From the NCBI RefSeq assembly GCF_030273445.1, contig NZ_CP120678.1, positions 659,501 to 723,500 on the forward strand: DNA of 64,000 nt, in the 5' to 3' direction. The translations under genes and the position numbers were made by a program. The notes beneath the pieces were generated by a model. It was not told where the DNA came from. It searched no databases and saw only the letters and a list, made by a program, of their open reading frames with translations. Source of the stretch: Selenobaculum gibii. GTDB taxonomy: Bacteria > Bacillota > Negativicutes > ICN-92133. Positions 1 through 64,000 of this stretch are shown piece after piece. Each line of letters begins with the position of its first letter. Within the stretch, counting starts at the first letter, position 1.

Positions 1-755
1 TAAATCATCCGTCTCGTGATGTAACAATTGCTATGGTTGGGAAATATGTTGAATTGCAAGATGCATATATCAGTGTTTCCGAATCACTGCACCATGCAGG
101 GATTGCAAATGATGCAGATATAAAAATAAAATGGGTGAATGCAGAAGAAATTGAAACTAATGGGATAAACTATGATGAAGTATTTGCTGGCTGTCAAGGT
201 ATCCTTGTTCCTGGTGGTTTTGGTGATCGTGGTGTTGAAGGCAAGATTCTCGCAATTCAATATGCACGTGAAAATAAAATTCCATTTTTGGGTCTGTGCT
301 TAGGCATGCAATGTGCGGTAATTGAATATGCGCGCAATGTTTGCAATATGCAAGGTGCAAATAGTACGGAAATGGATGCTGATACGAAATATCCAGTGAT
401 TGATTTAATGTCAGATCAAGTGGATATTGAAGATAAAGGTGGAACGATGCGCTTAGGTTCTTATCCATGTAAAGTTAGAAAAGATACAAAAACATATGAA
501 GCTTATGGTAGTGAATTAATTCATGAACGTCATCGCCATCGTTTAGAGTTCAATAATAAATATCGTGAAGAGTTAGAAAGCGCAGGCTTGACGATTGCTG
601 GTACCTTACCAGATGATAGTTTGGTAGAAATTATTGAAGTGAAAGATCATCCATGGTTTGTTGCTTCGCAATTTCATCCTGAACTAAAATCCCGTCCGAA
701 TAATCCTCATCCATTATTTAGAGAGTTTGTTGGAGCGGCATTAAAATTTAAATAA
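1..755 (+). CDS. pyrG: CTP synthase, C-terminal part (5' end outside window)
   Basis: This is the C-terminal glutaminase part of CTP synthase, which aminates UTP to CTP using glutamine-derived ammonia. The reading frame is open from position 3, so the first in-frame ATG (33) is internal and the amidoligase domain lies upstream of the window. The linker [11 protein letters not shown] is the family hallmark. The class-I glutaminase shows the nucleophile Cys in LGLCLGMQ and the His/Glu pair in [10 protein letters not shown] strong terminator follows at 826-857. Lying a few genes upstream of spo0F recalls the Bacillus pyrG-spo0F neighbourhood. Confidence 0.97.
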
Positions 756-825
756 TGGTCTTAATTAAAATTTTAAGATTAAAGGTCATGATAACATTGC
801 ATGGTATCTATGGGCACAATAACAG

Positions 826-857
826 AAACTGTTGGTTATCCAACAGTTTTCTTTTTA
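826..857 (+). terminator. Rho-independent terminator after pyrG
   Basis: A perfect 10-bp stem (AAACTGTTGG / CCAACAGTTT) with a 4-nt loop is followed by a T-rich tract. It separates pyrG from sppA. Confidence 0.9.
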
Positions 858-867
858 AGGAGAATAG

Positions 868-1818
868 ATGATGAATAAGAAAAAAACTATGTTAATTATT
901 GCTTTAGTTATTCTTTTTTCCGTTGTTTTGTTAAACTTAAGTGGTAAAAAATCTGAAGATAATACAAATGGTGATTCAAGAGGAAGTAAAGAACAAATTG
1001 CTGTCATTTATGTTGATGGTGTCATTAAGAGTGAACGAAATACAGCCAACGTATTTTCAGAGGACGGTGGTAGTGAAGGGTTAATCAAACAGCTCCATAA
1101 AGCTAGTGATGATCCTTCGATTAAAGCAATTATTCTTAGAATTAATAGCCCTGGTGGTGCGGTTACGGCTACACAAGAAGTAGGAGATGAAATTAAGAAA
1201 ATTAGAGCAAAAGGAAAATTGGTTGTTACTTCTATGGGTGATATTGCTGCCTCAGGTGGTTATTGGTTAGCCGCTTGTACAGATAAAATTTATGCAAATT
1301 CGACAACGCTTACAGGCAGTATAGGCGTTTATATTTCCTATTCTAATTGGGAAGAACTTTATCAAAAAATTGGTATTAAGTCAGATAAAATTAAAAGTGG
1401 TGAGCATAAGGATATCTTAGCAAATGATCGTCCAATGACACCTGAGGAGCGACAGTTAATTCAAAATATTGTAGACGAAAATTATAATGAATTTGTGAGG
1501 GTTGTTGCTGAAGGGCGTAAGCTGGATATAGAGAAAGTAAAATCCTTGGCCGATGGCAGAATTTATAGTGGAAAACAGGCAAAAGAACTTGGGTTAGTGG
1601 ATGAGTTAGGTAATCTTTATGATGTAATAGATAAAACGGCAAAAGAAGTCGGCATTCAAGGAAAAGTTAAAATTAAAGAATATGGAAATAATAATCCTTT
1701 CTCTGCACTTTTAGAAAGCAATAGCAAGGCAAATTTATTGGAACTTTTTCTTTCTCAGACAAAAGCAGAAAATGAAGTAAAATCAATTGTGCCGATGGCT
1801 ATACCGGCAAGAGGATAG
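868..1818 (+). CDS. sppA: signal peptide peptidase SppA (S49 family)
   Basis: Membrane-anchored serine protease that degrades leftover signal peptides. It has one N-terminal membrane segment (about residues 7-24) and a single S49 domain, the short Firmicutes form. The nucleophile is Ser129 in GDIAASGGYW. The general-base candidate is Lys181 in SGEHKDI. The 52-residue Ser-Lys spacing equals that of Bacillus subtilis SppA (Ser147/Lys199). AAGGAG at 857-862 precedes two consecutive ATG codons (868, 871), so either may initiate. The next gene begins directly at the stop codon, so it probably shares an operon with the Yip1-type and lipoprotein genes. Confidence 0.93.
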   Translation: MMNKKKTMLIIALVILFSVVLLNLSGKKSEDNTNGDSRGSKEQIAVIYVDGVIKSERNTANVFSEDGGSEGLIKQLHKASDDPSIKAIILRINSPGGAVTATQEVGDEIKKIRAKGKLVVTSMGDIAASGGYWLAACTDKIYANSTTLTGSIGVYISYSNWEELYQKIGIKSDKIKSGEHKDILANDRPMTPEERQLIQNIVDENYNEFVRVVAEGRKLDIEKVKSLADGRIYSGKQAKELGLVDELGNLYDVIDKTAKEVGIQGKVKIKEYGNNNPFSALLESNSKANLLELFLSQTKAENEVKSIVPMAIPARG

Positions 1819-2421
1819 GTGAGTAACATGGGAGAATTTTTAGAAACAATTTATGATGTGATATTTAAACCTAAAGAGGCTTTTCAAAAATTTGCACAAA
1901 CGCCGCAAATTTTGCAAGCTTGTCTAGTCGTATTTATTACGACGACTTTATCGTTTATTGCAATCTCTGCTGGCAGTGGCGGGGTATCGCATCGAGGTGG
2001 ACTGATTGCTTTACAGCTTATCGGAAATTTTACTACTCTATTTATTATGGTTGCAATTTGGCATTTAATTGCTGAATTAATGGCAGGTACAGGTCAGGTA
2101 AAGTCATTACTAACTGTTGTAGGTTTTTCCTATTTTCCTCAATTATTAATTACGCCAATTTATTTAATTGCAAGTTTTTTATCTGCTGATATTGCAGCTA
2201 CATTAATTTTAGTAGCTACTTTTGTTGTTGTTATATGGATTTTCTATTTGAACTTTACAGGGATAAAAATCGTATATCAAGTGACTGGTGCTAAAGCTTT
2301 TTTGGTGATGATTTTGCCAATGCTTGTTGTGGCTGTGATTCTATTTTTATCATTCATCTTACTTGGGACGATGTTTATGTCAATTTTTAATGGCACTATC
2401 CCTGTACCACCGACGTTATGA
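1819..2421 (+). CDS. Yip1-family integral membrane protein
   Basis: 200-residue protein with about five hydrophobic segments. The cytoplasmic N-terminal segment (ETIYDVIFKPKEAFQKF) is typical of bacterial Yip1-domain proteins, whose function is not established. The start is ambiguous: GTG at 1819 abuts the sppA stop, and ATG at 1828 has AGGTGA just upstream. Its last codons overlap the start of the downstream lipoprotein gene (ATGA-type overlap), so the two are probably translationally coupled. Confidence 0.75.
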   Translation: MSNMGEFLETIYDVIFKPKEAFQKFAQTPQILQACLVVFITTTLSFIAISAGSGGVSHRGGLIALQLIGNFTTLFIMVAIWHLIAELMAGTGQVKSLLTVVGFSYFPQLLITPIYLIASFLSADIAATLILVATFVVVIWIFYLNFTGIKIVYQVTGAKAFLVMILPMLVVAVILFLSFILLGTMFMSIFNGTIPVPPTL

Positions 2422-4733
2422 TGAGATATCTTCTTTTGTTAGTCAGTATTGCATTATGCATTACGGGATGTATGGTAAATCAGGAAAATCAGAGTCAAAA
2501 GCAAGGTACGTTAATTGAGTCTGTAATGGAAGAAGATGCACTTAAAGAGCATATAATTACTGAAGGAGAAGGAAGTTCATACCGTCTCCTTCAGAATGGT
2601 AATGAGGAAGTGCCATTATTAGAGCTTGCTGCTGGTCAGGATGGTAGGATTATTTATAGAGATCAAATGTTTGCAGATATATCGAGTACGGTTAATTTTA
2701 AGTTGCAATTTTTATCTACACAGGGAACAGGTCGCTTTGTAGTTGATGGGGTGGACGCTGACGGTAATGTTATAGCTGGTATAGGATGGGTAGTTACAGG
2801 AGATTTGCCTAAAAACACGAAAACGATGAAATGGGTAGATTCTAGATATAGTATTAATTTTATTGGCTCTTGGATTGATACCTATTACAATGTAAAAGTT
2901 ATGTTTGATAAAGAGCTTGGGCATGTAGATTATTCGAAAATTGCAAATTTTCGATTTTATGTAGAGGCTAGTGACGGACAACACGCATTAATTGCAAGAA
3001 GAGATTTATTTGATGATCATTCTAAATCTTTGCATATGATACCACTACAAAATTTTTATCAGGTAGACAAAGATGAATGGATTACTATTCAAGCAATTTT
3101 ACAAAATCGAAGTCAACAAGTCATAGATAGTGCTGGTGTAGAGCTTGTTATGCCATACGGTTATGGACTTGTAACCATAGAGGATACACAAAGGATAAAT
3201 GAGTACCTTCAACCGGGAGAAAAGCGGGTATTAACTTGGAAGGTAAAAGCGAATCGCGCCGATATTGTAAACTTAAATAAACCGTGGCAGATTTTTTTCA
3301 AAATTAATGGAGTCGTTGAAGAGGAAAGTCCTGTAGAGGTATCTATTAACGATAGGGAAGATGGACGAGTATATTATGTATTAACGGAAGATTTAGAACC
3401 TGCTGACAGCGCTGGATATTCTATTGCATGGGGAAATCAAGATGGATGGTTAAATCCAGAAGAATTAACAGTTCAAATGATAAGCAAAGCAGAAAAAATG
3501 AATCAAATTGCAGATCGATATGGTGCAAAATGGACGCATTATATTGCCCTACCGATTTTGAAAGCAGCTGCATGGGCAGAAGAAAAGGCACCGAAGCAAG
3601 GCTGGAAAGAGACTATAGAGAAAGTTAAAAATTCGGTACACGAGCAAACTAAATTAGGACATGCATACGCTTTGCATATGCATATGGATTATGATCCATA
3701 TATAAGTGTGAATCTATTATCTTTTAATAAAGAGCGTAATGGCTTCTGGGGAAATCATTTGTTGCATGGATGGGCGAATTTATTACCAGAAGAAGGGGAG
3801 TATGACATTTATCAAAGTAGAGTAGGTTCTTTATATGCATATCAATCTATGCTGGAAGAAATGATTGGTAATGCCACTATGGGGCAAAGTTTAACGGCTA
3901 GAGCAGGTTCATTTGATTTCGGGGATGGTGCACAAGAAGAAATGATAAGTACACGTGCATATCAAAAAGCCGGGTATTTAGCTTCAAGTGATGCGGATGG
4001 CAATATTCAGGGGTATACTTCGGCTGACTATGGAAACGAGATTTATTTTGCTTCGAAGTCAGATATCAATGCACCTACGAAAGATTTACAGGATGTCGGT
4101 TTAGTGGAATTTCGATTAACACCAAAAGAGTTTATTGCCTATGAAAAAGGCAATGAATTGGATTGGAATCAGAAAGTTGATCAGGGCATGAACTATTTTG
4201 TTGGGAGTGGTAAAGTTATGCCAGGCGTTCATGCAATTGTTGGTTTCACGCATGCCTTTTTTATGATGGGAAATGGTGATTGGCGAAGTTTAGAAGGTGG
4301 ACATTTTGATTTGCTTAATAACCATTTGTCTTATGTGGAAAAGCGTTATGTAAAGCCGGGTTTACTGCGTTTTGCTACTGCTGATGAATTGGTAGAAGCG
4401 TATCTTGATTATTATACACCGCAACTTTTGGCTGTTTATGGACGGATCCTTGATGAAAATCTATTAACTACACATTATGAAATTAAATTGTTAGGTAAAG
4501 ATATTCCGGTCAACCAAGGTAATCCATTGATGGTAAAAGTGAAGTATCCTTTATGGCTGCGTGAAAAAGCGTATAAAATTATTGTACTTAAAGAGGGGAA
4601 GCCAATTAAGATTCAAGACTTTTTGCCGACTGAAAGTAATGAAATTGAATTTTTGGTCGATGATAAAAATGCAACATACAGCATGCGAATCTATCATAAT
4701 GAATGGATATACAGATTATTTCAGTTGTTTTAA
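2418..4733 (+). CDS. large lipoprotein of unknown function, possible polysaccharide-deacetylase-like domain
   Basis: 771 residues beginning with a lipoprotein signal peptide whose lipobox is CITGC (Cys17), so it should be lipid-anchored outside the cytoplasm. Residues about 60-330 look beta-rich and sandwich-like. The region from about residue 350 contains metal-site-like motifs (HMHMDYDP, ARAGSFDFG, GFTHAFF) that loosely recall NodB-type deacetylases or a TIM-barrel hydrolase. I do not recognise the family with certainty. It overlaps the Yip1 gene by 4 nt and ends an sppA-led operon. A role in envelope polysaccharide is only inferred. Confidence 0.7.
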   Translation: MMRYLLLLVSIALCITGCMVNQENQSQKQGTLIESVMEEDALKEHIITEGEGSSYRLLQNGNEEVPLLELAAGQDGRIIYRDQMFADISSTVNFKLQFLSTQGTGRFVVDGVDADGNVIAGIGWVVTGDLPKNTKTMKWVDSRYSINFIGSWIDTYYNVKVMFDKELGHVDYSKIANFRFYVEASDGQHALIARRDLFDDHSKSLHMIPLQNFYQVDKDEWITIQAILQNRSQQVIDSAGVELVMPYGYGLVTIEDTQRINEYLQPGEKRVLTWKVKANRADIVNLNKPWQIFFKINGVVEEESPVEVSINDREDGRVYYVLTEDLEPADSAGYSIAWGNQDGWLNPEELTVQMISKAEKMNQIADRYGAKWTHYIALPILKAAAWAEEKAPKQGWKETIEKVKNSVHEQTKLGHAYALHMHMDYDPYISVNLLSFNKERNGFWGNHLLHGWANLLPEEGEYDIYQSRVGSLYAYQSMLEEMIGNATMGQSLTARAGSFDFGDGAQEEMISTRAYQKAGYLASSDADGNIQGYTSADYGNEIYFASKSDINAPTKDLQDVGLVEFRLTPKEFIAYEKGNELDWNQKVDQGMNYFVGSGKVMPGVHAIVGFTHAFFMMGNGDWRSLEGGHFDLLNNHLSYVEKRYVKPGLLRFATADELVEAYLDYYTPQLLAVYGRILDENLLTTHYEIKLLGKDIPVNQGNPLMVKVKYPLWLREKAYKIIVLKEGKPIKIQDFLPTESNEIEFLVDDKNATYSMRIYHNEWIYRLFQLF

Positions 4734-4839
4734 TAGGACTGTAACTTATTTTAAACAGAAAATTTTACCACTATTTACTTAATTTTAGCAGGAGATTAAG
4801 GGAAAAAAGCGAAATGTAAAAAGATAGAAAATTTAATAC

Positions 4840-4845
4840 TATACT
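4840..4845 (+). promoter_or_regulatory. candidate -10 box for spo0F
   Basis: TATACT lies 21 nt upstream of the spo0F start. No convincing -35 TTGACA accompanies it. A GCAGGAGATT ... GCGAAATG pair slightly upstream (about 4788-4815) resembles a SigH promoter with one -10 mismatch, which would suit spo0F, but this is weak. Confidence 0.35.
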
Positions 4846-4866
4846 GAAAGAGAGCAAGGTGAAAAA

Positions 4867-5262
4867 ATGACATTATCTAAGAGTACAGTATTAGTGGTAG
4901 ACGACCAACCGGGAATTCGGAGACTATTAGTAGAAGTGCTGACGGATGAAGGTTATGAAGTAAATGTTGCTGCAAATGGTTATGAAGGCTTAGAGACTGT
5001 AAAAAAGTTAAAACCTAGTTTGATTTTAATGGATATGAAAATGCCTGGTATGGATGGGATTGCAACTCTACAAGAGTTGAAAGAGATAGGTATGGCAAGT
5101 AGAGTTATCATGATGACTGCTTATGGTGAGCTTGATTTAGTTACAAAAGCCAAAGAACTTGGTGCATATGCGTATATTACAAAACCATTTGATATTATTA
5201 CATTATGTGAAATGGTTGCCAGTTATCTTGATGGTCATAAAGAAGAATTGATGATAGGGTAA
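4867..5262 (+). CDS. spo0F: sporulation phosphorelay response regulator Spo0F
   Basis: Single-domain receiver (131 residues) with no output domain, as in Spo0F, which passes phosphate from sensor kinases towards Spo0B/Spo0A. The acidic pocket is Asp12-Asp13 and the phospho-acceptor is Asp56 in LILMDMKMPG. The switch residues are Thr84 (MMTAYG) and Lys106 (ITKPFD). Sequence and position close to pyrG match the Bacillus locus. AAGGTG precedes the ATG. A perfect 13-bp terminator follows at 5287-5322. Another CheY-like stand-alone receiver is possible but fits less well. Confidence 0.88.
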   Translation: MTLSKSTVLVVDDQPGIRRLLVEVLTDEGYEVNVAANGYEGLETVKKLKPSLILMDMKMPGMDGIATLQELKEIGMASRVIMMTAYGELDLVTKAKELGAYAYITKPFDIITLCEMVASYLDGHKEELMIG

Positions 5263-5286
5263 TGTTGTTTACTAATTTCACACTAA

Positions 5287-5322
5287 AAATAGGAGAATGA
5301 TGAGAAGCATTCTCCTATTTTT
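5287..5322 (+). terminator. terminator after spo0F
   Basis: Perfect 13-bp inverted repeat (AAATAGGAGAATG / CATTCTCCTATTT) ending in a short T run. Confidence 0.88.
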
Positions 5323-5391
5323 ATGAATTATTTTCAAGAAGGAATTCTTTGCTATATGGCGAATCTATCAATCAAGAAAGGAGTGAGTTGC

Positions 5392-6027
5392 ATGCTGATT
5401 CATGCTGCTTTGTCGATTGCATTATATTGTCAACGTTGTGGAAAAATTGAGATTCATGATATTTCTTATTTTTTATCACGGAATAAGGTCAGTATGTTGA
5501 AATGTAGCTGTAACCATATTCAAGCGACATTAGTGCGTGATGATTCTAATAGATTTAGATTAAGAATTCCTTGTGGTGTTTGTGAAAATGTACATGAACA
5601 TTTAATAAAGTTGAAAGATATAAAGAACTTTACAATTCGAAAAATTTATTGTGAAAAGGATTATTTTGAACTTGGGTATATTGGTAAGCGAAAATATATT
5701 GAAGAGATATTAACTTTTAATAAATTGGCCTTTGAAAAAACTTCTTGTAATGAAGTTCCAGAAAAAATTGAAAAACAACAGTTGGTTTTAGACGTGCTAA
5801 ATAAAGTACATGATATGGTCGAACAGGGAAATGTGATATGCCCATGTGGAAAAGAAGAATTCAGAGCCGATATTATGGGGGATAATCTGGTTTTGGAATG
5901 TATGCATTGTGACAGTTATCATATTATCTCTATGCGTAGTGAATCAGATTTAACTTTTTTAAATAAAACGGAAACTATAACTTTAAAACATGCCTCAAAT
6001 TATGTAAGAAATATTGATTTAGATTAA
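5392..6027 (+). CDS. unknown Cys-rich protein, probable zinc-binding
   Basis: 211-residue soluble protein of no family I recognise. Cysteine pairs occur near the N-terminus (CQRCGK, then CSC), in the middle (CGVC) and near the C-terminus (CPCGK, CMHC), suggesting two or more zinc ribbons. An ATG at 5323 is in frame but sits directly against the spo0F terminator. The ATG at 5392 has AAAGGAG at 5377-5383 with 8-nt spacing and is preferred. It stands alone between two terminators downstream of spo0F. A link to sporulation is suggested only by position. Confidence 0.7.
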   Translation: MLIHAALSIALYCQRCGKIEIHDISYFLSRNKVSMLKCSCNHIQATLVRDDSNRFRLRIPCGVCENVHEHLIKLKDIKNFTIRKIYCEKDYFELGYIGKRKYIEEILTFNKLAFEKTSCNEVPEKIEKQQLVLDVLNKVHDMVEQGNVICPCGKEEFRADIMGDNLVLECMHCDSYHIISMRSESDLTFLNKTETITLKHASNYVRNIDLD

Positions 6028-6073
6028 AAATGAGTCGATATATTTATTTGAAAGTAGTACTGTTTTTTGTACA

Positions 6074-6124
6074 ATAAAGTTACTAAAAAATTTTCATTAA
6101 GATATAATTTTTTAGTTACTTTAT
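6074..6124. repeat. perfect 19-bp inverted repeat
   Basis: Arms 6074-6092 and 6106-6124 are exact reverse complements (core AGTTACTAAAAAATT) around a 13-nt loop. GAGGAGG and a six-codon ORF (ATG 6141 to the TAA ending at 6161, MFFDSQ) follow at once, and then another hairpin. It may be a terminator or the edge of a lost element. Confidence 0.7.
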
Positions 6125-6157
6125 AGAGGAGGCGCGATATCATGTTTTTTGATTCGC

Positions 6158-6214
6158 AATAAGCAGCAAAGCAAATTTTTTAGAAATAATGAATTTGTTC
6201 TGCTGCTTATTTTT
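6158..6214 (+). terminator. hairpin terminator in decayed region
   Basis: Imperfect stem of about 16 bp, with AAGCAGCA (6161) pairing with TGCTGCTT (6201), followed by ATTTTTATTT. It closes the region containing the six-codon ORF. Confidence 0.65.
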
Positions 6215-6300
6215 ATTTGGAAATACAAAGAAATTGATAAGATAAAGTAAGAAGGTTTAAGAAAAAATGAAAAGTTTTATATAATTAATGAAAAAGCTAA

Positions 6301-6688
6301 ATCACTATTGAGGATATTTATGAACAAACGCATCAAACAAGCAAAGCGGCGACAAAAACAAAAAATGCAACTGCCTTGATTACATCCATTGTGGAGGAAA
6401 CGAATTTATTATCTTTGTATGCTTCAATTTAGGCAGTACCTGCAGGGGAACAAGGCAGAGCATTTGCCGTAGTAGCATTACAAATTCAAAAATTAGTGGA
6501 GAAATCGAATAATTCAGCGCATTTAATCGAAGAGATTAGTGCAACGTTGCTTATGGATTACAGAAGAAACTTCTGCTTCGACAACAGAAATCAATGATAC
6601 CATTGGTGATATTTCAGAAGATGCAACGAAGCTGAAAACGATATCAGATGCATTAGAGGAAAATATAAATATATTTAAAACAAAATAA
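6301..6688 (+). pseudogene. methyl-accepting chemotaxis protein signalling-domain remnant
   Basis: In the frame starting TAT GAA CAA at 6319 the translation contains ALITSIVEETNLLSLYASI, then a TAG stop at 6430, then AGEQGRAFAVVALQIQKLVE. This is the conserved hairpin tip of chemoreceptors ([28 protein letters not shown]). A frameshift near 6550 moves to another frame encoding ITEETSASTTEINDTI and ending at TAA 6686-6688, the usual receptor C-terminus. Sensor, membrane and HAMP parts are absent. Truncation, stop and frameshift together show an inactive relic. Confidence 0.85.
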
Positions 6689-6751
6689 TTTATTGTAAAT
6701 ATGAGGTTGTTACAATCTATATGAATTAGATACGATTAAAAGGAGTCATTA

Positions 6752-8095
6752 ATGATTATGATGATTGACGAACAGGTATTACAAGAACCCTACGCTGAAA
6801 TTGAGCGAAAAATGCATCTTTTGTTACAAACGGGGCAGATGCTTATGGAAAGTGGGGCGGACACAAATCGCATTGTGCGGGATATGAAACGCGTAGCTGC
6901 CTATATGGGAATTCCAAAGCGGAAAATTCACTTACATATTACGTGTACGACGATTATGCTTAATATAAGTGACGGAGATCATTCTTACACACAGTTTCGT
7001 AAATGTCAGCACCATAGTGTGAATATGACAGTTATCTCTGCACTTATAAAACTTTCTTGGCATGCGTTGGAGAGAAACTATACGTTGGATGAATACGAAG
7101 CTGAACTTATGAGAATTAGAAAACTTAGACGAAATTATTCGCCACTTTTATCTGTCTTAGGAGCAGGTCTTGCTTGTGGAAGTTTCGGTAAGTTATTTGG
7201 CTGTGATTGGGCGGCATTTTTTTGGACAATGATTTGTGCTTCTAGCGGATTTTGGGTGAGAAGCCTTTGTAATAAATGGGGTGTGAATCCCTATGCAGGA
7301 ATTTCTATTGCTGCATTTGTAGCCACTTTTCTTGCTTATCTTACGCAATTTATTTCAGGATCAGTTACGCCTTGGTATCCAATGATTGCTTGTACGTTAT
7401 TTATTATCCCAGGGATTCCACTTATCAATGCTGTCGATGATATGCTCAATAATTATATAGCGGCAGGAACAACGCGTAGTATCAATACATTGCTTATTGT
7501 CGCAAGTATGACTTTTGGAATTATTCTTGCAATTCGCATTGCAAATGTTGCTGATTTTACAACACTCAACGTTGTACCGGACAGTATTTATCTTTCTCAT
7601 GCAATTTTTGCTGCGATTGCAGCAGCTGGTTTCTCCATTATTTTCAATGTGCCACCTCGCTTATTAATCATGACAGTGATTGGTGGGATTATTTCCGTAT
7701 GTCTACGTAATTTTTTTGCTTTTGAACTTGGAATGAGTCAAGTAGCAGGATCATTTATTGGTGCAGTTGTAGTAGGTCTTATTACGATGAAATCTACGCA
7801 TTGGCTAAATACGTCAGCCTATGTACTTTCGATACCATCCGTTATTCCGCTTATTCCAGGCGTGTTACTTTATCGCTTACTTTTTGCTATTATTAATATA
7901 AAAGAATTGGATACGGTGGCACTACTGGTTGCGATTCAAAATGGTGTTACTGCTGTACTTATTATTATTAGTGTTGCTGTTGGCATTACAATTCCAAATC
8001 TTATTGCTCAGCGTTATCTTGACAAAACTAAGGATGAATATATAGAAGAATTGATTGAAGAGCGTCGTCAAAATATCGAAAGGGATTTATTTTAG
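6752..8095 (+). CDS. ThrE-type threonine/serine exporter (fused two-domain form)
   Basis: 447-residue membrane protein. The N-terminal part (about residues 15-270) is the ThrE domain with its conserved start (LLLQTGQMLMESGADTNRI) and a cluster of membrane helices. The C-terminal part (about 290-430) is the second ThrE-like domain. In many Firmicutes these are two adjacent genes; here they are fused, as in Corynebacterium ThrE. Proposed role: proton-driven export of threonine or serine. AAAAGGAG precedes the ATG at 6-nt spacing. It is a single gene with its own terminator at 8160-8211. Confidence 0.85.
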   Translation: MIMMIDEQVLQEPYAEIERKMHLLLQTGQMLMESGADTNRIVRDMKRVAAYMGIPKRKIHLHITCTTIMLNISDGDHSYTQFRKCQHHSVNMTVISALIKLSWHALERNYTLDEYEAELMRIRKLRRNYSPLLSVLGAGLACGSFGKLFGCDWAAFFWTMICASSGFWVRSLCNKWGVNPYAGISIAAFVATFLAYLTQFISGSVTPWYPMIACTLFIIPGIPLINAVDDMLNNYIAAGTTRSINTLLIVASMTFGIILAIRIANVADFTTLNVVPDSIYLSHAIFAAIAAAGFSIIFNVPPRLLIMTVIGGIISVCLRNFFAFELGMSQVAGSFIGAVVVGLITMKSTHWLNTSAYVLSIPSVIPLIPGVLLYRLLFAIINIKELDTVALLVAIQNGVTAVLIIISVAVGITIPNLIAQRYLDKTKDEYIEELIEERRQNIERDLF

Positions 8096-8159
8096 GTAGT
8101 GATTTAAGGTGGGAGTAAAAACTTTCCCTGAGTCAGTGGTTGTATATTATTATAAGATG

Positions 8160-8211
8160 AAAATCTACTGTAGCTAAACATGGTGAGTGTTTAGTGCAGT
8201 AGATTTTTTTT
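8160..8211 (+). terminator. terminator after thrE-type gene
   Basis: AAATCTACTG pairs with CAGTAGATTT, with an inner CTAAACA/TGTTTAG stem, followed by a run of eight Ts. Confidence 0.9.
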
Positions 8212-8284
8212 GCATAAAATTTCTTTTTCCCGTTAAGGATAATTATAGTATCTAAAATTTGTAAAAAAATAGGTGGGCGATTCT

Positions 8285-8902
8285 ATGACATTAAAAAAAG
8301 TTAACTATAAAAAATTTTTATGTGTTTTACTTGCGTTTAGTTTTCTTGCAGGTATTACTTGGTGTTTATTGCAACAAGCGCCAGAGTCAAAACAGTTGCA
8401 TGAACCGCTTATGGAAGTTGAAGCAGTAGAAGAACTTGCTCCTGAGGAGCCTGCATTGCCTGCGAATGCAGAAATGGAGCAGTATAAGAATAAGCATGAT
8501 GAAGAGAAAGTTCCAGTATCACGGGCGAATATATCACAGTTTATTGCACCTACACATGGGGTAGTAACGTCAGAGTTTGGAGCACGTGGAGGAAGAAATC
8601 ATAATGGCGTTGATATAGCAAATGACTTAGGAACACCAATTTTAGCGGCAAAAGATGGAAAAGTAAGTTTTACTGGGTGGATCTCTGGTTATGGTAACAC
8701 AATTATAATTGAACATAAACAAGGGTATACTACGTTATATGGACATTTACAATCTATTTTGGTCGAAACAGATAGTATTGTAAAAGCGGGGGAAACGATT
8801 GCTACGATGGGAAGTACGGGAAATTCTACAGGTCCGCATCTACATTTTGAAGTAGAGCGTGATGGTGTATTGATGAATCCTGCAATAATCTTAAATAATT
8901 GA
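8285..8902 (+). CDS. membrane-anchored M23 (LytM-type) peptidase
   Basis: 205 residues with an N-terminal hydrophobic segment (about residues 8-26), a Pro/Glu-rich linker and a C-terminal M23 domain (about 90-205). The zinc ligands are visible: His and Asp in NHNGVD, and the second His of the HLHFE motif. YGHL contributes the other active-site His. It probably cuts or binds peptidoglycan cross-bridges. An in-frame GTG at 8273 exists, but AGGTGGG at 8271-8277 is the better ribosome site for the ATG at 8285. It sits 10 nt upstream of fin, so a sporulation envelope role is possible. Confidence 0.85.
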   Translation: MTLKKVNYKKFLCVLLAFSFLAGITWCLLQQAPESKQLHEPLMEVEAVEELAPEEPALPANAEMEQYKNKHDEEKVPVSRANISQFIAPTHGVVTSEFGARGGRNHNGVDIANDLGTPILAAKDGKVSFTGWISGYGNTIIIEHKQGYTTLYGHLQSILVETDSIVKAGETIATMGSTGNSTGPHLHFEVERDGVLMNPAIILNN

Positions 8903-8912
8903 GGAGAGTACA

Positions 8913-9167
8913 ATGAAAATATGTTATCATTGTGAAATTTGTGGCGCGGATATTGATGAAATTGAACTAGCGGTAGTGGATGAAAAAAAGCTTGGCTTTG
9001 ATTGCTTGACTGGTGATGAACGGAAAGCTATAATTAGTGTTGATACATTATCCGATACGATGGATGTACAGTCGTTATGCGATGCATGTATTAAAGAACT
9101 GGGGTTGGATGATGTACAGGATCAGGCTACTTCATTTCCGGTAAACGGACTAAACTTATTACATTGA
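8913..9167 (+). CDS. fin: anti-sigma-F factor Fin (YabK family)
   Basis: 84-residue protein with two CxxC pairs (CEIC, CDAC) and the Fin core LGFDCLTGDERKAIISV. In Bacillus, Fin (YabK) inhibits SigF late in the forespore to help the switch to SigG, and its gene lies just upstream of mfd, as here. The pth gene that precedes it in Bacillus is not here; an M23 peptidase takes that position. GAGGAG precedes the ATG. A terminator at 9207-9235 separates it from mfd. Confidence 0.85.
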   Translation: MKICYHCEICGADIDEIELAVVDEKKLGFDCLTGDERKAIISVDTLSDTMDVQSLCDACIKELGLDDVQDQATSFPVNGLNLLH

Positions 9168-9206
9168 GATAGTTCTAAAAAAAGAGAAATTTGCATATAT
9201 ATGATA

Positions 9207-9235
9207 GGGCTTTAGCGATAGCTAAAGCCCCTTTT
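9207..9235 (+). terminator. terminator after fin
   Basis: GGGCTTTAGC / GCTAAAGCCC perfect stem with a GATA loop and a short T run. Confidence 0.85.
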
Positions 9236-9255
9236 GGCATGGGTGAGGTGTAAAA

Positions 9256-12200
9256 ATGGAAAAGCTGTTTGAGCTAGTTAAGCGAGACAAATCAATTGCT
9301 AAAGTGGTAAATTGCTTTGCAAAGGATCATGCAGAAAGTTTAATTTATGGATTGTCAGGCTCGCAGAAAAGTATGGTTTTAGCAAGTTGCTTTAAAGAAA
9401 ACCAACGCACGACGATTATTTTAACAAATACGAAAGAATCTATAGAAGCTTTGCAGGCTGATTTATCTATGTTGCTTCCTGATACCGCAGTTTTAGAATT
9501 GCCAGCACTTGATATGGTTACTTTTTCTGCTGCAGCAAAGAGCATGGCACTGGCAGCAAAACGAATGGATGTTTTAGGGCGACTAATTCGTAAGGAAAAG
9601 ATTATTGTCTTAGCAAGTGCAGCCGCTGCTGTACAAAAAGGTTTGTCAAAACAAGAATTTGAAAAATCAAGTTTATCGCTTTTTATTGGTTTATTAATAG
9701 AGCGAGAGAGGGTATTAAAAAAGCTTGTTGAACTAGGATACGAACGTGTGGAGCAAGTAGATAGTATTGGTCAATTTAGTGCGCGAGGCGGCATTGTTGA
9801 TATTTTTCCGATTAATCGTCAACTGCCGATTCGTATGGAGTTTTTTGGTGATGAGATAGATTCTTTGCGAGAATTTGATTTAACGACGCAACGTTCCTTG
9901 CAAAACATTACGAATGCTGATGTTTTGCCATTGATGCAGACAGATAATACAGGCAAGCCAGAAATGTTTCTGGCATATTTAGAGGAGCAAGTGACGGTTA
10001 TATTTGATGAACCATCACGTATTCGGGAACAAATTACTTCTTTAGTGAAAGAAAATCCTGAATTAAAGAAGCATATGTTTAACTGGCATGAAATTATTGC
10101 TTTAGCGAAGCAACATAATGTCATGTATTTATCTTTATTATTACAGAAAACACCAAATGCAGAGCCAAGCGAAATTATCAGTGTCCTTGCAAAAGCAGCA
10201 ACACCGTATCATAAGCAGATGGATTTATTGGTAAGTGAGCTTAATGGCTGGCTTGAACGCAAGATGAAACCGATTTTATTTATGACAAGTGCACAGAAAG
10301 TAGAATCTATGCGTGCTTCTTTAAATGAGCAGAAGATACCATCTATCGTATTTGATGGGAAATCTGATTTTGTTGATTCGGCTGTGTATATCTGTTTAGG
10401 AACGTTAAATAATGGTTTTGAATTGCCACAAGCAAATTTAGTTGTTCTTACGGAAAAAGATATTTTCGGCAGGCAGAAAAAACGTGCGTTGCCACGCGCG
10501 GCAAAAGGAGAGAAAATAACCTATTTCCGTGACATTAATATTGGTGATTATGTTGTTCATGTAAATCATGGAATCGGCAAATATATCGGTGTAGAAACAA
10601 TTGAAGTTGGCGGAATGAATCGCGATTATTTGCATATACGTTATGGCGGCGATGATAAATTATTTGTGCCAACGGATCAAGTACATTTGTTGCAAAAATA
10701 TATTGGTTCAGAAGGAGAAGTGCCACGTCTGCATAAAATGGGTGGTACGGAGTGGACAAAAGCCAAAGCTAAAGCAAAAGCTTGCGTTGTAGATATGGCA
10801 AAGGAATTAATTCAGCTCTATGCAAAACGAAAAACGGAGACTGGTTTTGCCTTTGAAGCTGATACGCCATGGCAAAGAGAGTTTGAAGAGGCTTTTCCCT
10901 ATCAAGAAACGCCGGATCAATTGGCGGCGATTGAAGAGATTAAAGCTGATATGGAAAAACCTCGACCAATGGATCGATTGCTTTGTGGTGACGTTGGTTT
11001 TGGAAAAACGGAAGTGGCAATTCGGGCGGCGTTTAAAGCGGTCATGAGTGGAAAGCAAGTTGCGGTTTTAGTACCAACTACAGTTCTAGCGCAGCAACAT
11101 TTTAAGACTTTTCAAAATCGCTTTGCTGGTTTTGGTCCTGTAGTTGATGTTGTATGTAGATTTAGAACGGCGAAAGAGCAAAAAGAAACGCTGGCGAAAC
11201 TGGAGACTGGTCAAGTCGATGTTTTAATCGGTACCCATCGAATTTTAAATCAAGAAGTAAGGTTTAAAGATTTGGGGTTACTCATTGTTGATGAAGAACA
11301 GAGATTTGGTGTTGCTCAAAAAGAAAAACTGAAAAAGTGGAGTCATGGAATAGATGTGTTAACGTTGAGTGCGACTCCAATTCCTAGAACACTCCATATG
11401 TCACTTGTCGGGGCAAGGGATATGAGTATCATTGAAACGCCGCCGGAAGAACGTTACCCAGTTCAAACGTATGTGGTTGAGAATAATGATACGATTATTC
11501 GCGATGCAATCAAGCGAGAACTAAAGCGTGGTGGACAGGTATATTTTGTTTATAACCGTGTGGAAACCATTGATAAGATGAGTAATTATCTTGCGAATAT
11601 GCTTCCTGATGCAAAAATTCAAGTTGGACACGGACAAATGGCAGAAGAACTATTGGAGCAAGTTATGTTAGATTTTTATGAAGGGCAAGATGATATCTTA
11701 GTTGCAACGAGTATTATCGAAAATGGACTTGATGTCCCGAATGCGAATACAATTATTATTTACGATGCGGATCGTTTTGGTCTTTCGCAGCTTTATCAGA
11801 TGCGCGGGCGTGTTGGCAGATCGAATCATATGGCATTTGCATACTTTGTTTATCAAGCGGATAAAGTATTAACCGAAGTTGCAGAAAAAAGATTACAGGC
11901 GATTAAAGAGTTTGCTGAACTTGGGGCAGGGTTTAAAATTGCGATGCGTGATTTGGAAATCCGTGGTGCTGGGAATCTGCTTGGGGCACAACAACATGGG
12001 CATATTGCTAGTGTTGGTTTTGAAATGTATTGTCGATTATTAGAAGAGGCAATTCAAGAGGAGAAAACAGGTGAACCGGTGAAAGGCTATGAAGAGCCTA
12101 TGATTGATTTAAAGATAGAAGCATATTTACCGGGGGATTATATTGCTGATGCGATGCATAAGATAGAAATATATCAGCGTATTGCAGCAATTCGAAATAA

Positions 12201-12549
12201 ACAGCATTTAGAACAGTTGTTAGATGAATTGATTGACCGATTTGGAGAACCGCCAGAAGAGGTAATGAATTTATTGACTGTTGCGCGCATAAAAAATATT
12301 GCGCGGCATTTAGGTTTAAAATCTATTATTCAGCAACCGATGCAGATTGAGTTTATTTTTAGCGATGTGCCGAACGTAGAGATGGAAAATATAATAAAAT
12401 TAAAAGCTTTATTTGCAGCATTTATAAAAGTTGTTCCTGGGCCGCCAGAAATTATTCGTATGCGGCTAACGCAAAATTATGCAAAAAATATTTTGAAATA
12501 TGTGACGAAAATATTGATTACTTTAGCCGTAACAGAGAAGAAAAAGTAA
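9256..12549 (+). CDS. mfd: transcription-repair coupling factor Mfd
   Basis: 1097 residues, slightly shorter than Bacillus Mfd (1177). Mfd displaces RNA polymerase stalled at lesions and recruits UvrA. Domain order: a UvrB-like N-terminal module (about 1-330), the polymerase-interacting CarD-like domain (about 420-500, GDYVVHVNHGIGKYIG), then SF2 helicase motifs including Walker A CGDVGFGKTE, DEEQ and SATPIPRT. QMRGRVGRS is motif VI, and the C-terminal TRCF domain follows. Position between fin and spoVT is conserved in spore formers. Confidence 0.98.
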   Translation: MEKLFELVKRDKSIAKVVNCFAKDHAESLIYGLSGSQKSMVLASCFKENQRTTIILTNTKESIEALQADLSMLLPDTAVLELPALDMVTFSAAAKSMALAAKRMDVLGRLIRKEKIIVLASAAAAVQKGLSKQEFEKSSLSLFIGLLIERERVLKKLVELGYERVEQVDSIGQFSARGGIVDIFPINRQLPIRMEFFGDEIDSLREFDLTTQRSLQNITNADVLPLMQTDNTGKPEMFLAYLEEQVTVIFDEPSRIREQITSLVKENPELKKHMFNWHEIIALAKQHNVMYLSLLLQKTPNAEPSEIISVLAKAATPYHKQMDLLVSELNGWLERKMKPILFMTSAQKVESMRASLNEQKIPSIVFDGKSDFVDSAVYICLGTLNNGFELPQANLVVLTEKDIFGRQKKRALPRAAKGEKITYFRDINIGDYVVHVNHGIGKYIGVETIEVGGMNRDYLHIRYGGDDKLFVPTDQVHLLQKYIGSEGEVPRLHKMGGTEWTKAKAKAKACVVDMAKELIQLYAKRKTETGFAFEADTPWQREFEEAFPYQETPDQLAAIEEIKADMEKPRPMDRLLCGDVGFGKTEVAIRAAFKAVMSGKQVAVLVPTTVLAQQHFKTFQNRFAGFGPVVDVVCRFRTAKEQKETLAKLETGQVDVLIGTHRILNQEVRFKDLGLLIVDEEQRFGVAQKEKLKKWSHGIDVLTLSATPIPRTLHMSLVGARDMSIIETPPEERYPVQTYVVENNDTIIRDAIKRELKRGGQVYFVYNRVETIDKMSNYLANMLPDAKIQVGHGQMAEELLEQVMLDFYEGQDDILVATSIIENGLDVPNANTIIIYDADRFGLSQLYQMRGRVGRSNHMAFAYFVYQADKVLTEVAEKRLQAIKEFAELGAGFKIAMRDLEIRGAGNLLGAQQHGHIASVGFEMYCRLLEEAIQEEKTGEPVKGYEEPMIDLKIEAYLPGDYIADAMHKIEIYQRIAAIRNKQHLEQLLDELIDRFGEPPEEVMNLLTVARIKNIARHLGLKSIIQQPMQIEFIFSDVPNVEMENIIKLKALFAAFIKVVPGPPEIIRMRLTQNYAKNILKYVTKILITLAVTEKKK

Positions 12550-12647
12550 CAGGATCTCTTTTCAATACGATGAATAAATTTCAATATGCAGATATATACT
12601 ATTATTGGAATCGAATGTCAGAAGGTGTTGAAAAGGGGGGATAATAT

Positions 12648-13217
12648 TTGAAAGCAACAGGCATTGTAAGAAGAATTGATGATTTGGGAAGGGTGGTTAT
12701 TCCGAAGGAAATTCGCCGTACCCTAAGGATTCGTGAAGGTGATCCATTAGAGATTTATGTGGATCGAGATGGCGAAGTAATTTTAAAGAAATACTCTCCA
12801 GTAAATGAACTAGGTGACTTTGCAAAAGAATATTGTGATTCTTTATACGAATCAATTGGACACATCGTTTTAATTGCTGACCGCGATGAAATTGTAGCAG
12901 TGGCGGGGACGGCAAAAAAGGAATTTTTAAATAAAGGATTAAGTACGTTGGTCGAAAAAATCATGGAAGACCGTAAAGCCGTACTTATCAATAATCCAAT
13001 TGAATATAAAGGCAGAATTTGCCCAATTGACATTGATGATGATGAAATAGAAAATTTTAAATTGTCATCCGAAGTAATTGCACCGATCATTGTAGAAGGA
13101 GATGCAATTGGCGCGGTAATCATTTGTACAAAGCAGCCAAATGTCAAAATGGGAGATGTTGAATTAAAGTTAGCGGAAACAGCCGCAGGATTTTTGGGAA
13201 AACAAATGGCAATGTAA
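12648..13217 (+). CDS. spoVT: stage V sporulation transcription regulator SpoVT
   Basis: 189 residues. The N-terminal AbrB-type swapped-hairpin DNA-binding domain (about 1-50) includes RRIDDLGRVVIPKEIRR; the C-terminal half is a GAF-like domain, as in Bacillus SpoVT, which modulates SigG-dependent forespore genes. The start is a TTG with AAAAGGGGGG at 7-nt spacing; no in-frame ATG precedes the conserved KATGIVRRID. The mfd-spoVT-spoVB order is conserved. Confidence 0.95.
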   Translation: MKATGIVRRIDDLGRVVIPKEIRRTLRIREGDPLEIYVDRDGEVILKKYSPVNELGDFAKEYCDSLYESIGHIVLIADRDEIVAVAGTAKKEFLNKGLSTLVEKIMEDRKAVLINNPIEYKGRICPIDIDDDEIENFKLSSEVIAPIIVEGDAIGAVIICTKQPNVKMGDVELKLAETAAGFLGKQMAM

Positions 13218-13227
13218 AAGTTGTAGC

Positions 13228-13278
13228 AGGGATATTGTGAAATTAGAAATGAAAATCTATTTTACAGTATCCCTTTTT
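13228..13278 (+). terminator. terminator after spoVT
   Basis: AGGGATATTGT pairs with ACAGTATCCCT (one wobble), extended by A/T pairs, then TTTTT. Confidence 0.8.
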
Positions 13279-13307
13279 AGTTGTTGGCGAAAAGAGGGTG
13301 ATATTGT

Positions 13308-14903
13308 GTGAAACATAGATTTATTCAAGGGGCATTAATATTAACGATTGCAGGGATCGTTGTTAAGATTATTGGTTCGGTAAATCGAATCATTCTATCG
13401 AGAATGCTCGGTGGTGAAGGTATAGGTTTATATCAGATGGCTTATCCAATTTACCAATTGGCACTAAGTGTATCTTCTGCAGGAATTCCTGTAGCTATTT
13501 CGATCTTAACAGCGGAAAAATTAGCATTAAAAGATTACATAGGAGCAAATAGAATATTTCGCTTATCATTAAAATTGATGATGGTAACAGGCTTGTTCTT
13601 TAGCTGGTTATTGTATTATGGAGCGGGATGGCTGGTTGATGCACAGATTGTACGTGATGAACGCGCCTATTATGCAATTGCTGCACTTGCACCAGCAATT
13701 TTTTTCGTTACGATTTTATCAAGTTATCGTGGCTATTTTCAGGGAATGCAGATGATGACACCAACGGCCATATCGCAAATTGTTGAACAAGCGATTCGCG
13801 TCGTTGTGATGATAGCTTTGGCAATTGTACTTTTGCCCTATGGATTAGCGTATGCTTCAGCTGGGGCAAGTTTTGGAGCAGCACCAGGCGCAGCAGCAGG
13901 CGTAATCGTACTTCTTTACTATTATTGGCGACACAGAATTATACATAAAGAACAGTTGAAAATGCAAAATCGCGAGATTGTGCAAGAGTCTAGTTATTCT
14001 ATTATTAAGAGGATGGTCATTCTTGCACTCCCTGTATCATTAGCAAATATTATGTTGCCGCTTACGGCGAGTATTGATTTATTTATCGTTCCAGCAAGAT
14101 TGGAGAATGCTGGTTATAGTGTTGAAGTTGCAACAGAACTCTTTGGGTATTTAACAGGTATGGCAGTTTCATTAGTCAATCTGCCGACAATTTTAACTGC
14201 ATCTCTTGCCGCCAGTCTTGTGCCGGCAATTTCAGAAGCTGTGGCGCTTAAAGATCGGTATGGGATTACGCTGCGAACGGTAACAGCGCTTCGGATGGCA
14301 ATTTTATTGATGATTCCAAGCTTTGCTGGTTTATATTTATTAGCGATGCCAATTTCTGAAATGTTATATGCTACGCCAAATGCTAGCAGTTGTATAGCTG
14401 TACTTTCATTCGGCGTTGTTTTATTAGGAATTGGGCAAGTAACAACAGGAATATTACAAGGTTTAGGTCATACGACGATTCCTTTAATTAATATGATTAT
14501 TGCAGCATTTGTAAAAGTGATTTTAAGCTGGACGCTAACGGCAAATTCATCATGGGGAATTGAAGGTGCTGCTTGGGCGACAAATGCAGATTTTGGTACA
14601 GCGGCACTGTTAAATTTATTTTTTATTTATCGTTATGTTGGTAAAGCTCTTGAATTAAAATCTATTTTTAAAGTGATGGTGGCAACGGTGATGATGAGTA
14701 TAGCAGTATTTGTTTCCTATGATGCATTGATGAGAGAGTTTTGGGGAAATACAATATCGACTATGGGAGCAATCATAAGTGGCGGAGTTATTTATACAAT
14801 TTTTATTTTGTTAATTGGTGGAGTTACAAAAAATGAGATTGAAAGCATCCCTAAAGTTGGGAAAAGTGTTAGTAGAGTATTAGAAAAAATGCGCTTAATT
14901 TGA
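13308..14903 (+). CDS. SpoVB/YabM-like polysaccharide-type flippase (MOP superfamily)
   Basis: 531 residues with about 14 hydrophobic helices. The N-terminal SpoVB/MurJ-like signature is RMLGGEGIGLYQMAYPIYQL. Such proteins flip lipid-linked glycans; SpoVB acts in spore cortex formation and YabM is its paralogue downstream of spoVT in Bacillus, matching the position here. The GTG start has AGAGGGTG at 7-nt spacing. Whether it works in cortex, wall or exopolysaccharide synthesis cannot be told from sequence. A strong terminator follows. Confidence 0.88.
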   Translation: MKHRFIQGALILTIAGIVVKIIGSVNRIILSRMLGGEGIGLYQMAYPIYQLALSVSSAGIPVAISILTAEKLALKDYIGANRIFRLSLKLMMVTGLFFSWLLYYGAGWLVDAQIVRDERAYYAIAALAPAIFFVTILSSYRGYFQGMQMMTPTAISQIVEQAIRVVVMIALAIVLLPYGLAYASAGASFGAAPGAAAGVIVLLYYYWRHRIIHKEQLKMQNREIVQESSYSIIKRMVILALPVSLANIMLPLTASIDLFIVPARLENAGYSVEVATELFGYLTGMAVSLVNLPTILTASLAASLVPAISEAVALKDRYGITLRTVTALRMAILLMIPSFAGLYLLAMPISEMLYATPNASSCIAVLSFGVVLLGIGQVTTGILQGLGHTTIPLINMIIAAFVKVILSWTLTANSSWGIEGAAWATNADFGTAALLNLFFIYRYVGKALELKSIFKVMVATVMMSIAVFVSYDALMREFWGNTISTMGAIISGGVIYTIFILLIGGVTKNEIESIPKVGKSVSRVLEKMRLI

Positions 14904-14913
14904 TAGAAGAGAT

Positions 14914-14960
14914 AAATAAGGCTGTTATAAGGGATTATCCCGTTTAACAGCCTTATTTAA
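14914..14960 (+). terminator. terminator after spoVB-like gene
   Basis: AAATAAGGCTGTTA / TAACAGCCTTATTT perfect 14-bp stem with a T-containing tail. Confidence 0.88.
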
Positions 14961-14983
14961 TTCTAATTGACAAAAAATTGGTT

Positions 14984-15658
14984 ATATCATAATGCGAAAA
15001 ATCTATTACGTTAAACAATGCAGAATTAAAAAAAGCAGTAAATTTGGCAAAGGAGAAAGGGGTAATTTTAGCTGAAGCTATGACAATTTATCATATGCCG
15101 CTTTATAAAAAGCTAAAGGAATTTATAGCTTCAGGGATGCTTGGAGCAGTAAGAATGATACAATTAAATTTTGGCAGTTATTGAGAGTATGATATGACAA
15201 GTCGTTTTTTAAATAAAAATTTAGCAGGTGGGGCATTACTTGATATTGGCGTGTATGCAATTTCATTAGCGAGATATTTTATGTCTATTAAACCTAAGCA
15301 AATTCTTTCTCAAATAAGATTTGCTGAAAGTGGAGTGGATGAACGAGCCGAGATGGCAACGATTGCATTAACATTGCATAAAAGAGCGGTGATTGCTTTT
15401 GAAAAGGGATATATTGAAATCATGGAATATCCAAGAGCTGATGAAGAGAAAATTGTATATACATCGTCGGGAACCATAGAAACAATAGTTGCTGGAAAGC
15501 GCTCAGATGCATTGCAGTATGAAATGGAGGACATGGAAGAAGCAATCATTTCAAGAAAAAAAGATATGCTGCTTACCAATACGCTTGATGTAATGGATAT
15601 TATGACGGAGATTAGGCACAGATGGGGAATGTATTATGACTCGGAAAAAAATCTTTAG
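14984..15658 (+). pseudogene. Gfo/Idh/MocA-family oxidoreductase, broken
   Basis: The frame reads CEKSITLNNAELKKAV from about 14993, LGAVRMIQLNFGSY, then TGA at 15182-15184, then EYDMTSRFLN and AGGALLDIGVYAI. It resembles Gfo/Idh/MocA dehydrogenases from the CEKP motif onwards. The N-terminal Rossmann GxGxxG region is absent, with the preceding terminator in its place, and the in-frame TGA replaces a residue just before the conserved C-terminal domain. The 154-codon stretch from ATG 15194 is therefore a fragment, not an independent gene. It sits between spoVB and mazG, normally adjacent. Confidence 0.82.
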
Positions 15659-15777
15659 TTTAATATTTTTAATCTTGATCATTGTATAATTTGATTTTTT
15701 AACTATATAGAATATAATGAAATATGCATTTATTTTGGTTAGGAGGATGAATTACTTTTGTAATTCAAGATTTAGAA

Positions 15778-17238
15778 ATGGGAGAAATAACGATTGTTGG
15801 ACTTGGACCGGGATCATTTGGGTATATTACGATGGAAACGTGGGATAAAATAACATCGGCTGAAACGCTTTTGCTTAGAACTGCGAAACATCCAACCGTG
15901 GAGGAAATGCAAGCTAGAGGTGTTCAGTTTAACTCATATGATTATGTGTATAATACAAAAGAGACCTTTGAAGAGGTCTATCAAACGATTGCAAATGATT
16001 GCATAAGTCGTGCACAATGCGGAGAAAATATTGTATACGCTGTTCCAGGCAGTCCGCTGGTTGCTGAAAAAACAGTAGTTTTGATTCGCGAATTAGGTAA
16101 AAAACTAAAGGTAAAAGTTAATATTTTAGCTGGAATGAGTTTTATTGAAGTCTTGTATGTTAGATTAGGAATTGATCCGATTGAAGGTCTTACCGTAATT
16201 GATAGCAAGGACATTGATCGATTGGTTTGTAGTACAGAAAATGGGATTGTGATTACGCAGGTGTATAACAGTCAAGTTGCATCGGATACAAAATTAAGCT
16301 TAATGGAAATTTATCCAGATGATTTTAAAGTCACATTAATTCAAAATTTAGGGTTGCCAAATGAAAAAATAATAGAGATAGCATTGTATGAATTAGATCG
16401 GCAAACAGGAATTGATCACTTGACAAGCCTTTATATTCCTCCGTATAAACAATCGCAAGAATGTTTTGATTTAGCTCCGCTTACGGATGTAATGGCAAGA
16501 CTTCGCTCACCCGGCGGATGTGTATGGGATATTGAGCAAACACATCGTTCGTTAAGGCGAAATCTAATTGAAGAGGTATATGAAGTAGTAGAGGCAATTG
16601 ATTTTGAAAATGCGGAGCTCTTATGTGAAGAGTTGGGGGATTTGCTTTTACAAATTGTGTTTCATGCACGTATGGCAGAAGAAACAGGGGTTTTTTCGAT
16701 GCAAGATGTGATTGATGGAATTACAGAAAAATTAATTCGTCGTCATCCCCATGTTTTTGGTGATGTTACAGTACGTGATGCTGGTGAAGTTGTATTGAAC
16801 TGGGAAGAAATTAAACGCAAAGAAAAAGCAAAAGAACGTACGCATATTCTTGATGGTGTGCCAAAAGATTTACCATCATTAATGCGTGCATATAAATTAC
16901 AACATAAAGCTGCAAAAGTTGGCTTTGATTGGGATAATATTACCCCAGTTTGGGATAAAATAGAGGAAGAAATTAAAGAATTAAAAGAAGCTATCGCGTT
17001 GTCTGATCCAAAAAAAGTAGAAGAAGAATTGGGTGATGTGATATTCTCAATTGTAAATTTATCAAGATTTCTAAAAGTAGATGCTGAAATTGCATTAAAT
17101 TCGACAAATAATAAATTTGTTAAAAGATTTTCTTATATTGAAAATAAGTTGAAAGATGAAGGAAAATCATGGAAGGAAACAGCGTTAGAAGAGCTTGATA
17201 AGTACTGGAATGAGGCGAAAGTCACATTTTTGATGTAA
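15778..17238 (+). CDS. mazG: YabN-type tetrapyrrole methylase-like / MazG pyrophosphohydrolase fusion
   Basis: 486 residues. The N-terminal tetrapyrrole-methylase-like domain (about 1-225) starts ITIVGLGPGS. Two MazG modules follow (about 245-350 with SPGGCVWDIEQTHRSL and EELGDLLLQ; about 365-480 with EEELGDV). MazG hydrolyses NTPs to NMP and pyrophosphate, probably for nucleotide-pool cleaning. ATG 15778 gives the usual family N-terminus but lacks a good ribosome site; a perfect AGGAGG lies 31 nt upstream with no usable in-frame start at normal spacing. Position matches yabN. Confidence 0.93.
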   Translation: MGEITIVGLGPGSFGYITMETWDKITSAETLLLRTAKHPTVEEMQARGVQFNSYDYVYNTKETFEEVYQTIANDCISRAQCGENIVYAVPGSPLVAEKTVVLIRELGKKLKVKVNILAGMSFIEVLYVRLGIDPIEGLTVIDSKDIDRLVCSTENGIVITQVYNSQVASDTKLSLMEIYPDDFKVTLIQNLGLPNEKIIEIALYELDRQTGIDHLTSLYIPPYKQSQECFDLAPLTDVMARLRSPGGCVWDIEQTHRSLRRNLIEEVYEVVEAIDFENAELLCEELGDLLLQIVFHARMAEETGVFSMQDVIDGITEKLIRRHPHVFGDVTVRDAGEVVLNWEEIKRKEKAKERTHILDGVPKDLPSLMRAYKLQHKAAKVGFDWDNITPVWDKIEEEIKELKEAIALSDPKKVEEELGDVIFSIVNLSRFLKVDAEIALNSTNNKFVKRFSYIENKLKDEGKSWKETALEELDKYWNEAKVTFLM

Positions 17239-17338
17239 TATCACGGTTTTTTTTGTAAAATTTTTTAAAAGAAAGAGGAATAGGCAAATAAACAGCGAAT
17301 AAAGCTAATCGTAATCATTTCATGAGGAGGATATGTTT

Positions 17339-17614
17339 GTGAATAAAACTGAATTAGTAGCTAGCGTTGCTGAAAAAGCTGGCTTAACGAAAAAAGATGC
17401 TGAAAAAGCGGTGAATGCGCTATTTGCTAGCGTAGAAGAAGCTTTAGTAGCAAATGACAAAGTTCAAGTAATTGGTTTCGGTACTTTCGAAGTTAAAGAA
17501 CGTGAAGAAAGAAAAGGCCGCAATCCACAAACTGGTGCTGAAATTACAATTCCTGCATCGAAAAACCCTGTTTTCAAAGCAGGTAAAGGTCTTAAAGACG
17601 CTGTAAATGCATAA
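17339..17614 (+). CDS. hup: HU-family DNA-binding protein
   Basis: 91-residue nucleoid protein starting at the GTG giving [15 protein letters not shown], with beta-arm signature [28 protein letters not shown] ends at 17330, giving 8 nt to this GTG, whereas ATG 17333 is only 2 nt away and is rejected. HU next to mazG is common in Clostridia and Negativicutes. The S4-domain gene (yabO/rqcP) expected next is absent, and an unrelated block begins after the terminator. Confidence 0.95.
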
Positions 17615-17620
17615 TTTATG

Positions 17621-17652
17621 ATAAAAGTCAGGTCGCGAGATCTGGCTTTTAT
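17621..17652 (+). terminator. terminator after hup
   Basis: AAAAGTCAGGTC pairs with GATCTGGCTTTT around a GCGA loop. Confidence 0.75.
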
Positions 17653-17691
17653 TGTGTATTGGGATAATAATATCATGAGGGGTCGTGTAAG

Positions 17692-18393
17692 ATGAAGCAA
17701 GAAATCCTTATTGTCGATGATGAACAATCGATTCGTGAATTATTAAAATTTAATTTAGAGAAAGCCGGTTATATTATAAGACTTGCGGATAATGGAAAAA
17801 GTGCATTAGAAGAAGTTGGCTTAAAGACGGATTTAATCCTTTTAGATTTAATGTTGCCTGAATTGGATGGACTGGAAGTATGCCGTAGATTAAAGGGAGA
17901 TGTAAAGACATCCAGTATTCCGATTATTATGCTGACAGCAAAAAATGAAGAAATTGATAAAATTCTTGGTTTAGAATTAGGAGCGGATGATTACTTAACG
18001 AAACCTTTTAGCCCAAGAGAGTTAATTGCGCGAATTAAAGCAGTACTCAGAAGGAGTAATAAAGATACGACAGTTGTTGGTGAATTTAAAGTCGGCAATT
18101 TAAAAATGAATTTTAGCACATATAAAACATTTATTGGAAGAACACAGATAGAATTGACCCCAAAAGAATATGAATTACTGAAGTTGTTTATTACGAATAT
18201 TGATCGGGCATATTCTCGTGAAGAACTACTGGATAAAATATGGGGATATGAATATTATGGAGATACGAGAACTGTAGATGTACATGTGCGTCATTTACGT
18301 GCAAAGCTTAGTATTGAATCTCAGTTAGCAGAAGCAATTGAAACAGTACGTGGTGTTGGCTATAGATTTACAGATTTGAAAGGCAGTCAATGA
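17692..18393 (+). CDS. OmpR/PhoB-type response regulator
   Basis: 233 residues. Receiver domain (about 1-118) with Asp9-Asp10, phospho-acceptor Asp52 in LILLDLMLP, Thr in MLTAK and Lys in LTKPFSPRE. The OmpR-type winged helix (about 130-230) carries ELTPKEYELL and the recognition segment TVDVHVRHLRAKL. Overall it resembles PhoB/PhoP. No kinase is adjacent, whereas an orphan PhoR-like kinase lies at 28640-30415 inside the pst locus, so the two may be partners. It overlaps the next gene by 4 nt. Confidence 0.9.
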   Translation: MKQEILIVDDEQSIRELLKFNLEKAGYIIRLADNGKSALEEVGLKTDLILLDLMLPELDGLEVCRRLKGDVKTSSIPIIMLTAKNEEIDKILGLELGADDYLTKPFSPRELIARIKAVLRRSNKDTTVVGEFKVGNLKMNFSTYKTFIGRTQIELTPKEYELLKLFITNIDRAYSREELLDKIWGYEYYGDTRTVDVHVRHLRAKLSIESQLAEAIETVRGVGYRFTDLKGSQ

Positions 18394-19136
18394 TGGAAAA
18401 AAAAGTTGCGGTAATCACAGGGGGAACTTCAGGAATTGGGCTTGCTGCTGCAAAATGCTTATTGCGCGACGGATATCAAATCGTTCTCATTGGTCGGTCA
18501 GAGACGAGGGGAAAGCTGGCAGTAAAATTGCTTGGGGAAAACGCTGCATTCTTTTCTGGTGATGTTAGTAAAGTCAGCGAATGCAAGCGGTTAGCTAAAA
18601 AAATAGATGCAAGTTATGGACAGATACATACATTGGTGAACAGTGCGGGCATTTATCTTGAAAAATCTATTGGCGATATGACGGAAGAAGATTTTTTAGC
18701 TGTCATGGATACGAATGTAAAAGGAACATATTTTATGTGTAAGGAATGTTTGCCGTTACTTGCGAAAGATGGCACTGCCTCTATTGTTAATGTGTCTTCA
18801 GATGCAGGCTTAAAAGGGAATTATCTTTGTAGTGCTTATTGTGCTTCAAAGGGAGCTGTAACACTATTTACAAAGGCTTTAGCGTTAGAAGTTGCGGCAG
18901 AAGGTATTCGGGTAAACTGTGTATGTCCGGCTGATATTGATACGCCAATGACGCGAGCACAATTTATTCAAAATGTAGATGAATCTATGCAGTTAAAAGC
19001 GATGTGTGATGTGTATCCACTGGGGCGGATTGGAACTCCAGAAGAGGTGGCAGAAACTATCGCTTTTTTAGTATCTGAAAAAGCTGCTTTTGTAACAGGT
19101 GCAGCCTGGAGTATTGATGGTGGAATAACAGCATAA
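18390..19136 (+). CDS. short-chain dehydrogenase/reductase (FabG-like)
   Basis: 248 residues, classical SDR. The cofactor loop is TGGTSGIG and the structural motif is NSAGIY. The catalytic Ser lies in NVSSDAG, with Tyr and Lys in SAYCASKGA. The C-terminus (GAAWSIDGGITA) fits the FabG-like class. The substrate cannot be predicted. Two consecutive ATGs (18390, 18393) overlap the regulator stop, implying coupled translation, an unusual pairing of a PhoB-type regulator with an oxidoreductase. Confidence 0.88.
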   Translation: MMEKKVAVITGGTSGIGLAAAKCLLRDGYQIVLIGRSETRGKLAVKLLGENAAFFSGDVSKVSECKRLAKKIDASYGQIHTLVNSAGIYLEKSIGDMTEEDFLAVMDTNVKGTYFMCKECLPLLAKDGTASIVNVSSDAGLKGNYLCSAYCASKGAVTLFTKALALEVAAEGIRVNCVCPADIDTPMTRAQFIQNVDESMQLKAMCDVYPLGRIGTPEEVAETIAFLVSEKAAFVTGAAWSIDGGITA

Positions 19137-19156
19137 AAGAAAAGGTGTGAGGACTG

Positions 19157-19792
19157 ATGAAGAAGGTTTTATCAGAAGAGATAGCACTATTTGCGATATG
19201 CGCTTCATTTTTTGCAACAGAAGTTGAGGCAGGTACATTGTTAGATAAAAGTGATCAAATTGTATTAGTGCGGGCAAAAGAGACGCTGGCTAAAGTAGGT
19301 TTTTATGAAAAAAATAATAAAAGTCATTGGATTGAAAAATGGCAGACGAGCGGTTACATTGGAAGAAATGGGCTAACGACGGATAAACATGAAGGCGATG
19401 GGAAAACGCCAATTGGTGTATATGATCTTGGTTTAGCTTTTGGCGTAGAAAAAAATCCTGGAACAAAAATTCCCTATAAAGAACTCGATGAAAAAGATGT
19501 GTGGGTCGATGATATAAATTCTAAGTATTATAATCGATATGTGAGAAGTGATATTGCTGATAAAGATTGGATTTCAGAGGAACATTTATGCAATTATAAA
19601 GAAAGTTATACTTATGCAATTGTAATTGAATATAATACTCAGCCGATTGTGAGAGGAGCTGGTTCAGCAGTTTTTTTACATGTTGAAACTAAGGAACCTA
19701 CAGCGGGATGTGTGAGTATTCCAAAAAAATATATGAAAAAGTTTTTGCAACTATTAAAACCAGGTGCTAAAATTATTATTACCAGGTACTAA
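19157..19792 (+). CDS. secreted L,D-transpeptidase (YkuD domain)
   Basis: 211 residues with an N-terminal signal-like segment ending near VEAG. The catalytic motif is seen as FLHVETKEPTAGCVSI, where Cys is the nucleophile of L,D-transpeptidases that make 3-3 cross-links or attach proteins to peptidoglycan. Upstream it has GYIGRNGLTTDKHEGDGKTPIG, typical of the ErfK/YkuD group. The gene is 20 nt downstream of the SDR gene and likely in its operon. A perfect promoter for the next transcript starts 8 nt after its stop. Confidence 0.85.
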   Translation: MKKVLSEEIALFAICASFFATEVEAGTLLDKSDQIVLVRAKETLAKVGFYEKNNKSHWIEKWQTSGYIGRNGLTTDKHEGDGKTPIGVYDLGLAFGVEKNPGTKIPYKELDEKDVWVDDINSKYYNRYVRSDIADKDWISEEHLCNYKESYTYAIVIEYNTQPIVRGAGSAVFLHVETKEPTAGCVSIPKKYMKKFLQLLKPGAKIIITRY

Positions 19793-19799
19793 ATTTTGC

Positions 19800-19828
19800 T
19801 TGACAATATTATTAGCTATATGTATAAT
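19800..19828 (+). promoter_or_regulatory. consensus promoter for the ZTP riboswitch/pfl transcript
   Basis: TTGACA (19800-19805) and TATAAT (19823-19828) with an ideal 17-nt spacer. Transcription would start near 19835, just before the first ZTP aptamer. Confidence 0.85.
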
Positions 19829-19861
19829 CAAAATTGTTATAATAAATAATTCATATGACAG

Positions 19862-19963
19862 GCAATATAGGACTGACGGATAAGTGGAGCACCACATGGA
19901 CTATATTGTAAAATAGAAGCCGACCGTCTGGGCATTTTTCGTTTATGCTTAGATGGTTTTTTT
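19862..19963 (+). promoter_or_regulatory. ZTP (pfl-motif) riboswitch 1 with terminator
   Basis: Senses ZTP/ZMP, a signal of 10-formyl-THF shortage. The aptamer 5' part is GACTGACGG ... GTGGAGCACCAC ... GGAC, closed by AATATAG / CTATATT pairing. The conserved 3' part is CCGTCTGGGCA at 19923-19933. This strand can instead pair with TGCTTAGATGG (19946-19956) to form a terminator followed by seven Ts, so ligand binding should turn expression on. No gene lies between it and the second copy. Confidence 0.85.
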
Positions 19964-20002
19964 GTACCATGAGTCAATTTTAATAAAGAGTTTTTAAGTG
20001 AA

Positions 20003-20113
20003 ATGGAATATGGATTGGCGGATATAGCGTGGTAGATGATCACGTGAACTATATGGTGAGAGAATTCGACCGCCTGGGCATGGAGTTTTATATTTTGCTC
20101 AGGGGGTCTTTCT
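20003..20113 (+). promoter_or_regulatory. ZTP (pfl-motif) riboswitch 2 with terminator
   Basis: Second aptamer in tandem: ATATGGATTGGCGGATATAG, GCGTGG/CACGTG-type stem, then GACCGCCTGGGCA at 20068-20080. The latter can pair with TGCTCAGGGGGTC (20096-20108) to make a terminator ending TCTTTCT. It precedes pflB by about 55 nt. Sequence differs from copy 1 outside the conserved positions, so the pair is not a recent duplication. Confidence 0.85.
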
Positions 20114-20166
20114 ATATGATAAACAAGGTATTCTAAATATAGCTAAGATTGGAAAGGGTGGTTTTC

Positions 20167-22401
20167 ATGGATTTTGAATATTGGCAAGGTTTTAATGAGG
20201 GTAGATGGCAACAAATTATTGATGTAAGAAATTTTATTCAAGCAAATTATAAGCCTTATGATGGCAACGCAGATTTCTTAGCAGGGATTACTGATAAAAC
20301 AAAAAGAGTATGGGATAAATGTCTGGATTTATTAGCACTTGAACACGAAAAAGGTGGTGTTCTTGATGTAGATACAACGAAAGTTTCTAAGATTGTATCG
20401 CATAAAGCTGGATACATTGACAAAGAGAATGAAGTGATTTTGGGACTTCAGACGGAAAAACCATTATGCCGTGGTGTTGTTGTAAACGGTGGAGAACGTA
20501 TGGCTGAGCAGGCTTGTAGTGAATATGGCTATACACTAAGCCCTGAAATTAAAGAGATTTACACGAATCATGCAACTACGCATAATAGTGCAGTATTTAG
20601 TGTTTATACTCCAGAGATGCGCAAGGCTCGTAAATTAGGAATTATTACAGGTCTTCCTGATGCGTATGGTAGAGGGAGAATTATTGGCGATTATCGTCGT
20701 ATTGCTCTCTATGGAATTGATGTTCTTATTGAAAAAAAACAACGTGATTTGGATGTTTTATTTGATAAACCTATGGATGAAGAAACGTTGCGTAGCCGTA
20801 GTGAAATTGCTCAGCAAATAAAAGCGCTTAAAGATATGATTGCTATGGCAAAAGAATATGGCTGTGATATTGCAAGGCCAGCAAGAAATGCAAAAGAAGC
20901 AGTCCAAGCTGTATACTTTGGTTATTTAGCCGCAATTAAAGAACAAAATGGAGCGGCAATGTCGATTGGCCGTGTTTCTACGTTCTTAGATATCTATATT
21001 GAACGCGACTTGAAAAAGGGTATTTTAACAGAAGAAACAGCACAAGAATTGATGGATCAATTTGTCATTAAACTTCGTTTGGCAAGAATGCTTAGAACCC
21101 CAGAATACAACGAATTATTTGCTGGTGATCCGTTATGGGTAACCGAATCTATCGGTGGAATTGGTCAAGATGGCCGTAGCATGGTAACAAAAAGTTCTTA
21201 CCGTATTTTGCATACGTTATATAACCTTGGCCCAGCACCAGAACCGAATCTAACTGTATTATGGTCAGATAAATTACCGGAAAATTTTAAGAAGTTTTGT
21301 GCGCAGGTTTCGATTGATACAAGTGCAATTCAATATGAGAATGATGAAATTATGCGTCCAATTTACGGCGATGATTATGGAATTGCCTGCTGTGTATCTG
21401 CAATGCAAATTGGCGGACAAATGCAATTCTTTGGCGCACGGGCAAATTTAGCAAAATCTTTATTATTAGCAATCAATGGTGGTAAAGATGAAAATACAGC
21501 TGAACAATTATCACCATCGATGCCAATCTTGACAGATGAATATTTGGATTACGATAAAGTGCGTAAAAATTATTCTGAGGTATTAGAATGGTTGGCAGAG
21601 TTATATGTAAACACGATGAATTTAATTCATTTCATGCATGATCGTCATGCATATGAAGCGGGACAAATGGCGCTTCATCATAGCGAAGTAAAACGTTTGA
21701 TGGCGTTTGGTGTAGCAGGATTATCCGTTGCAGTAGATTCTTTAAGTGCGATTCGCTACGCGAAAGTAAAAGCAATTCGTGATGAAAATGGAATTGCAAA
21801 AGATTTTGCAATTGAGGGTGATTTCCCTAAGTATGGGAACAATGATGAACGCGTTGATAGTATGGTAAAAGAATTAACGCATGAATTTATTACAAAACTT
21901 AGAAAGCATCCTGCATATCGTAATGCAGAGCATACTTTATCTGTGCTTACGATTACTTCGAATGTTATGTATGGCAAGAAAACGGGAGCTACTCCAGACG
22001 GGCGTAAAGCTGGTGAAGCTTTTGCACCTGGGGCAAATCCTATGCATGGACGTGATCAACATGGAGCATTGGCGGCGATGAAATCGGTAACAAATATTTC
22101 TTATAGCGATTGCCGTGACGGTATTTCTTATACTTTCTCCATCGTACCAGGAGCCTTGGGCAAGACTGCTGAAGAACGCAGGAAAAACCTCGTTGCTTTG
22201 CTAGACGGTTATTCCTTATTAAAAGGACACCATATCAATATCAATGTATTTGATCGTTCGTTGTTAGAAGCGGCAATGCAAGAGCCGGAAAAATATCCAC
22301 AACTTACGATTCGCGTTTCTGGTTATGCGGTTAATTTCGTGAAATTGAGTAAAGCACATCAATTAGAAGTGATTCGCAGGACTTTCTATGACGCAGTCTA
22401 A
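20167..22401 (+). CDS. pflB: pyruvate formate-lyase (glycyl radical enzyme)
   Basis: 744 residues. Converts pyruvate and CoA to acetyl-CoA and formate. The adjacent catalytic cysteines are Cys408-Cys409 in IACCVSAM, and the radical Gly719 lies in RVSGYAVNF, both as in PFL proper rather than glycerol/choline lyases. The start is ATG 20167 (AAAGGG upstream); an in-frame TTG at 20149 is unlikely. It is controlled by two upstream ZTP riboswitches, tying formate (C1) supply to folate status. It overlaps pflA by 14 nt. Confidence 0.97.
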
Positions 22402-23134
22402 TCTTGTTGGGTATTATCACTCAAAGGAAACCTTTGGTACAGTAGATGGCAGAGGTATTCGTTATGTATTATTTTTAACAAAATGCGGACTAGGCTGTGC
22501 GTTTTGTCATAATCCAGATACCTGGCAAGCGGGTGAAAAGACGATAACCGTGGATGAAGTCATTAGTGATTACAAGCAGTATGAATCTTTTTATCAGTCC
22601 ACTAATGGCGGCATTACCATTAGTGGTGGTGAGCCGCTTTTACAGGCAGAGTTTGTAGCTGAACTTTTAAGAAAATGTAAACAAGCAGGAATTCATACAA
22701 CGCTTGATACGGCTGGATTTTATTCGAAGGAAGCACTTGAAAAGGTTTTGCCCTATTGCGATCAGATTCTATTTTCTTTAAAGGCTGCGAACATAGATAC
22801 GCATAAATATTTAACGGTAACAGATAATGTGACGATATTAGAAAACTTGCAATATGCCGCTTTACATGCTCCAGTTATCGTAAGATATGTCGTTGTACCA
22901 ACGGTGAATGATTCATTGTCAGAAATAAAAACGTTGGCACAGATATTGAAAAGGTTTGCTCCCAATGCTAAAGTGGAATTGCTAGGCTATCATATTATGG
23001 GAAAATATAAATGGGATAACTTGCAGTTGGAGTATAAATTGTCAGAGGTAAATCCAGCGGGCAAAAAGGATTTAGCAAAAGTTCGTGAAATTCTTGAAAA
23101 TGAAAATATTTCAATGTTAATTGCCTATGAATAA
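22388..23134 (+). CDS. pflA: pyruvate formate-lyase activating enzyme
   Basis: 248-residue radical SAM enzyme that installs the glycyl radical on PflB. The cluster motif is CGLGCAFC (CxxxCxxC), followed by HNPDTW. The SAM-binding [10 protein letters not shown] motif is present. It overlaps the end of pflB and ends at a bidirectional terminator. There is only one Fe-S cluster motif, as in the classic PflA and unlike ferredoxin-domain activases. Confidence 0.96.
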
Positions 23135-23165
23135 AAAAATCCGCGTGTTTTCACGCGGATTTTTT
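23133..23165. terminator. bidirectional terminator between pflA and the convergent gene
   Basis: AAATCCGCGTG / CACGCGGATTT stem flanked by A and T runs, so it serves both strands. Confidence 0.9.
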
Positions 23166-23167
23166 AT

Positions 23168-23752
23168 TTAAACGGAGATACCACTCGTTGTACTATCGGT
23201 TGAAATTGATTCTGATGTTGTTAATATATTGACATTGCCTCCGCTCGCTGACTGAGTATCAAGAGCTGATAGAGTTGGAAGAGATACTGGGGCTATACCA
23301 TTACTATCACCGCTGGTATCAGCGTTTTTTACATCGGATAGTTCTTTGGTTTTGCGATTGGTTTTGCGCAGTCTTAATTCCTCTTCTTGCTGTTTTGCTT
23401 TTTCGATTTCTTGTTGCCTTTTTGCAAGAGCTATTTGTTTTGCTTTCTTTTCTTCAATTTTAAGATTTTTAATTTTTTCTGAGCCTTTTTCCATAACAAC
23501 TTTAATTTGACGTGCGGTATTAGAATTGCTGGAATTTTTTTTCGCTTGGTTAAGTTTGATTCCCAGACGTCCAATAATGTGTTTGACTTGCGCCTGATTA
23601 TGGGCGGAAGCTATTGCTAAAAGTTCTTGTCTAGCGTTAAAACTAGGAGGATTTTTTGATGCGCTTTGCGCATTGATTTGATTCTTATTCAATCCATCCT
23701 TTTGATTGAAATAAGAGGAATATAAAGAAGCAGATTGAACAATTCCATCCAT
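23168..23752 (-). CDS. hypothetical protein with central coiled coil
   Basis: 194 residues with no recognised family. The N-terminus is polar (YSSYFNQKDGLNKNQ). Residues about 95-135 are highly charged (KIEEKKAKQIALAKRQQEIEKA pattern) and predict a coiled coil. The C-terminus is Ser/Thr-rich and disordered. There is no signal peptide or membrane helix. On the minus strand AAAGGAGTG precedes the ATG at good spacing, supporting real expression. Many low-complexity proteins of this type accompany surface or flagellar functions, but nothing here decides. Confidence 0.7.
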   Translation of the reverse strand: MDGIVQSASLYSSYFNQKDGLNKNQINAQSASKNPPSFNARQELLAIASAHNQAQVKHIIGRLGIKLNQAKKNSSNSNTARQIKVVMEKGSEKIKNLKIEEKKAKQIALAKRQQEIEKAKQQEEELRLRKTNRKTKELSDVKNADTSGDSNGIAPVSLPTLSALDTQSASGGNVNILTTSESISTDSTTSGISV

Positions 23753-23895
23753 GGGATTTTCACTCCTTTTATATTTAATTCATGGTCTATGTATTTTATT
23801 AAATTCATTGTAATATATTGTATGGGAAAATACAACTATCGTAAAAATTGCGAAATTTACTCTAGCAAAGGAGAAAAATATTTGGGTTGCTCGCT

Positions 23896-23924
23896 TTGAC
23901 AAAAAAGAAAAACTTTACTATACT
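23896..23924 (+). promoter_or_regulatory. promoter of the MarR-type regulator gene
   Basis: TTGACA (23896-23901), a 17-nt spacer, and TATACT (23919-23924). The operator palindrome begins 1 nt after the -10 box, so bound regulator would block initiation. Confidence 0.85.
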
Positions 23925-23925
23925 C

Positions 23926-23945
23926 ATAGTTAGTTGACTAACTAT
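23926..23945 (+). promoter_or_regulatory. MarR operator O1
   Basis: ATAGTTAGTTGACTAACTAT, an exact palindrome with 8-bp arms around TTGA, overlapping the transcription start. It matches two further sites upstream of the exporter genes. Confidence 0.8.
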
Positions 23946-23964
23946 TTTACCGGAGGTTTCCATC

Positions 23965-24450
23965 ATGACAAGATCAATTCCATCCAAAAAAGTTTTAGAA
24001 AAACATGCTCAGATTATGCCGGAAATTAATCCTTCGGCGGTAATTGCAATGCTAGAAGTGTTGCAGGCTGCGGATGAAATTCAGCATGCAGTTATTGATG
24101 TTTTAGAGAAAAACTATCAATTGTCTAAAGGAAAATTACATGTGATGATCATTCTACATCAGTCGCAGAAAGAAGGAATAACACCATCGAGTTTAGCAGA
24201 AAAAGTTGGTGTGACTCGTGCTACGATTAGTGCAATGCTGCGTCGAATGAAACGAGATGGACTAACCTATTCTTTTTCTGATATAGAGGACGGAAGAGGA
24301 AAGAAAGTTTGTTTAACTGAGAAGGGGTGGAATTTCATGAATGAGATTTTACCTGGACATTATTTAAGAATAACAAAATTAATGGGAAAACTCTCGGAAA
24401 CTGAGCGAGAAAATTTAATTGAGCTATTAAAAAAAATTGTGAAAAATTGA
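23965..24450 (+). CDS. MarR-family transcriptional regulator
   Basis: 161 residues with a winged helix-turn-helix (about 60-125: PSSLAEKVGVTRATISAMLRRM, wing with EDGRGKKVCLTEKG). MarR proteins bind 16-20 bp palindromes as dimers and release on ligand binding. An exact palindrome overlaps its own promoter, and two close variants lie in front of the downstream HlyD/ABC-2 genes, so autoregulation and control of that operon are well supported by sequence. The inducer is unknown, probably a toxic small molecule. Confidence 0.9.
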   Translation: MTRSIPSKKVLEKHAQIMPEINPSAVIAMLEVLQAADEIQHAVIDVLEKNYQLSKGKLHVMIILHQSQKEGITPSSLAEKVGVTRATISAMLRRMKRDGLTYSFSDIEDGRGKKVCLTEKGWNFMNEILPGHYLRITKLMGKLSETERENLIELLKKIVKN

Positions 24451-24539
24451 TATGATAGGTCCTATAATTATTATTTAATGACTAGAATTCAAATGGAGTG
24501 GAAACGACATTTGAATCAAAACTACTTTATTATCTATAG

Positions 24540-24559
24540 ATAGTTAGTTAGCTAATTAT
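24540..24559 (+). promoter_or_regulatory. MarR operator O2
   Basis: ATAGTTAGTTAGCTAATTAT, 15 of 20 positions or more identical to O1 and near-palindromic, about 80 nt before the HlyD-type gene. Confidence 0.75.
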
Positions 24560-24601
24560 TTATATAGATTTTTTATATTATATTGGAGCAATTTTATTTA
24601 A

Positions 24602-24621
24602 TTGATTAGTCGGCTAATTAT
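24602..24621 (+). promoter_or_regulatory. MarR operator O3
   Basis: TTGATTAGTCGGCTAATTAT shares the TTAGTNNNCTAA core and lies 18 nt before the HlyD-type gene, close to its ribosome site. The weakest of the three. Confidence 0.65.
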
Positions 24622-24639
24622 ATAAAAAAGGGGATAGCT

Positions 24640-25752
24640 ATGGATTTAAAGAAAAAATCATTTCGTATGGGTATTGTACTTTTGTCTTTATTTTTTATTG
24701 GAGGAATCATTTTACTTTATAAAGGAAATGATGCGATTGCTTTAGCTGTAGAAAAAAAAGCTGGAATTTTAACAGCAGAACAAGTAAAAGTCGCTTTTGA
24801 TTCGGTAGGCGGGCGTTTAACTTGTGAAGCAGTAAAGGAAGCGCAAAATGTAAAGAAAGGAGATATTCTAATGGTGCTAGATAGTACGGATATCGATCTT
24901 TCTATTGCAAAAATAAAAGCACAAATTGCACAAATTGATGCGCAAATAAATGCTTTAAATGGTTCAATTAAAATTGGCTATGCAAAAACGGATACGAATG
25001 AGAAGCAAAGTTTTCGTCAAATTGATCAACAAAGGGAAGCCTTAAATTCTGCTAGAGCAACTTATGAAAATAAACTATTGGACTATAATCGAAAAGTTGA
25101 GCTGGCTTCAGTTGGTGCGATTGCCCAATCAGAATTAGATAATGCACAGATGAATTTAAATGTTGCACAGGCTAATGTTGCACGCGAAGAGCAATCACTG
25201 GCAACTTTACTTGCTGGTGTGAATGATACAGGAAATACCGACGAATTAAATTTACCACTTATTACCCAAGCGAGAAGTGAATTGGATAATAAACAGTATG
25301 ATGTTCAAAGTCTTATTGGACAAAAACAATTTCTAGAGGCTGAATTAAGAGAATTAGAAGTAAATAAAGAACGGTTAATTCTTAGGGCATCAGAAGATGG
25401 AAAGATATTAAAAGTATTGGCGAAAGAAGGTGAAATGGTTGCAGCGAATGTTCCCGTAATTTTATTAGAAAGCAAACGTTGCTATTATGATATTTACTTA
25501 AGTGAAGAACAGGCAGTAAAGCTTGCCGAAGGGGATACTGTTATTGGAAAAACTGTAGCCGATAAAAAAGATATTGAAGGTACTGTACGCTTTATTACGC
25601 CAGCTCCTGGTTTTGCTGATCTTAAAATGACGCGCGAAAAAGGACAAGCGGATTTATCTGCATTCCAAGTTAGAATTTATACAGAGCGAGAAAATGGAAT
25701 TTTGCCGGGCATGACAGTTGAGGTGACAAAAGATGAATTCACTAAAAGATGA
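24640..25752 (+). CDS. HlyD-family membrane fusion protein
   Basis: 370 residues with one N-terminal membrane helix (about 8-28), a split biotinyl-lipoyl-like domain (QNVKKGDILMVLDSTD near residue 70 and KVLAKEGEMVAANVP near 265), and a long alpha-hairpin (about 85-245) as in periplasmic adaptors of exporters. It bridges the inner membrane pump and outer envelope, consistent with a diderm. It is under MarR operators O2/O3 and overlaps the permease gene by 20 nt. Confidence 0.88.
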   Translation: MDLKKKSFRMGIVLLSLFFIGGIILLYKGNDAIALAVEKKAGILTAEQVKVAFDSVGGRLTCEAVKEAQNVKKGDILMVLDSTDIDLSIAKIKAQIAQIDAQINALNGSIKIGYAKTDTNEKQSFRQIDQQREALNSARATYENKLLDYNRKVELASVGAIAQSELDNAQMNLNVAQANVAREEQSLATLLAGVNDTGNTDELNLPLITQARSELDNKQYDVQSLIGQKQFLEAELRELEVNKERLILRASEDGKILKVLAKEGEMVAANVPVILLESKRCYYDIYLSEEQAVKLAEGDTVIGKTVADKKDIEGTVRFITPAPGFADLKMTREKGQADLSAFQVRIYTERENGILPGMTVEVTKDEFTKR

Positions 25753-26872
25753 GTTGGGATTTTTCTTTTCCGGACGAGGAATGCCTTATGAAAAAGTATC
25801 GTTGATGGTTGCTATTGTCGTAGCAATTGTTTTTTCTATGGTTTTTTCCAATAATTACATCAAAGATGCAAGCGTTTCAGTAATTGACTTAGATAATTCA
25901 AAATATAGTCGAGAGTTGATTAAGCGGTTAGATGCATCTCCCTATATTGGTATTCAACATGTTGTCAATGTGCCTGTGGAACCTAAAAGTTTATTTTATC
26001 GCGATAAAAGTGTAGCGGTTATTTATTTACCAAATGATTTAGAAAAAAATCGTTATACCTATTCGTCAGGAAGTATTGGAGTATTTTATGACCAAAGTAA
26101 TGCTGCACAGACTGGAAATTTAAAAGCTGCATTAAATGAATTTATTGCAATGGAAAATCAAAAAAATATAGAAGAATTTGCGACTGTAAATGGGACTATG
26201 ATGCAAGATAGCAGTATTCTTTTGCATGATAGAGAACTTTTTAATCCGGCTGATTCAGCGGCGAATGGTGAAAATCTTGGCTTTTTAATGTTCTTTTCAC
26301 TAATGTTTTTTGTTTTTGCAACGATTGGGCTTGTGCCAAGGCTTCGCTTAGAGAAAAAGTGGGAGCATCAACTTTATGAAGAAACTCCCTTTTCTTTAAT
26401 ATTGAGAATTGTTCCTTATGGATGCTGCTTTATTACAGCAATTATCGTCGGTCTGGCAATTTTGAGAGTTGTGGGGGATTTAACGATCGCGGGAAACTTT
26501 TTTCTTTTTCTTTTATCACTTGTTTTATTAGTTATTTCTACAGGGATGATGAGTCTGCTTTTTGGTTGGAATGCTGCAAATCCTGGAGTTGCAGCAAGTC
26601 GGATGATTCTTTTTATTCCTGGAGGTTTTATTCTCGGTGGGATGACAGGCCCGATTCCGATTCTTCCAGAGTGGGCGCAGCTTTTATCTAACTTTTTTCC
26701 CTTAGTTTGGGTATATCGTTTTACACGAGATGTTTTATTGCGGGGCGCGTCGTTTATGGATTGTGCACAAGATTTTGGTGGGTTTATGATTTATACAGCA
26801 ATTATTGCTATGTTTTTTTGCATTCGATTTTATCGGGAACAAAATCTAAATGTTTTGCCTGTTGAAGAATAG
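25733..26872 (+). CDS. ABC-2-type transporter permease
   Basis: 379 residues: N-terminal helix (about 22-45), a large extracytoplasmic domain (about 45-185, VIDLDNSKYSRELIKRL), and about five C-terminal helices with the ABC-2 signature (GGFILGGMTGPIPILPEWAQLLSNFFPLVW region). It resembles YhhJ/YbhR-type drug exporters. Unusually, no ATP-binding subunit gene accompanies it or the HlyD gene, and the next gene is phosphate-specific pstB. GAGGTGA precedes the ATG inside the upstream coding region. Confidence 0.85.
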   Translation: MNSLKDELGFFFSGRGMPYEKVSLMVAIVVAIVFSMVFSNNYIKDASVSVIDLDNSKYSRELIKRLDASPYIGIQHVVNVPVEPKSLFYRDKSVAVIYLPNDLEKNRYTYSSGSIGVFYDQSNAAQTGNLKAALNEFIAMENQKNIEEFATVNGTMMQDSSILLHDRELFNPADSAANGENLGFLMFFSLMFFVFATIGLVPRLRLEKKWEHQLYEETPFSLILRIVPYGCCFITAIIVGLAILRVVGDLTIAGNFFLFLLSLVLLVISTGMMSLLFGWNAANPGVAASRMILFIPGGFILGGMTGPIPILPEWAQLLSNFFPLVWVYRFTRDVLLRGASFMDCAQDFGGFMIYTAIIAMFFCIRFYREQNLNVLPVEE

Positions 26873-26948
26873 ATATGAATATATCTGTTTCAGTATGTCT
26901 TTTCCCATGCCCTTATCCAGTGCTGATTGTTCGATAAAGTTAAACAAA

Positions 26949-26995
26949 AAAATAGGCAATGGTCAGCAGAAGTTTTCGCGACCATTGCCTATTTT
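26949..26995. terminator. terminator after ABC-2 permease gene
   Basis: Perfect 16-bp stem (AAAATAGGCAATGGTC / GACCATTGCCTATTTT). Confidence 0.9.
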
Positions 26996-27072
26996 ACGTT
27001 CTTGTAGATTTTGAAATCTTATATAAATTTTTTTATTTTGGATATAGCAAAGACTTGAGGATAATATAAATT

Positions 27073-27127
27073 TTAACAAAAAATTAACATCCTAATAACA
27101 AATACAATTGTTATTTTGTGATATAGT
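27073..27127 (+). promoter_or_regulatory. PHO box and -10 of pstB-phoU
   Basis: TTAACA (27073), TTAACA (27084) and ATAACA (27095) repeat at exactly 11-bp steps, the arrangement known for PhoP/PhoB sites. TATAGT (27122-27127) is the -10 box, 21 nt after the last repeat, with no -35 box, typical of PhoP-activated promoters. Confidence 0.85.
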
Positions 27128-27158
27128 GCAAGTAGAATTTACTTAGGAGGTTTCCTAA

Positions 27159-27914
27159 ATGGAATATACGATAGCAGCAAAAAATTTAAAATTATATTAT
27201 GGCGAGAGTCTTGCATTAAAGGGCGTTTCTTTAAACGTTGAGAAGAATACAGTTGTTGCGCTCATTGGGCCATCTGGTTGTGGAAAATCTACTTTTCTTA
27301 AAACTTTAAATAGAATGAATGATTTAGTTGAAAGCGTTCGAATTGAAGGCGAAGTTAAACTTGATGGGGTGAACATTTATCAGCCAAATACAGATGTTGT
27401 AGAATTAAGAAAACGAGTTGGCATGGTATTTCAGCGCCCAAACCCGTTTCCAATGTCTATTTACGACAATATCGCTTATGGGCCGCGAATTCATGGAACG
27501 AATAACAAAAAGGTATTAGATGAATTAGTAGAAAAAAGTTTGCGTGGTGCGGCACTTTGGGATGAGGTGAAAGATCGGTTAAATGCTTCTGCAATGGGCA
27601 TGTCAGGGGGTCAGCAACAAAGACTTTGTATTGCTAGATTGCTTGCTGTAGAACCAGAGGTTTTGTTAATGGATGAACCGTGTTCTGCGCTCGATCCGAT
27701 TTCAACGATGAAAATCGAGGAACTAGTTACGGAATTAAAAGAAAAATATACGATTGTCATGGTTACTCATAACATGCAACAAGCGGCTCGAGTATCTGAT
27801 TATACGGCGTTCTTTTTATCGGGCGAATTAATTGAGCATGATAAAACTGATGTTATTTTTACTAGACCATCCAATCAGAAAACTGAAGATTATATAACGG
27901 GTAGATTTGGTTAA
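27159..27914 (+). CDS. pstB: phosphate ABC transporter ATP-binding protein PstB
   Basis: 251 residues, the ATPase of the high-affinity phosphate importer. Walker [11 protein letters not shown]-loop [14 protein letters not shown] (PstB-specific), signature MSGGQQQR, Walker [20 protein letters not shown] gives 8-nt spacing. It is about 4.5 kb upstream of pstS and separated from it by phoU, phoR and a glycosyltransferase; usually pstSCAB is one operon. A PHO box lies upstream. Confidence 0.97.
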
Positions 27915-27938
27915 TTGACTACAGAGGAGATGAATTTA

Positions 27939-28601
27939 ATGCCAGAGAGTGTGACAAGATTAGCTTATATTGAAGAGCTGGAAAGTTTAAGGCAGGAAAT
28001 ATCCAAAATGGGTGCGATGGTTGCAGAAGCCGTGAATAATTCAATGAAAGCGCTATTGGAAAAAGATAATATGCTGGCCGAACGAGTAATGTCCGGTGAT
28101 GACTTTATTGATAATATTAATGTTGTTGTCGAAGATAAATGTATGCTATTAATTGCTAGGCAACAGCCAATTGCTCGCGATTTACGAATCATAGCGACGG
28201 GACTGAAAATATCAACAGATTTAGAACGTATTGGTGATCATGCAGCTGATATTGCGAAAATAGCTACAGAACTAGACAGTCGTCCATTTATAAAGAAAAT
28301 TGTAGATCTTCCTAAAATGGCAGAAATGGCAAGTCAGATGCTATTAGAATCTATTGAAGCATATCGGAATTTTGATATTAAGCTTGCAGAAAAAGTTTGC
28401 AATGACGATGATGTCGTAGATGAATTATATGCAAAAACTTTTCGGGAACTATCAAAGTTTGCAGTAGATGATACAGCAGATATGAAGCAAGCGACACAAC
28501 TTATTTTTGTATCAAGATATCTAGAGCGTGTTGCAGATCATGCGACAAATATCGCAGAGTGGGTTATCTACTTAGTCACAGCACAAAGAATTCGAAAATA
28601 A
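27939..28601 (+). CDS. phoU: phosphate signalling regulator PhoU
   Basis: 220 residues with two three-helix PhoU repeats (metal motifs DLRIIATGLKISTDLERIGDHAADI and the later RYLERVADHATNI). PhoU links PstB to PhoR and keeps PhoR off when phosphate is ample. The frame is open from TTG 27915, but AGAGGAG at 27923-27929 points to ATG 27939 (9-nt spacing). It is in an operon with pstB, 24 nt apart. A bidirectional terminator faces the convergent phoR. Confidence 0.94.
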   Translation: MPESVTRLAYIEELESLRQEISKMGAMVAEAVNNSMKALLEKDNMLAERVMSGDDFIDNINVVVEDKCMLLIARQQPIARDLRIIATGLKISTDLERIGDHAADIAKIATELDSRPFIKKIVDLPKMAEMASQMLLESIEAYRNFDIKLAEKVCNDDDVVDELYAKTFRELSKFAVDDTADMKQATQLIFVSRYLERVADHATNIAEWVIYLVTAQRIRK

Positions 28602-28641
28602 AAATGGTACGGTAGAATAAAGTTTCTACCGTACCATTTTT
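28601..28641. terminator. bidirectional terminator between phoU and phoR
   Basis: AAAATGGTACGGTAGAA / TTCTACCGTACCATTTT, a perfect 17-bp stem serving both convergent genes. Confidence 0.92.
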
Positions 28642-30415
28642 ATTTTCGAAATGAGAGTATAAATGTTGTACCTTTATTTACTTCACTTGTTACGTCTATT
28701 TTCCCACCGAGAATTTCAACGATGAAACGAACTAAGGATAGTCCAAGCCCAGAACCTCCTGCATTTCGAGACCGCGCTTTATCTACACGATAAAAACGTT
28801 CAAAAATAAAAGGTAAGTGGCTAGCAGCAATTCCAATACCATTATCTTTTATAGAGATGTAAATAGTTCGATCTTCTTCCCAAGCATTTAAAATGATTTC
28901 ACCGTCATTTGGTGTATATTTTATTGCGTTTTCTCCCAAATTAATGATAACCTGAAGTATCCAATCGTAATTTGCGTGAAGGGTTAGGTCTGTATTTATT
29001 GGCAATAAAAGAAATGTTTGATTTTTTGCTTGAAATTGAGGTGATAGTTTATATTTAACTGAGTTTAAAATTTCATATAGGGAAAGAGGTTCTTTTTTCA
29101 CTTGACTTCGATATTCTGCAGAATCAAGCTTGGCTAACAATAATAAGTCTTTAATTAAACGATTCATTCGCTGGGCTTCAGTATGGATAATATCGACGAA
29201 TTTATAACTTAGTTCTGGGTCTTCTAAGGCACCATCCAGTAATGTTTCCGTAAAGCCTTGAATAGAAGTAAGCGGTGTAGCTAGTTCGTGTGAAGCATTG
29301 GAAACGAAGTCAACTTGTCGTTCATAATTTTCTTGAATTGTCGTAATATCATGAAATACGCTGAGTACACCTGTTAATTTTTGATCGTTATTAATAAATG
29401 GTGCGAGAAAAACTTGATAGGTTTGTTTAATATTATTCAATTTTGTGGTAATATTAATATTCTGTGGTTGTAGTGAATGGAGGACTTCATTGGCAGCTTG
29501 AGTAAGTAGACTGCTACCGATGACACTGATGCTATGTTTTCCAAATAAATCCGATTTTATCTGGAAAATTAATTTTGCTTGTTTATTTGCGTCGATCACA
29601 TTTCCGCTTGCATCAAGCAGGATTACTGCATTGTCCATATTTTCTAAAATTAAAGAAAGCTTCTTGGCTTCGGTATTTATTTGATGAAGTTTTTCTTCTA
29701 AACTAGAGGTAAGCTGATTGATGGTATTAGCAAGCAATCCGAGCTCATCTTTTGAATGGAGTTCGATACGTGTGGAAAGATCCCCATTGGCAATCTTTTT
29801 TGCTTGTGTAGTCATGTAAAGAATAGGCTTCGTGTTTTTATGAGTAAGCCATATGCCAAGTAAAATAGATAGTAAACTAGTACAAAGTAAAGCGGATAGG
29901 ATTACTTGTTTAATTGTTTCATAATTGTTTTCAATCGGTGTAAGTGTTGTTGCAGTGCGGACGATTCCGATAAATTCATTGTTTTTATAGACGGGAATCG
30001 CAACGTAAAGCATATTTTGCCCCAGTGTATCACTGTAACGAGTACTGGTAGCATATTCATTGGATAAAGCACCTTGAATTTCGGTGCGATTTAAATGGTT
30101 ATCAAGTGTTGGAGGAGATTCCCAAGAATCAGCTAATACATACCCTTGAGCATCTAAAATAGTTATGCGCAGATTTACAGTGTTGCTTATACGCCTAATT
30201 TCTGTTTCAATATAAGAGCGTTTATCTTGATTATATAAATCTTGTTCGAGGGTTAATTCGATAATTTTAGCATTTGTAATTAAATGTTGTGTTTTATTTT
30301 CAAGATTTTGTGTATAAAAATAATGTAATAAATAGAATCCTAATAATGTAAGTGATGTTATAACGAGAAGGAGAAAAGAATAGGTAATACGATTCTTTAT
30401 CCCGATATTTATCAT
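28640..30415 (-). CDS. phoR: PhoR-like sensor histidine kinase
   Basis: 591 residues: membrane helix about 12-35, extracytoplasmic sensor about 36-166, helix 168-190, HAMP about 190-243, PAS about 254-360, HisKA with His376 in SNASHELATPLTS, and a C-terminal ATPase with GENAIKYTP, DNGIGI and GGSGLGLSL. The architecture is that of PhoR, the phosphate sensor kinase, and its neighbours are pst/phoU. The H-box has Ala where HELRTPL/HELKTPL is usual. No regulator gene is adjacent; the OmpR-type regulator at 17692 is the nearest candidate. Confidence 0.9.
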   Translation of the reverse strand: MINIGIKNRITYSFLLLVITSLTLLGFYLLHYFYTQNLENKTQHLITNAKIIELTLEQDLYNQDKRSYIETEIRRISNTVNLRITILDAQGYVLADSWESPPTLDNHLNRTEIQGALSNEYATSTRYSDTLGQNMLYVAIPVYKNNEFIGIVRTATTLTPIENNYETIKQVILSALLCTSLLSILLGIWLTHKNTKPILYMTTQAKKIANGDLSTRIELHSKDELGLLANTINQLTSSLEEKLHQINTEAKKLSLILENMDNAVILLDASGNVIDANKQAKLIFQIKSDLFGKHSISVIGSSLLTQAANEVLHSLQPQNINITTKLNNIKQTYQVFLAPFINNDQKLTGVLSVFHDITTIQENYERQVDFVSNASHELATPLTSIQGFTETLLDGALEDPELSYKFVDIIHTEAQRMNRLIKDLLLLAKLDSAEYRSQVKKEPLSLYEILNSVKYKLSPQFQAKNQTFLLLPINTDLTLHANYDWILQVIINLGENAIKYTPNDGEIILNAWEEDRTIYISIKDNGIGIAASHLPFIFERFYRVDKARSRNAGGSGLGLSLVRFIVEILGGKIDVTSEVNKGTTFILSFRK

Positions 30416-30577
30416 AAAAATCTCCTTTTATTTGAAAATATAAATCTGTATGGTTAATTATAGATTTATTTTTTCAAATGAGCAATGAAAATATGATATT
30501 TTTCCTTTTAATTTCCAATTATCTCTTAACAAAATGATAAGTTTATATTATATTAGAGTAGAGATTAAGAAAGACTT

Positions 30578-30695
30578 GATTCAGGCAGATTTTTCAATGC
30601 AGCAGAATCTTAGTCACACTTATCTATGGACTGAGTCGATTTTAACTTCCATTTACAGAAACTGGGGATTTTATATTGAATTAGTCATCGGATAA
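30578..30695 (+). repeat. dispersed leader element, copy A (long)
   Basis: Begins GATTCAGGCAGATTTTTCAA, closes a hairpin at GAATC (30605-30609), continues TTAGTCACACTTATCTA and ends TTAGTCATCGGATAA 18 nt before the glycosyltransferase start. Order and spacing match copy D before fhs. Nothing else, apart from a TTAACAAAAT at about 30527, is seen in this intergenic gap. Confidence 0.55.
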
Positions 30696-30712
30696 ATGAA
30701 AGGGAGTAACCT

Positions 30713-31867
30713 ATGTATGCAAACAAGAAAAACTTTCTAATCGTTACTGCATCTATTGGTTCTGGTCATAACCGAGCAGCCCAAGCGATTGGCAAGGAAA
30801 TACGAAGTAAATATCCACAAGCAAATATACATATTGTAGATTTTATGTCTACAAAGACAGCATATTTGAATATGTTATTAAAAGAGGCATACTTGGCTAT
30901 GCTAAATTTACTTCCTGATCTGTATAAGCTGTTATATAGCTGGAGTGGTGGTAGATTGAAGGGAGTATCCATTCAAACGCTACTAGCATTAGCGATGAAA
31001 AATGATATGATGCATTTAATTAAACATTATCAAGCAGATGTTGTTATATGTACGCATCCGTTTCCGTGTGCAGCGGCAGCCTATATTAAGAAAAATAATA
31101 AAGCGAATATATTACTCGCTGGAGTTATTACTGATTTTGCGATACATCAAGTATGGGTATATAAAGAAGTCGATATGTATTTTCTTTGTAATGCGTCAAT
31201 GGGCGCTCTTTTAGCGGAAAAGGGAGTAGAATCTTGGCGAATTTTTGATACGGGAATACCTATTGATACTTCATTTACAATGAAGTATGATAAGCATCAG
31301 CTTGCTAAAGAAATGAATTTAGATTTAAATATCCCAATTGTACTCGTTATGGGCGGCGGTTTAGGAATGGGTGGCGTAAAAATGGCGCTGACAGCACTTG
31401 AAACTTTGAAAATGAAATTGCAGGTTCTCGTGGTAGCAGGTGAGAATCATAATCTTCGTGCAGAGTTAAGAAAAATTGCTGAGTCGTCAAAGCATTTAGT
31501 TAGAGTGTGGGGATTTTCCGATAATATTCAAGAGTTAATGGCAGTGGCTACTTTATTAATTACGAAGCCAGGAGCGTTAACAATCAGTGAAGCCTTAGCA
31601 ATGGAATTGCCGATGGTATTAAGTGAACCAATCCCAGGCCAGGAAAAAGAAAATGCGGAATATATAGAAGCCACAGGAACTGCTTTGTGGGTAAAAAATA
31701 CAAATGAGTTGGCGAAAATCATCGAACAAGTTATATTAGATAATGAAATTTTAACAAAAATGCGCATAAATGCACGCTTCTATAAAAGACCATATGCTGC
31801 TAAAACCATCGTGGAAGAAATTGAGAGATATTTAACAAATTCGCAAAATCAAGTATCCGGGATGTAA
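30713..31867 (+). CDS. UgtP/MGDG-synthase-like diacylglycerol glycosyltransferase
   Basis: 384 residues, GT28-type. The N-terminal signature TASIGSGHNRAAQAI is that of MGDG synthase and Bacillus UgtP, which make glycosyl-diacylglycerols at the membrane. The C-terminal donor-sugar region includes VMGGGLGMGG and TKPGALTISEALAMELP. UDP-sugar specificity cannot be read. Lying between phoR and pstS, it may supply phosphorus-free glycolipids during phosphate shortage, known in other bacteria; no clear PHO box precedes it. Confidence 0.88.
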   Translation: MYANKKNFLIVTASIGSGHNRAAQAIGKEIRSKYPQANIHIVDFMSTKTAYLNMLLKEAYLAMLNLLPDLYKLLYSWSGGRLKGVSIQTLLALAMKNDMMHLIKHYQADVVICTHPFPCAAAAYIKKNNKANILLAGVITDFAIHQVWVYKEVDMYFLCNASMGALLAEKGVESWRIFDTGIPIDTSFTMKYDKHQLAKEMNLDLNIPIVLVMGGGLGMGGVKMALTALETLKMKLQVLVVAGENHNLRAELRKIAESSKHLVRVWGFSDNIQELMAVATLLITKPGALTISEALAMELPMVLSEPIPGQEKENAEYIEATGTALWVKNTNELAKIIEQVILDNEILTKMRINARFYKRPYAAKTIVEEIERYLTNSQNQVSGM

Positions 31868-32082
31868 TGAGTTTAGATAAAAAATTAGCTTTTTATTAAA
31901 GATGAGAAATATTTTTAGGTAGTTAAGCATAGAATTAAATGTATTTCGAATATTTTTAATAAAATTAGCTTCGTTTTTTTCCTACAATTATTGCAATTCA
32001 ATGCTAGATAGATTAAAATAATTATAGGTAATAGGGTCTATGAATTAATAAGAATTGTTTTTTAGAAAGCTGTGGTGATTTT

Positions 32083-32292
32083 ATGCAACCTGTGAAATTA
32101 AGGAAGAATGAAAATGGCGATTGTTTATGCCCTTTATGTAAAACTGTTTTAAAATTTTCACCACGAGAACCGGTACAAGTTGTGGATGGTAAATTAAAAC
32201 AAGGTACAGAGGCACATTATATATGCGAGTCTTGTAAAATGGTTTATCGGCCATTAGTAAATACAGAGTATTATCAATGTTATTCAGAGTAA
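32083..32292 (+). CDS. small zinc-ribbon protein
   Basis: 69 residues with two Cys pairs (CPLC and CESC) about 37 apart, a zinc ribbon. The family is unknown to me. It is monocistronic, 215 nt after the glycosyltransferase, and followed by a strong terminator. GTGGTGATTTT is a mediocre ribosome site. Base composition resembles its neighbours. Confidence 0.65.
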   Translation: MQPVKLRKNENGDCLCPLCKTVLKFSPREPVQVVDGKLKQGTEAHYICESCKMVYRPLVNTEYYQCYSE

Positions 32293-32295
32293 GGG

Positions 32296-32338
32296 ATAAC
32301 CTCCATCAACGAATGTTGATGGAGGTTTATTTTTTTTT
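32296..32338 (+). terminator. terminator after zinc-ribbon gene
   Basis: ATAACCTCCATCAAC / GTTGATGGAGGTTTAT with nine Ts. Confidence 0.92.
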
Positions 32339-32367
32339 GTTGATTGGGAAAGCATATCAAAATAAAA

Positions 32368-32421
32368 TTAACAATTCCATAACATTTCTGTAACAAATTT
32401 TTTGCTGTTTTATTTTAGAAT
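32368..32421 (+). promoter_or_regulatory. PHO box and -10 of pstSCA
   Basis: TTAACA (32368), ATAACA (32379) and GTAACA (32390), again at 11-bp steps; TAGAAT (32416-32421) is the likely -10, 20 nt after the last repeat. The geometry equals that of the pstB box. Confidence 0.85.
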
Positions 32422-32457
32422 AAGACCATAGAAAGAAACAAATTCAGGAGGCAGAAA

Positions 32458-33324
32458 ATGAAAAGCTTTGGCAAATCGAAATTATTAACAACATTATTGG
32501 TCCTAATGATAGGTTTAATGATGGTTGCAGGATGTGGTTCAAATAGTGGTGACAAAACTGCAAATCAAGCAGCAGAAGTATCAGGAAAAGTAAGTGCTTC
32601 AGGGTCTACCGCATTATTACCTTTATTAAAGCCAGCGCAAGAAGAATTTCATAAGATGTATGATAAAGTTACGGTAAATATTGCTGGCGGCGGATCTTTT
32701 ACAGGAATGAATCAAGTATCTGAAGGTACTGTGAATATTGGAAATTCTGATGTAGCATTACCGACAGAATTTAAAGACAAAGGGATTGTAGATCATAAAG
32801 TGGTAGTTTTACCATTTGTATTTATTACCAATAAAGACGTAACAGTAGATAATTTAACAGAGCAGCAAACAGTTGATATTTTAACTGGCAAAATAACAAA
32901 CTGGAAGGAAGTAGGCGGACAGGATAAAGCGATTACAATTATTCATCGTGCTAAATCTTCCGGTTCCAGAGCAACGATTACAGAAACAGTGCTAAAAGGT
33001 GCAGCATTTACTGATCAAGCAGTAATCCAAGATTCAAATGGTGCGGTAAAAGCAGCAATCGCCAATACACCAGGTGCAATTGGTTATGTAGATGCACCTT
33101 ATGCAGATGGAAGTGTGAAAACATTAGATTATAATGGTGTGAAATATTCACCTGAAGCAGTGACTAGTGGCAAATATCCTGTATACTCTTATGGACATAT
33201 GTATACGAAAGGTGAAGCAACGGGAGCTACGAAAGCATTTATTGATTATGTAATGAGCGCTGATTTCCAAAATACCTACGTGGAAAAAACAGGCTTCATT
33301 CCAATCACCAAAATGCCGAAATAA
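32458..33324 (+). CDS. pstS: phosphate-binding lipoprotein PstS
   Basis: 288 residues with lipoprotein signal (lipobox VAGC). The mature part shows phosphate-site motifs SGSTALLPLL, NIGNSDVALP, and HRAKSSGSRATI. It captures phosphate outside the inner membrane for PstCAB. AGGAGG precedes the ATG. A hairpin at 33338-33371 lies between pstS and pstC, expected to lower pstCA relative to pstS. PHO box upstream. Confidence 0.96.
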   Translation: MKSFGKSKLLTTLLVLMIGLMMVAGCGSNSGDKTANQAAEVSGKVSASGSTALLPLLKPAQEEFHKMYDKVTVNIAGGGSFTGMNQVSEGTVNIGNSDVALPTEFKDKGIVDHKVVVLPFVFITNKDVTVDNLTEQQTVDILTGKITNWKEVGGQDKAITIIHRAKSSGSRATITETVLKGAAFTDQAVIQDSNGAVKAAIANTPGAIGYVDAPYADGSVKTLDYNGVKYSPEAVTSGKYPVYSYGHMYTKGEATGATKAFIDYVMSADFQNTYVEKTGFIPITKMPK

Positions 33325-33337
33325 AATGTTTCATATA

Positions 33338-33371
33338 GAATGGCTGCACGATTAAATTTGCAGCCATTCTT
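33338..33371 (+). terminator. attenuating hairpin between pstS and pstC
   Basis: GAATGGCTGC / GCAGCCATTC perfect stem followed by a weak T tract (TTATCATTT), likely a partial terminator giving PstS excess. Confidence 0.75.
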
Positions 33372-33401
33372 ATCATTTCAGAAAAATGAAGGAGAACACC
33401 T

Positions 33402-34277
33402 ATGGATAATCACAATCTGAAATTGATGTACGATAAATATGTCAAATATTTATTTATTACCTGTGCAGGATTAATGGCGGTAATCATTTTTTCAATCATT
33501 TTTTTTGTTGGAAAACAAGGGCTTTTAACGTTTACGGAGGTAAGTCCATTCGAATTCTTTAGTAGTGCTAAATGGGATCCGTGGGAACATCAATTTGGTG
33601 CATTTAGCTTTATTTTTGGCTCGGTAGTTGTAACTTTGCTTGCCATTGTTTTTGGAGCTCCATTGGGATTGACAGGGGCGGTATTTATGGCAAAGATTGC
33701 TCCTAAATGGCTTCGCGATTTAATGAGACCAGCAACGGATTTGTATGTGGCAATTCCTTCAGTTGTTTACGGTTACTTGGGACTTATGCTTCTTGTACCG
33801 TTTTTACGTGACTTTTTTCAAGTAAATACGGGTTTTGGGCTTATGGCAGCAGCGATGATTTTAGCAATTATGATTTTGCCAACGATTATTAGCATATGTG
33901 AAGATGCAATACGTGCAGTTCCAAAACCGCTGGAGGAAGCTTCCTTGGCTTTAGGCGCAACGCGCTGGCAGACGTTGTGGAAAGTTGTAATTCCAGCAGC
34001 GCTACCTGGAATATTAACTGCGATTATCCTCGCAATGGCGAGAGCGATTGGGGAAACGATGGCAGTACAAATGCTAATTGGTAATACACCAGTAGTAGCA
34101 ACGAATTTATTTACGCCGACGTCTACATTGACAAGTAATATCGTTGTCGAAATGGGGAATACTCCATTTGGTTCGGCTTGGGGAAATTCACTATTTTTAA
34201 TGGCACTTGTCTTACTGGTAATTTCATTGGGAATGATTTTATTAATTAGAAAAATTGGTGCAAGGAGGCTAGCTTAG
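33402..34277 (+). CDS. pstC: phosphate ABC transporter permease PstC
   Basis: 291 residues, six membrane helices. The permease EAA loop is seen as LEEASLALGATRWQTLWKVVIPAALPGI. It pairs with PstA to form the channel. It is one base short of overlapping pstA. Confidence 0.96.
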   Translation: MDNHNLKLMYDKYVKYLFITCAGLMAVIIFSIIFFVGKQGLLTFTEVSPFEFFSSAKWDPWEHQFGAFSFIFGSVVVTLLAIVFGAPLGLTGAVFMAKIAPKWLRDLMRPATDLYVAIPSVVYGYLGLMLLVPFLRDFFQVNTGFGLMAAAMILAIMILPTIISICEDAIRAVPKPLEEASLALGATRWQTLWKVVIPAALPGILTAIILAMARAIGETMAVQMLIGNTPVVATNLFTPTSTLTSNIVVEMGNTPFGSAWGNSLFLMALVLLVISLGMILLIRKIGARRLA

Positions 34278-35138
34278 ATGAATGCGAAGATAGTAGATAA
34301 AATTGCCACTGTTTGTATGTGGTTTGCAGGTGTTGTCATCCTTGGCATCTTAGTAGCTTTTTTAGGGTATATTTTATATAAAGGGTTACCTGTTTTATCA
34401 TTTGATTTTATTTTAGGTAAACCGAGTGATATTGAATCTGGTGGTGGTGTTGGACCGCAGTTGTTCAATTCTTTCTATATTTTGTTTTTATCTATGATAG
34501 TTTCTGTTCCTATAGCGGTTGGGGCTGGAATTTATCTTGCAGAATATGCAAAAGAAAACAAATTAACGTATTTTATTCGCTTGAGTACGGAAAGTTTAGC
34601 TACAGTTCCCTCAATTGTTTTAGGTTTGTTTGGAATGATCATTTTTGTTAATTTCTTAGGTTTTGGATTTAGTATTATTGGTGGTGCATTAACGCTGCTT
34701 TTGTTAAATTTGCCTGTACTAGTAAGGGTAACGGAAGAATCTATCAATACCGTTCCTAATCATTATAGAGAAGCTAGTTTAGCTTTAGGTGCAACAAAGT
34801 GGCAAACGATTTGGAAAGTAGTACTACCAAATGCGCTTCCGGGGATTATTACAGGAATTACGCTTACTGCTGGTAGAGCATTAGGGGAAACCGCGATTCT
34901 TATTTTTACCGCAGGTACCACAGTATCGAGACATATGTTTGATACTGATGTGTTCGCTGCGGGAGAAACCTTAGCAGTGCACATGTGGTATTTGATGTCT
35001 ACTGGACTTGTTCCAGATCGGGATATTATTGCGGACGGTATAGGTGCACTCCTTATTATCACAATTTTATTATTTAATCTTGTATTCACAATTCCAATGC
35101 GAATTATGCAAAAACGGGCAGGCGCGATTCGCCATTAA
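34278..35138 (+). CDS. pstA: phosphate ABC transporter permease PstA
   Basis: 286 residues, six membrane helices, with EAA loop REASLALGATKWQTIWKVVLPNALPGI. It starts directly at the pstC stop. The operon ends here without its own pstB, which is at 27159. The only terminator candidate downstream is the long hairpin overlapping the spoIID start (35156-35242). Confidence 0.96.
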   Translation: MNAKIVDKIATVCMWFAGVVILGILVAFLGYILYKGLPVLSFDFILGKPSDIESGGGVGPQLFNSFYILFLSMIVSVPIAVGAGIYLAEYAKENKLTYFIRLSTESLATVPSIVLGLFGMIIFVNFLGFGFSIIGGALTLLLLNLPVLVRVTEESINTVPNHYREASLALGATKWQTIWKVVLPNALPGIITGITLTAGRALGETAILIFTAGTTVSRHMFDTDVFAAGETLAVHMWYLMSTGLVPDRDIIADGIGALLIITILLFNLVFTIPMRIMQKRAGAIRH

Positions 35139-35155
35139 TTGATAAATTTATGTAT

Positions 35156-35242
35156 AAAAATCAGCCGTTTTCATAAGCTAAATATGATGAGAAATCATTT
35201 TTGATTAATGCATAATTTAGTGATGAAAGGGGCTGATTTTTT
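35156..35242 (+). terminator. long terminator-like hairpin overlapping spoIID translation start
   Basis: Arms 35156-35174 and 35223-35241 match at 17 of 19 positions (ATCAGCC / GGCTGAT core), followed by TTTTTT. The right arm contains the AAAGGGG ribosome site and the T run includes the TTG start of spoIID. Confidence 0.6.
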
Positions 35243-36167
35243 GCAAAGGCTGTTTCTCATTGTATTCTTGATTTTAAGTGTTTTGCTTGGTGGATGTAAT
35301 AATGATATGCAGAAAAATGATAATTTGCAGCAAAATAAAAAAGTTAGTGACGAACCTACAATTAGTGTTTATATGCACAAGACTGGCGAAACAAAACAGA
35401 TGAAATTAGAAGAGTATTTATGTGGTGTTGTTGCAGGAGAGATGCATAATGATTGGGAATTGGAAGCTTTAGCTGCGCAAGCGATTATTGCACGTACTTT
35501 TACGTTGCAAGCTTTGGAGAAAGGTCAACTAACATCAAAAGGAACACAAGCATCTACTGATATCGAAGAATTTCAAGCATATAATGCAGATGCAATAAAT
35601 GATCGGGTAAAGCAAGCAGTCGAATTGACTCGTGGCAAAGTTGCAACTTATGCTGGAAGTCCGATTATTGGATGGTTCCATGCATCTGCAGGTGGAAAAA
35701 CTGCAATGGCAAAAGAAGGTTTAGCATATAAATATGATGAACCTCCGTATATTCAAAGTGTAGATTCACCAGATGATTTGGCGCCTGCTGATGTACAAAA
35801 CTGGCAAGTAGCATTTTCTCAAGCTGATGTTTTAAAAGCTTTAAATAATCCGGCACTTGTGGAGATAAAAAGTGCTAGAATAGGACAAAAAGGCCCATCT
35901 GGCAGAGCAATTAGTTTAGTTTTTAATGATGCAATGGAAATTTCTGCTTCATCGTTTCGTTTAGCCATTGGTAGTACCAAATTAAAGTCAACTTTGCTTG
36001 ATAAAATTGAAGTGCAGGGAGATCAAATTATATTTAGCGGTAAGGGATATGGACATGGTGTTGGTTTGTCACAATGGGGTGCGAGAAAAATGGCGGTGGA
36101 AGGGAAAAAGGCCGAAGATATTGTTTCACACTATTTTAAGGGAATTAAAATTGAAAAACGGTGGTAG
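35241..36167 (+). CDS. spoIID: stage II sporulation protein D
   Basis: 308 residues. SpoIID is the lytic transglycosylase that trims peptidoglycan during engulfment in the mother cell. Catalytic Glu lies in GVVAGEMHNDWE; the C-terminal motif is GYGHGVGLSQWGA. An ATG at 35208 is in frame, but AAAGGGG at 35226-35232 fits TTG 35241 (8-nt spacing). With that start the N-terminus is a lipoprotein signal (LLGGC), whereas Bacillus SpoIID has a plain membrane anchor. No spoIIIM/spoIIQ genes are adjacent. Confidence 0.9.
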   Translation: MQRLFLIVFLILSVLLGGCNNDMQKNDNLQQNKKVSDEPTISVYMHKTGETKQMKLEEYLCGVVAGEMHNDWELEALAAQAIIARTFTLQALEKGQLTSKGTQASTDIEEFQAYNADAINDRVKQAVELTRGKVATYAGSPIIGWFHASAGGKTAMAKEGLAYKYDEPPYIQSVDSPDDLAPADVQNWQVAFSQADVLKALNNPALVEIKSARIGQKGPSGRAISLVFNDAMEISASSFRLAIGSTKLKSTLLDKIEVQGDQIIFSGKGYGHGVGLSQWGARKMAVEGKKAEDIVSHYFKGIKIEKRW

Positions 36168-36204
36168 TAAGAAAATGGTGCTTAATTTAAGCACCATTTT
36201 CTTA
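36168..36204. terminator. terminator after spoIID
   Basis: Long palindrome TAAGAAAATGGTGCTTAA / TTAAGCACCATTTTCTTA directly after the stop codon. Confidence 0.85.
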
Positions 36205-36273
36205 TGTGACTGGAGTTCTATTTTTTTTGCCTGTGCATATAGTTAAATAGTAATAGCTATAGGAGGTAGGGCG

Positions 36274-36552
36274 ATGAATACAGATAAAACACCCGTATGG
36301 CGCCATCAGGTAACGTTAGTTGATAGAAATGAATTGATAATTGATGGTGCAACGAGCTTAGGCAGCTATGATGAAAAAGAGATTTCTATGGATACAGAGT
36401 CCGGTATGCTAAATGTGCGTGGTGAAGGTATGACGGTAAAGGAATTAAATTTGGAAGAAGGAAAAATTGTTGTAGAGGGTAAGATTAAAAGTATAGGATA
36501 TGAAGAAAATAATAAAGAGCGGAGAGGTTTACTCAATCGATTATTAAAATAA
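36274..36552 (+). CDS. yabP: spore coat/cortex assembly protein YabP
   Basis: 92 residues, YabP family: LVDRNELIIDGATSLGSYDEKEI is typical. YabP is needed with YabQ for normal cortex formation in Bacillus. AGGAGG lies upstream. It is 23 nt from yabQ, and the yabP-yabQ-divIC-yabR-spoIIE order is as in Bacillus. Confidence 0.92.
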   Translation: MNTDKTPVWRHQVTLVDRNELIIDGATSLGSYDEKEISMDTESGMLNVRGEGMTVKELNLEEGKIVVEGKIKSIGYEENNKERRGLLNRLLK

Positions 36553-36575
36553 AATATTAAAGGGCGGAAATAGAA

Positions 36576-37016
36576 GTGGAAATGCAGGTGAGCAGCTTTC
36601 TCACAGCGCTCTGTATCGGCCTTATTCTAGGAATTATTTTTGATCTTTTTCGTGTTATTCGTACAACTTTTCATTTACATATAATTGCAACGAGTATACT
36701 TGATATATTATATTGGATTATTGCATTGGTAATCGCATTTACTTTGCTGATTATGAGTAATTGGGGAGAGTTTAGATTTTATATATTTATAGGAATTACA
36801 TTAGGCGGAGGACTTTACTATAAATTTATTAGTCGTTATATGATGCAGTTATTTTTTCAAGTGGTACATGTAGGAAATGTTTTTGTTTTTTATACGAATA
36901 AGGTGGTAAATAATATTTTAATAAAACCTATCTTATCTTTGACAAAAATTTTTCTATGGCTTCTTAGAAAAGTAAAAAAATGCTGTAATTTTCAGAAAAC
37001 TAAAGATGAATTATGA
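36576..37016 (+). CDS. yabQ: cortex formation membrane protein YabQ
   Basis: 146 residues with about four to five hydrophobic helices and the YabQ start VSSFLTALCIGLILGIIFDLFR. Required for spore cortex in Bacillus. The GTG at 36576 follows GGGCGG weakly; ATG 36582 is an alternative. It is cotranscribed with yabP. Confidence 0.9.
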   Translation: MEMQVSSFLTALCIGLILGIIFDLFRVIRTTFHLHIIATSILDILYWIIALVIAFTLLIMSNWGEFRFYIFIGITLGGGLYYKFISRYMMQLFFQVVHVGNVFVFYTNKVVNNILIKPILSLTKIFLWLLRKVKKCCNFQKTKDEL

Positions 37017-37172
37017 CTAATTTTGGTTATAAAGTATTGCAATAAACAAAAAATGTATGTATCATAAATATTATAGATGATTTAATCATATGGACTTATA
37101 AAAGATAAATAACATGGGGTTATTAGATAATAATTGTTATTTAAAATTTGGACTTGATTAGGATGGTGCAAT

Positions 37173-37454
37173 ATGCGGGTTAAGCCGAAAGTAACATGGT
37201 TTCGTTTAGTATTAGTAGGAATTATAGTATATTTTGGTTCTATTTTAGTTAATCAACAGAGTCATTTGAATGAAATTAGTAAAGAACAGTCGCTTGCTGA
37301 TACAAAATTACAGCAAGTAACTGATTTACATAAGAGTTTAGAAGAAGAAAAACATAATTTAAATGATCTTGCTTACATAGAGAAAATTGCAAGAGAAGAA
37401 TTAGGTTTAGTGAAGAAAGGGGAAATGCCGTTTATATTATCAAATAAAAGCTAA
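37173..37454 (+). CDS. divIC: septum formation initiator DivIC/FtsB-like
   Basis: 93 residues: short cytoplasmic tail, one membrane helix (about 10-25), then coiled coil (about 30-65) and the family end EKIAREELGLVKKGEMPF. Part of the FtsL-DivIB-DivIC divisome complex. Position between yabQ and yabR matches Bacillus. Confidence 0.9.
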   Translation: MRVKPKVTWFRLVLVGIIVYFGSILVNQQSHLNEISKEQSLADTKLQQVTDLHKSLEEEKHNLNDLAYIEKIAREELGLVKKGEMPFILSNKS

Positions 37455-37538
37455 CATTTAGAGTCTCTTTTCTTGACACTTTTTATATCACGAGGTTATA
37501 ATATTTTTGTGTAATGTTTCATTTAATAAGGAGGAAAT

Positions 37539-38012
37539 TTGAATAGTATGTCCATCGAAGTTGGCAGTGTGGTAGAGGGCGTTGTTACCGGAATTACAAA
37601 TTTTGGTGCATTTGTTGAACTACCGGGAGGAAAAGTAGGTCTTATCCATATCTCGGAGGTTGCAGATGTATATGTCCGCGACGTAAAGGATTTCTTAAAG
37701 GAACAAGATAAAGTAAAAGTAAAAGTATTAACAGTTGATGAACGTGGAAAGATAGGTTTATCTATAAAACAACTTCAAGAACCCAAATCTCCTAGTATAT
37801 CACCTGATACAGCAAATGCTGCATCAAGTTATAGACCGGCACCAAGAAGAGCTCCGGCTAATGATTTTAAACGTCCGAACCGTTTAAATAGTGCAACTTC
37901 TTTTGAAGATAAATTGTCAAAATTTTTAAAAGACAGCGATGAACGTCTACTGGATTTGAAAAAGAATACTGATTCAAAACGTGGTGGACGCGGCGCACGT
38001 AGAGCTGAATAG
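37539..38012 (+). CDS. yabR: S1-domain RNA-binding protein YabR
   Basis: 157 residues. An S1 domain (about 4-75: GSVVEGVVTGITNFGAFVELPGG) is followed by a basic, disordered tail ending RGGRGARR. The family normally begins MSIEVGS, i.e. ATG 37548, but AGGAGG (37529-37534) is nearer TTG 37539, so the start is uncertain by three codons. The role is probably in RNA or ribosome binding. A terminator follows. Confidence 0.9.
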   Translation: MNSMSIEVGSVVEGVVTGITNFGAFVELPGGKVGLIHISEVADVYVRDVKDFLKEQDKVKVKVLTVDERGKIGLSIKQLQEPKSPSISPDTANAASSYRPAPRRAPANDFKRPNRLNSATSFEDKLSKFLKDSDERLLDLKKNTDSKRGGRGARRAE

Positions 38013-38015
38013 TTA

Positions 38016-38050
38016 AAAAGCACTCTAAATAGAGTGCTTTTGTTTTTTTT
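38016..38050 (+). terminator. terminator after yabR
   Basis: AAAAGCACTCT / AGAGTGCTTTT with a long T run. Confidence 0.92.
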
Positions 38051-38183
38051 TTACCAATCGTCTGTTTTTGGCGTATTCGCAGGCGTTATGTCGGTATATT
38101 TTTTTTTATTACTCTCTTATTTAGACAAGAATTAAACTTGAATATATGTAAAATATAACCAATCAGATTATGGGAGTGGTAAT

Positions 38184-40406
38184 ATGCAAAAAACGCCGGT
38201 TATGACTTTTCCGAAAGAATTCATTGCTTTTATGACGGAAACGAAGAGAGAGACAAGGAATATTTCTAAAAATATCTTTTCATTGGAATCACTAAAAGGA
38301 CAAGCTGTACATTTATTGTCATATCGTGATCATATTTTACTCAATTTATTGGCTGTGCTATTGGGTAGGCTTACGATTCTTGGTGATTTATCTCCATTTG
38401 GTTTAGCATTTTTTGCTGCCGTATTACAAGTAGAAAAAAATAAAGCAATCACTGTTGGATTTTGGTCCCTTATGGGCGTGCTTAGTGCAGGAAGGTATCA
38501 AGAGGCGATTATGTATTTAATTGTTATTGTCGGGGTTTTAAAATGTCGTATGCAATTAAATCGCCTTCAGCGCAAGGTGGTTGCTTTACCATTGATGGTA
38601 TTTTCCTTTATTTTTATTAGTGGAATTATTGTTAATTTTTGTTTAGATGCAGCATTGTATGATAATCTTGTCGTTTTATTTAATGCGTTTCTCTGTGTAA
38701 TTGCAATTTACTTATTTAAATATGGTTTGCCGTTAATTTTGAATCGCTCTTTAGTTGTCGAAGCATATCATAAAGCTGCAAATGAAGCGATGATTGGTTT
38801 TGTATTTATTCTTGCATTAGGAGTAGCTGGTATTGGTGATATTAGAATTGCTGATTATCAGATGCAAGTCATTGTAGGAAATATGATGATTATTGCGTTG
38901 GCTCTAGCAGGAGGGGCTGGACTTGGTGCTTCAGTAGGTGTTGTACTTGGAATAGTAATTGGGCTTAGCTCTGGAGGTAATGCAATGGCAACAGTTGCTT
39001 TATATGCAGTTAGTGGTACTGTTGCAGGATTATTTAGGGGATTAGGAAAGTATGCGGTAATTCTTGGTTTTATTTTAGGAAATTTGTTCATGCAGTTGGG
39101 CTTTACCCAATTGCCGCTACTATTAAAATCTTTGACAGAAGCTTTAATTGCAATTGTAATTTTGTTCTTTTTGCCACTTGGAAAGATTATGTCACTACAA
39201 GATAATCTGAATGTTTCTGTTGAGGGAGTTTCTGTTAAGTCAAAAATCCTTGATGAAAATAATGAAAAATTAAATCGAATCTCTACAATGTTTTATGAAC
39301 TTGGTAGTATATTTAGTTTGTCACATGAACAGGAAAAAGAATCTATAGAAGAAATTGATATAGAGGTATTACTAAGTTCTGTTAGCCGTTATGTTTGCGA
39401 AAGCTGCCCTTGTCGCCAGGAATGTTGGGATGATAATTATTATAAAACATATCAATCTTTTATGGATTTATTTAGATTAAACAATGCAAAGAAAAAAACG
39501 TTACAGTATTTGCCCGACTTGTTTGAAAATACATGTGTAAATACAAAAGAAATTTTACGAATTATTGAACAAACCGTAAGTAAAAACCAAATGAGTCGTT
39601 ATTGGCAGTATCAATTTTTACAGCAGAAAGAAATGGTAAGCGAACAAATGAAAGCTACAGGAAATATTTTATCGAATTTGGCTGAAGAATTAAGACGTTT
39701 ACCTCATGATAGAGGGAATAGAAAGCAAAGGATAGCTACACAATATAAAGTAAAACCGGCCATTGCTTCTATTGCAAAAGAAAATCAAATTATTTGTGGC
39801 GATAATACATCTATAACAAAACTCAATCATAATCGTGTAGGCATTCTAATTAGTGATGGTATGGGAAGCGGTGATGGTGCAGCCCGCGAGAGTAAAATGA
39901 CGGTGGATTGCTTAGGAAAGTTATTACAAGCAGGATTTTCTATTGATGTATCAGTAAAAACGGTAAATTCACTGCTAGCACTTCGGAGTGCAGGGGAAAA
40001 TTTTGCAACTGTAGATATGGCGATTATTGATCAATATAATGGTGAAGTAGAATTTTTAAAGATTTCCGCAGCCGTAAGCTATATTAAACGCGTGCGTGAA
40101 ATTATTCCAATTCGAGCCGCAGCTTTGCCAATTGGAATTTTAAATCATATCGAAATTGTGCCTACGCAAGCGCGAATGGTTGCAAATGACTTTTTAATTA
40201 TGCTAAGTGATGGTATTGATGATATTAAAGAGTTGAAACAACGTTATGATGATAAAGATGGATGGTTGATTAATTTTTTGCGGCGCGCTGATTATGATGA
40301 TCCACAAGATTTCGCTAATGGAATCTTAAATGAAGCAATGCGTCTATCTGATGGTAAAGCAAAAGACGATATGACAGTTATTGTTGTAAAGTTAATTGAG
40401 AGATAA
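38184..40406 (+). CDS. spoIIE: stage II sporulation protein E (PP2C phosphatase)
   Basis: 740 residues. About ten membrane helices (50-330), a linker region with a cysteine cluster (CESCPCRQECWDD, about 405), and a C-terminal PP2C phosphatase (about 530-740) with ISDGMGSGDGAARES and the metal Asp in LSDGIDDI and DDMT. SpoIIE dephosphorylates SpoIIAA to activate SigF in the forespore and localises with FtsZ at the polar septum. It is shorter than Bacillus SpoIIE (827). Confidence 0.96.
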   Translation: MQKTPVMTFPKEFIAFMTETKRETRNISKNIFSLESLKGQAVHLLSYRDHILLNLLAVLLGRLTILGDLSPFGLAFFAAVLQVEKNKAITVGFWSLMGVLSAGRYQEAIMYLIVIVGVLKCRMQLNRLQRKVVALPLMVFSFIFISGIIVNFCLDAALYDNLVVLFNAFLCVIAIYLFKYGLPLILNRSLVVEAYHKAANEAMIGFVFILALGVAGIGDIRIADYQMQVIVGNMMIIALALAGGAGLGASVGVVLGIVIGLSSGGNAMATVALYAVSGTVAGLFRGLGKYAVILGFILGNLFMQLGFTQLPLLLKSLTEALIAIVILFFLPLGKIMSLQDNLNVSVEGVSVKSKILDENNEKLNRISTMFYELGSIFSLSHEQEKESIEEIDIEVLLSSVSRYVCESCPCRQECWDDNYYKTYQSFMDLFRLNNAKKKTLQYLPDLFENTCVNTKEILRIIEQTVSKNQMSRYWQYQFLQQKEMVSEQMKATGNILSNLAEELRRLPHDRGNRKQRIATQYKVKPAIASIAKENQIICGDNTSITKLNHNRVGILISDGMGSGDGAARESKMTVDCLGKLLQAGFSIDVSVKTVNSLLALRSAGENFATVDMAIIDQYNGEVEFLKISAAVSYIKRVREIIPIRAAALPIGILNHIEIVPTQARMVANDFLIMLSDGIDDIKELKQRYDDKDGWLINFLRRADYDDPQDFANGILNEAMRLSDGKAKDDMTVIVVKLIER

Positions 40407-40445
40407 AGTAAGAATGAAATTTAATATTTTGGAAATAAATATTTA

Positions 40446-40482
40446 AAAATGGGGCGGTGGATAACGCCTCATTTTATTTTTT
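40446..40482 (+). terminator. terminator after spoIIE
   Basis: AATGGGGCG pairs with CGCCTCATT (one mismatch/wobble), followed by TTATTTTTT. Confidence 0.8.
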
Positions 40483-40525
40483 CGTGGTATAATAATTTGG
40501 TGACTCAAAGTGGAAAGGGATTTTT

Positions 40526-41911
40526 ATGCTAGAAAGAATTAGAAAATATTGCAGGGAAAATTCAATATTATCTTATGGCGATAAAATCGTAATTGCTTGC
40601 TCAGGTGGGGCGGATTCACTTACTTTAGTAGATGTTTTATTAAAACTAAAAGAAGAATATGCTCTTACTCTAGTTGTTGCGCATTTAGATCATATGTTTC
40701 GAGGTGACGCTTCGGCCGCTGATGCAAAGTTCGTTCAAGAATTTTGTTTAGCTAAAGGTATTCCTTGTCATATGCAGCAGACGGATGTAAATGTATTTGC
40801 TGCTTTGCACGGACTCGGAAGTGAAGAAGCAGCTCGGATTGTTCGATATCAATTTTTGCGTAAAGTAGCAAGTGATTTAGGCGGCGCGAAAATTGCAACA
40901 GGACATCATAAGGATGATCAGGCAGAAACGATACTTTTGCATTTGTTAAGAGGGGCAGGAAGTGCAGGAATTTCTGGCATTCGCCCAATAAATCATGATA
41001 TAATAAGACCGTTATTGTCGGTAACGCGCAAAGAGATTGATTTATATTGTGAGCAAAATCATTTTTTACCACGGATTGATCAAACGAATTTTGAAGATTG
41101 TTATACACGCAATCGTATAAGATTGTCATTATTGCCCAAACTTAAGGAAGAGTTTAATCCTTCAATTACAGATGCGTTGTGTAAGACTGCGCAACTTGTT
41201 GGCGACGAACATGATTATGTTGTCGAAAGTGCAAAGTTACATATTAAAAAATTACTACAGAAATCACAGAAAAATAGTGTGATTGAAAAAAAAGATTTTT
41301 TAAGATTGCATATAGCATTGAAAAGAGAAGTTATTAGGCAGATTATCATAATGAAGCAAGGTGATTTGAAAGGTGTCACTTTTCAGCATATTGAAAAAAT
41401 GATTGAGATTGCTGAATTTGGACAAGTTGGTGCTGTTTTTATTTTACCTAGTGAAATAATGATGAAAGTAAGTTATAATACATTAGTGTTTTGCTTAGAT
41501 GAGGGAGATCATACGAGTCAAGAAATGAATCAATTTAGTGAAATTGTTTTAGATGAGACAATGAGGAATGATTTCTTTAATATTACAATTACGGCGCAGT
41601 TATTGGAGGAGTATCCACAAGAGACAGGGGAATATTCTGCTGTTTTTGATGCAGAGAAAATTTACCTGCCTTTATTTGTGCGAGCAAGAGAAAATGGCGA
41701 TAGATTTAAGCCGTTGGGAATGAAGGGGAGTAAAAAATTAAAGGAATATTTTATTGATCAAAAAATTGAGAGAAGTGACAGGGGTAAAATTCCATTAATT
41801 TGCGATCAGCAAGGGATTTTGTGGGTTGTTGGTCATCGTCTAAGTGAAGTGGGGAAGGTAACAGCTTCAACAAAAAAATTTTTACAAGTGATAATCTCTG
41901 GGAGGAAATGA
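40526..41911 (+). CDS. tilS: tRNA(Ile)-lysidine synthase
   Basis: 461 residues. The PP-loop ATP motif is ACSGGADSLTLVD; HHKDDQAET and LRGAGSAGISGI are TilS hallmarks. It modifies C34 of tRNA-Ile(CAU) to lysidine, so AUA is read correctly. C-terminal TilS substrate-binding domains follow (about 220-460). It is 6 nt upstream of hpt in the conserved tilS-hpt-ftsH operon. Confidence 0.97.
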   Translation: MLERIRKYCRENSILSYGDKIVIACSGGADSLTLVDVLLKLKEEYALTLVVAHLDHMFRGDASAADAKFVQEFCLAKGIPCHMQQTDVNVFAALHGLGSEEAARIVRYQFLRKVASDLGGAKIATGHHKDDQAETILLHLLRGAGSAGISGIRPINHDIIRPLLSVTRKEIDLYCEQNHFLPRIDQTNFEDCYTRNRIRLSLLPKLKEEFNPSITDALCKTAQLVGDEHDYVVESAKLHIKKLLQKSQKNSVIEKKDFLRLHIALKREVIRQIIIMKQGDLKGVTFQHIEKMIEIAEFGQVGAVFILPSEIMMKVSYNTLVFCLDEGDHTSQEMNQFSEIVLDETMRNDFFNITITAQLLEEYPQETGEYSAVFDAEKIYLPLFVRARENGDRFKPLGMKGSKKLKEYFIDQKIERSDRGKIPLICDQQGILWVVGHRLSEVGKVTASTKKFLQVIISGRK

Positions 41912-41917
41912 AGAAAG

Positions 41918-42454
41918 ATGAGGAAAGATATTCAAGAAGTATTGTTAGACGAAGAAACTTTAGCAAAGCGTATTAAAGAGATGGGCGAACAAATTAGTAA
42001 AGATTACGAGGGCAAAGAAGTTATTGTTATTGGTATCTTAAAAGGTTCGGTTATTTTTGTTGCGGACTTAGTTAGAGAGGTTACAGTTCCAGTGTCATTT
42101 GACTTTATGGCAGTATCTAGCTATGGAAATAGAACAACGACAACTGGAACCGTACGTATTTTAAAAGATTTAGACTACGATATCGAAGGAAAACATGTAC
42201 TGATTGTTGAAGATATTATTGATTCAGGTGTTACACTTAGTTATTTAATTGAGCATTTAGCAGGTCGTAAGCCAGCAAGCTTAAAGTTATGTACATTATT
42301 AAATAAACCTGAAAGACGTAAAGTAGAAGTAAAAGTTGACTATATAGGATTTACTGTACCAGATGCATTCTTAGTTGGTTTTGGTTTAGATTATGCAGAA
42401 AAATATCGTAACTTACCTTTCATTGGGATATTAAAAGAAGAGATATATGCTTAG
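41918..42454 (+). CDS. hpt: hypoxanthine-guanine phosphoribosyltransferase
   Basis: 178 residues. The PRPP-binding loop is VLIVEDIIDSGVTL, and GILKGSVIFVADL is the other family motif. It salvages hypoxanthine and guanine to IMP and GMP. Together with TilS it is essential in Bacillus and regulates ftsH there. Confidence 0.96.
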   Translation: MRKDIQEVLLDEETLAKRIKEMGEQISKDYEGKEVIVIGILKGSVIFVADLVREVTVPVSFDFMAVSSYGNRTTTTGTVRILKDLDYDIEGKHVLIVEDIIDSGVTLSYLIEHLAGRKPASLKLCTLLNKPERRKVEVKVDYIGFTVPDAFLVGFGLDYAEKYRNLPFIGILKEEIYA

Positions 42455-42628
42455 ATAATCTATTTTAAGTATGGCATAAATGAAACGAAAACTAGTTATA
42501 CTGTTAGTATGAAAATCTTTAGATTTATCAATAGGAAGAATTGTGGAAATTTAGATTTGATGATATAATATTTTTCTATGGAGACTCTCGTATAAAAGGT
42601 AGACTCCGCGAAGAGGGAGGGCGAATTA

Positions 42629-44566
42629 TTGAATAAGTTTTTACGTAATGTTGGCTTCTATCTATTAATTATATTAATAGCTATATCCATCATTGACTAT
42701 TTCTCTACAAAGAATAACAGCAAGCAAGAAATTGATTATACGGAATTCTTGCGTCAAATTGAAACGCAGAATGTTGAAAAAGTAACAATTGTTGATGATG
42801 TTATTCGTGGGAAGTTAACAGATGGAACAGAGTTTACTACAATTACACCGAATGATCCAGCATTAATTGGAAATCTTCGTGAAAAAGGAATTGAGATTAA
42901 AGCGGAACAAACGCCGCAGCCACCTTGGTGGACGACGATTTTCTCTTCTATTTTGCCAATGATTTTATTAATTGGTGTATGGTTTTTCATTATGCAACAG
43001 ACACAAGGCGGTGGAAACCGTGTAATGTCTTTTGGAAAAAGTCGTGCGAAATTAAATAATGATGATAAAATTAAAGTTACTTTTTCTGATGTAGCTGGGG
43101 CTGATGAAGCAAAGCAAGAATTAGAAGAGGTTGTCGAGTTTTTAAAACATCCGAAAAAGTTTAATGATTTAGGGGCGAGAATTCCTAAAGGCGTACTTTT
43201 ATTTGGACCTCCAGGGACAGGAAAAACTTTATTGGCAAAAGCTGTTGCTGGTGAAGCTGGGGTACCGTTTTTCAGTATTAGTGGTTCTGATTTCGTAGAA
43301 ATGTTCGTTGGTGTTGGTGCATCTAGAGTACGTGATTTGTTTGAACAAGCAAAGAAAAATGCGCCTTGTATTGTTTTTATTGATGAGATTGATGCTGTTG
43401 GTCGTCAGCGTGGTGCCGGTGTAGGCGGCGGACATGACGAACGTGAACAGACACTAAATCAATTATTAGTTGAAATGGATGGATTTGCAGCGAATGAAGG
43501 AATCATTATTATTGCAGCTACGAATCGTCCAGATATTTTAGACCCTGCACTGCTTAGACCAGGTCGTTTTGATCGACAAATTGTCGTTGATAAGCCAGAC
43601 GTGAAAGGGCGCGCGGCAATCTTGAAAGTACATACAAAAGGCAAACCTATTGCTGAGGATGCAAATATTGATGTACTGGCAAGACGTACTCCTGGATTTA
43701 CTGGTGCTGATTTAAGTAATCTAGTTAATGAAGCGGCGCTTTTATCTGCTAGACGCAATAAGAAAAAAATTGCGATGTCTGAAATGGAAGAATCTATTGA
43801 ACGTGTAATTGCTGGACCAGAGCGAAAAAGCAAAGTAATTAGTGATAAAGAAAAACGTCTAACTGCATATCATGAAGGTGGTCATACCCTTGTAGGGATG
43901 TTATTACCTAATGCAGATCCGGTTCATAAGGTAACGATTATTCCACGGGGTAGAGCCGGTGGTTACACATTAATGTTACCGAAAGAAGATCGTTCTTATG
44001 CTACGCGTAGCGAACTTTTAGATCAATTGCAAACATTACTTGCTGGACGCGTAGCGGAAGAAGTTGTACTAAAAGAAATTAGTACAGGTGCGCAAAATGA
44101 TATTGAGAGAGCTTCCGCCTTGGTGCGCAATATGATTACGCAATATGGAATGAGTGATGTATTAGGTCCAATTGCGTTTGGCAAAGGGCAAAATCACCAA
44201 GTGTTTCTTGGAAGGGATATCAATCATGAACGTAATTACAGTGAAGAAGTAGCTTGTCAAATTGATAAAGAAGTTCGTCAATATATTGAAACGGCGTATG
44301 AAAATTGCCGTAAGCTCTTGACTGATAATATTGATAAGTTGCACTTGATTGCAAAGTATCTAATCGAAAGAGAAACTTTAGAAGCGGTTGAATTAGAAAA
44401 ATTAATGAAAGATGGCACATTGGACGATCTTGATAAAGTGAAAGCCAATGATGAGGATAATCAACCGAAGAAAAGTGTTGACATTTTAGTAGATGATGAA
44501 ACGAATAAGCAAGAATCTACTGAACCAAAAGTTGTTTATATTACGCGAAATTTTAATAAACTCTAA
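42629..44566 (+). CDS. ftsH: ATP-dependent zinc metalloprotease FtsH
   Basis: 645 residues. Two N-terminal membrane helices (about 5-25 and 105-125) flank an extracytoplasmic domain. The AAA module has Walker [10 protein letters not shown], Walker B VFIDEID and the [23 protein letters not shown]. The zinc protease site is HEGGH (HExxH satisfied; most FtsH proteins have HEAGH). The start is TTG with GGGAGG at 8-nt spacing. A possible hairpin (CTCTCG / CGAAGAG, 42586-42615) lies right at the ribosome site. Confidence 0.97.
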
Positions 44567-44571
44567 AAGTA

Positions 44572-44599
44572 CAAGAAAAGCACTTAGGTGCTTTTCTTG
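44572..44599. terminator. hairpin after ftsH
   Basis: CAAGAAAAGCAC / GTGCTTTTCTTG perfect stem; the following T tract is weak. Confidence 0.75.
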
Positions 44600-44635
44600 C
44601 TATTATGATAGATTGGCAAGGAGTAGAGGAATAAA

Positions 44636-45631
44636 ATGAGTGAAGTGTTACTGCACTATACGCGCGCAGGTAAAGTGGAAAGTATTCATAGAGGGGATAT
44701 TGTAGCCGTTGATACAAAAGGTAAAATTGTAGATGTTGTTGGTGACGCTCACAAAGATATGTTTTGGCGCTCGGCGGCGAAACCGTTTCAAGCATTACCT
44801 TTTGTTTATGAAGGTGGTTTAGAAAAATTTAATATTACAGAGGCAGAACTAGCATTATTGGTATCTTCACATAGTGGAGAACCCGTTCATGTGAATTTAG
44901 TAAAAAGTATTTTAGAAAAAGTACATGTTGAATTAAACGTATTAGATTGTGGATCGGCTCGCCCAATGAGTAGTAAAGCAGCAAAAATATTAGCAGAAAA
45001 TAAGGAAAAGCCTCAGGCAGTACATAATGCCTGTTCAGGTAAACATTCTGGAATGCTTGCACTTTGCCAAATGCTTGGAATTCCAGTGGAAGGGTATACG
45101 AAGCCAGACCATCAAGTACAAAAAATTATGCATCAGTCTGTTGCAGAATGTGCAAAAATTTCTCCCGAAAAGTTGGAAATTGGAATTGATGGTTGTGGTG
45201 TACCAGTGTTTTATTTACCTTTATATAATATGTCTCTTGCTTATGCTAGACTTGCAAAACCGAGTGATGGCGATTGGAGAGAAAAAGAAGCAGCAGTTAC
45301 GAAGATTCGCAATGCAATGATTGCACATCCTTTAGTTGTTTCTGGGACAGGCAGAATAGATGAGGCAGTTTCAGCAATTACTAAAGGGAGAATTATTGCG
45401 AAAATCGGAGCAGAGGCAGTATATTGTTTAGCTTCAACGACAGATGGAATTGGGATTACGTTTAAAATTGAAGATGGCAGCTATAGAGCAATTAATCCTG
45501 TTGTTATTGGTACATTAAAACGCATGGATTTAATTTCAAAATCAGAATATGACCAACTTATTGAAAAGTATCCACCAATCTTAAAAAATCATCGCGGGGA
45601 TATTATCGGAACAATTGAAACGATGTTTTAA
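44636..45631 (+). CDS. asparaginase II family protein (thermolabile L-asparaginase type)
   Basis: 331 residues, PF06089-like: starts VLLHYTRAGKVESIHRGDIVAVD, with WRSAAKPFQALP, SSHSGEP and HNACSGKHSGMLALC. Members hydrolyse L-asparagine to aspartate and ammonia in the cytoplasm; they are unrelated to AnsA/AnsB. A monocistronic gene between two terminators. The substrate is inferred from the family. Confidence 0.88.
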   Translation: MSEVLLHYTRAGKVESIHRGDIVAVDTKGKIVDVVGDAHKDMFWRSAAKPFQALPFVYEGGLEKFNITEAELALLVSSHSGEPVHVNLVKSILEKVHVELNVLDCGSARPMSSKAAKILAENKEKPQAVHNACSGKHSGMLALCQMLGIPVEGYTKPDHQVQKIMHQSVAECAKISPEKLEIGIDGCGVPVFYLPLYNMSLAYARLAKPSDGDWREKEAAVTKIRNAMIAHPLVVSGTGRIDEAVSAITKGRIIAKIGAEAVYCLASTTDGIGITFKIEDGSYRAINPVVIGTLKRMDLISKSEYDQLIEKYPPILKNHRGDIIGTIETMF

Positions 45632-45648
45632 AAAAGAATATCAAGTAT

Positions 45649-45682
45649 AAAAAATCCGCTATTTATTTTAGCAGATTTTTTA
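45649..45682 (+). terminator. terminator after asparaginase gene
   Basis: AAAATCCGCT / AGCAGATTTT stem with one mismatch and a T run. Confidence 0.75.
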
Positions 45683-45790
45683 TGTTAAGATTGAGCATTA
45701 AGTATAATAATTTATTAAAATGGACTTAGTTTATAGTGCTTTGTCGATTAATTATGTATTTAATACATAATGTTTTTTAAAAGAAAAATG

Positions 45791-45842
45791 AAAAACGGTT
45801 ATAGATAACGATATGGAATTTGTTAACTATAACCGTTTTTAA
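45791..45842 (-). terminator. terminator of desulfoferrodoxin gene
   Basis: AAAAACGGTTATAG / CTATAACCGTTTTT, a perfect 14-bp stem immediately after the minus-strand stop. Confidence 0.88.
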
Positions 45843-45843
45843 A

Positions 45844-46281
45844 TTATTTTTTTATGTTTGTTTTCCATAAGTTATGAAGGTTACAATAAGCATAAACATC
45901 AACATCAATTTCATCACCGACATAGAATGTTACTTCAGGTGCTTGGTCTGGTTCTAATTCAAGTCGTTCTACTCTATCACCACTAACAACTGCAATCCAT
46001 TTGATATAATGGCCTTCGATCATTGGATGTGCGACCTTTACGGAAATTTTTCCTCCCTCAATAAATTTTACAGTAGGAAGATGTTTTTCACTGGATGCTT
46101 CCGTGGTATTAGGTACTAAAAGTTCCATTTCTTTAGAACAACAAACTAATACTGCATCTGCAATCGTAGTTGTTTTGGCGAAAGAAGTACCTTTTGTAAT
46201 TACTTGTCTTTTACCGAAATCGATAACATCAACAACGTATCCGCAATCAAGGCATCTGTAAATTTTTAAGTCTCTAGCCAT
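45844..46281 (-). CDS. dfx: desulfoferrodoxin / superoxide reductase
   Basis: 145 residues. Reduces superoxide to peroxide without making oxygen, typical of strict anaerobes. The catalytic Fe site ligands are visible: His in EKHLP, HPM and GHYIKW, with Cys and His in YCNLHNLW. The N-terminal rubredoxin-like site has CLDC and VCC, but about 36 residues separate them where ordinary desulfoferrodoxins have far fewer, so this domain carries an insertion. It has its own promoter region and terminator and is divergent from the next gene. Confidence 0.9.
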   Translation of the reverse strand: MARDLKIYRCLDCGYVVDVIDFGKRQVITKGTSFAKTTTIADAVLVCCSKEMELLVPNTTEASSEKHLPTVKFIEGGKISVKVAHPMIEGHYIKWIAVVSGDRVERLELEPDQAPEVTFYVGDEIDVDVYAYCNLHNLWKTNIKK

Positions 46282-46439
46282 AAAGATAACCTCCTAAAAA
46301 TAAAAAGTGGATTTGAATTCTAATATTTACTTATAGCAAAAAAGCTTATCAATAGTGTATAATATGTAGGTATAGGACTAGTTATGCAAATTTAGCATGA
46401 TTTAGCAGACAATATGATTGATTAGAGGAGATGAAAAAA

Positions 46440-46871
46440 ATGAAGAAAAAGATTGTTGCGGCAATGCTTGCTTTATCTGTAGTTTCAGCTGTATCGGCTC
46501 CGAATGTAACGAATGCTGGCTGGACAGACCTTTTAAAAGTTGGTGGAATTTCAATTCTGGTTGATAAATTTTCTGAACCATTAAATAACTTTATCAATAC
46601 TTTGACAGCAAAACATGCTGTAAGTAGTGATTATGCAACGAAGGTTGTACCGATTATTGTTGTTGGTAGTGGTACATATACAGGAGCAGCTCAGGTAACT
46701 GGCCCTCAGGCGTTAGTTGACCAGACAAAAGCAGTTCTTCAAATAGAAGGGAATTTCAGTGGAAATCAATTTAGAGTAAAAGCATTGATCCCAATTGATA
46801 GTAAAAATGTTACAAATTTTTCAAGAGTTCAAGGTGTTGGGGTTTCTGCACAAATTGATGTGAAAATTTAA
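46440..46871 (+). CDS. secreted hypothetical protein
   Basis: 143 residues with a classical signal peptide (KKKIVAAMLALSVVSAVSA, cleavage near NAGW), so exported. The mature part of about 115 residues appears beta-rich (VGSGTYTGAAQVTGP, IPIDSKNVTNF). I recognise no family. GAGGAG at 46425-46430 touches ATG 46431, so ATG 46440 (9-nt spacing) is preferred. A possible -10 TATAAT is at 46358-46363. It has its own terminator. Confidence 0.72.
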   Translation: MKKKIVAAMLALSVVSAVSAPNVTNAGWTDLLKVGGISILVDKFSEPLNNFINTLTAKHAVSSDYATKVVPIIVVGSGTYTGAAQVTGPQALVDQTKAVLQIEGNFSGNQFRVKALIPIDSKNVTNFSRVQGVGVSAQIDVKI

Positions 46872-46906
46872 TAAAGTATAGGTAGAAAAGTAAGTAAAAT
46901 GGAATC

Positions 46907-46943
46907 AAGCCGTCTATCGTATTTAAGCGATAGACGGCTTTTT
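46907..46943 (+). terminator. terminator after secreted protein gene
   Basis: AAGCCGTCTATCG / CGATAGACGGCTT, perfect, with a T run. Confidence 0.92.
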
Positions 46944-46950
46944 ATCTTAT

Positions 46951-46965
46951 TGAAAATGATAATTT
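46951..46965 (+). promoter_or_regulatory. Fur-box-like site 1 upstream of feoA
   Basis: TGAAAATGATAATTT matches 10-11 of 14 positions of the 7-1-7 Fur consensus TGATAATnATTATCA. It lies just upstream of the feo -35 box. Confidence 0.55.
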
Positions 46966-46978
46966 TTCTCAATTTATA

Positions 46979-47007
46979 TTGACATGGAGATATTTTTGTA
47001 TTAATAT
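46979..47007 (+). promoter_or_regulatory. feoAB promoter
   Basis: TTGACA (46979-46984), 17-nt spacer and TAATAT (47002-47007), with Fur-like sites on both sides. Confidence 0.75.
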
Positions 47008-47025
47008 AAAAACGAAGTTAGAGAA

Positions 47026-47040
47026 TGAGAATCATAATCG
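47026..47040 (+). promoter_or_regulatory. Fur-box-like site 2 upstream of feoA
   Basis: TGAGAATCATAATCG matches about 12 of 14 Fur-consensus positions and lies just downstream of the predicted transcription start, a repressing position. Confidence 0.7.
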
Positions 47041-47076
47041 ATTAAGTGAGTGATATGATGAAATGGGGGATTCGTA

Positions 47077-47304
47077 ATGAAGTTAAGTGAGATAAAAGCT
47101 GGGCAGACAGTTAGAATAGAAAAATTAGAAGCATCTACATTAAAGTCGCGCTTGATGAGTATGGGGATGATTAAAGGAACAAAGGTGAAAGTTTTGCAAT
47201 CGGCACCATTTGGTGATCCAATGGCAGTATCTGTACGTTCTTATGTTTTATCTCTTAGACTGGCAGATGCAGAAAACATTCAAGTTAGTTCAATAACAGA
47301 GTAG
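47077..47304 (+). CDS. feoA: ferrous iron transport protein FeoA
   Basis: 75 residues, SH3-like domain: LSEIKAGQTVRIEKLEAS ... RLMSMGMIKGTKVKVLQSAPFGDPMAV. A small cytoplasmic partner of FeoB. It is 2 nt before feoB. Fur-like boxes surround its promoter, so iron repression is likely. Confidence 0.95.
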   Translation: MKLSEIKAGQTVRIEKLEASTLKSRLMSMGMIKGTKVKVLQSAPFGDPMAVSVRSYVLSLRLADAENIQVSSITE

Positions 47305-47306
47305 AG

Positions 47307-49199
47307 GTGATCAATATGTCAACTATTTCAGTGGCGTTAACCGGGAATCCTAATACAGGGAAAACAACGCTGTTTAATGCTTTAACAGGTGCGCGTCAAA
47401 AAATTGGGAATTGGCCAGGAGTAACAGTAGATAAAAAAGTAGGGTATTTCAATCATAAGGATCGAATTGTTTCAGTTGTTGATTTACCTGGGACATATAG
47501 TATGAATGCGCGTTCGGCAGAAGAAATGATTGTTTCAGACTATTTGTTAAATGAAAAACCAGATGTTGTTGTTAACGTTTTAGATGCAACAAATTTAGAA
47601 AGAAATCTATTTTTAACTCTGCAATTATTAGAATCTGGAATTCCTGTAATCTTAGACTTAAATATGGTAGATGAAGCAAAAAAACAAAATATACATATTC
47701 AAGTAAAAACTTTGGAAGAACAAATTGGTATGCCAGTAGTAGAAACTGTTGCAAAAGATACAAAAAGTATTCAGCACCTTATGGATGTATTTACTCAGCC
47801 ATCCTTACAAAGATATGAGCCAAGTGCACTGATTCAGGCACATATTGAAAAAGTAAAAACATTGACTTTATTGGATAATGAGGATTATGAAGAAAAAATC
47901 ATTGAATTACGTTATGCATTAATTGATGAGATTTTAGAAAAGAGTGTAAAGCGCAATTCAACTCATACGACTTTTACAACAAAACTGGATCGGATTTTTG
48001 CTAATGGGGTTTTAGCGTTACCAATTTTATTAGCAATGATGTATGGGGTATTTGAAATTACTTTTAGCTGGATTGGTCAGCCTTTAGCCGATTGGGTTGA
48101 TGGATTCATTGCTGATGGTATTACCCCATGGGCAGAGGAAACGTTGGCAAGTTTAGAAGTAGCGGATTGGATGCAATCTTTAGTTCTTGATGGAATTATT
48201 GCTGGTGTAGGTGGAGTTTTGACCTTTGTACCATTGATTTTTACGTTATTCTTTTGTTTGAGTTTTCTTGATGGAACAGGATATATGTCGCGTGTTGCGT
48301 TTATCATGGATCCGATTATGCGCCGTGTTGGACTTACAGGTAAGGGTGTTATGCCACTCATTATGGGATTTGGCTGTGCTGTTCCTGCGATTATGGGAGC
48401 GAGGGCTTTAGATTCGGAAAAGGATAGAAAAATTGCAATTTTAGTTACACCGTTTTTAACTTGTGGTGCGAAATTGCCGATTATGGCATTATTCGCTGCT
48501 GTTTTCTTTCCACAGCAAGCAACAAATGTAGTATTTTCAATTTATATTGCAGGAATTCTTGCAGTAATGCTTATGGCGAAATTGTTGAATCGTGTGATGT
48601 TTAAAAAGGAAGAAAGTACGTTTTTATTGGAGTTACCACCGTATAGATTTCCAGATATGCGAACAGTTTTATTAGAAACTTGGGATAAAGGTAAGGGATT
48701 CTTGATAAAAGCCGGTACGATTATTTTTGCAATGTCTATCGTTATTTGGTTTTTAAGCAATTATAATTTTAGTGGTATGGTAGATATGGAAGATAGCTTC
48801 TTGGCTAGTATTGGCGGAGTAGTTGCACATTTATTTGCATGGCATGGATTTGCAACTTGGGAAGCCGGTGCAGCAGTCATTACAGGAATCTTAGCAAAAG
48901 AGGCTGTGGTATCAACACTTGGAGTTTTATATGGAGTTGCAGAGGTATCAGAAGAAGCGATGGAAGCTGCAGGGCAGATGCAAGGAAGTTTAGGTATAGC
49001 ATTTACTTCATTATCTGCTTATGCATTTATGATTTTTGCTGCTCTATATACACCATGTATGACTGCATTAGGAACGATTAAGAAGGAAATTGCAACTTGG
49101 AAGTGGACGCTTTTTTCTGCAGTTTATACGTTTATGGTTGCTTGGGTGATTTCTTTACTAGTTTATCAAATTGGACTTTTACTTGGATTTGGAAACTAA
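47307..49199 (+). CDS. feoB: ferrous iron transporter FeoB
   Basis: 630 residues, short for FeoB. N-terminal GTPase: G1 GNPNTGKTT, G3 DLPGTYS, G4 LNMVDEA. A helical spacer (about 165-225) leads to the membrane part with two Gate motifs (MGFGCAVPAIMGAR with its Cys; LTCGAKLPIMALF). Imports Fe2+. ATG 47316 is an alternative start. The gene is followed by a small Cys-rich membrane protein as in many anaerobes. Confidence 0.96.
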   Translation: MINMSTISVALTGNPNTGKTTLFNALTGARQKIGNWPGVTVDKKVGYFNHKDRIVSVVDLPGTYSMNARSAEEMIVSDYLLNEKPDVVVNVLDATNLERNLFLTLQLLESGIPVILDLNMVDEAKKQNIHIQVKTLEEQIGMPVVETVAKDTKSIQHLMDVFTQPSLQRYEPSALIQAHIEKVKTLTLLDNEDYEEKIIELRYALIDEILEKSVKRNSTHTTFTTKLDRIFANGVLALPILLAMMYGVFEITFSWIGQPLADWVDGFIADGITPWAEETLASLEVADWMQSLVLDGIIAGVGGVLTFVPLIFTLFFCLSFLDGTGYMSRVAFIMDPIMRRVGLTGKGVMPLIMGFGCAVPAIMGARALDSEKDRKIAILVTPFLTCGAKLPIMALFAAVFFPQQATNVVFSIYIAGILAVMLMAKLLNRVMFKKEESTFLLELPPYRFPDMRTVLLETWDKGKGFLIKAGTIIFAMSIVIWFLSNYNFSGMVDMEDSFLASIGGVVAHLFAWHGFATWEAGAAVITGILAKEAVVSTLGVLYGVAEVSEEAMEAAGQMQGSLGIAFTSLSAYAFMIFAALYTPCMTALGTIKKEIATWKWTLFSAVYTFMVAWVISLLVYQIGLLLGFGN

Positions 49200-49204
49200 C
49201 CATC

Positions 49205-49220
49205 GTTAGTTATCGGATAA
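49205..49220 (+). repeat. dispersed leader element, copy B (short)
   Basis: Contains TTAGTTATCGGATAA, the 3' end of the element seen before three other genes, 31 nt upstream of the small Cys-rich gene. Only the end motif is conserved here. Confidence 0.35.
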
Positions 49221-49250
49221 AATAATTTAGGATATAGGAGTTGAAAAAAG

Positions 49251-49412
49251 ATGTCGGGAAGCATTGTAACAGGAGTACTTGCCATCGGTATTGGCATTGT
49301 ATTCTTTATAGGATTTAGGAAGATTGTCCGCAAATTTACAAAAGGCGAAAGTGATTGCTGCAGTACATCAGCATGCGGAAGTTGTTCATGTCAATGTGCA
49401 AGTAAAAAATAA
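49251..49412 (+). CDS. FeoB-associated Cys-rich small membrane protein
   Basis: 53 residues: one hydrophobic helix (about 4-22), a basic stretch, then a tail with six or more cysteines (DCCSTSACGSCSCQC). This FeoB-associated Cys-rich type is common directly downstream of feoB in anaerobes and is thought to help iron handling; its function is not proven. GGAG occurs before the ATG. A strong terminator follows, ending the feo operon. Confidence 0.82.
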   Translation: MSGSIVTGVLAIGIGIVFFIGFRKIVRKFTKGESDCCSTSACGSCSCQCASKK

Positions 49413-49416
49413 ATAA

Positions 49417-49458
49417 AGGTTAAGGACAGTATAAATTTTATACTGTCCTTAACTTTTT
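49417..49458 (+). terminator. terminator after feo operon
   Basis: GTTAAGGACAGTATAAA / TTTATACTGTCCTTAAC, a perfect 17-bp stem with TTTTT. Confidence 0.92.
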
Positions 49459-49631
49459 ATTAAAAACTTTTGATTTATATTGCTTCTGTTTCTCTTATAA
49501 TCGAAAGATAGATGATAAGAAATAAAAAAAGAAAAAACTTGCACGAAAAATTTATAACTGTTATGCTAATGTCCAGAACAAAAAATTAAGTTAGTCTAGA
49601 TTTGTAATTAAGTTGGGGAGAGATATTTATC

Positions 49632-50237
49632 ATGGACTTTATTTCAACATTTCAATCGGGTGGTTTCTCGATGTATATTTTACTTATTTGCTTTATTATG
49701 GTTTTAGTAATTGCAGGTGAACGATATAAGTATTATAAATCTGTAAAAGTGAATAATGAAGATTTTATTGAGCAATTAAAAATTATCCTTAAACAAAAAA
49801 ATTGGAAATATGCGATGGAACTTTGTAAAAGCGACGAAAGTTTAATTTCCGCAGTTGCTGAAACTGGAATTGAATCATTGATAAATAAAAAGGCAAATAT
49901 TTCTGCCGCTATAGAAGCAAGATCGGCAGTTGTTATTGCAAATTTAAAACGTAATTTAAATTTTTTGGATACAATGGTGATGATTGCTCCTATCATTGGA
50001 TTATTGGGAACTGTATTAAATATTATGGCTTCATTAAATGAAAAAGTGGAACAAACTTCGGGAATTGGTGTTATCATTGCTGGGGCCTTAAGCTCTACAG
50101 CTTTTGGTTTGTTTATTGCGGCTTCATCGATAGTGATTTTGAGTTATTTTAATTATCGTTTAGAGAAAATGACAAATGAGATTGGAGAAATTTCTAATAT
50201 GCTTAATTCACAGACTTTAAAAAATGATGAAAAATAA
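49632..50237 (+). CDS. MotA/TolQ/ExbB proton-channel family protein
   Basis: 201 residues: N-terminal helix (about 15-28), a cytoplasmic loop, then two helices (about 115-135 and 145-170) with MIAPIIGLLGTVLNIMASL and GALSSTAFGLFIAASSIV typical of ExbB/TolQ. It would energise outer-membrane transport using proton flow. No exbD, tolR or tonB gene is adjacent, so its partners are elsewhere. GGGGAGAG lies before the ATG at fair spacing. Confidence 0.85.
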   Translation: MDFISTFQSGGFSMYILLICFIMVLVIAGERYKYYKSVKVNNEDFIEQLKIILKQKNWKYAMELCKSDESLISAVAETGIESLINKKANISAAIEARSAVVIANLKRNLNFLDTMVMIAPIIGLLGTVLNIMASLNEKVEQTSGIGVIIAGALSSTAFGLFIAASSIVILSYFNYRLEKMTNEIGEISNMLNSQTLKNDEK

Positions 50238-50283
50238 GATTTTTATCCAAGAATAATTTGTTCATGTTTTATAATAAAAAGTG

Positions 50284-50312
50284 TTGACATGAATAATCTA
50301 CTGTGATATTAT
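50284..50312 (+). promoter_or_regulatory. tRNA-Leu promoter
   Basis: TTGACA (50284-50289), 17-nt spacer, TATTAT (50307-50312), 33 nt before the tRNA. Confidence 0.85.
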
Positions 50313-50344
50313 ATAGAAGTCGGTTAACGAACATGTTAATCCAC

Positions 50345-50429
50345 GCGGGAGTGGCGGAATTGGCAGACGCACCAGACTTAGGATCTGGCGGGGTGACTCG
50401 TGGGGGTTCAAGTCCCTTCTCCCGCACCA
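50345..50429 (+). tRNA. tRNA-Leu (anticodon UAG)
   Basis: 85-nt class II tRNA with encoded CCA. The acceptor stem pairs GCGGGAG with CTCCCGC. The anticodon loop reads CTTAGGA (anticodon TAG, reads CUN codons). A long variable arm (CGGGGTGACTCGTGG region) and T-arm GGTTCAAGTCC are present. Confidence 0.97.
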
Positions 50430-50443
50430 TTAAGAATTTATTA

Positions 50444-50468
50444 CCCTTGCAATTGCAAGGGTTTTTTT
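50444..50468 (+). terminator. terminator after tRNA-Leu
   Basis: CCCTTGCAATTGCAAGGG followed by seven Ts. Confidence 0.9.
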
Positions 50469-50509
50469 GTATACATTTATATGAAATAAAAGCTAAAGAG
50501 GCGATTGGA

Positions 50510-51100
50510 ATGCAGAGTAATATCACTAGACAAAAGGCTTTAGAATTGTTACAAAAGTATAATCAGGAATCTTTTCATCTTTTACACGCATTAACGGTGG
50601 AAGGTGTAATGAAATGGTATGCTAATGAACTTGGATTTCATGATGAAATTGAATACTGGGGGATTGTTGGTCTGTTGCATGATATTGATTTTGAGCTTTA
50701 TCCACGGGAGCATTGCAAAAAAGCAGCAGAGCTTTTGCGTGAGGCGAGTGTTGATGAAGCAATGATTTCTTCTATTTGTTCACATGGTTATGGGATTTGT
50801 GTAGATATAGAACCGAAGCATCAAATGGAAAAAATCCTATTTGCAACAGATGAGCTTACGGGACTTATTGGAGCGGCTGCAAGAATGCGTCCATCGAAAA
50901 GTGTTTTGGATATGGAAGTGTCAAGTTTAAAGAAAAAATATAAAGATAAAAAGTTTGCCGCAGGATGTTCTAGGGAAGTAATCAATAAAGGTGCAGCGAT
51001 GCTGAGTTGGGAATTAAATACGTTATTTGAAAAAACAATTTTAGCGATGCGTTCTTGTGAGTCAGCAGTAGAGCAAGAGATTAAAGAAATGAGTAAATAA
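50510..51100 (+). CDS. HD-domain protein (putative phosphohydrolase)
   Basis: 196 residues. HD-type metal motifs: HLLHALTVEGVM, GLLHDIDFE (the His-Asp pair) and HGYG. Such proteins hydrolyse phosphate esters of nucleotides or related compounds; the substrate is unknown. The frame is open upstream across the tRNA, but ATG 50510 with AAAGAGG at 8-nt spacing is the real start. It is separated from the tRNA by a terminator. Confidence 0.85.
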   Translation: MQSNITRQKALELLQKYNQESFHLLHALTVEGVMKWYANELGFHDEIEYWGIVGLLHDIDFELYPREHCKKAAELLREASVDEAMISSICSHGYGICVDIEPKHQMEKILFATDELTGLIGAAARMRPSKSVLDMEVSSLKKKYKDKKFAAGCSREVINKGAAMLSWELNTLFEKTILAMRSCESAVEQEIKEMSK

Positions 51101-51107
51101 AGTAGAC

Positions 51108-51140
51108 TTTTTACGCTATCTGAATCTAGACATCGGATAA
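51108..51140 (+). repeat. dispersed leader element, copy C (short)
   Basis: TTTTTACGC ... TCTGAATCTAGACATCGGATAA matches the second half of the first hairpin (ATTTTTACTCTG ... CTGAATC) and the end of copy D, with the middle missing. It sits 28 nt before the ybaK start. Confidence 0.45.
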
Positions 51141-51167
51141 AAAGACTTTTGAGTAGAGGGTGAAGAA

Positions 51168-51644
51168 ATGTCGCTTGAAAAAGTGAAAGATTATTTTAGA
51201 CAGTTTGGACTAGAAGATAGAATTTTAGAATTTGCAACATCGAGTGCTACTGTTGAACTGGCAGCTGAGGCCGCAGGGTGTGAGCCTAAACGCATTGCAA
51301 AAACTTTATCGTTTAAAGTGAATGATACATGTGTTTTAATTGTTGCGGCTGGGGATGCGAAGGTTGATAATGCAAAATATAAGGCTGAGTTTTCTACTAA
51401 AGCGAAAATGTTGTCTCCAGAAGAAGCTTTCATGATGATTGGACATGCAGTTGGAGGAATTTGCCCGTTTGCTGTTAATGAGGGCGTTAAAGTTTATCTT
51501 GATTGTTCTTTAAAAAGATTTTCTACGGTGTTTCCCGCATGTGGTAGTAGCAATAGTGCAATTGAATTGACGCTCGATGAACTTGAAAAGTATTCAAATT
51601 ACATAACATGGATTGATGTTTGTAAAGCATGGCAGGAAGAATAG
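51168..51644 (+). CDS. YbaK/EbsC-type aminoacyl-tRNA deacylase
   Basis: 158 residues of the YbaK/ProX editing family, which removes mischarged amino acids (such as Cys or Ala from tRNA-Pro). Motifs: EAAGCEPKRIAKTLSFKV, GDAKVDNAKYK, and HAVGGICPF. The exact amino acid edited is not predictable. GAGGGTG precedes the ATG. Monocistronic. Confidence 0.88.
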   Translation: MSLEKVKDYFRQFGLEDRILEFATSSATVELAAEAAGCEPKRIAKTLSFKVNDTCVLIVAAGDAKVDNAKYKAEFSTKAKMLSPEEAFMMIGHAVGGICPFAVNEGVKVYLDCSLKRFSTVFPACGSSNSAIELTLDELEKYSNYITWIDVCKAWQEE

Positions 51645-51792
51645 TTACTAAATATTGCATAAATAAATGGTAATAGTTGAATACTAAGGTTGGATAAGGA
51701 AAGTTTTTGCAGTAAAATTTGCTAGACTTTACTTTGCGTAATGGTGTATGATGGTGTAGAATGTTAACAGATTTAGCTTGTAGGTGATAAAT

Positions 51793-52764
51793 TTGGTAAA
51801 GAACTCAATGTTTGATGTGGTAAAAAAAGATTTAGAGGAATTAGAGAAAGAAATGCTCTCTGTTGTATCTTCTCCAGTAGATTTAATAACAGAAATTAGC
51901 ACGCATTTGGTAGAAGCAGGAGGAAAAAGATTACGTCCTGCACTTTATTTCTTAGGAGTAAGAGCGAGAAAAGAAGTTAGTAAATATGCTACTGATTTAG
52001 CAATTGCCCTTGAATTGATTCATATGGCAACATTAGTGCATGATGACGTTATTGATAGTGCGGCTACTAGACGTGGTATTCCAACGGCGAATTCAAAGTG
52101 GGGAAATCAGATGTCTGTTTTGACTGGGGATTATTTGTTTGCTAAGGCATTTTCGTTAGTTGCACTTAGTAAGTATGACCAACGAGTGTTACTGGCATTA
52201 ACAAATATTATCTGTGCAATGAGTGAGGGCGAGATCGTTCAAAATCGTCAGACTTTTATACCATCCACAGATGAACAGGAGTATTTCAGCAGGATTGCAA
52301 AGAAAACAGCAGATTTTATTGCAGCTAGCTGTCAGTTGGGCGGAATTATAGCTGAGCTAAATGATGATGAAATTGCGGCTTTATATGAATACGGCTATTC
52401 GATTGGTATGGCTTTCCAGGTTACAGATGATATTCTTGATATTACGGCGACTTCTGAACAGCTTGGAAAACCAGCGGGAAATGATATTTTGCAGGGAATT
52501 GTAACATTGCCAGTCATTCGCGCATTAACGGTAAGTTCAGATAAAGAGGAATTGACGAAAATTGTTTCGACTAAAGGTATGGACCAGGAAATGTTGAAAC
52601 GAGGGCTAGAGATTGTACATGCCACAGATGCGGTTGAATATTCTTATCGTGCGGTTGATGAATTTTTGGATCGAGCAAGAACTGTTTTACCAAGCTCACT
52701 TCCACAAGAAATTCGTGATACGTATATTTATGTAGCTGACTTTATTGCAAAGCGTAAATTTTAG
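51793..52764 (+). CDS. trans-polyprenyl diphosphate synthase
   Basis: About 323 residues. First Asp-rich motif LVHDDVIDSA (DDxxD) with GGKRLRP, and second DDILD. Builds the isoprenoid tail of quinones (heptaprenyl/octaprenyl type). The frame is open from GTG 51784, but AGGTGA better serves TTG 51793; ATG 51808 is a third option. The downstream ubiD/ubiA genes suggest a quinone role. Confidence 0.92.
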   Translation: MVKNSMFDVVKKDLEELEKEMLSVVSSPVDLITEISTHLVEAGGKRLRPALYFLGVRARKEVSKYATDLAIALELIHMATLVHDDVIDSAATRRGIPTANSKWGNQMSVLTGDYLFAKAFSLVALSKYDQRVLLALTNIICAMSEGEIVQNRQTFIPSTDEQEYFSRIAKKTADFIAASCQLGGIIAELNDDEIAALYEYGYSIGMAFQVTDDILDITATSEQLGKPAGNDILQGIVTLPVIRALTVSSDKEELTKIVSTKGMDQEMLKRGLEIVHATDAVEYSYRAVDEFLDRARTVLPSSLPQEIRDTYIYVADFIAKRKF

Positions 52765-52775
52765 TAAACAGAATC

Positions 52776-52841
52776 AGGGACAGGTTCTTTGTACGGGATA
52801 AAATATTTATTCTATGTGCAGATTAACTTTGTCCCTTTTTT
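52776..52841 (+). terminator. terminator after polyprenyl synthase gene
   Basis: AGGGACAGGTT pairs with AACTTTGTCCCT around a long loop, then TTTTTT. Confidence 0.65.
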
Positions 52842-52962
52842 ACTCTTTAGATGTTTTTTGTTCAAGAAAGAATGTATTTTTTAAATTACCTTTGAGTTAC
52901 ATTGTCTTTTTTTTGTGTAAATTGTATAATAAAATTATTATTATTTTGAGGAGGATTTTTTT

Positions 52963-53196
52963 ATGTTTGGTATTGGTATGCCGGAATTAATTTTAATTTT
53001 AATTATTGGATTAGTGGTCTTTGGACCGGGAAAATTGCCGGAAGTTGGCCGTGCAATAGGGAAAAGTTTACAAGAGTTCAAAAAAGCTACAAATGGAATT
53101 AATGAAGATGAAAAACCGATTCGTAAAGTAGATGCAAGTGTAGATACGATTGAGCAAAAGACTAAAGAACAAGATAAATCAGATGCTACAAAGTGA
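52963..53196 (+). CDS. tatA: twin-arginine translocase protein TatA
   Basis: 77 residues: one helix ([21 protein letters not shown]) followed by an amphipathic helix [14 protein letters not shown] and an acidic tail. AGGAGG precedes the ATG. It is 10 nt before tatC, a minimal TatAC system moving folded proteins. Confidence 0.95.
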
Positions 53197-53206
53197 GGTT
53201 TGATTT

Positions 53207-53956
53207 ATGGAACATGAATCGGTAGAGCATAATGAGCAGATCAAGCAAGTAGTAAATGAAAATCATGATACAGCAATGCCAATCATTAATCATCTAGAAG
53301 AATTTCGCAAACGATTAATTATTTCGTTAATTACAGTTGGTTTTTGTAGCATTATTAGTTACTATTTTGCAGAAGAATTAGTAGGTTTTATTACTGCTCC
53401 TGCTGGAAAGCTGTATTACATGCAACCAGCAGAAGCTTTTTTTACTTATATGAAAGTTTCTATATTTGCTGGATTTTTAGTATCAGTTCCAATGATTGTT
53501 TATCAAGGTTGGGCTTTTTTAGTGCCGGCTTTAACTATACGTGAGAGGGCAATAGCAGGAGCCTTTATTCCAGCTATAGTATTTTTATTTTTTGTTGGAA
53601 TTGCATTTTCCTATTTTTTAGTATTGCCGACGGGAATTCAATTTTTCTTAGGTTTTGCGACAAATGAATTACAACCATTATTATCTGTAGGCAATTATTT
53701 AGATTTTGTTATTATGTTTATCCTTCCCTTTGGTTTTGTATTTGAATTGCCACTTGTTCTAGTGATTTTAGCTAGATTAGGACTGGTAACTTCGAAAATG
53801 TTGATTGCTAAACGAAATATTGTAATTTTTGGGGCTTTTGTTGTTGGTGCAATTATTTCACCACCAGAAGTCTTTTCGCAAGTTATGATTGCGATTCCAA
53901 TGATTGTATTATATGAGGTTGGAATTTTCATTATAAAATATATCATGAAAAAGTAG
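53207..53956 (+). CDS. tatC: twin-arginine translocase protein TatC
   Basis: 249 residues with six helices; the cytoplasmic motif HLEEFRKRLI near residue 28 and PAEAFFTYMK are classic TatC. It has an unusually long polar N-terminal extension of about 27 residues. It recognises twin-arginine signal peptides. It ends 22 nt before ubiD. Confidence 0.95.
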   Translation: MEHESVEHNEQIKQVVNENHDTAMPIINHLEEFRKRLIISLITVGFCSIISYYFAEELVGFITAPAGKLYYMQPAEAFFTYMKVSIFAGFLVSVPMIVYQGWAFLVPALTIRERAIAGAFIPAIVFLFFVGIAFSYFLVLPTGIQFFLGFATNELQPLLSVGNYLDFVIMFILPFGFVFELPLVLVILARLGLVTSKMLIAKRNIVIFGAFVVGAIISPPEVFSQVMIAIPMIVLYEVGIFIIKYIMKK

Positions 53957-53978
53957 GTTTCACTAGGAGGAGAACTGG

Positions 53979-55439
53979 GTGGCTTTTAAGGATTTACGAG
54001 AGTTTATTGATGCGTTAGATGAACGCGGCTGGTTAAAAAGAATTTCCACAGAGGTGGATTGTGAATTAGAAATTACGGAAATTACAGATCGTGTATCAAA
54101 AATGAAAGGCGATAAAAATGTCGCATTGTTATTTGAGAATGTAAAAGGCTATGATATGCCTGTATTAATGAATGCTTTTGGTAGTATGGAACGTATGGCT
54201 TTGGCATTCGGTGTAGAAAAAGTGGATGATATTGCCCAGGAAATAAGAGAAATATTAAAATTACCTTATATTTCTTTGCAAAATAAATTAGATTTGGTAC
54301 ATATTATTCCAACGGCGAAGCGAGCAATTAATTTTCCTAAGTATGTGAAAAAGGGACCATGCAAAGAAGTTATTATTAAGGATCAGCCATCTATTGATAA
54401 ATTCCCAATTTTAAAATGTTGGCCAGATGATGGTGGCCGCTTTATTACCTTACCTTTAGTTTTCACAAAGAATCCAAAAACAGGCAAACGCAACGTTGGA
54501 ATGTATCGTTTGCAAAAATATGATGGACAAACGACGGGAATGCATTGGCATATACATAAAAACGGTGCGGAAAACTTTAGAGATCATAAGGAAATGGGAT
54601 TAGATAGAATCGAAGTTGCAGTAGCCATTGGTACGGATCCAGTACTTACTTATGCTGCAACAGCACCATTGCCTCGTGATATTGATGAAATGGTTTTTGC
54701 TGGAATGCTACGAAAAAAATCTGTGGAAATGATTAAATGTGAAACGGTAGATGTGGAAGTACCAGCGCATAGTGAAATTGTATTAGAAGGCTATGTAATG
54801 CTTGATGAATTACGGCGTGAAGGACCGTTTGGTGATCATACTGGGTATTATTCATTAGCAGACATGTATCCTGTTTTTCATATTACTTGTATCACTCATC
54901 GTAAAGATGCGATTTATCCATCTACGATTGTGGGGAAGCCGCCGATGGAGGATTGCTATCTGGCAAAAGCGACGGAGAGAATTTTCTTACCATTTCTACA
55001 AATGCAAATACCAGAGATTATAGATATTAATTTACCGCTTGAAGGCGTATTTCACAATTGCGCGATGATTTCTATTAAGAAGACTTATCCGCAACAAGCG
55101 AAAAAAGTTATGCATGCAATTTGGGGAATGGGACAGATGATGTTTACGAAAATGATTATTATCGTTGATTCTCATGTTAATGTACAAGATACAAACGAAG
55201 TATGGTGGCGAGTCTTCAATAATATTGATGCGCGGCGTGATATTGTTATGGTAGATGGACCACTTGATGTATTAGATCATTCTTCACCAATGCCAAATTG
55301 GGGAACGAAAGTAGGAATTGATGCAACAAAATCATGGCCAAGTGAAGGACAAACACGTGAATGGCCAGATGAAATCGTAATGAGCCAAGACATTAAAGAT
55401 TTAGTTGATCAAAAATGGAAGGATCTTGGACTTGAGTAA
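53979..55439 (+). CDS. UbiD-family decarboxylase
   Basis: 486 residues. UbiD enzymes use prenylated FMN to decarboxylate aromatic acids; with UbiA next door the likely substrate is a quinone precursor. Motifs include LKCWPDDGGRFITLPLVFTKNP, MYRLQ, GMHWHIHKNG and REGPFGDHTGYYS. The GTG start has AGGAGG at 8-nt spacing. It overlaps the ubiA start by 8 nt. No ubiX is in the window. Confidence 0.92.
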   Translation: MAFKDLREFIDALDERGWLKRISTEVDCELEITEITDRVSKMKGDKNVALLFENVKGYDMPVLMNAFGSMERMALAFGVEKVDDIAQEIREILKLPYISLQNKLDLVHIIPTAKRAINFPKYVKKGPCKEVIIKDQPSIDKFPILKCWPDDGGRFITLPLVFTKNPKTGKRNVGMYRLQKYDGQTTGMHWHIHKNGAENFRDHKEMGLDRIEVAVAIGTDPVLTYAATAPLPRDIDEMVFAGMLRKKSVEMIKCETVDVEVPAHSEIVLEGYVMLDELRREGPFGDHTGYYSLADMYPVFHITCITHRKDAIYPSTIVGKPPMEDCYLAKATERIFLPFLQMQIPEIIDINLPLEGVFHNCAMISIKKTYPQQAKKVMHAIWGMGQMMFTKMIIIVDSHVNVQDTNEVWWRVFNNIDARRDIVMVDGPLDVLDHSSPMPNWGTKVGIDATKSWPSEGQTREWPDEIVMSQDIKDLVDQKWKDLGLE

Positions 55440-56280
55440 GTTATCTGCACATATCAACAATATCGCATTACATCATTCAATATTTGCTTTACCTTTTGCA
55501 TATATGGGAGCATTCTTGGCAGCGAATGGTGTACCGTCTTGGGCAGAGTTTATTTGGATTACAGTCGCTATGGTTGGGGCGCGAAGTGCAGCATTAGCTT
55601 TAAATAACTTCATTGATTTAAAATATGATAAGATTCACCCAAGATTTACAAAGCGTCCAATGGTTACAGGAGAAGTGAAACCTTGGGAGGCAATTTCTCT
55701 CATCGTGATTAGTTTTGCAATTTTTATTGTGGCAACGTTGCATTTGGCACCGATTTGTGTAAAATTAGTGCCGCTTGCAGTCTTACCATTTGTCATTTAT
55801 CCGTATATGAAAAGATATACATGGGCTTGCCATTTGGTTTTAGGATGGGCTTTATCTGTAGCACCGATAGGCGGTTGGGTGGCAATACGTGGTGATTTAA
55901 ATTTGGCGATTATTTTACTAGGCTTAGCAGTAGGAATTTGGATTGCTGCTTTTGATGTAATTTATGGATGCCAAGATGTTGAGTTTGATAAAGCTCATCA
56001 ATTAAATTCAATGGCGGTTAGATTTACGGTAGAAGGTGCGTTGAAAATTTCTCGCGTCATGCATTTTATCAGTATGTTATGTTTTGTTTTTGTTGGTGTA
56101 TTATTGAATTTATCATTGATTTATTATGTTGGAGTAATGATTGCTATTTTTGTTCTTATCTATCAACATAAAATTGTTAGCCCAACGGATTTCTCTCGTG
56201 TTACCCAAGTGTATTTTATGCGCAATGGATTGGTGGGAATTTCCGTTTTTCTCTTCACTTTTGCAAGTTTAATGATGTGA
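55432..56280 (+). CDS. ubiA: UbiA-family prenyltransferase
   Basis: 282 residues, about eight helices. The first prenyl-diphosphate motif is NNFIDLKYDKIHPRFTKRP and the second DVIYGCQDVEFDKAH. It attaches a polyprenyl tail to an aromatic quinone precursor. Start: TTG 55432 with GGAAGG upstream; the earlier in-frame TTG 55405 is inside ubiD and lacks a ribosome site. UbiD-UbiA pairing is typical of the menaquinone (futalosine or classical) pathway. Confidence 0.9.
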   Translation: MSKLSAHINNIALHHSIFALPFAYMGAFLAANGVPSWAEFIWITVAMVGARSAALALNNFIDLKYDKIHPRFTKRPMVTGEVKPWEAISLIVISFAIFIVATLHLAPICVKLVPLAVLPFVIYPYMKRYTWACHLVLGWALSVAPIGGWVAIRGDLNLAIILLGLAVGIWIAAFDVIYGCQDVEFDKAHQLNSMAVRFTVEGALKISRVMHFISMLCFVFVGVLLNLSLIYYVGVMIAIFVLIYQHKIVSPTDFSRVTQVYFMRNGLVGISVFLFTFASLMM

Positions 56281-56310
56281 GTTTATTAAATTAAAGGCAG
56301 GGATTCGTAG

Positions 56311-57174
56311 ATGACAGCTAAAATTTTAGAAGGTAAAGTATTTGCAACACAAATAAAAGAAGAAGTAAAGTGTGACGTAGAGTCACTGAAAGCTGAATAT
56401 GGTGTAACTCCAGGTCTGGCAGTAATTATCGTTGGTGAGAATCCTGCATCTAAAGTATACGTTGCCAATAAGCATCGTTCTTGTGGTGAAGTTGGGATTT
56501 ATTCTGCGGTAATCGAAATGCCAGAAGATACAACCAAAGAGCAGTTACTAAAAAAAATAGATGAATTAAATAAAGATGAAAAAATTCATGGGATTTTGGT
56601 TCAATTACCATTACCGGCGCATATTAGCGCTGATGAAGCGGAAATTCTTGATTTTATTCATCCGGATAAAGATGTCGATGGATTTCATCCAATCAATGTT
56701 GGTAAATTATCTGTTGGACAAGAACATTTAGTTCCTTGTACACCGCTTGGCTGCATCAAAATGATGGAGTTGGCAGGGATTGAGATTAAAGGAAAAAATG
56801 CAGTTGTGATAGGTAGGAGCAATATTGTTGGTAAGCCGATGTTTAACCTACTGTTATCTCGTCATGCAACTGTTACAGTTTGTCATTCACGTACGAAAAA
56901 TTTAGCAGAGATAACTCGTTTGGCAGATATTCTTGTTGTAGCGATTGGAAAGCCGAATTTTGTTACTGCGGATATGGTGAAACCAGGAGCAGTGGTTATC
57001 GATGTAGGTATAAACCGGATTGCGCCGAAAAAATTAGTCGGTGATGTTGATTTTGAAAGTGTAAAAGAGGTTGCTGGTGCGATTACACCTGTTCCAGGTG
57101 GAGTCGGACTGCTTACCATTGCCATGTTGATGCATAATACAGTAAAAGCTGCGCGCATTCAATTTAATAGATAA
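56311..57174 (+). CDS. folD: methylene-THF dehydrogenase / methenyl-THF cyclohydrolase
   Basis: 287 residues. [15 protein letters not shown] holds the catalytic Tyr/Lys region, with [30 protein letters not shown] and [14 protein letters not shown]. It converts 5,10-methylene-THF to 10-formyl-THF. It heads a folD-fhs-metF one-carbon cluster. Confidence 0.97.
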
Positions 57175-57183
57175 AGTAGATTT

Positions 57184-57285
57184 GATTCAGAGGGATTTTT
57201 ACTCTGCCTGAATCCTAGTCGCCTTTATCTAGAAATTTAGCTACTTGTGTCTTGTGAGTCTTAAAGCAGAGTAGTCATCGGATAA
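57184..57285 (+). repeat. dispersed leader element, copy D (long)
   Basis: Starts with hairpin GATTCAG ... GATTTTTACTCTGC ... CTGAATC, then CTAGTCGCCTTTATCTAG, and ends GTAGTCATCGGATAA 33 nt before fhs. Same order as copy A. It fills the folD-fhs gap. Confidence 0.55.
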
Positions 57286-57318
57286 TTTAATAAGAAATGT
57301 GAGGAGAGGATTCTAGTC

Positions 57319-58986
57319 ATGAAAAGTGATGTTGAAATTGCGCAAGAAGCGCAAATGAAACCAATTGTAGAGATTGCGAAGCAACTTGATATTCCAGAAG
57401 AAGAGTTGGAGTTATATGGACGTTATAAAACGAAAGTATCTTTGGAAACTTGGGAAAGAATTAAAGATCGTCCAGATGGTAAGTTGATTTTAGTGAGTGC
57501 AATCAATCCTACACCTGCTGGAGAAGGTAAAACGACGACAAGTGTTGGTTTAAGTGATGCACTTCGCAAAATTAATAAAAAAACAATCGTTGCTCTTCGT
57601 GAACCATCCCTTGGGCCTTGCTTTGGAATAAAAGGCGGTGCTGCTGGCGGTGGATATGCGCAAGTTGTACCAATGGAAGATATTAACTTGCATTTTACAG
57701 GTGATTTCCATGCAATTACTTCGGCTCATAATTTACTTGCTGCGGTGATTGATAATCATATTCAACAAGGAAATGAACTTGGACTTGATGTACGTCGCAT
57801 TACATGGCGCCGTGTTGTGGATTTAAATGATCGTGCGCTACGCAACATTGTTTGTGGCATGGGTGGCAAAGCACATGGCGTACCGCGTGAAACAGGTTTT
57901 GACATTACTGTTGCTTCAGAAATGATGGCAATTTTATGTTTAGCAAAAGATTTGGATGATATGAAAAAACGTATCGGGAAAATTATTATTGGGTATACCT
58001 TTGATGGAAGACCAGTTCGTGCGGAAGAGCTTAATGTTACTGGTGCATTAACTTTATTATTTAAAGATGCAATAAAACCTAATCTTGTACAAACGCTCGA
58101 AGGAACACCAGCCTTTGTACACGGTGGCCCGTTTGCTAATATTGCACATGGTTGCAATAGTATTATGGCAACGAAGTTTGCTCTCAAATTAGCAGATGTA
58201 GTTGTAACGGAAGCAGGATTCGGTGCTGATCTTGGTGCTGAGAAATTCCTTGATATTAAATGTCGTTTTGCAAACATTCGTCCAGATGCAGTAGTTATTG
58301 TTGCTACAGTTCGTGCATTAAAGATGCATGGTGGAATGGACAAAAAAGAATTAGCAACTGTTGATATGAAAGCACTTGAGGCTGGTATTACAAATTTAAC
58401 AAAACATATTGAGAATATGCAAAAATTTGGACTGCCTACAGTTGTTGCAATTAATGCGTTCCCAACGGATACAAAAGAAGAACTTGATTTTGTAGAAGCA
58501 AAATGCAATGAAATGGGTGTTGAAGTTGCATTGTCTGAAGTGTGGGCAAAAGGCGGAGACGGTGGCATTGATTTAGCAAATAAAGTAATGGCCGCAACTG
58601 AAAAAACAAATAACTTTAAATTTATGTATGATGTAAATGAGTCCATCGAAGCTAAAATTACAGCAGTTGCCAAAGAAATTTATGGTGCTGACGGTGTAGT
58701 ATTTACTCCTCCTGCACAAAAAGCAATAAAAGAATTAACGGATTTAGGACTTTCAAATATGCCGGTATGTATGGCGAAAACACAATCTTCTTTAAGTGAT
58801 GATCCTGCTAAATTTGGGCGCCCAACAAACTTTACTGTTACTGTGCGTGAAATTAAAGTTTCTGCAGGAGCTGGCTTTATCGTGGCATTAACAGGAAGTA
58901 TTCTTACAATGCCAGGCTTGCCAAAACATCCGGCGGCAGAAAGAATGGACATTACAAACGACGGCAAGATTACCGGCTTATTTTAA
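57319..58986 (+). CDS. fhs: formate--tetrahydrofolate ligase
   Basis: 555 residues. ATP site [31 protein letters not shown] and [16 protein letters not shown] are conserved. It makes 10-formyl-THF from formate, ATP and THF, using the formate PFL would release. GAGGAGAGG precedes the ATG. It is 15 nt upstream of metF. Confidence 0.98.
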
Positions 58987-59001
58987 TGAGGAGGTAGGTA
59001 A

Positions 59002-59748
59002 ATGACTCGAGTTTCCGTTGAATTAGTTCCTCGTGACAAGGCTTCGATTAAAGAAGAATTAGAACTTTTAAAAGAGAATTTTTCTGGTATTGATGTAATT
59101 AATATCCCTGAACTATTGCGTTATGATATTAGAAGCTGGGAAGGGGCAAAGATTGCGCAAAATTATTATGAAAATACAATGCCGCATATTCGCGCCATCG
59201 ATATTGATTTAGATAAACCGCTGCCAATGACGGAGTTCCTCCTTGAAAATAAAATTAATGAAGTGCTTGTCATTACGGGCGATCCGCCACAAGATATGTC
59301 ACGAAAAATCTATCCGACAGTGAGTACGGATGTAATTAGAAAGTTTCGCGATGAATTGCCACATATTAAAGTTTATGCTGGAATAGATCAGTATCGCAGC
59401 AGTATGCGTCAAGAAGAGTACAACATTAGGCGAAAAATTCAAGCTGGTGCGGCAGGCTTTTTTACGCAACCTTTTTTCGATTTGCGGTATATGGAAATGT
59501 ATGCGGAAATGCTAGATGGTAGAGAAGTATATTGGGGCGTATCGCCAGTGATGTCGGAGCGTTCGGTAAATTATTGGGAGACAAAAAACAATGTAATTTT
59601 CCCAAAAAACTTCGTTCCAACATTGGAGTGGAACATTGATTTTGCACAAAAGACTTTTGATTTTGTGCGTAAAAATAATACAAATATTTATTTTATGCCG
59701 ATTAAGACGAATTTGTTGCCCTATTTAACAGGCGCATTTAGTAAATAA
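59002..59748 (+). CDS. metF: methylenetetrahydrofolate reductase, short form
   Basis: 248 residues, shorter than usual MetF (about 290). TIM-barrel motifs: VSVELVPRD at the start, ITGDPPQ, and AGAAGFFTQPFFD. It reduces methylene-THF to methyl-THF. No metV-type zinc partner is adjacent. The reductant is unknown; nfnAB lies just downstream. Confidence 0.82.
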   Translation: MTRVSVELVPRDKASIKEELELLKENFSGIDVINIPELLRYDIRSWEGAKIAQNYYENTMPHIRAIDIDLDKPLPMTEFLLENKINEVLVITGDPPQDMSRKIYPTVSTDVIRKFRDELPHIKVYAGIDQYRSSMRQEEYNIRRKIQAGAAGFFTQPFFDLRYMEMYAEMLDGREVYWGVSPVMSERSVNYWETKNNVIFPKNFVPTLEWNIDFAQKTFDFVRKNNTNIYFMPIKTNLLPYLTGAFSK

Positions 59749-59889
59749 AAAGAGTTCTTAATGGCTAAGTTGTTAGATTTTATTTAAAATATCGTTGGTA
59801 TTATTTTTGGTTAATTTAATTATTGTAATCAGTGGATTTTCCAACTGAAATAGATTTGATTATGACTAAGTGATAAGGAGAGTGCATGG

Positions 59890-60756
59890 ATGTATAAAAT
59901 TCTTACAAAAAAAGAATTATCACAAGGTGTTCAATTGTTTGAAATTGAAGCGCCGTTAATTGCAAAAAAAGCACAACCGGGGCAGTTTGTCATTGTTCGT
60001 ATTGATGAAGATGGAGAACGTATTCCATTAACAATTGCGGATTTTAATCGTGACAAAGGAACAATCACAATAATTTTCCAAGAAGTTGGCGGCTCAACAA
60101 AACAATTGGGCGATTTAAATGAAGGGGACAGTATTCTTGACTTTGTAGGTCCGCTCGGAAAAGCTACACATATTGAAAAAATAGGTAATGTAGTTTGCAT
60201 TGGTGGTGGTATTGGAGTAGCACCTGTATATCCAATCGCAAGAGGAATGAAGCAAGCCGGAAATCATGTTGTTTCCATTATGGGCGCTAGAAATGAAAGC
60301 ATCTTAATTCTTGAAGAGGAAATGAATGCAGTAAGTGATAAAGTTTATATCACAACAGATGATGGCTCAAAAGGGCATAAAGGATTTGTTACAGATCAAT
60401 TGAAAATGTTAATTGATTCTGGTCTTGAGATTAGCTTGGTGATTGCAATTGGGCCTGTAGTCATGATGCGTAGCGTAGCAGAAACAACACGTCAATATGG
60501 AATAAAGACAATTGTTAGCTTGAATCCTATCATGGTAGATGGAACAGGCATGTGCGGTGGCTGTCGTGTTCAAGTTGGCAATGAAAGTAAGTTCGCCTGC
60601 GTAGATGGCCCTGAATTTGATGCACATCAAGTTGATTTTAATGGACTAATGTCGCGTCAACGTATGTATAAAACGCAAGAAGCTGCGCATGAATGCCAAT
60701 GCGAAAAACAAGGAAAAGCTAAAGGAGGCGACGGTTGCCAATGTCACTCTCACTAA
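59890..60756 (+). CDS. nfnA: NADH-dependent ferredoxin:NADP oxidoreductase, FAD/Fe-S subunit NfnA
   Basis: 288 residues. Ferredoxin-reductase fold: FAD motif ERIPLTIADF, NAD motif GGGIGVAPVYPIARG, and the [2Fe-2S] site CGGCRVQVG...FACVDGPEFD. With NfnB it couples NADH, ferredoxin and NADP+ by electron bifurcation. The C-terminus carries an unusual Cys/His-rich tail (ECQCEKQGKAKGGDGCQCHSH). It overlaps nfnB by 22 nt. Confidence 0.9.
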   Translation: MYKILTKKELSQGVQLFEIEAPLIAKKAQPGQFVIVRIDEDGERIPLTIADFNRDKGTITIIFQEVGGSTKQLGDLNEGDSILDFVGPLGKATHIEKIGNVVCIGGGIGVAPVYPIARGMKQAGNHVVSIMGARNESILILEEEMNAVSDKVYITTDDGSKGHKGFVTDQLKMLIDSGLEISLVIAIGPVVMMRSVAETTRQYGIKTIVSLNPIMVDGTGMCGGCRVQVGNESKFACVDGPEFDAHQVDFNGLMSRQRMYKTQEAAHECQCEKQGKAKGGDGCQCHSH

Positions 60757-62135
60757 AAAAACATGCAATGCCGGAACAAGATGCGAAAGCTCGGGCAAAG
60801 AATTTTGATGAAGTTGCATTAGGATATGATGCTCAAACGGCAATAGAAGAAGCAAAACGTTGCCTTGGTTGTAAGGTTCCATTATGTCGCAAAGGCTGCC
60901 CAGTTCAAGTAAATATTCCTGAATTTATTGGACATATCAAAGAAGGTAAATTCGCGGATGCTGCAGCTGAAATAAAAATGGTGAATAGTTTACCAGCGAT
61001 TTGTGGACGTGTTTGCCCACAAGAAGAACAATGTGAAAAACATTGTATTTTAGCCAAAAAAGGTGAATCCGTTGCAATTGGACGTTTAGAGCGTTTTGTT
61101 GCTGATTATAGTATGGAAAAAGGCGAGAAACTACAGACGATTGAGTATGCTGATGATGCGAAAAAAGTTGCGATTATTGGCTCTGGCCCTGCTGGACTTG
61201 CGGCTGCTGGAGATTTGGCAAAAATGGGTTATAAAGTAACGATTTTTGAAGCACTTCATACTGCTGGTGGTGTATTGTCTTACGGTATTCCTGAATTTAG
61301 ATTACCAAAAGAAAAAATCGTAAAAGCGGAAATTGATATGTTGCGCCAACTTGGTGTAGAGATTGTTGTCAATGCAGTTGCAGGCAAATTATTTACAGTT
61401 GATGAATTATTAGAAGAAGAATTCGATGCAGTATTTATTGCAACTGGTGCGGGATTACCACATTTTATGGGGATTCCTGGAGAAAATTTAAATGGTGTAT
61501 ATGCTGCAAATGAATTTTTGACGCGGTGTAACTTAATGAAAGCCTACCAATTCCCGAATCACGCGACTCCAATTCATGTTGGTAAAAATGTTGCTGTTGT
61601 TGGCGGTGGTAATGTTGCAATGGATGCAGCTCGCACAGCATTACGCCTTGGTGCTGAACATGTTTATATAGTATATCGTCGCGGTGAAGCGGAACTTCCA
61701 GCACGCTTAGAAGAAGTACATCACGCAAAAGAAGAAGGAATCGATTTCAAATTACTGAACAATCCAGTCGCTGTTATTGGCAATGAACAAGGCTGGGTAA
61801 CAGGATTAAAGTGCATTCGCATGGAACTTGGCGAACCTGACGCATCTGGGCGTCGTCGTCCGGTGGCAGTGGAAGGTTCTGAGTTTGAATTAGCTGTAGA
61901 TACAGTAATTATTGCAATTGGTCAAGGTCCAAATCCATTAATTCAATCCACGACAACAGGGCTTGATACAAATAAACGTGGGAATATCCTTGCTGACGAA
62001 GAAACTTGTGCAACGAGTAAACCGGGCGTATTTGCTGGCGGTGATATCGTAACAGGTGCGGCAACAGTAATTCTTGCAATGGGTGCAGGGAAAAAAGCGG
62101 CAAAAGCTATTGATGAATATTTAAAAAATAAATAA
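60735..62135 (+). CDS. nfnB: NfnB / glutamate-synthase-like NADPH oxidoreductase subunit
   Basis: 466 residues. N-terminal two-cluster region (CLGCKVPLCRKGCPV and CGRVCPQEEQCEKHC), FAD site IGSGPAGLAAAGDLA and NADPH site VVGGGNVAMDAARTALRLGA. Because nfnA is the upstream partner, this is NfnB rather than a GltD subunit. TTG 60735 is 6 nt after AGGAGG; ATG 60741 is the alternative. A terminator follows. Confidence 0.9.
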   Translation: MPMSLSLKKHAMPEQDAKARAKNFDEVALGYDAQTAIEEAKRCLGCKVPLCRKGCPVQVNIPEFIGHIKEGKFADAAAEIKMVNSLPAICGRVCPQEEQCEKHCILAKKGESVAIGRLERFVADYSMEKGEKLQTIEYADDAKKVAIIGSGPAGLAAAGDLAKMGYKVTIFEALHTAGGVLSYGIPEFRLPKEKIVKAEIDMLRQLGVEIVVNAVAGKLFTVDELLEEEFDAVFIATGAGLPHFMGIPGENLNGVYAANEFLTRCNLMKAYQFPNHATPIHVGKNVAVVGGGNVAMDAARTALRLGAEHVYIVYRRGEAELPARLEEVHHAKEEGIDFKLLNNPVAVIGNEQGWVTGLKCIRMELGEPDASGRRRPVAVEGSEFELAVDTVIIAIGQGPNPLIQSTTTGLDTNKRGNILADEETCATSKPGVFAGGDIVTGAATVILAMGAGKKAAKAIDEYLKNK

Positions 62136-62152
62136 TTAAAGTTATGTTAGTA

Positions 62153-62198
62153 AAAGGAATGTTGCTAAATTTGATTTGGTCAACATTCCTTTTTTTTA
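62153..62198 (+). terminator. terminator after nfnB
   Basis: AAAGGAATGTTG / CAACATTCCTTT with eight Ts. Confidence 0.92.
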
Positions 62199-62223
62199 TA
62201 AAAAATAAAAATAATAGATAATC

Positions 62224-62252
62224 TTGTCAAATCAGAAAAAAAGGAGTATACT
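62224..62252 (+). promoter_or_regulatory. promoter upstream of cobalamin riboswitch 1
   Basis: TTGTCA (62224-62229), 17-nt spacer, TATACT (62247-62252); transcription would start near 62259. Confidence 0.75.
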
Positions 62253-62299
62253 CTATTTTTGTAAAGGATAACAAATTTTATCTTAGAATTACATAGGAG

Positions 62300-62510
62300 A
62301 AATAGGTGTCGAAAGACTTAATAGGGAAGTCCGGTGAAAAACCGGTGCGGTCCCGCCGCTGTAACAGGGAGTAAGGCTACATGAATGTCACTGGGAGAAA
62401 TCTTGGGAAGGCGTAGCTAAGCAATGATCTGGAGCCAGAAGAACTGCCTATTTAACAATCACCGTTAGACCTGCGAGCGATGGGGAGGAGATTTCTGAAT
62501 TTTATTGACA
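62300..62510 (+). promoter_or_regulatory. cobalamin riboswitch 1
   Basis: P1 closes as AAATAGG / CCTATTT (62300, 62447). Core motifs: GGGAAGTCCGGTG, AACCGGTGCGGTCCCGCCGCTGTAACAG-type block (62341-62368), and GAGCCAGAAGAACTGCC. The 3' expression platform carries CACCGTTAGACCTGCGAGCGATGG. A terminator follows at 62542. No gene follows. Confidence 0.95.
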
Positions 62511-62541
62511 TGTTTTTATGTTAAGATTATTTTGAATTTGT

Positions 62542-62583
62542 AGTCTTCTGTCTATCATAGGCAGAGGACTTTTTTATTTTTTA
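62542..62583 (+). terminator. terminator of riboswitch 1 transcript
   Basis: AGTCTTCTGTCTA / TAGGCAGAGGACT, 13 bp with two wobbles, then TTTTTTATTTTTT. Confidence 0.9.
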
Positions 62584-62637
62584 GATTAGAATTTATATGA
62601 TAATGAATGAAAGATTTGACAATTAAATATAAACGGG

Positions 62638-62823
62638 AAACAGGTGAATATTTATTGCTAATTTATTAAAGCAAGTGCAATAAATAAACTTTATGGGAAA
62701 GTTCGGTGAGAGTCAAACTCAATTCCAACGCTGTCGCGCAACTGTAAAAGTGAGCTATCGTATCGAAAACCTCTTGCAAAGGGATAGGATAGCAATGAAC
62801 TTAAGTCAGAGCACCAACTGTTT
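62638..62823 (+). promoter_or_regulatory. cobalamin riboswitch 2 (divergent)
   Basis: P1 closes as AAACAG (62638) / CTGTTT (62818). Cobalamin core blocks are present in divergent form: GGGAAAGTTCGGTGAGAGTC, CGCGCAACTGTAAAAGTGAGC, and AAGTCAGAGCACCAACTG. It is not a copy of riboswitches 1 and 3. Two hairpins (62920, 63052) follow and no good ORF begins nearby. Confidence 0.8.
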
Positions 62824-62919
62824 CTAGCATCCAAGGAGTGTCTGCGCAGTACAGATCTGGGTTATAAAATGAGTCTGAATAAAGTATTTTATTCGGAAAA
62901 TTTTCGCTGATGAAAATGC

Positions 62920-62966
62920 GTTGAAAGGAAGAAAGCATTTCTTTATTCTTCAACAGTTATTTTTTC
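62920..62966 (+). terminator. terminator of riboswitch 2
   Basis: GTTGAAAGGAAGAAAG pairs with CTTTATTCTTCAAC (bulged), then ATTTTTT. Confidence 0.7.
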
Positions 62967-63051
62967 GTTGAAAAGTGAATTTTTCATTTTGTAAATCCAG
63001 AAAAGTTAAAATTCAAGCATGGTGGCTTCATATAGGGATTCTAACAGGATT

Positions 63052-63122
63052 AAAAATGTGAAATTTTGTCTCGTAAAATGAAAAGAAAATTTTTATTGGC
63101 GATAGAAAGTTTCACATTTTTT
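63052..63122 (+). terminator. second hairpin terminator downstream of riboswitch 2
   Basis: AAAAATGTGAAA / TTTCACATTTTTT closing a loop of about 46 nt. Confidence 0.6.
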
Positions 63123-63275
63123 ATTCTAATTTATATAAATAAAAATTAATTTATCATTATTTTAATTTATAGCTAAGTTGATTGTTCTTGTATTAAGCAT
63201 AAGGTAGAAGAGTTATCTTCGAGCAATAGGTGTAAAGAAAGGAAGGTTTTTGACTATAAAAGTCAACGATGTAAC

Positions 63276-63461
63276 GTGAAGAAGATAAAATATATGATTG
63301 AGGAAATTGAAAACAATATAAAAAATAATGACAAAGAAGAAATGATTACCATTTCAGCTCGTCATTATGTTGCATTGCTAAAAGAGTTAAACAAACTGCG
63401 TTTTAAATATGCACAACGGGGTAAAAAAACGCAGAATAAGAAGTTAAGAAAATCAATCTAA
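63276..63461 (+). CDS. small hypothetical ORF between cobalamin riboswitches
   Basis: GTG start giving 61 residues, or ATG 63294 giving 55. Composition is charged and helical (EEIENNIKNNDKEEM, HYVALLKELNKLRFKYAQRG, basic C-terminus), with no recognised family. Neither start has a good ribosome site. It has no cobalamin-related feature. It may be a real small protein or chance ORF. Confidence 0.3.
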   Translation: MKKIKYMIEEIENNIKNNDKEEMITISARHYVALLKELNKLRFKYAQRGKKTQNKKLRKSI

Positions 63462-63491
63462 AGCAAAGTTAATAAAAAATAAATAGTGAAG

Positions 63492-63700
63492 AAATAGGTG
63501 TCGAAAGACTTAATAGGGAAGTCCGGTGAAAAACCGGTGCGGTCCCGCCGCTGTAACAGGGAGCGAGGTTACATTTATGTCACTGGGAGAAATCTTGGGA
63601 AGGCGTAGCCAAGCGATGATCTGAAGCCAGAAGAACTGCCTATTAGACAATCACCGTTAGACCTGCGAGCGATGGGAAGGGGATTATGATGCTAGGAGTA
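63492..63700 (+). promoter_or_regulatory. cobalamin riboswitch 3
   Basis: Near copy of riboswitch 1: P1 AAATAGG / CCTATT (63492, 63639), identical GGTG...GTAACAGGGAG core and identical CACCGTTAGACCTGCGAGCGATGG platform block, with about a dozen scattered changes overall. The terminator at 63720 lies between it and the next gene, 130 nt away. Confidence 0.95.
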
Positions 63701-63719
63701 TTTCCTATGCAACCATATC

Positions 63720-63750
63720 AACTTCTGTCAAACGTGGCAGAAGTTTTTTT
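63720..63750 (+). terminator. regulated terminator of riboswitch 3
   Basis: AACTTCTG(TC) / (GG)CAGAAGTT stem with seven Ts, just before the secreted-protein gene; probably the switch-controlled terminator. Confidence 0.9.
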
Positions 63751-63780
63751 ATTTATTGAATTTTATAAGTAAGGATGAGA

Positions 63781-64000
63781 ATGAGTAAGATGAAAAGCAA
63801 AAGGTTATATCAAGGCAAAATAAAAAACACACATCGTTATCAAAAAATTGCGGCATGTGTGGTTTGTACGTTGGCTTTAGGTTTTGCTATGCCAAATGGA
63901 ATCGTGTGGGCAGATGAAGCAAAGCAAGAGGCTGATCAGATGAATGAAGAAGTAACAGAAGCAAAAGAACCAGTAGTATTGGCAAGTACAGATAGTGAGC
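63781..64000 (+). CDS. secreted protein, 5' part only, probably cobalamin uptake
   Basis: Only the first 73 codons are in the window. A basic N-terminus (KSKRLYQGKIKNTHRYQK) precedes a signal-peptide core (CVVCTLALGFAMPNG) with cleavage near VWADEA; the mature start is acidic. Position behind a cobalamin riboswitch and the ExbB-like gene upstream make an outer-membrane cobalamin receptor (BtuB-like, TonB-dependent) likely, but no plug motif is visible yet. AAGGATGAG overlaps an earlier in-frame ATG at 63775. Confidence 0.6.
   Translation, partial: MSKMKSKRLYQGKIKNTHRYQKIAACVVCTLALGFAMPNGIVWADEAKQEADQMNEEVTEAKEPVVLASTDSE

What the first reader, a model, noticed from the sequence alone, without database searches (positions are those of the whole stretch)
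19800..20166. Tandem ZTP riboswitches, each with its own terminator, on a pfl operon
Two complete pfl-motif aptamers (CCGTCTGGGCA and CCGCCTGGGCA) follow a consensus promoter and precede pflB. The two are diverged, arguing for a long-lived tandem that gives steeper, double-gated response to ZTP. It links formate production to 10-formyl-THF shortage; fhs and folD, which use formate, are also in the window but carry no ZTP motif.
Basis: partly seen in the sequence, partly recalled or inferred. Interest (0 to 1): 0.6.

Follow-up and report, generated by a model that had tools for sequence, protein, structure and literature searches.

The report
ZTP riboswitch plus decayed second copy
An anaerobic bacterium's formate-making operon is controlled by one normal RNA sensor for folate shortage, followed by a worn second copy that has lost parts needed for sensing; the tandem is a known kind, and a likely fat-synthesis repressor site next to the promoter is the less expected part.

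Summary
Two ZTP (pfl-motif) RNAs do lie in tandem between a 12/12 sigma-70 promoter and pflBA, each with its own terminator, and both are more than chance. But they are not two complete aptamers. Copy 1 (19859-19940) is canonical (RF01750 61.9 bits, cut-off 39). Copy 2 (20002-20086) scores 19.7 with Rfam and 30.3 (E 3.7e-6) with a class-specific model that excluded the window copies. It keeps the pseudoknot (GGCGG/CCGCC) and the ligand-contacting U and G. It has lost the P3 G-C pair that gates terminator nucleation, a C present in all other aligned copies, and one J1/2 nucleotide. Its terminator survives with a poor U-tract. I read copy 2 as a decayed or very weak gate, so the 'steeper double-gated response' is not supported. 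Tandem ZTP riboswitches are already published. In related genomes I found seven more, six on an OFA-family MFS transporter and one on moeA, none on pfl. The genome encodes FapR, whose own promoter carries a like box, and four related pfl leaders carry one too. If real, both carbon products of Pfl would be read back onto its operon.

The parts
19754..19770 (.). weaker FapR-type box (TTAAAACCAGGTGCTAA), 22 bp from the main box; lies inside the end of the upstream ORF
   Evidence: 2 mismatches to the box pattern; 14.2 bits with a PWM from fapR promoters of ten relatives, second best place in the window. May be a coding coincidence.
19776..19792 (.). candidate FapR operator TTATTACCAGGTACTAA, 7 bp upstream of the -35; includes the stop codon of the upstream ORF
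   Evidence: 1 mismatch; the only other place in the genome with <=1 mismatch is the fapR-plsX promoter. PWM score 20.2 of 22.4, best place in the window. Genome encodes FapR, NF003359 254 bits.
19800..19828 (+). sigma-70-type promoter TTGACA-17-TATAAT
   Evidence: 12 of 12 matches
19859..19940 (+). ZTP/ZMP riboswitch aptamer, copy 1 (canonical; pseudoknot GACGG/CCGTC)
   Evidence: RF01750 61.9 bits over cut-off 39; 78.8 bits with R2; no departure at 25 columns conserved in >=95% of the other copies
19924..19963 (+). terminator 1: 12 continuous pairs sharing the P3/L3 strand, then 7 T
   Evidence: -15.3 kcal/mol, T-score 4.95; only 1 of 105 platforms has a better tail
20002..20086 (+). degenerate ZTP aptamer, copy 2 (pseudoknot GGCGG/CCGCC kept; P3 G-C pair, invariant C of CTG and one J1/2 base lost)
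   Evidence: 19.7 bits Rfam; 30.3 bits R2; pair counts; conserved-column departures; P3 energies
20068..20117 (+). terminator 2: GACCGCC...GGGGGTC with one G.G mismatch, tail TTTCTATAT
   Evidence: -21.4 kcal/mol, T-score 3.16, lower than 75 of 105
20150..20162 (+). purine-rich putative ribosome-binding site TGGAAAGGGTGGT, well downstream of terminator 2
   Evidence: sequence; inference
20167..22401 (+). pflB, formate C-acetyltransferase
   Evidence: TIGR01255 1156 bits
22388..23134 (+). pflA, Pfl-activating enzyme
   Evidence: TIGR02493 251 bits

Best explanation
One promoter transcribes a leader that carries a canonical ZTP/ZMP ON-switch (copy 1) and then a degenerate second ZTP copy with its own terminator, ahead of pflBA. 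When ZMP/ZTP rises, copy 1 holds P3 and the pseudoknot and blocks terminator 1. Polymerase then meets copy 2, whose pseudoknot and ligand-contact bases remain but whose P3 stem and parts of J1/2 are broken. Copy 2 therefore most likely binds ZTP poorly or not at all, and terminator 2 removes a roughly fixed fraction of transcripts. ZTP control would thus rest mainly on copy 1, with copy 2 scaling output down. Shown by sequence: architecture, homology, the lost and kept elements, and the terminators. Inferred: ligand response, termination efficiency, and that copy 2 is decaying. The promoter probably also carries FapR control, direction unknown.
For: Copy 1 is typical of its class in score and conserved bases. 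Copy 2 scores far below nearly all true members: 36.7 bits with a model that even included it, against 49.7-86.9 for the other 105 strong matches in the first 100 sources. In a wider check only G313 and G303 copies were as low, at 34-36 bits, and those carry long linkers with normal core strings. In A1 copy 2 alone breaks the P3 G-C pair (GC in 92 of 93) and alone has U for C at column 16. The equivalent pair, G84-C98 of the C. beijerinckii pfl switch, must be broken for its terminator to nucleate and is stabilised by ZMP (PMC10687018). A single base-pair change in P3, pseudoknot or terminator can strongly perturb function (work cited in PMC7337938). Canonical P3 is +2.3 kcal/mol in copy 2 and -4.2 in copy 1. 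The 34 pfl leaders in relatives have one ZTP copy each.
Against: The pseudoknot strands of copy 2 are fully complementary, the U and G that contact the Z base are kept, P1 and P2 can form, and its terminator stem is strong. That is more than free decay would leave after so long a branch. A fully ligand-blind strong terminator would cost Pfl expression. The mismatched 3' arm GCTCAGGGGG also occurs in a sound-looking switch (L037, first copy). No close relative of the species is held, so conservation of copy 2 cannot be tested. An alternative P3-like stem (AAUUC/GAGUU, -1.6 kcal/mol) is possible.
Confidence: 0.5

Rival explanations
1. Working tandem: copy 2 still binds ZTP, with lower affinity, and the two gates in series give a larger and shifted response.
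For: Pseudoknot and Z-contact bases kept; strong terminator kept; tandem ZTP systems with two sound copies exist in the class and in the literature (PMC9481103). A toy calculation with arbitrary parameters gives a steeper curve only if the affinities are matched; a tenfold weaker second gate raises EC50 without steepening.
Against: Loss of the P3 pair, the invariant C and a J1/2 base; P3 unstable.
Confidence: 0.25
2. Copy 2 is an inert relic: terminator 2 hardly works and the leader behaves as a single switch.
For: Tail TTTCTATAT scores below 75 of 105 platforms; G.G mismatch in the stem.
Against: Stem of -21.4 kcal/mol, stronger than terminator 1.
Confidence: 0.2
3. Copy 2 has been retuned to another purine or Z derivative.
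For: Divergent, with a possible alternative P3 stem.
Against: The bases known to contact the Z nucleobase are unchanged; no relative shows the same variant.
Confidence: 0.04
4. The second match is chance, not a ZTP homologue.
For: Rfam score 19.7, near the whole-genome noise level (E 0.70).
Against: E 3.7e-6 in the window and 1.6e-4 in the genome with a model without the window copies, directly 3' of a true copy, with a terminator in register.
Confidence: 0.01

Closest known systems
Tandem ZTP riboswitches (pseudo-cooperative class; PMC9481103, five instances, four with THF-metabolism genes and one moeA)
   Same: Two ZTP copies in a row before one gene, each with its own terminator, no ORF between.
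   Different: Here copy 2 is degenerate and the target is pflBA. The paper's supplementary list could not be read, so whether this locus is among the five is unknown.
Single ZTP switches on pfl (e.g. Thermosinus carboxydivorans, PMC7337938; 34 leaders)
   Same: ON logic, P3 shared with the terminator; copy 1 is 67/78 identical to the pfl switch of L059.
   Different: An additional downstream copy and terminator.
Tandem ZTP on OFA-family MFS transporters (L034-L038, L214)
   Same: Same layout; copy starts 117-129 bp apart (143 here); they are the nearest sequences to copy 2 in the tree, without support.
   Different: Both copies sound; another gene.
Glycine riboswitch with a ghost aptamer (PMC6944388)
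   Same: One copy of a former tandem degrades.
   Different: There the ghost aptamer is a scaffold touching the working aptamer; here two separate platforms.

Membership tests
ZMP/ZTP riboswitch RF01750, copy 1 | score over the family's gathering threshold | tested here: met
   61.9 against 39 bits
ZMP/ZTP riboswitch RF01750, copy 1 | P1, P2, P3 and J1/2-L3 pseudoknot | tested here: met
   alignment; GACGG/CCGTC; A-U against G-C covary without exception in 93 sequences
ZMP/ZTP riboswitch RF01750, copy 2 | score over the gathering threshold | tested here: not met
   19.7 against 39 bits
ZMP/ZTP riboswitch RF01750, copy 2 | homology to the family | tested here: met
   30.3 bits, E 3.7e-6, with R2
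ZMP/ZTP riboswitch RF01750, copy 2 | J1/2-L3 pseudoknot | tested here: met
   GGCGG/CCGCC
ZMP/ZTP riboswitch RF01750, copy 2 | three-pair P3 with closing G-C | tested here: not met
   U.C at columns 85-99, the only broken one of 93; +2.3 kcal/mol
ZMP/ZTP riboswitch RF01750, copies 1 and 2 | binds ZMP/ZTP | not testable with these tools
   needs in-line probing or ITC
Pseudo-cooperative tandem riboswitch | two copies of one class, each with its own platform, no ORF or promoter between | tested here: met
Pseudo-cooperative tandem riboswitch | both copies ligand-responsive with similar sensitivity | tested here: inconclusive
   structure of copy 2 argues against; no binding data
FapR regulon member (pfl promoter) | 17-bp inverted repeat like that at fapR, and a FapR in the genome | tested here: met
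FapR regulon member (pfl promoter) | box within or just downstream of the promoter | tested here: not met
   the box lies 7 bp upstream of the -35; B. subtilis fap boxes are described within or immediately downstream of promoters (PMC5052256)
FapR regulon member (pfl promoter) | FapR binding relieved by malonyl-CoA | not testable with these tools
   needs EMSA

The most novel reading that the evidence does not exclude
The pfl operon reads back both carbon products of its enzyme: formate through 10-formyl-THF and ZTP at the riboswitch, acetyl-CoA through malonyl-CoA and a FapR-like regulator at the promoter. FapR control would extend beyond lipid genes to pyruvate cleavage, in this species and in several related pfl leaders. 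The degenerate second ZTP copy is kept as a fixed attenuator that sets the ceiling.
Probability: 0.25. Interest if true: 0.6.

Novelty: new variant of a known kind. Interest (0 to 1): 0.4.

Why it matters
It corrects a tempting reading (two gates, steeper response) with a testable structural reason, and gives a natural case of a tandem riboswitch losing one sensor while keeping its terminator. Seven further tandem ZTP systems in the same class, six of them on one transporter family, make a comparative set. The FapR-type box beside the promoter raises an easily tested link between fatty-acid status and pyruvate formate-lyase.

Tried and rejected
A promoter between the copies: none of 9/12 or better. 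Degenerate second copies hidden in other pfl leaders: none in 34 relatives of the class nor in 80 named pfl loci. Origin of copy 2 by duplication of copy 1 or from an OFA-type switch: unresolved; the tree puts it beside OFA tandem copies without support, and the AU test does not reject sisterhood with copy 1 (p 0.56). One of the four conserved-column departures listed for copy 2 (column 35) is a MAFFT shift in P2 and is not counted. The C. beijerinckii mutagenesis paper and the original ZTP paper are not held. A 2025 paper on contiguous riboswitches does not mention ZTP. I found no paper linking FapR to pfl in the held library (hits judged by titles and counts, not read).

Full report
Observation. 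The window lies at C1:659501-723500 of a single-contig 2.68-Mb genome. The nearest named PflB is from Pectinatus frisingensis (73%), which suggests class Negativicutes (inference). Between an ORF ending at 19792 and pflB at 20167 lies a leader with a 12/12 sigma-70 promoter (19800-19828). Copy 1 (19859-19940) scores 61.9 bits with RF01750 (cut-off 39). Copy 2 (20002-20086) scores 19.7. pflB and pflA are secure.

Is copy 2 real? I aligned 60 ZTP RNAs, 59 from relatives plus this genome's other copy, without the window's two (A2), and built model R2. In the window, with filters off, copy 1 gets 78.8 bits and copy 2 30.3 (E 3.7e-6); the next hit has 11.2. In the whole genome copy 2 has E 1.6e-4. 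It is a homologue, not chance.

Is copy 2 intact? In an alignment of 93 copies (A1) the J1/2-L3 pseudoknot covaries perfectly (A-U 55, G-C 38, none broken). Both window copies obey this, one in each form. Copy 2 alone lacks the closing G-C of P3 and has U for an otherwise invariant C (column 16); it also has one base less at the P1-J1/2 border, and a C-to-U change makes a G.U in P2. The equivalents of the bases that contact the Z nucleobase (U94, G95 of the C. beijerinckii pfl switch) are kept. The lost P3 pair corresponds to G84-C98, which ZMP stabilises and which must break for the terminator to nucleate (PMC10687018). Folded alone, canonical P3 is -4.2 kcal/mol in copy 1 and +2.3 in copy 2. 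Copy 1 has no departures at 25 columns conserved in 95% of the other copies; 77 of 91 others have none and none has more than two; copy 2 has three after setting aside one alignment shift.

Expression platforms. Both copies share their P3/L3 strand with a terminator: 12 pairs and seven T for copy 1 (-15.3 kcal/mol, T-score 4.95), a longer stem with a G.G mismatch and tail TTTCTATAT for copy 2 (-21.4, 3.16). Of 112 platforms scanned, 105 gave a terminator by this method. With a sensor that seems broken and a terminator that seems whole, the likeliest behaviour is a roughly constant loss of transcripts at terminator 2. Termination efficiency was not measured, and a weak response cannot be excluded.

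Context. Of 105 ZTP copies examined in relatives, 34 precede pflB, 37 an OFA-family MFS transporter, 21 purH and 6 fhs (genes assigned by similarity to reference stretches). The pfl leaders have one copy. Tandem pairs were found in G032, G021, G068, G094, G073 and G332 on the OFA transporter and in G327 on a moeA-like gene (the moeA name is by eye). Tandem ZTP riboswitches, including one on moeA, are published (PMC9481103). A sample of 149 genomes of the phylum showed no tandem among 27 with a match. The window's genome has another sound copy on an OFA-family transporter (NF049980, L-lactate MFS transporter).

FapR. Leaders of the pflB genes closest to the window's (L047, L077, L061) carry a 17-bp inverted repeat. 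In the window's genome the only places with at most one mismatch to it are the fapR-plsX promoter and 19776-19792. The genome encodes FapR (254 bits), as do ten relatives tested. A matrix from the fapR promoters of those ten, without the window's genome, scores the pfl site 20.2 of 22.4, the best in the window; four relatives' pfl leaders score 17.7-19.4, and no OFA, purH or fhs leader exceeds 11.3. Caveats: the fapR boxes for the matrix were picked with a consensus I supplied, the search pattern was drawn from the pfl leaders themselves, and at two mismatches the pattern is hardly above its control. The position upstream of the -35 is unlike known fap promoters (PMC5052256), so the sign of control is open.

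Limits. No ligand data; no close relative of the species; origin of copy 2 unresolved; the literature library holds open-licence papers only.

Noticed in passing
window 19754-19792: Two FapR-type boxes 22 bp apart beside the pfl promoter; the stronger one resembles the box at the genome's own fapR-plsX promoter.
   Followed up: partly
window 62287-62465, 62624-62836, 63479-63657; L221:6535-6712: Three cobalamin riboswitch matches (98.6, 31.6 borderline, 98.6 bits) in 1.4 kb, with no ORF of 80 aa or more between them, before an 888-aa TonB-receptor-like gene; another (99.4 bits) before a similar receptor gene 5 kb on.
   Followed up: partly
L002:192-1583 (G000:C1, - strand): The genome's other sound ZTP switch sits on an OFA-family MFS transporter (best NCBIfam: L-lactate MFS transporter); 37 of 105 copies in relatives do the same, so a monocarboxylate or formate carrier may be a common ZTP target in the class.
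   Followed up: partly
L034-L038, L214, L215: Seven tandem ZTP pairs in relatives: six on OFA transporters, one on a moeA-like gene; in L038 the two copies are near-identical 129-bp repeats, i.e. a recent duplication.
   Followed up: partly
L047 and L077 leaders: Downstream of the single ZTP terminator a second strong promoter (TTGACA/TATAAT) with a FapR-type box upstream would bypass the riboswitch.
   Followed up: partly
L216, L217, L218: ZTP copies with long inserts in the linker before P3, which lowers their model score; not degenerate in the core strings.
   Followed up: no
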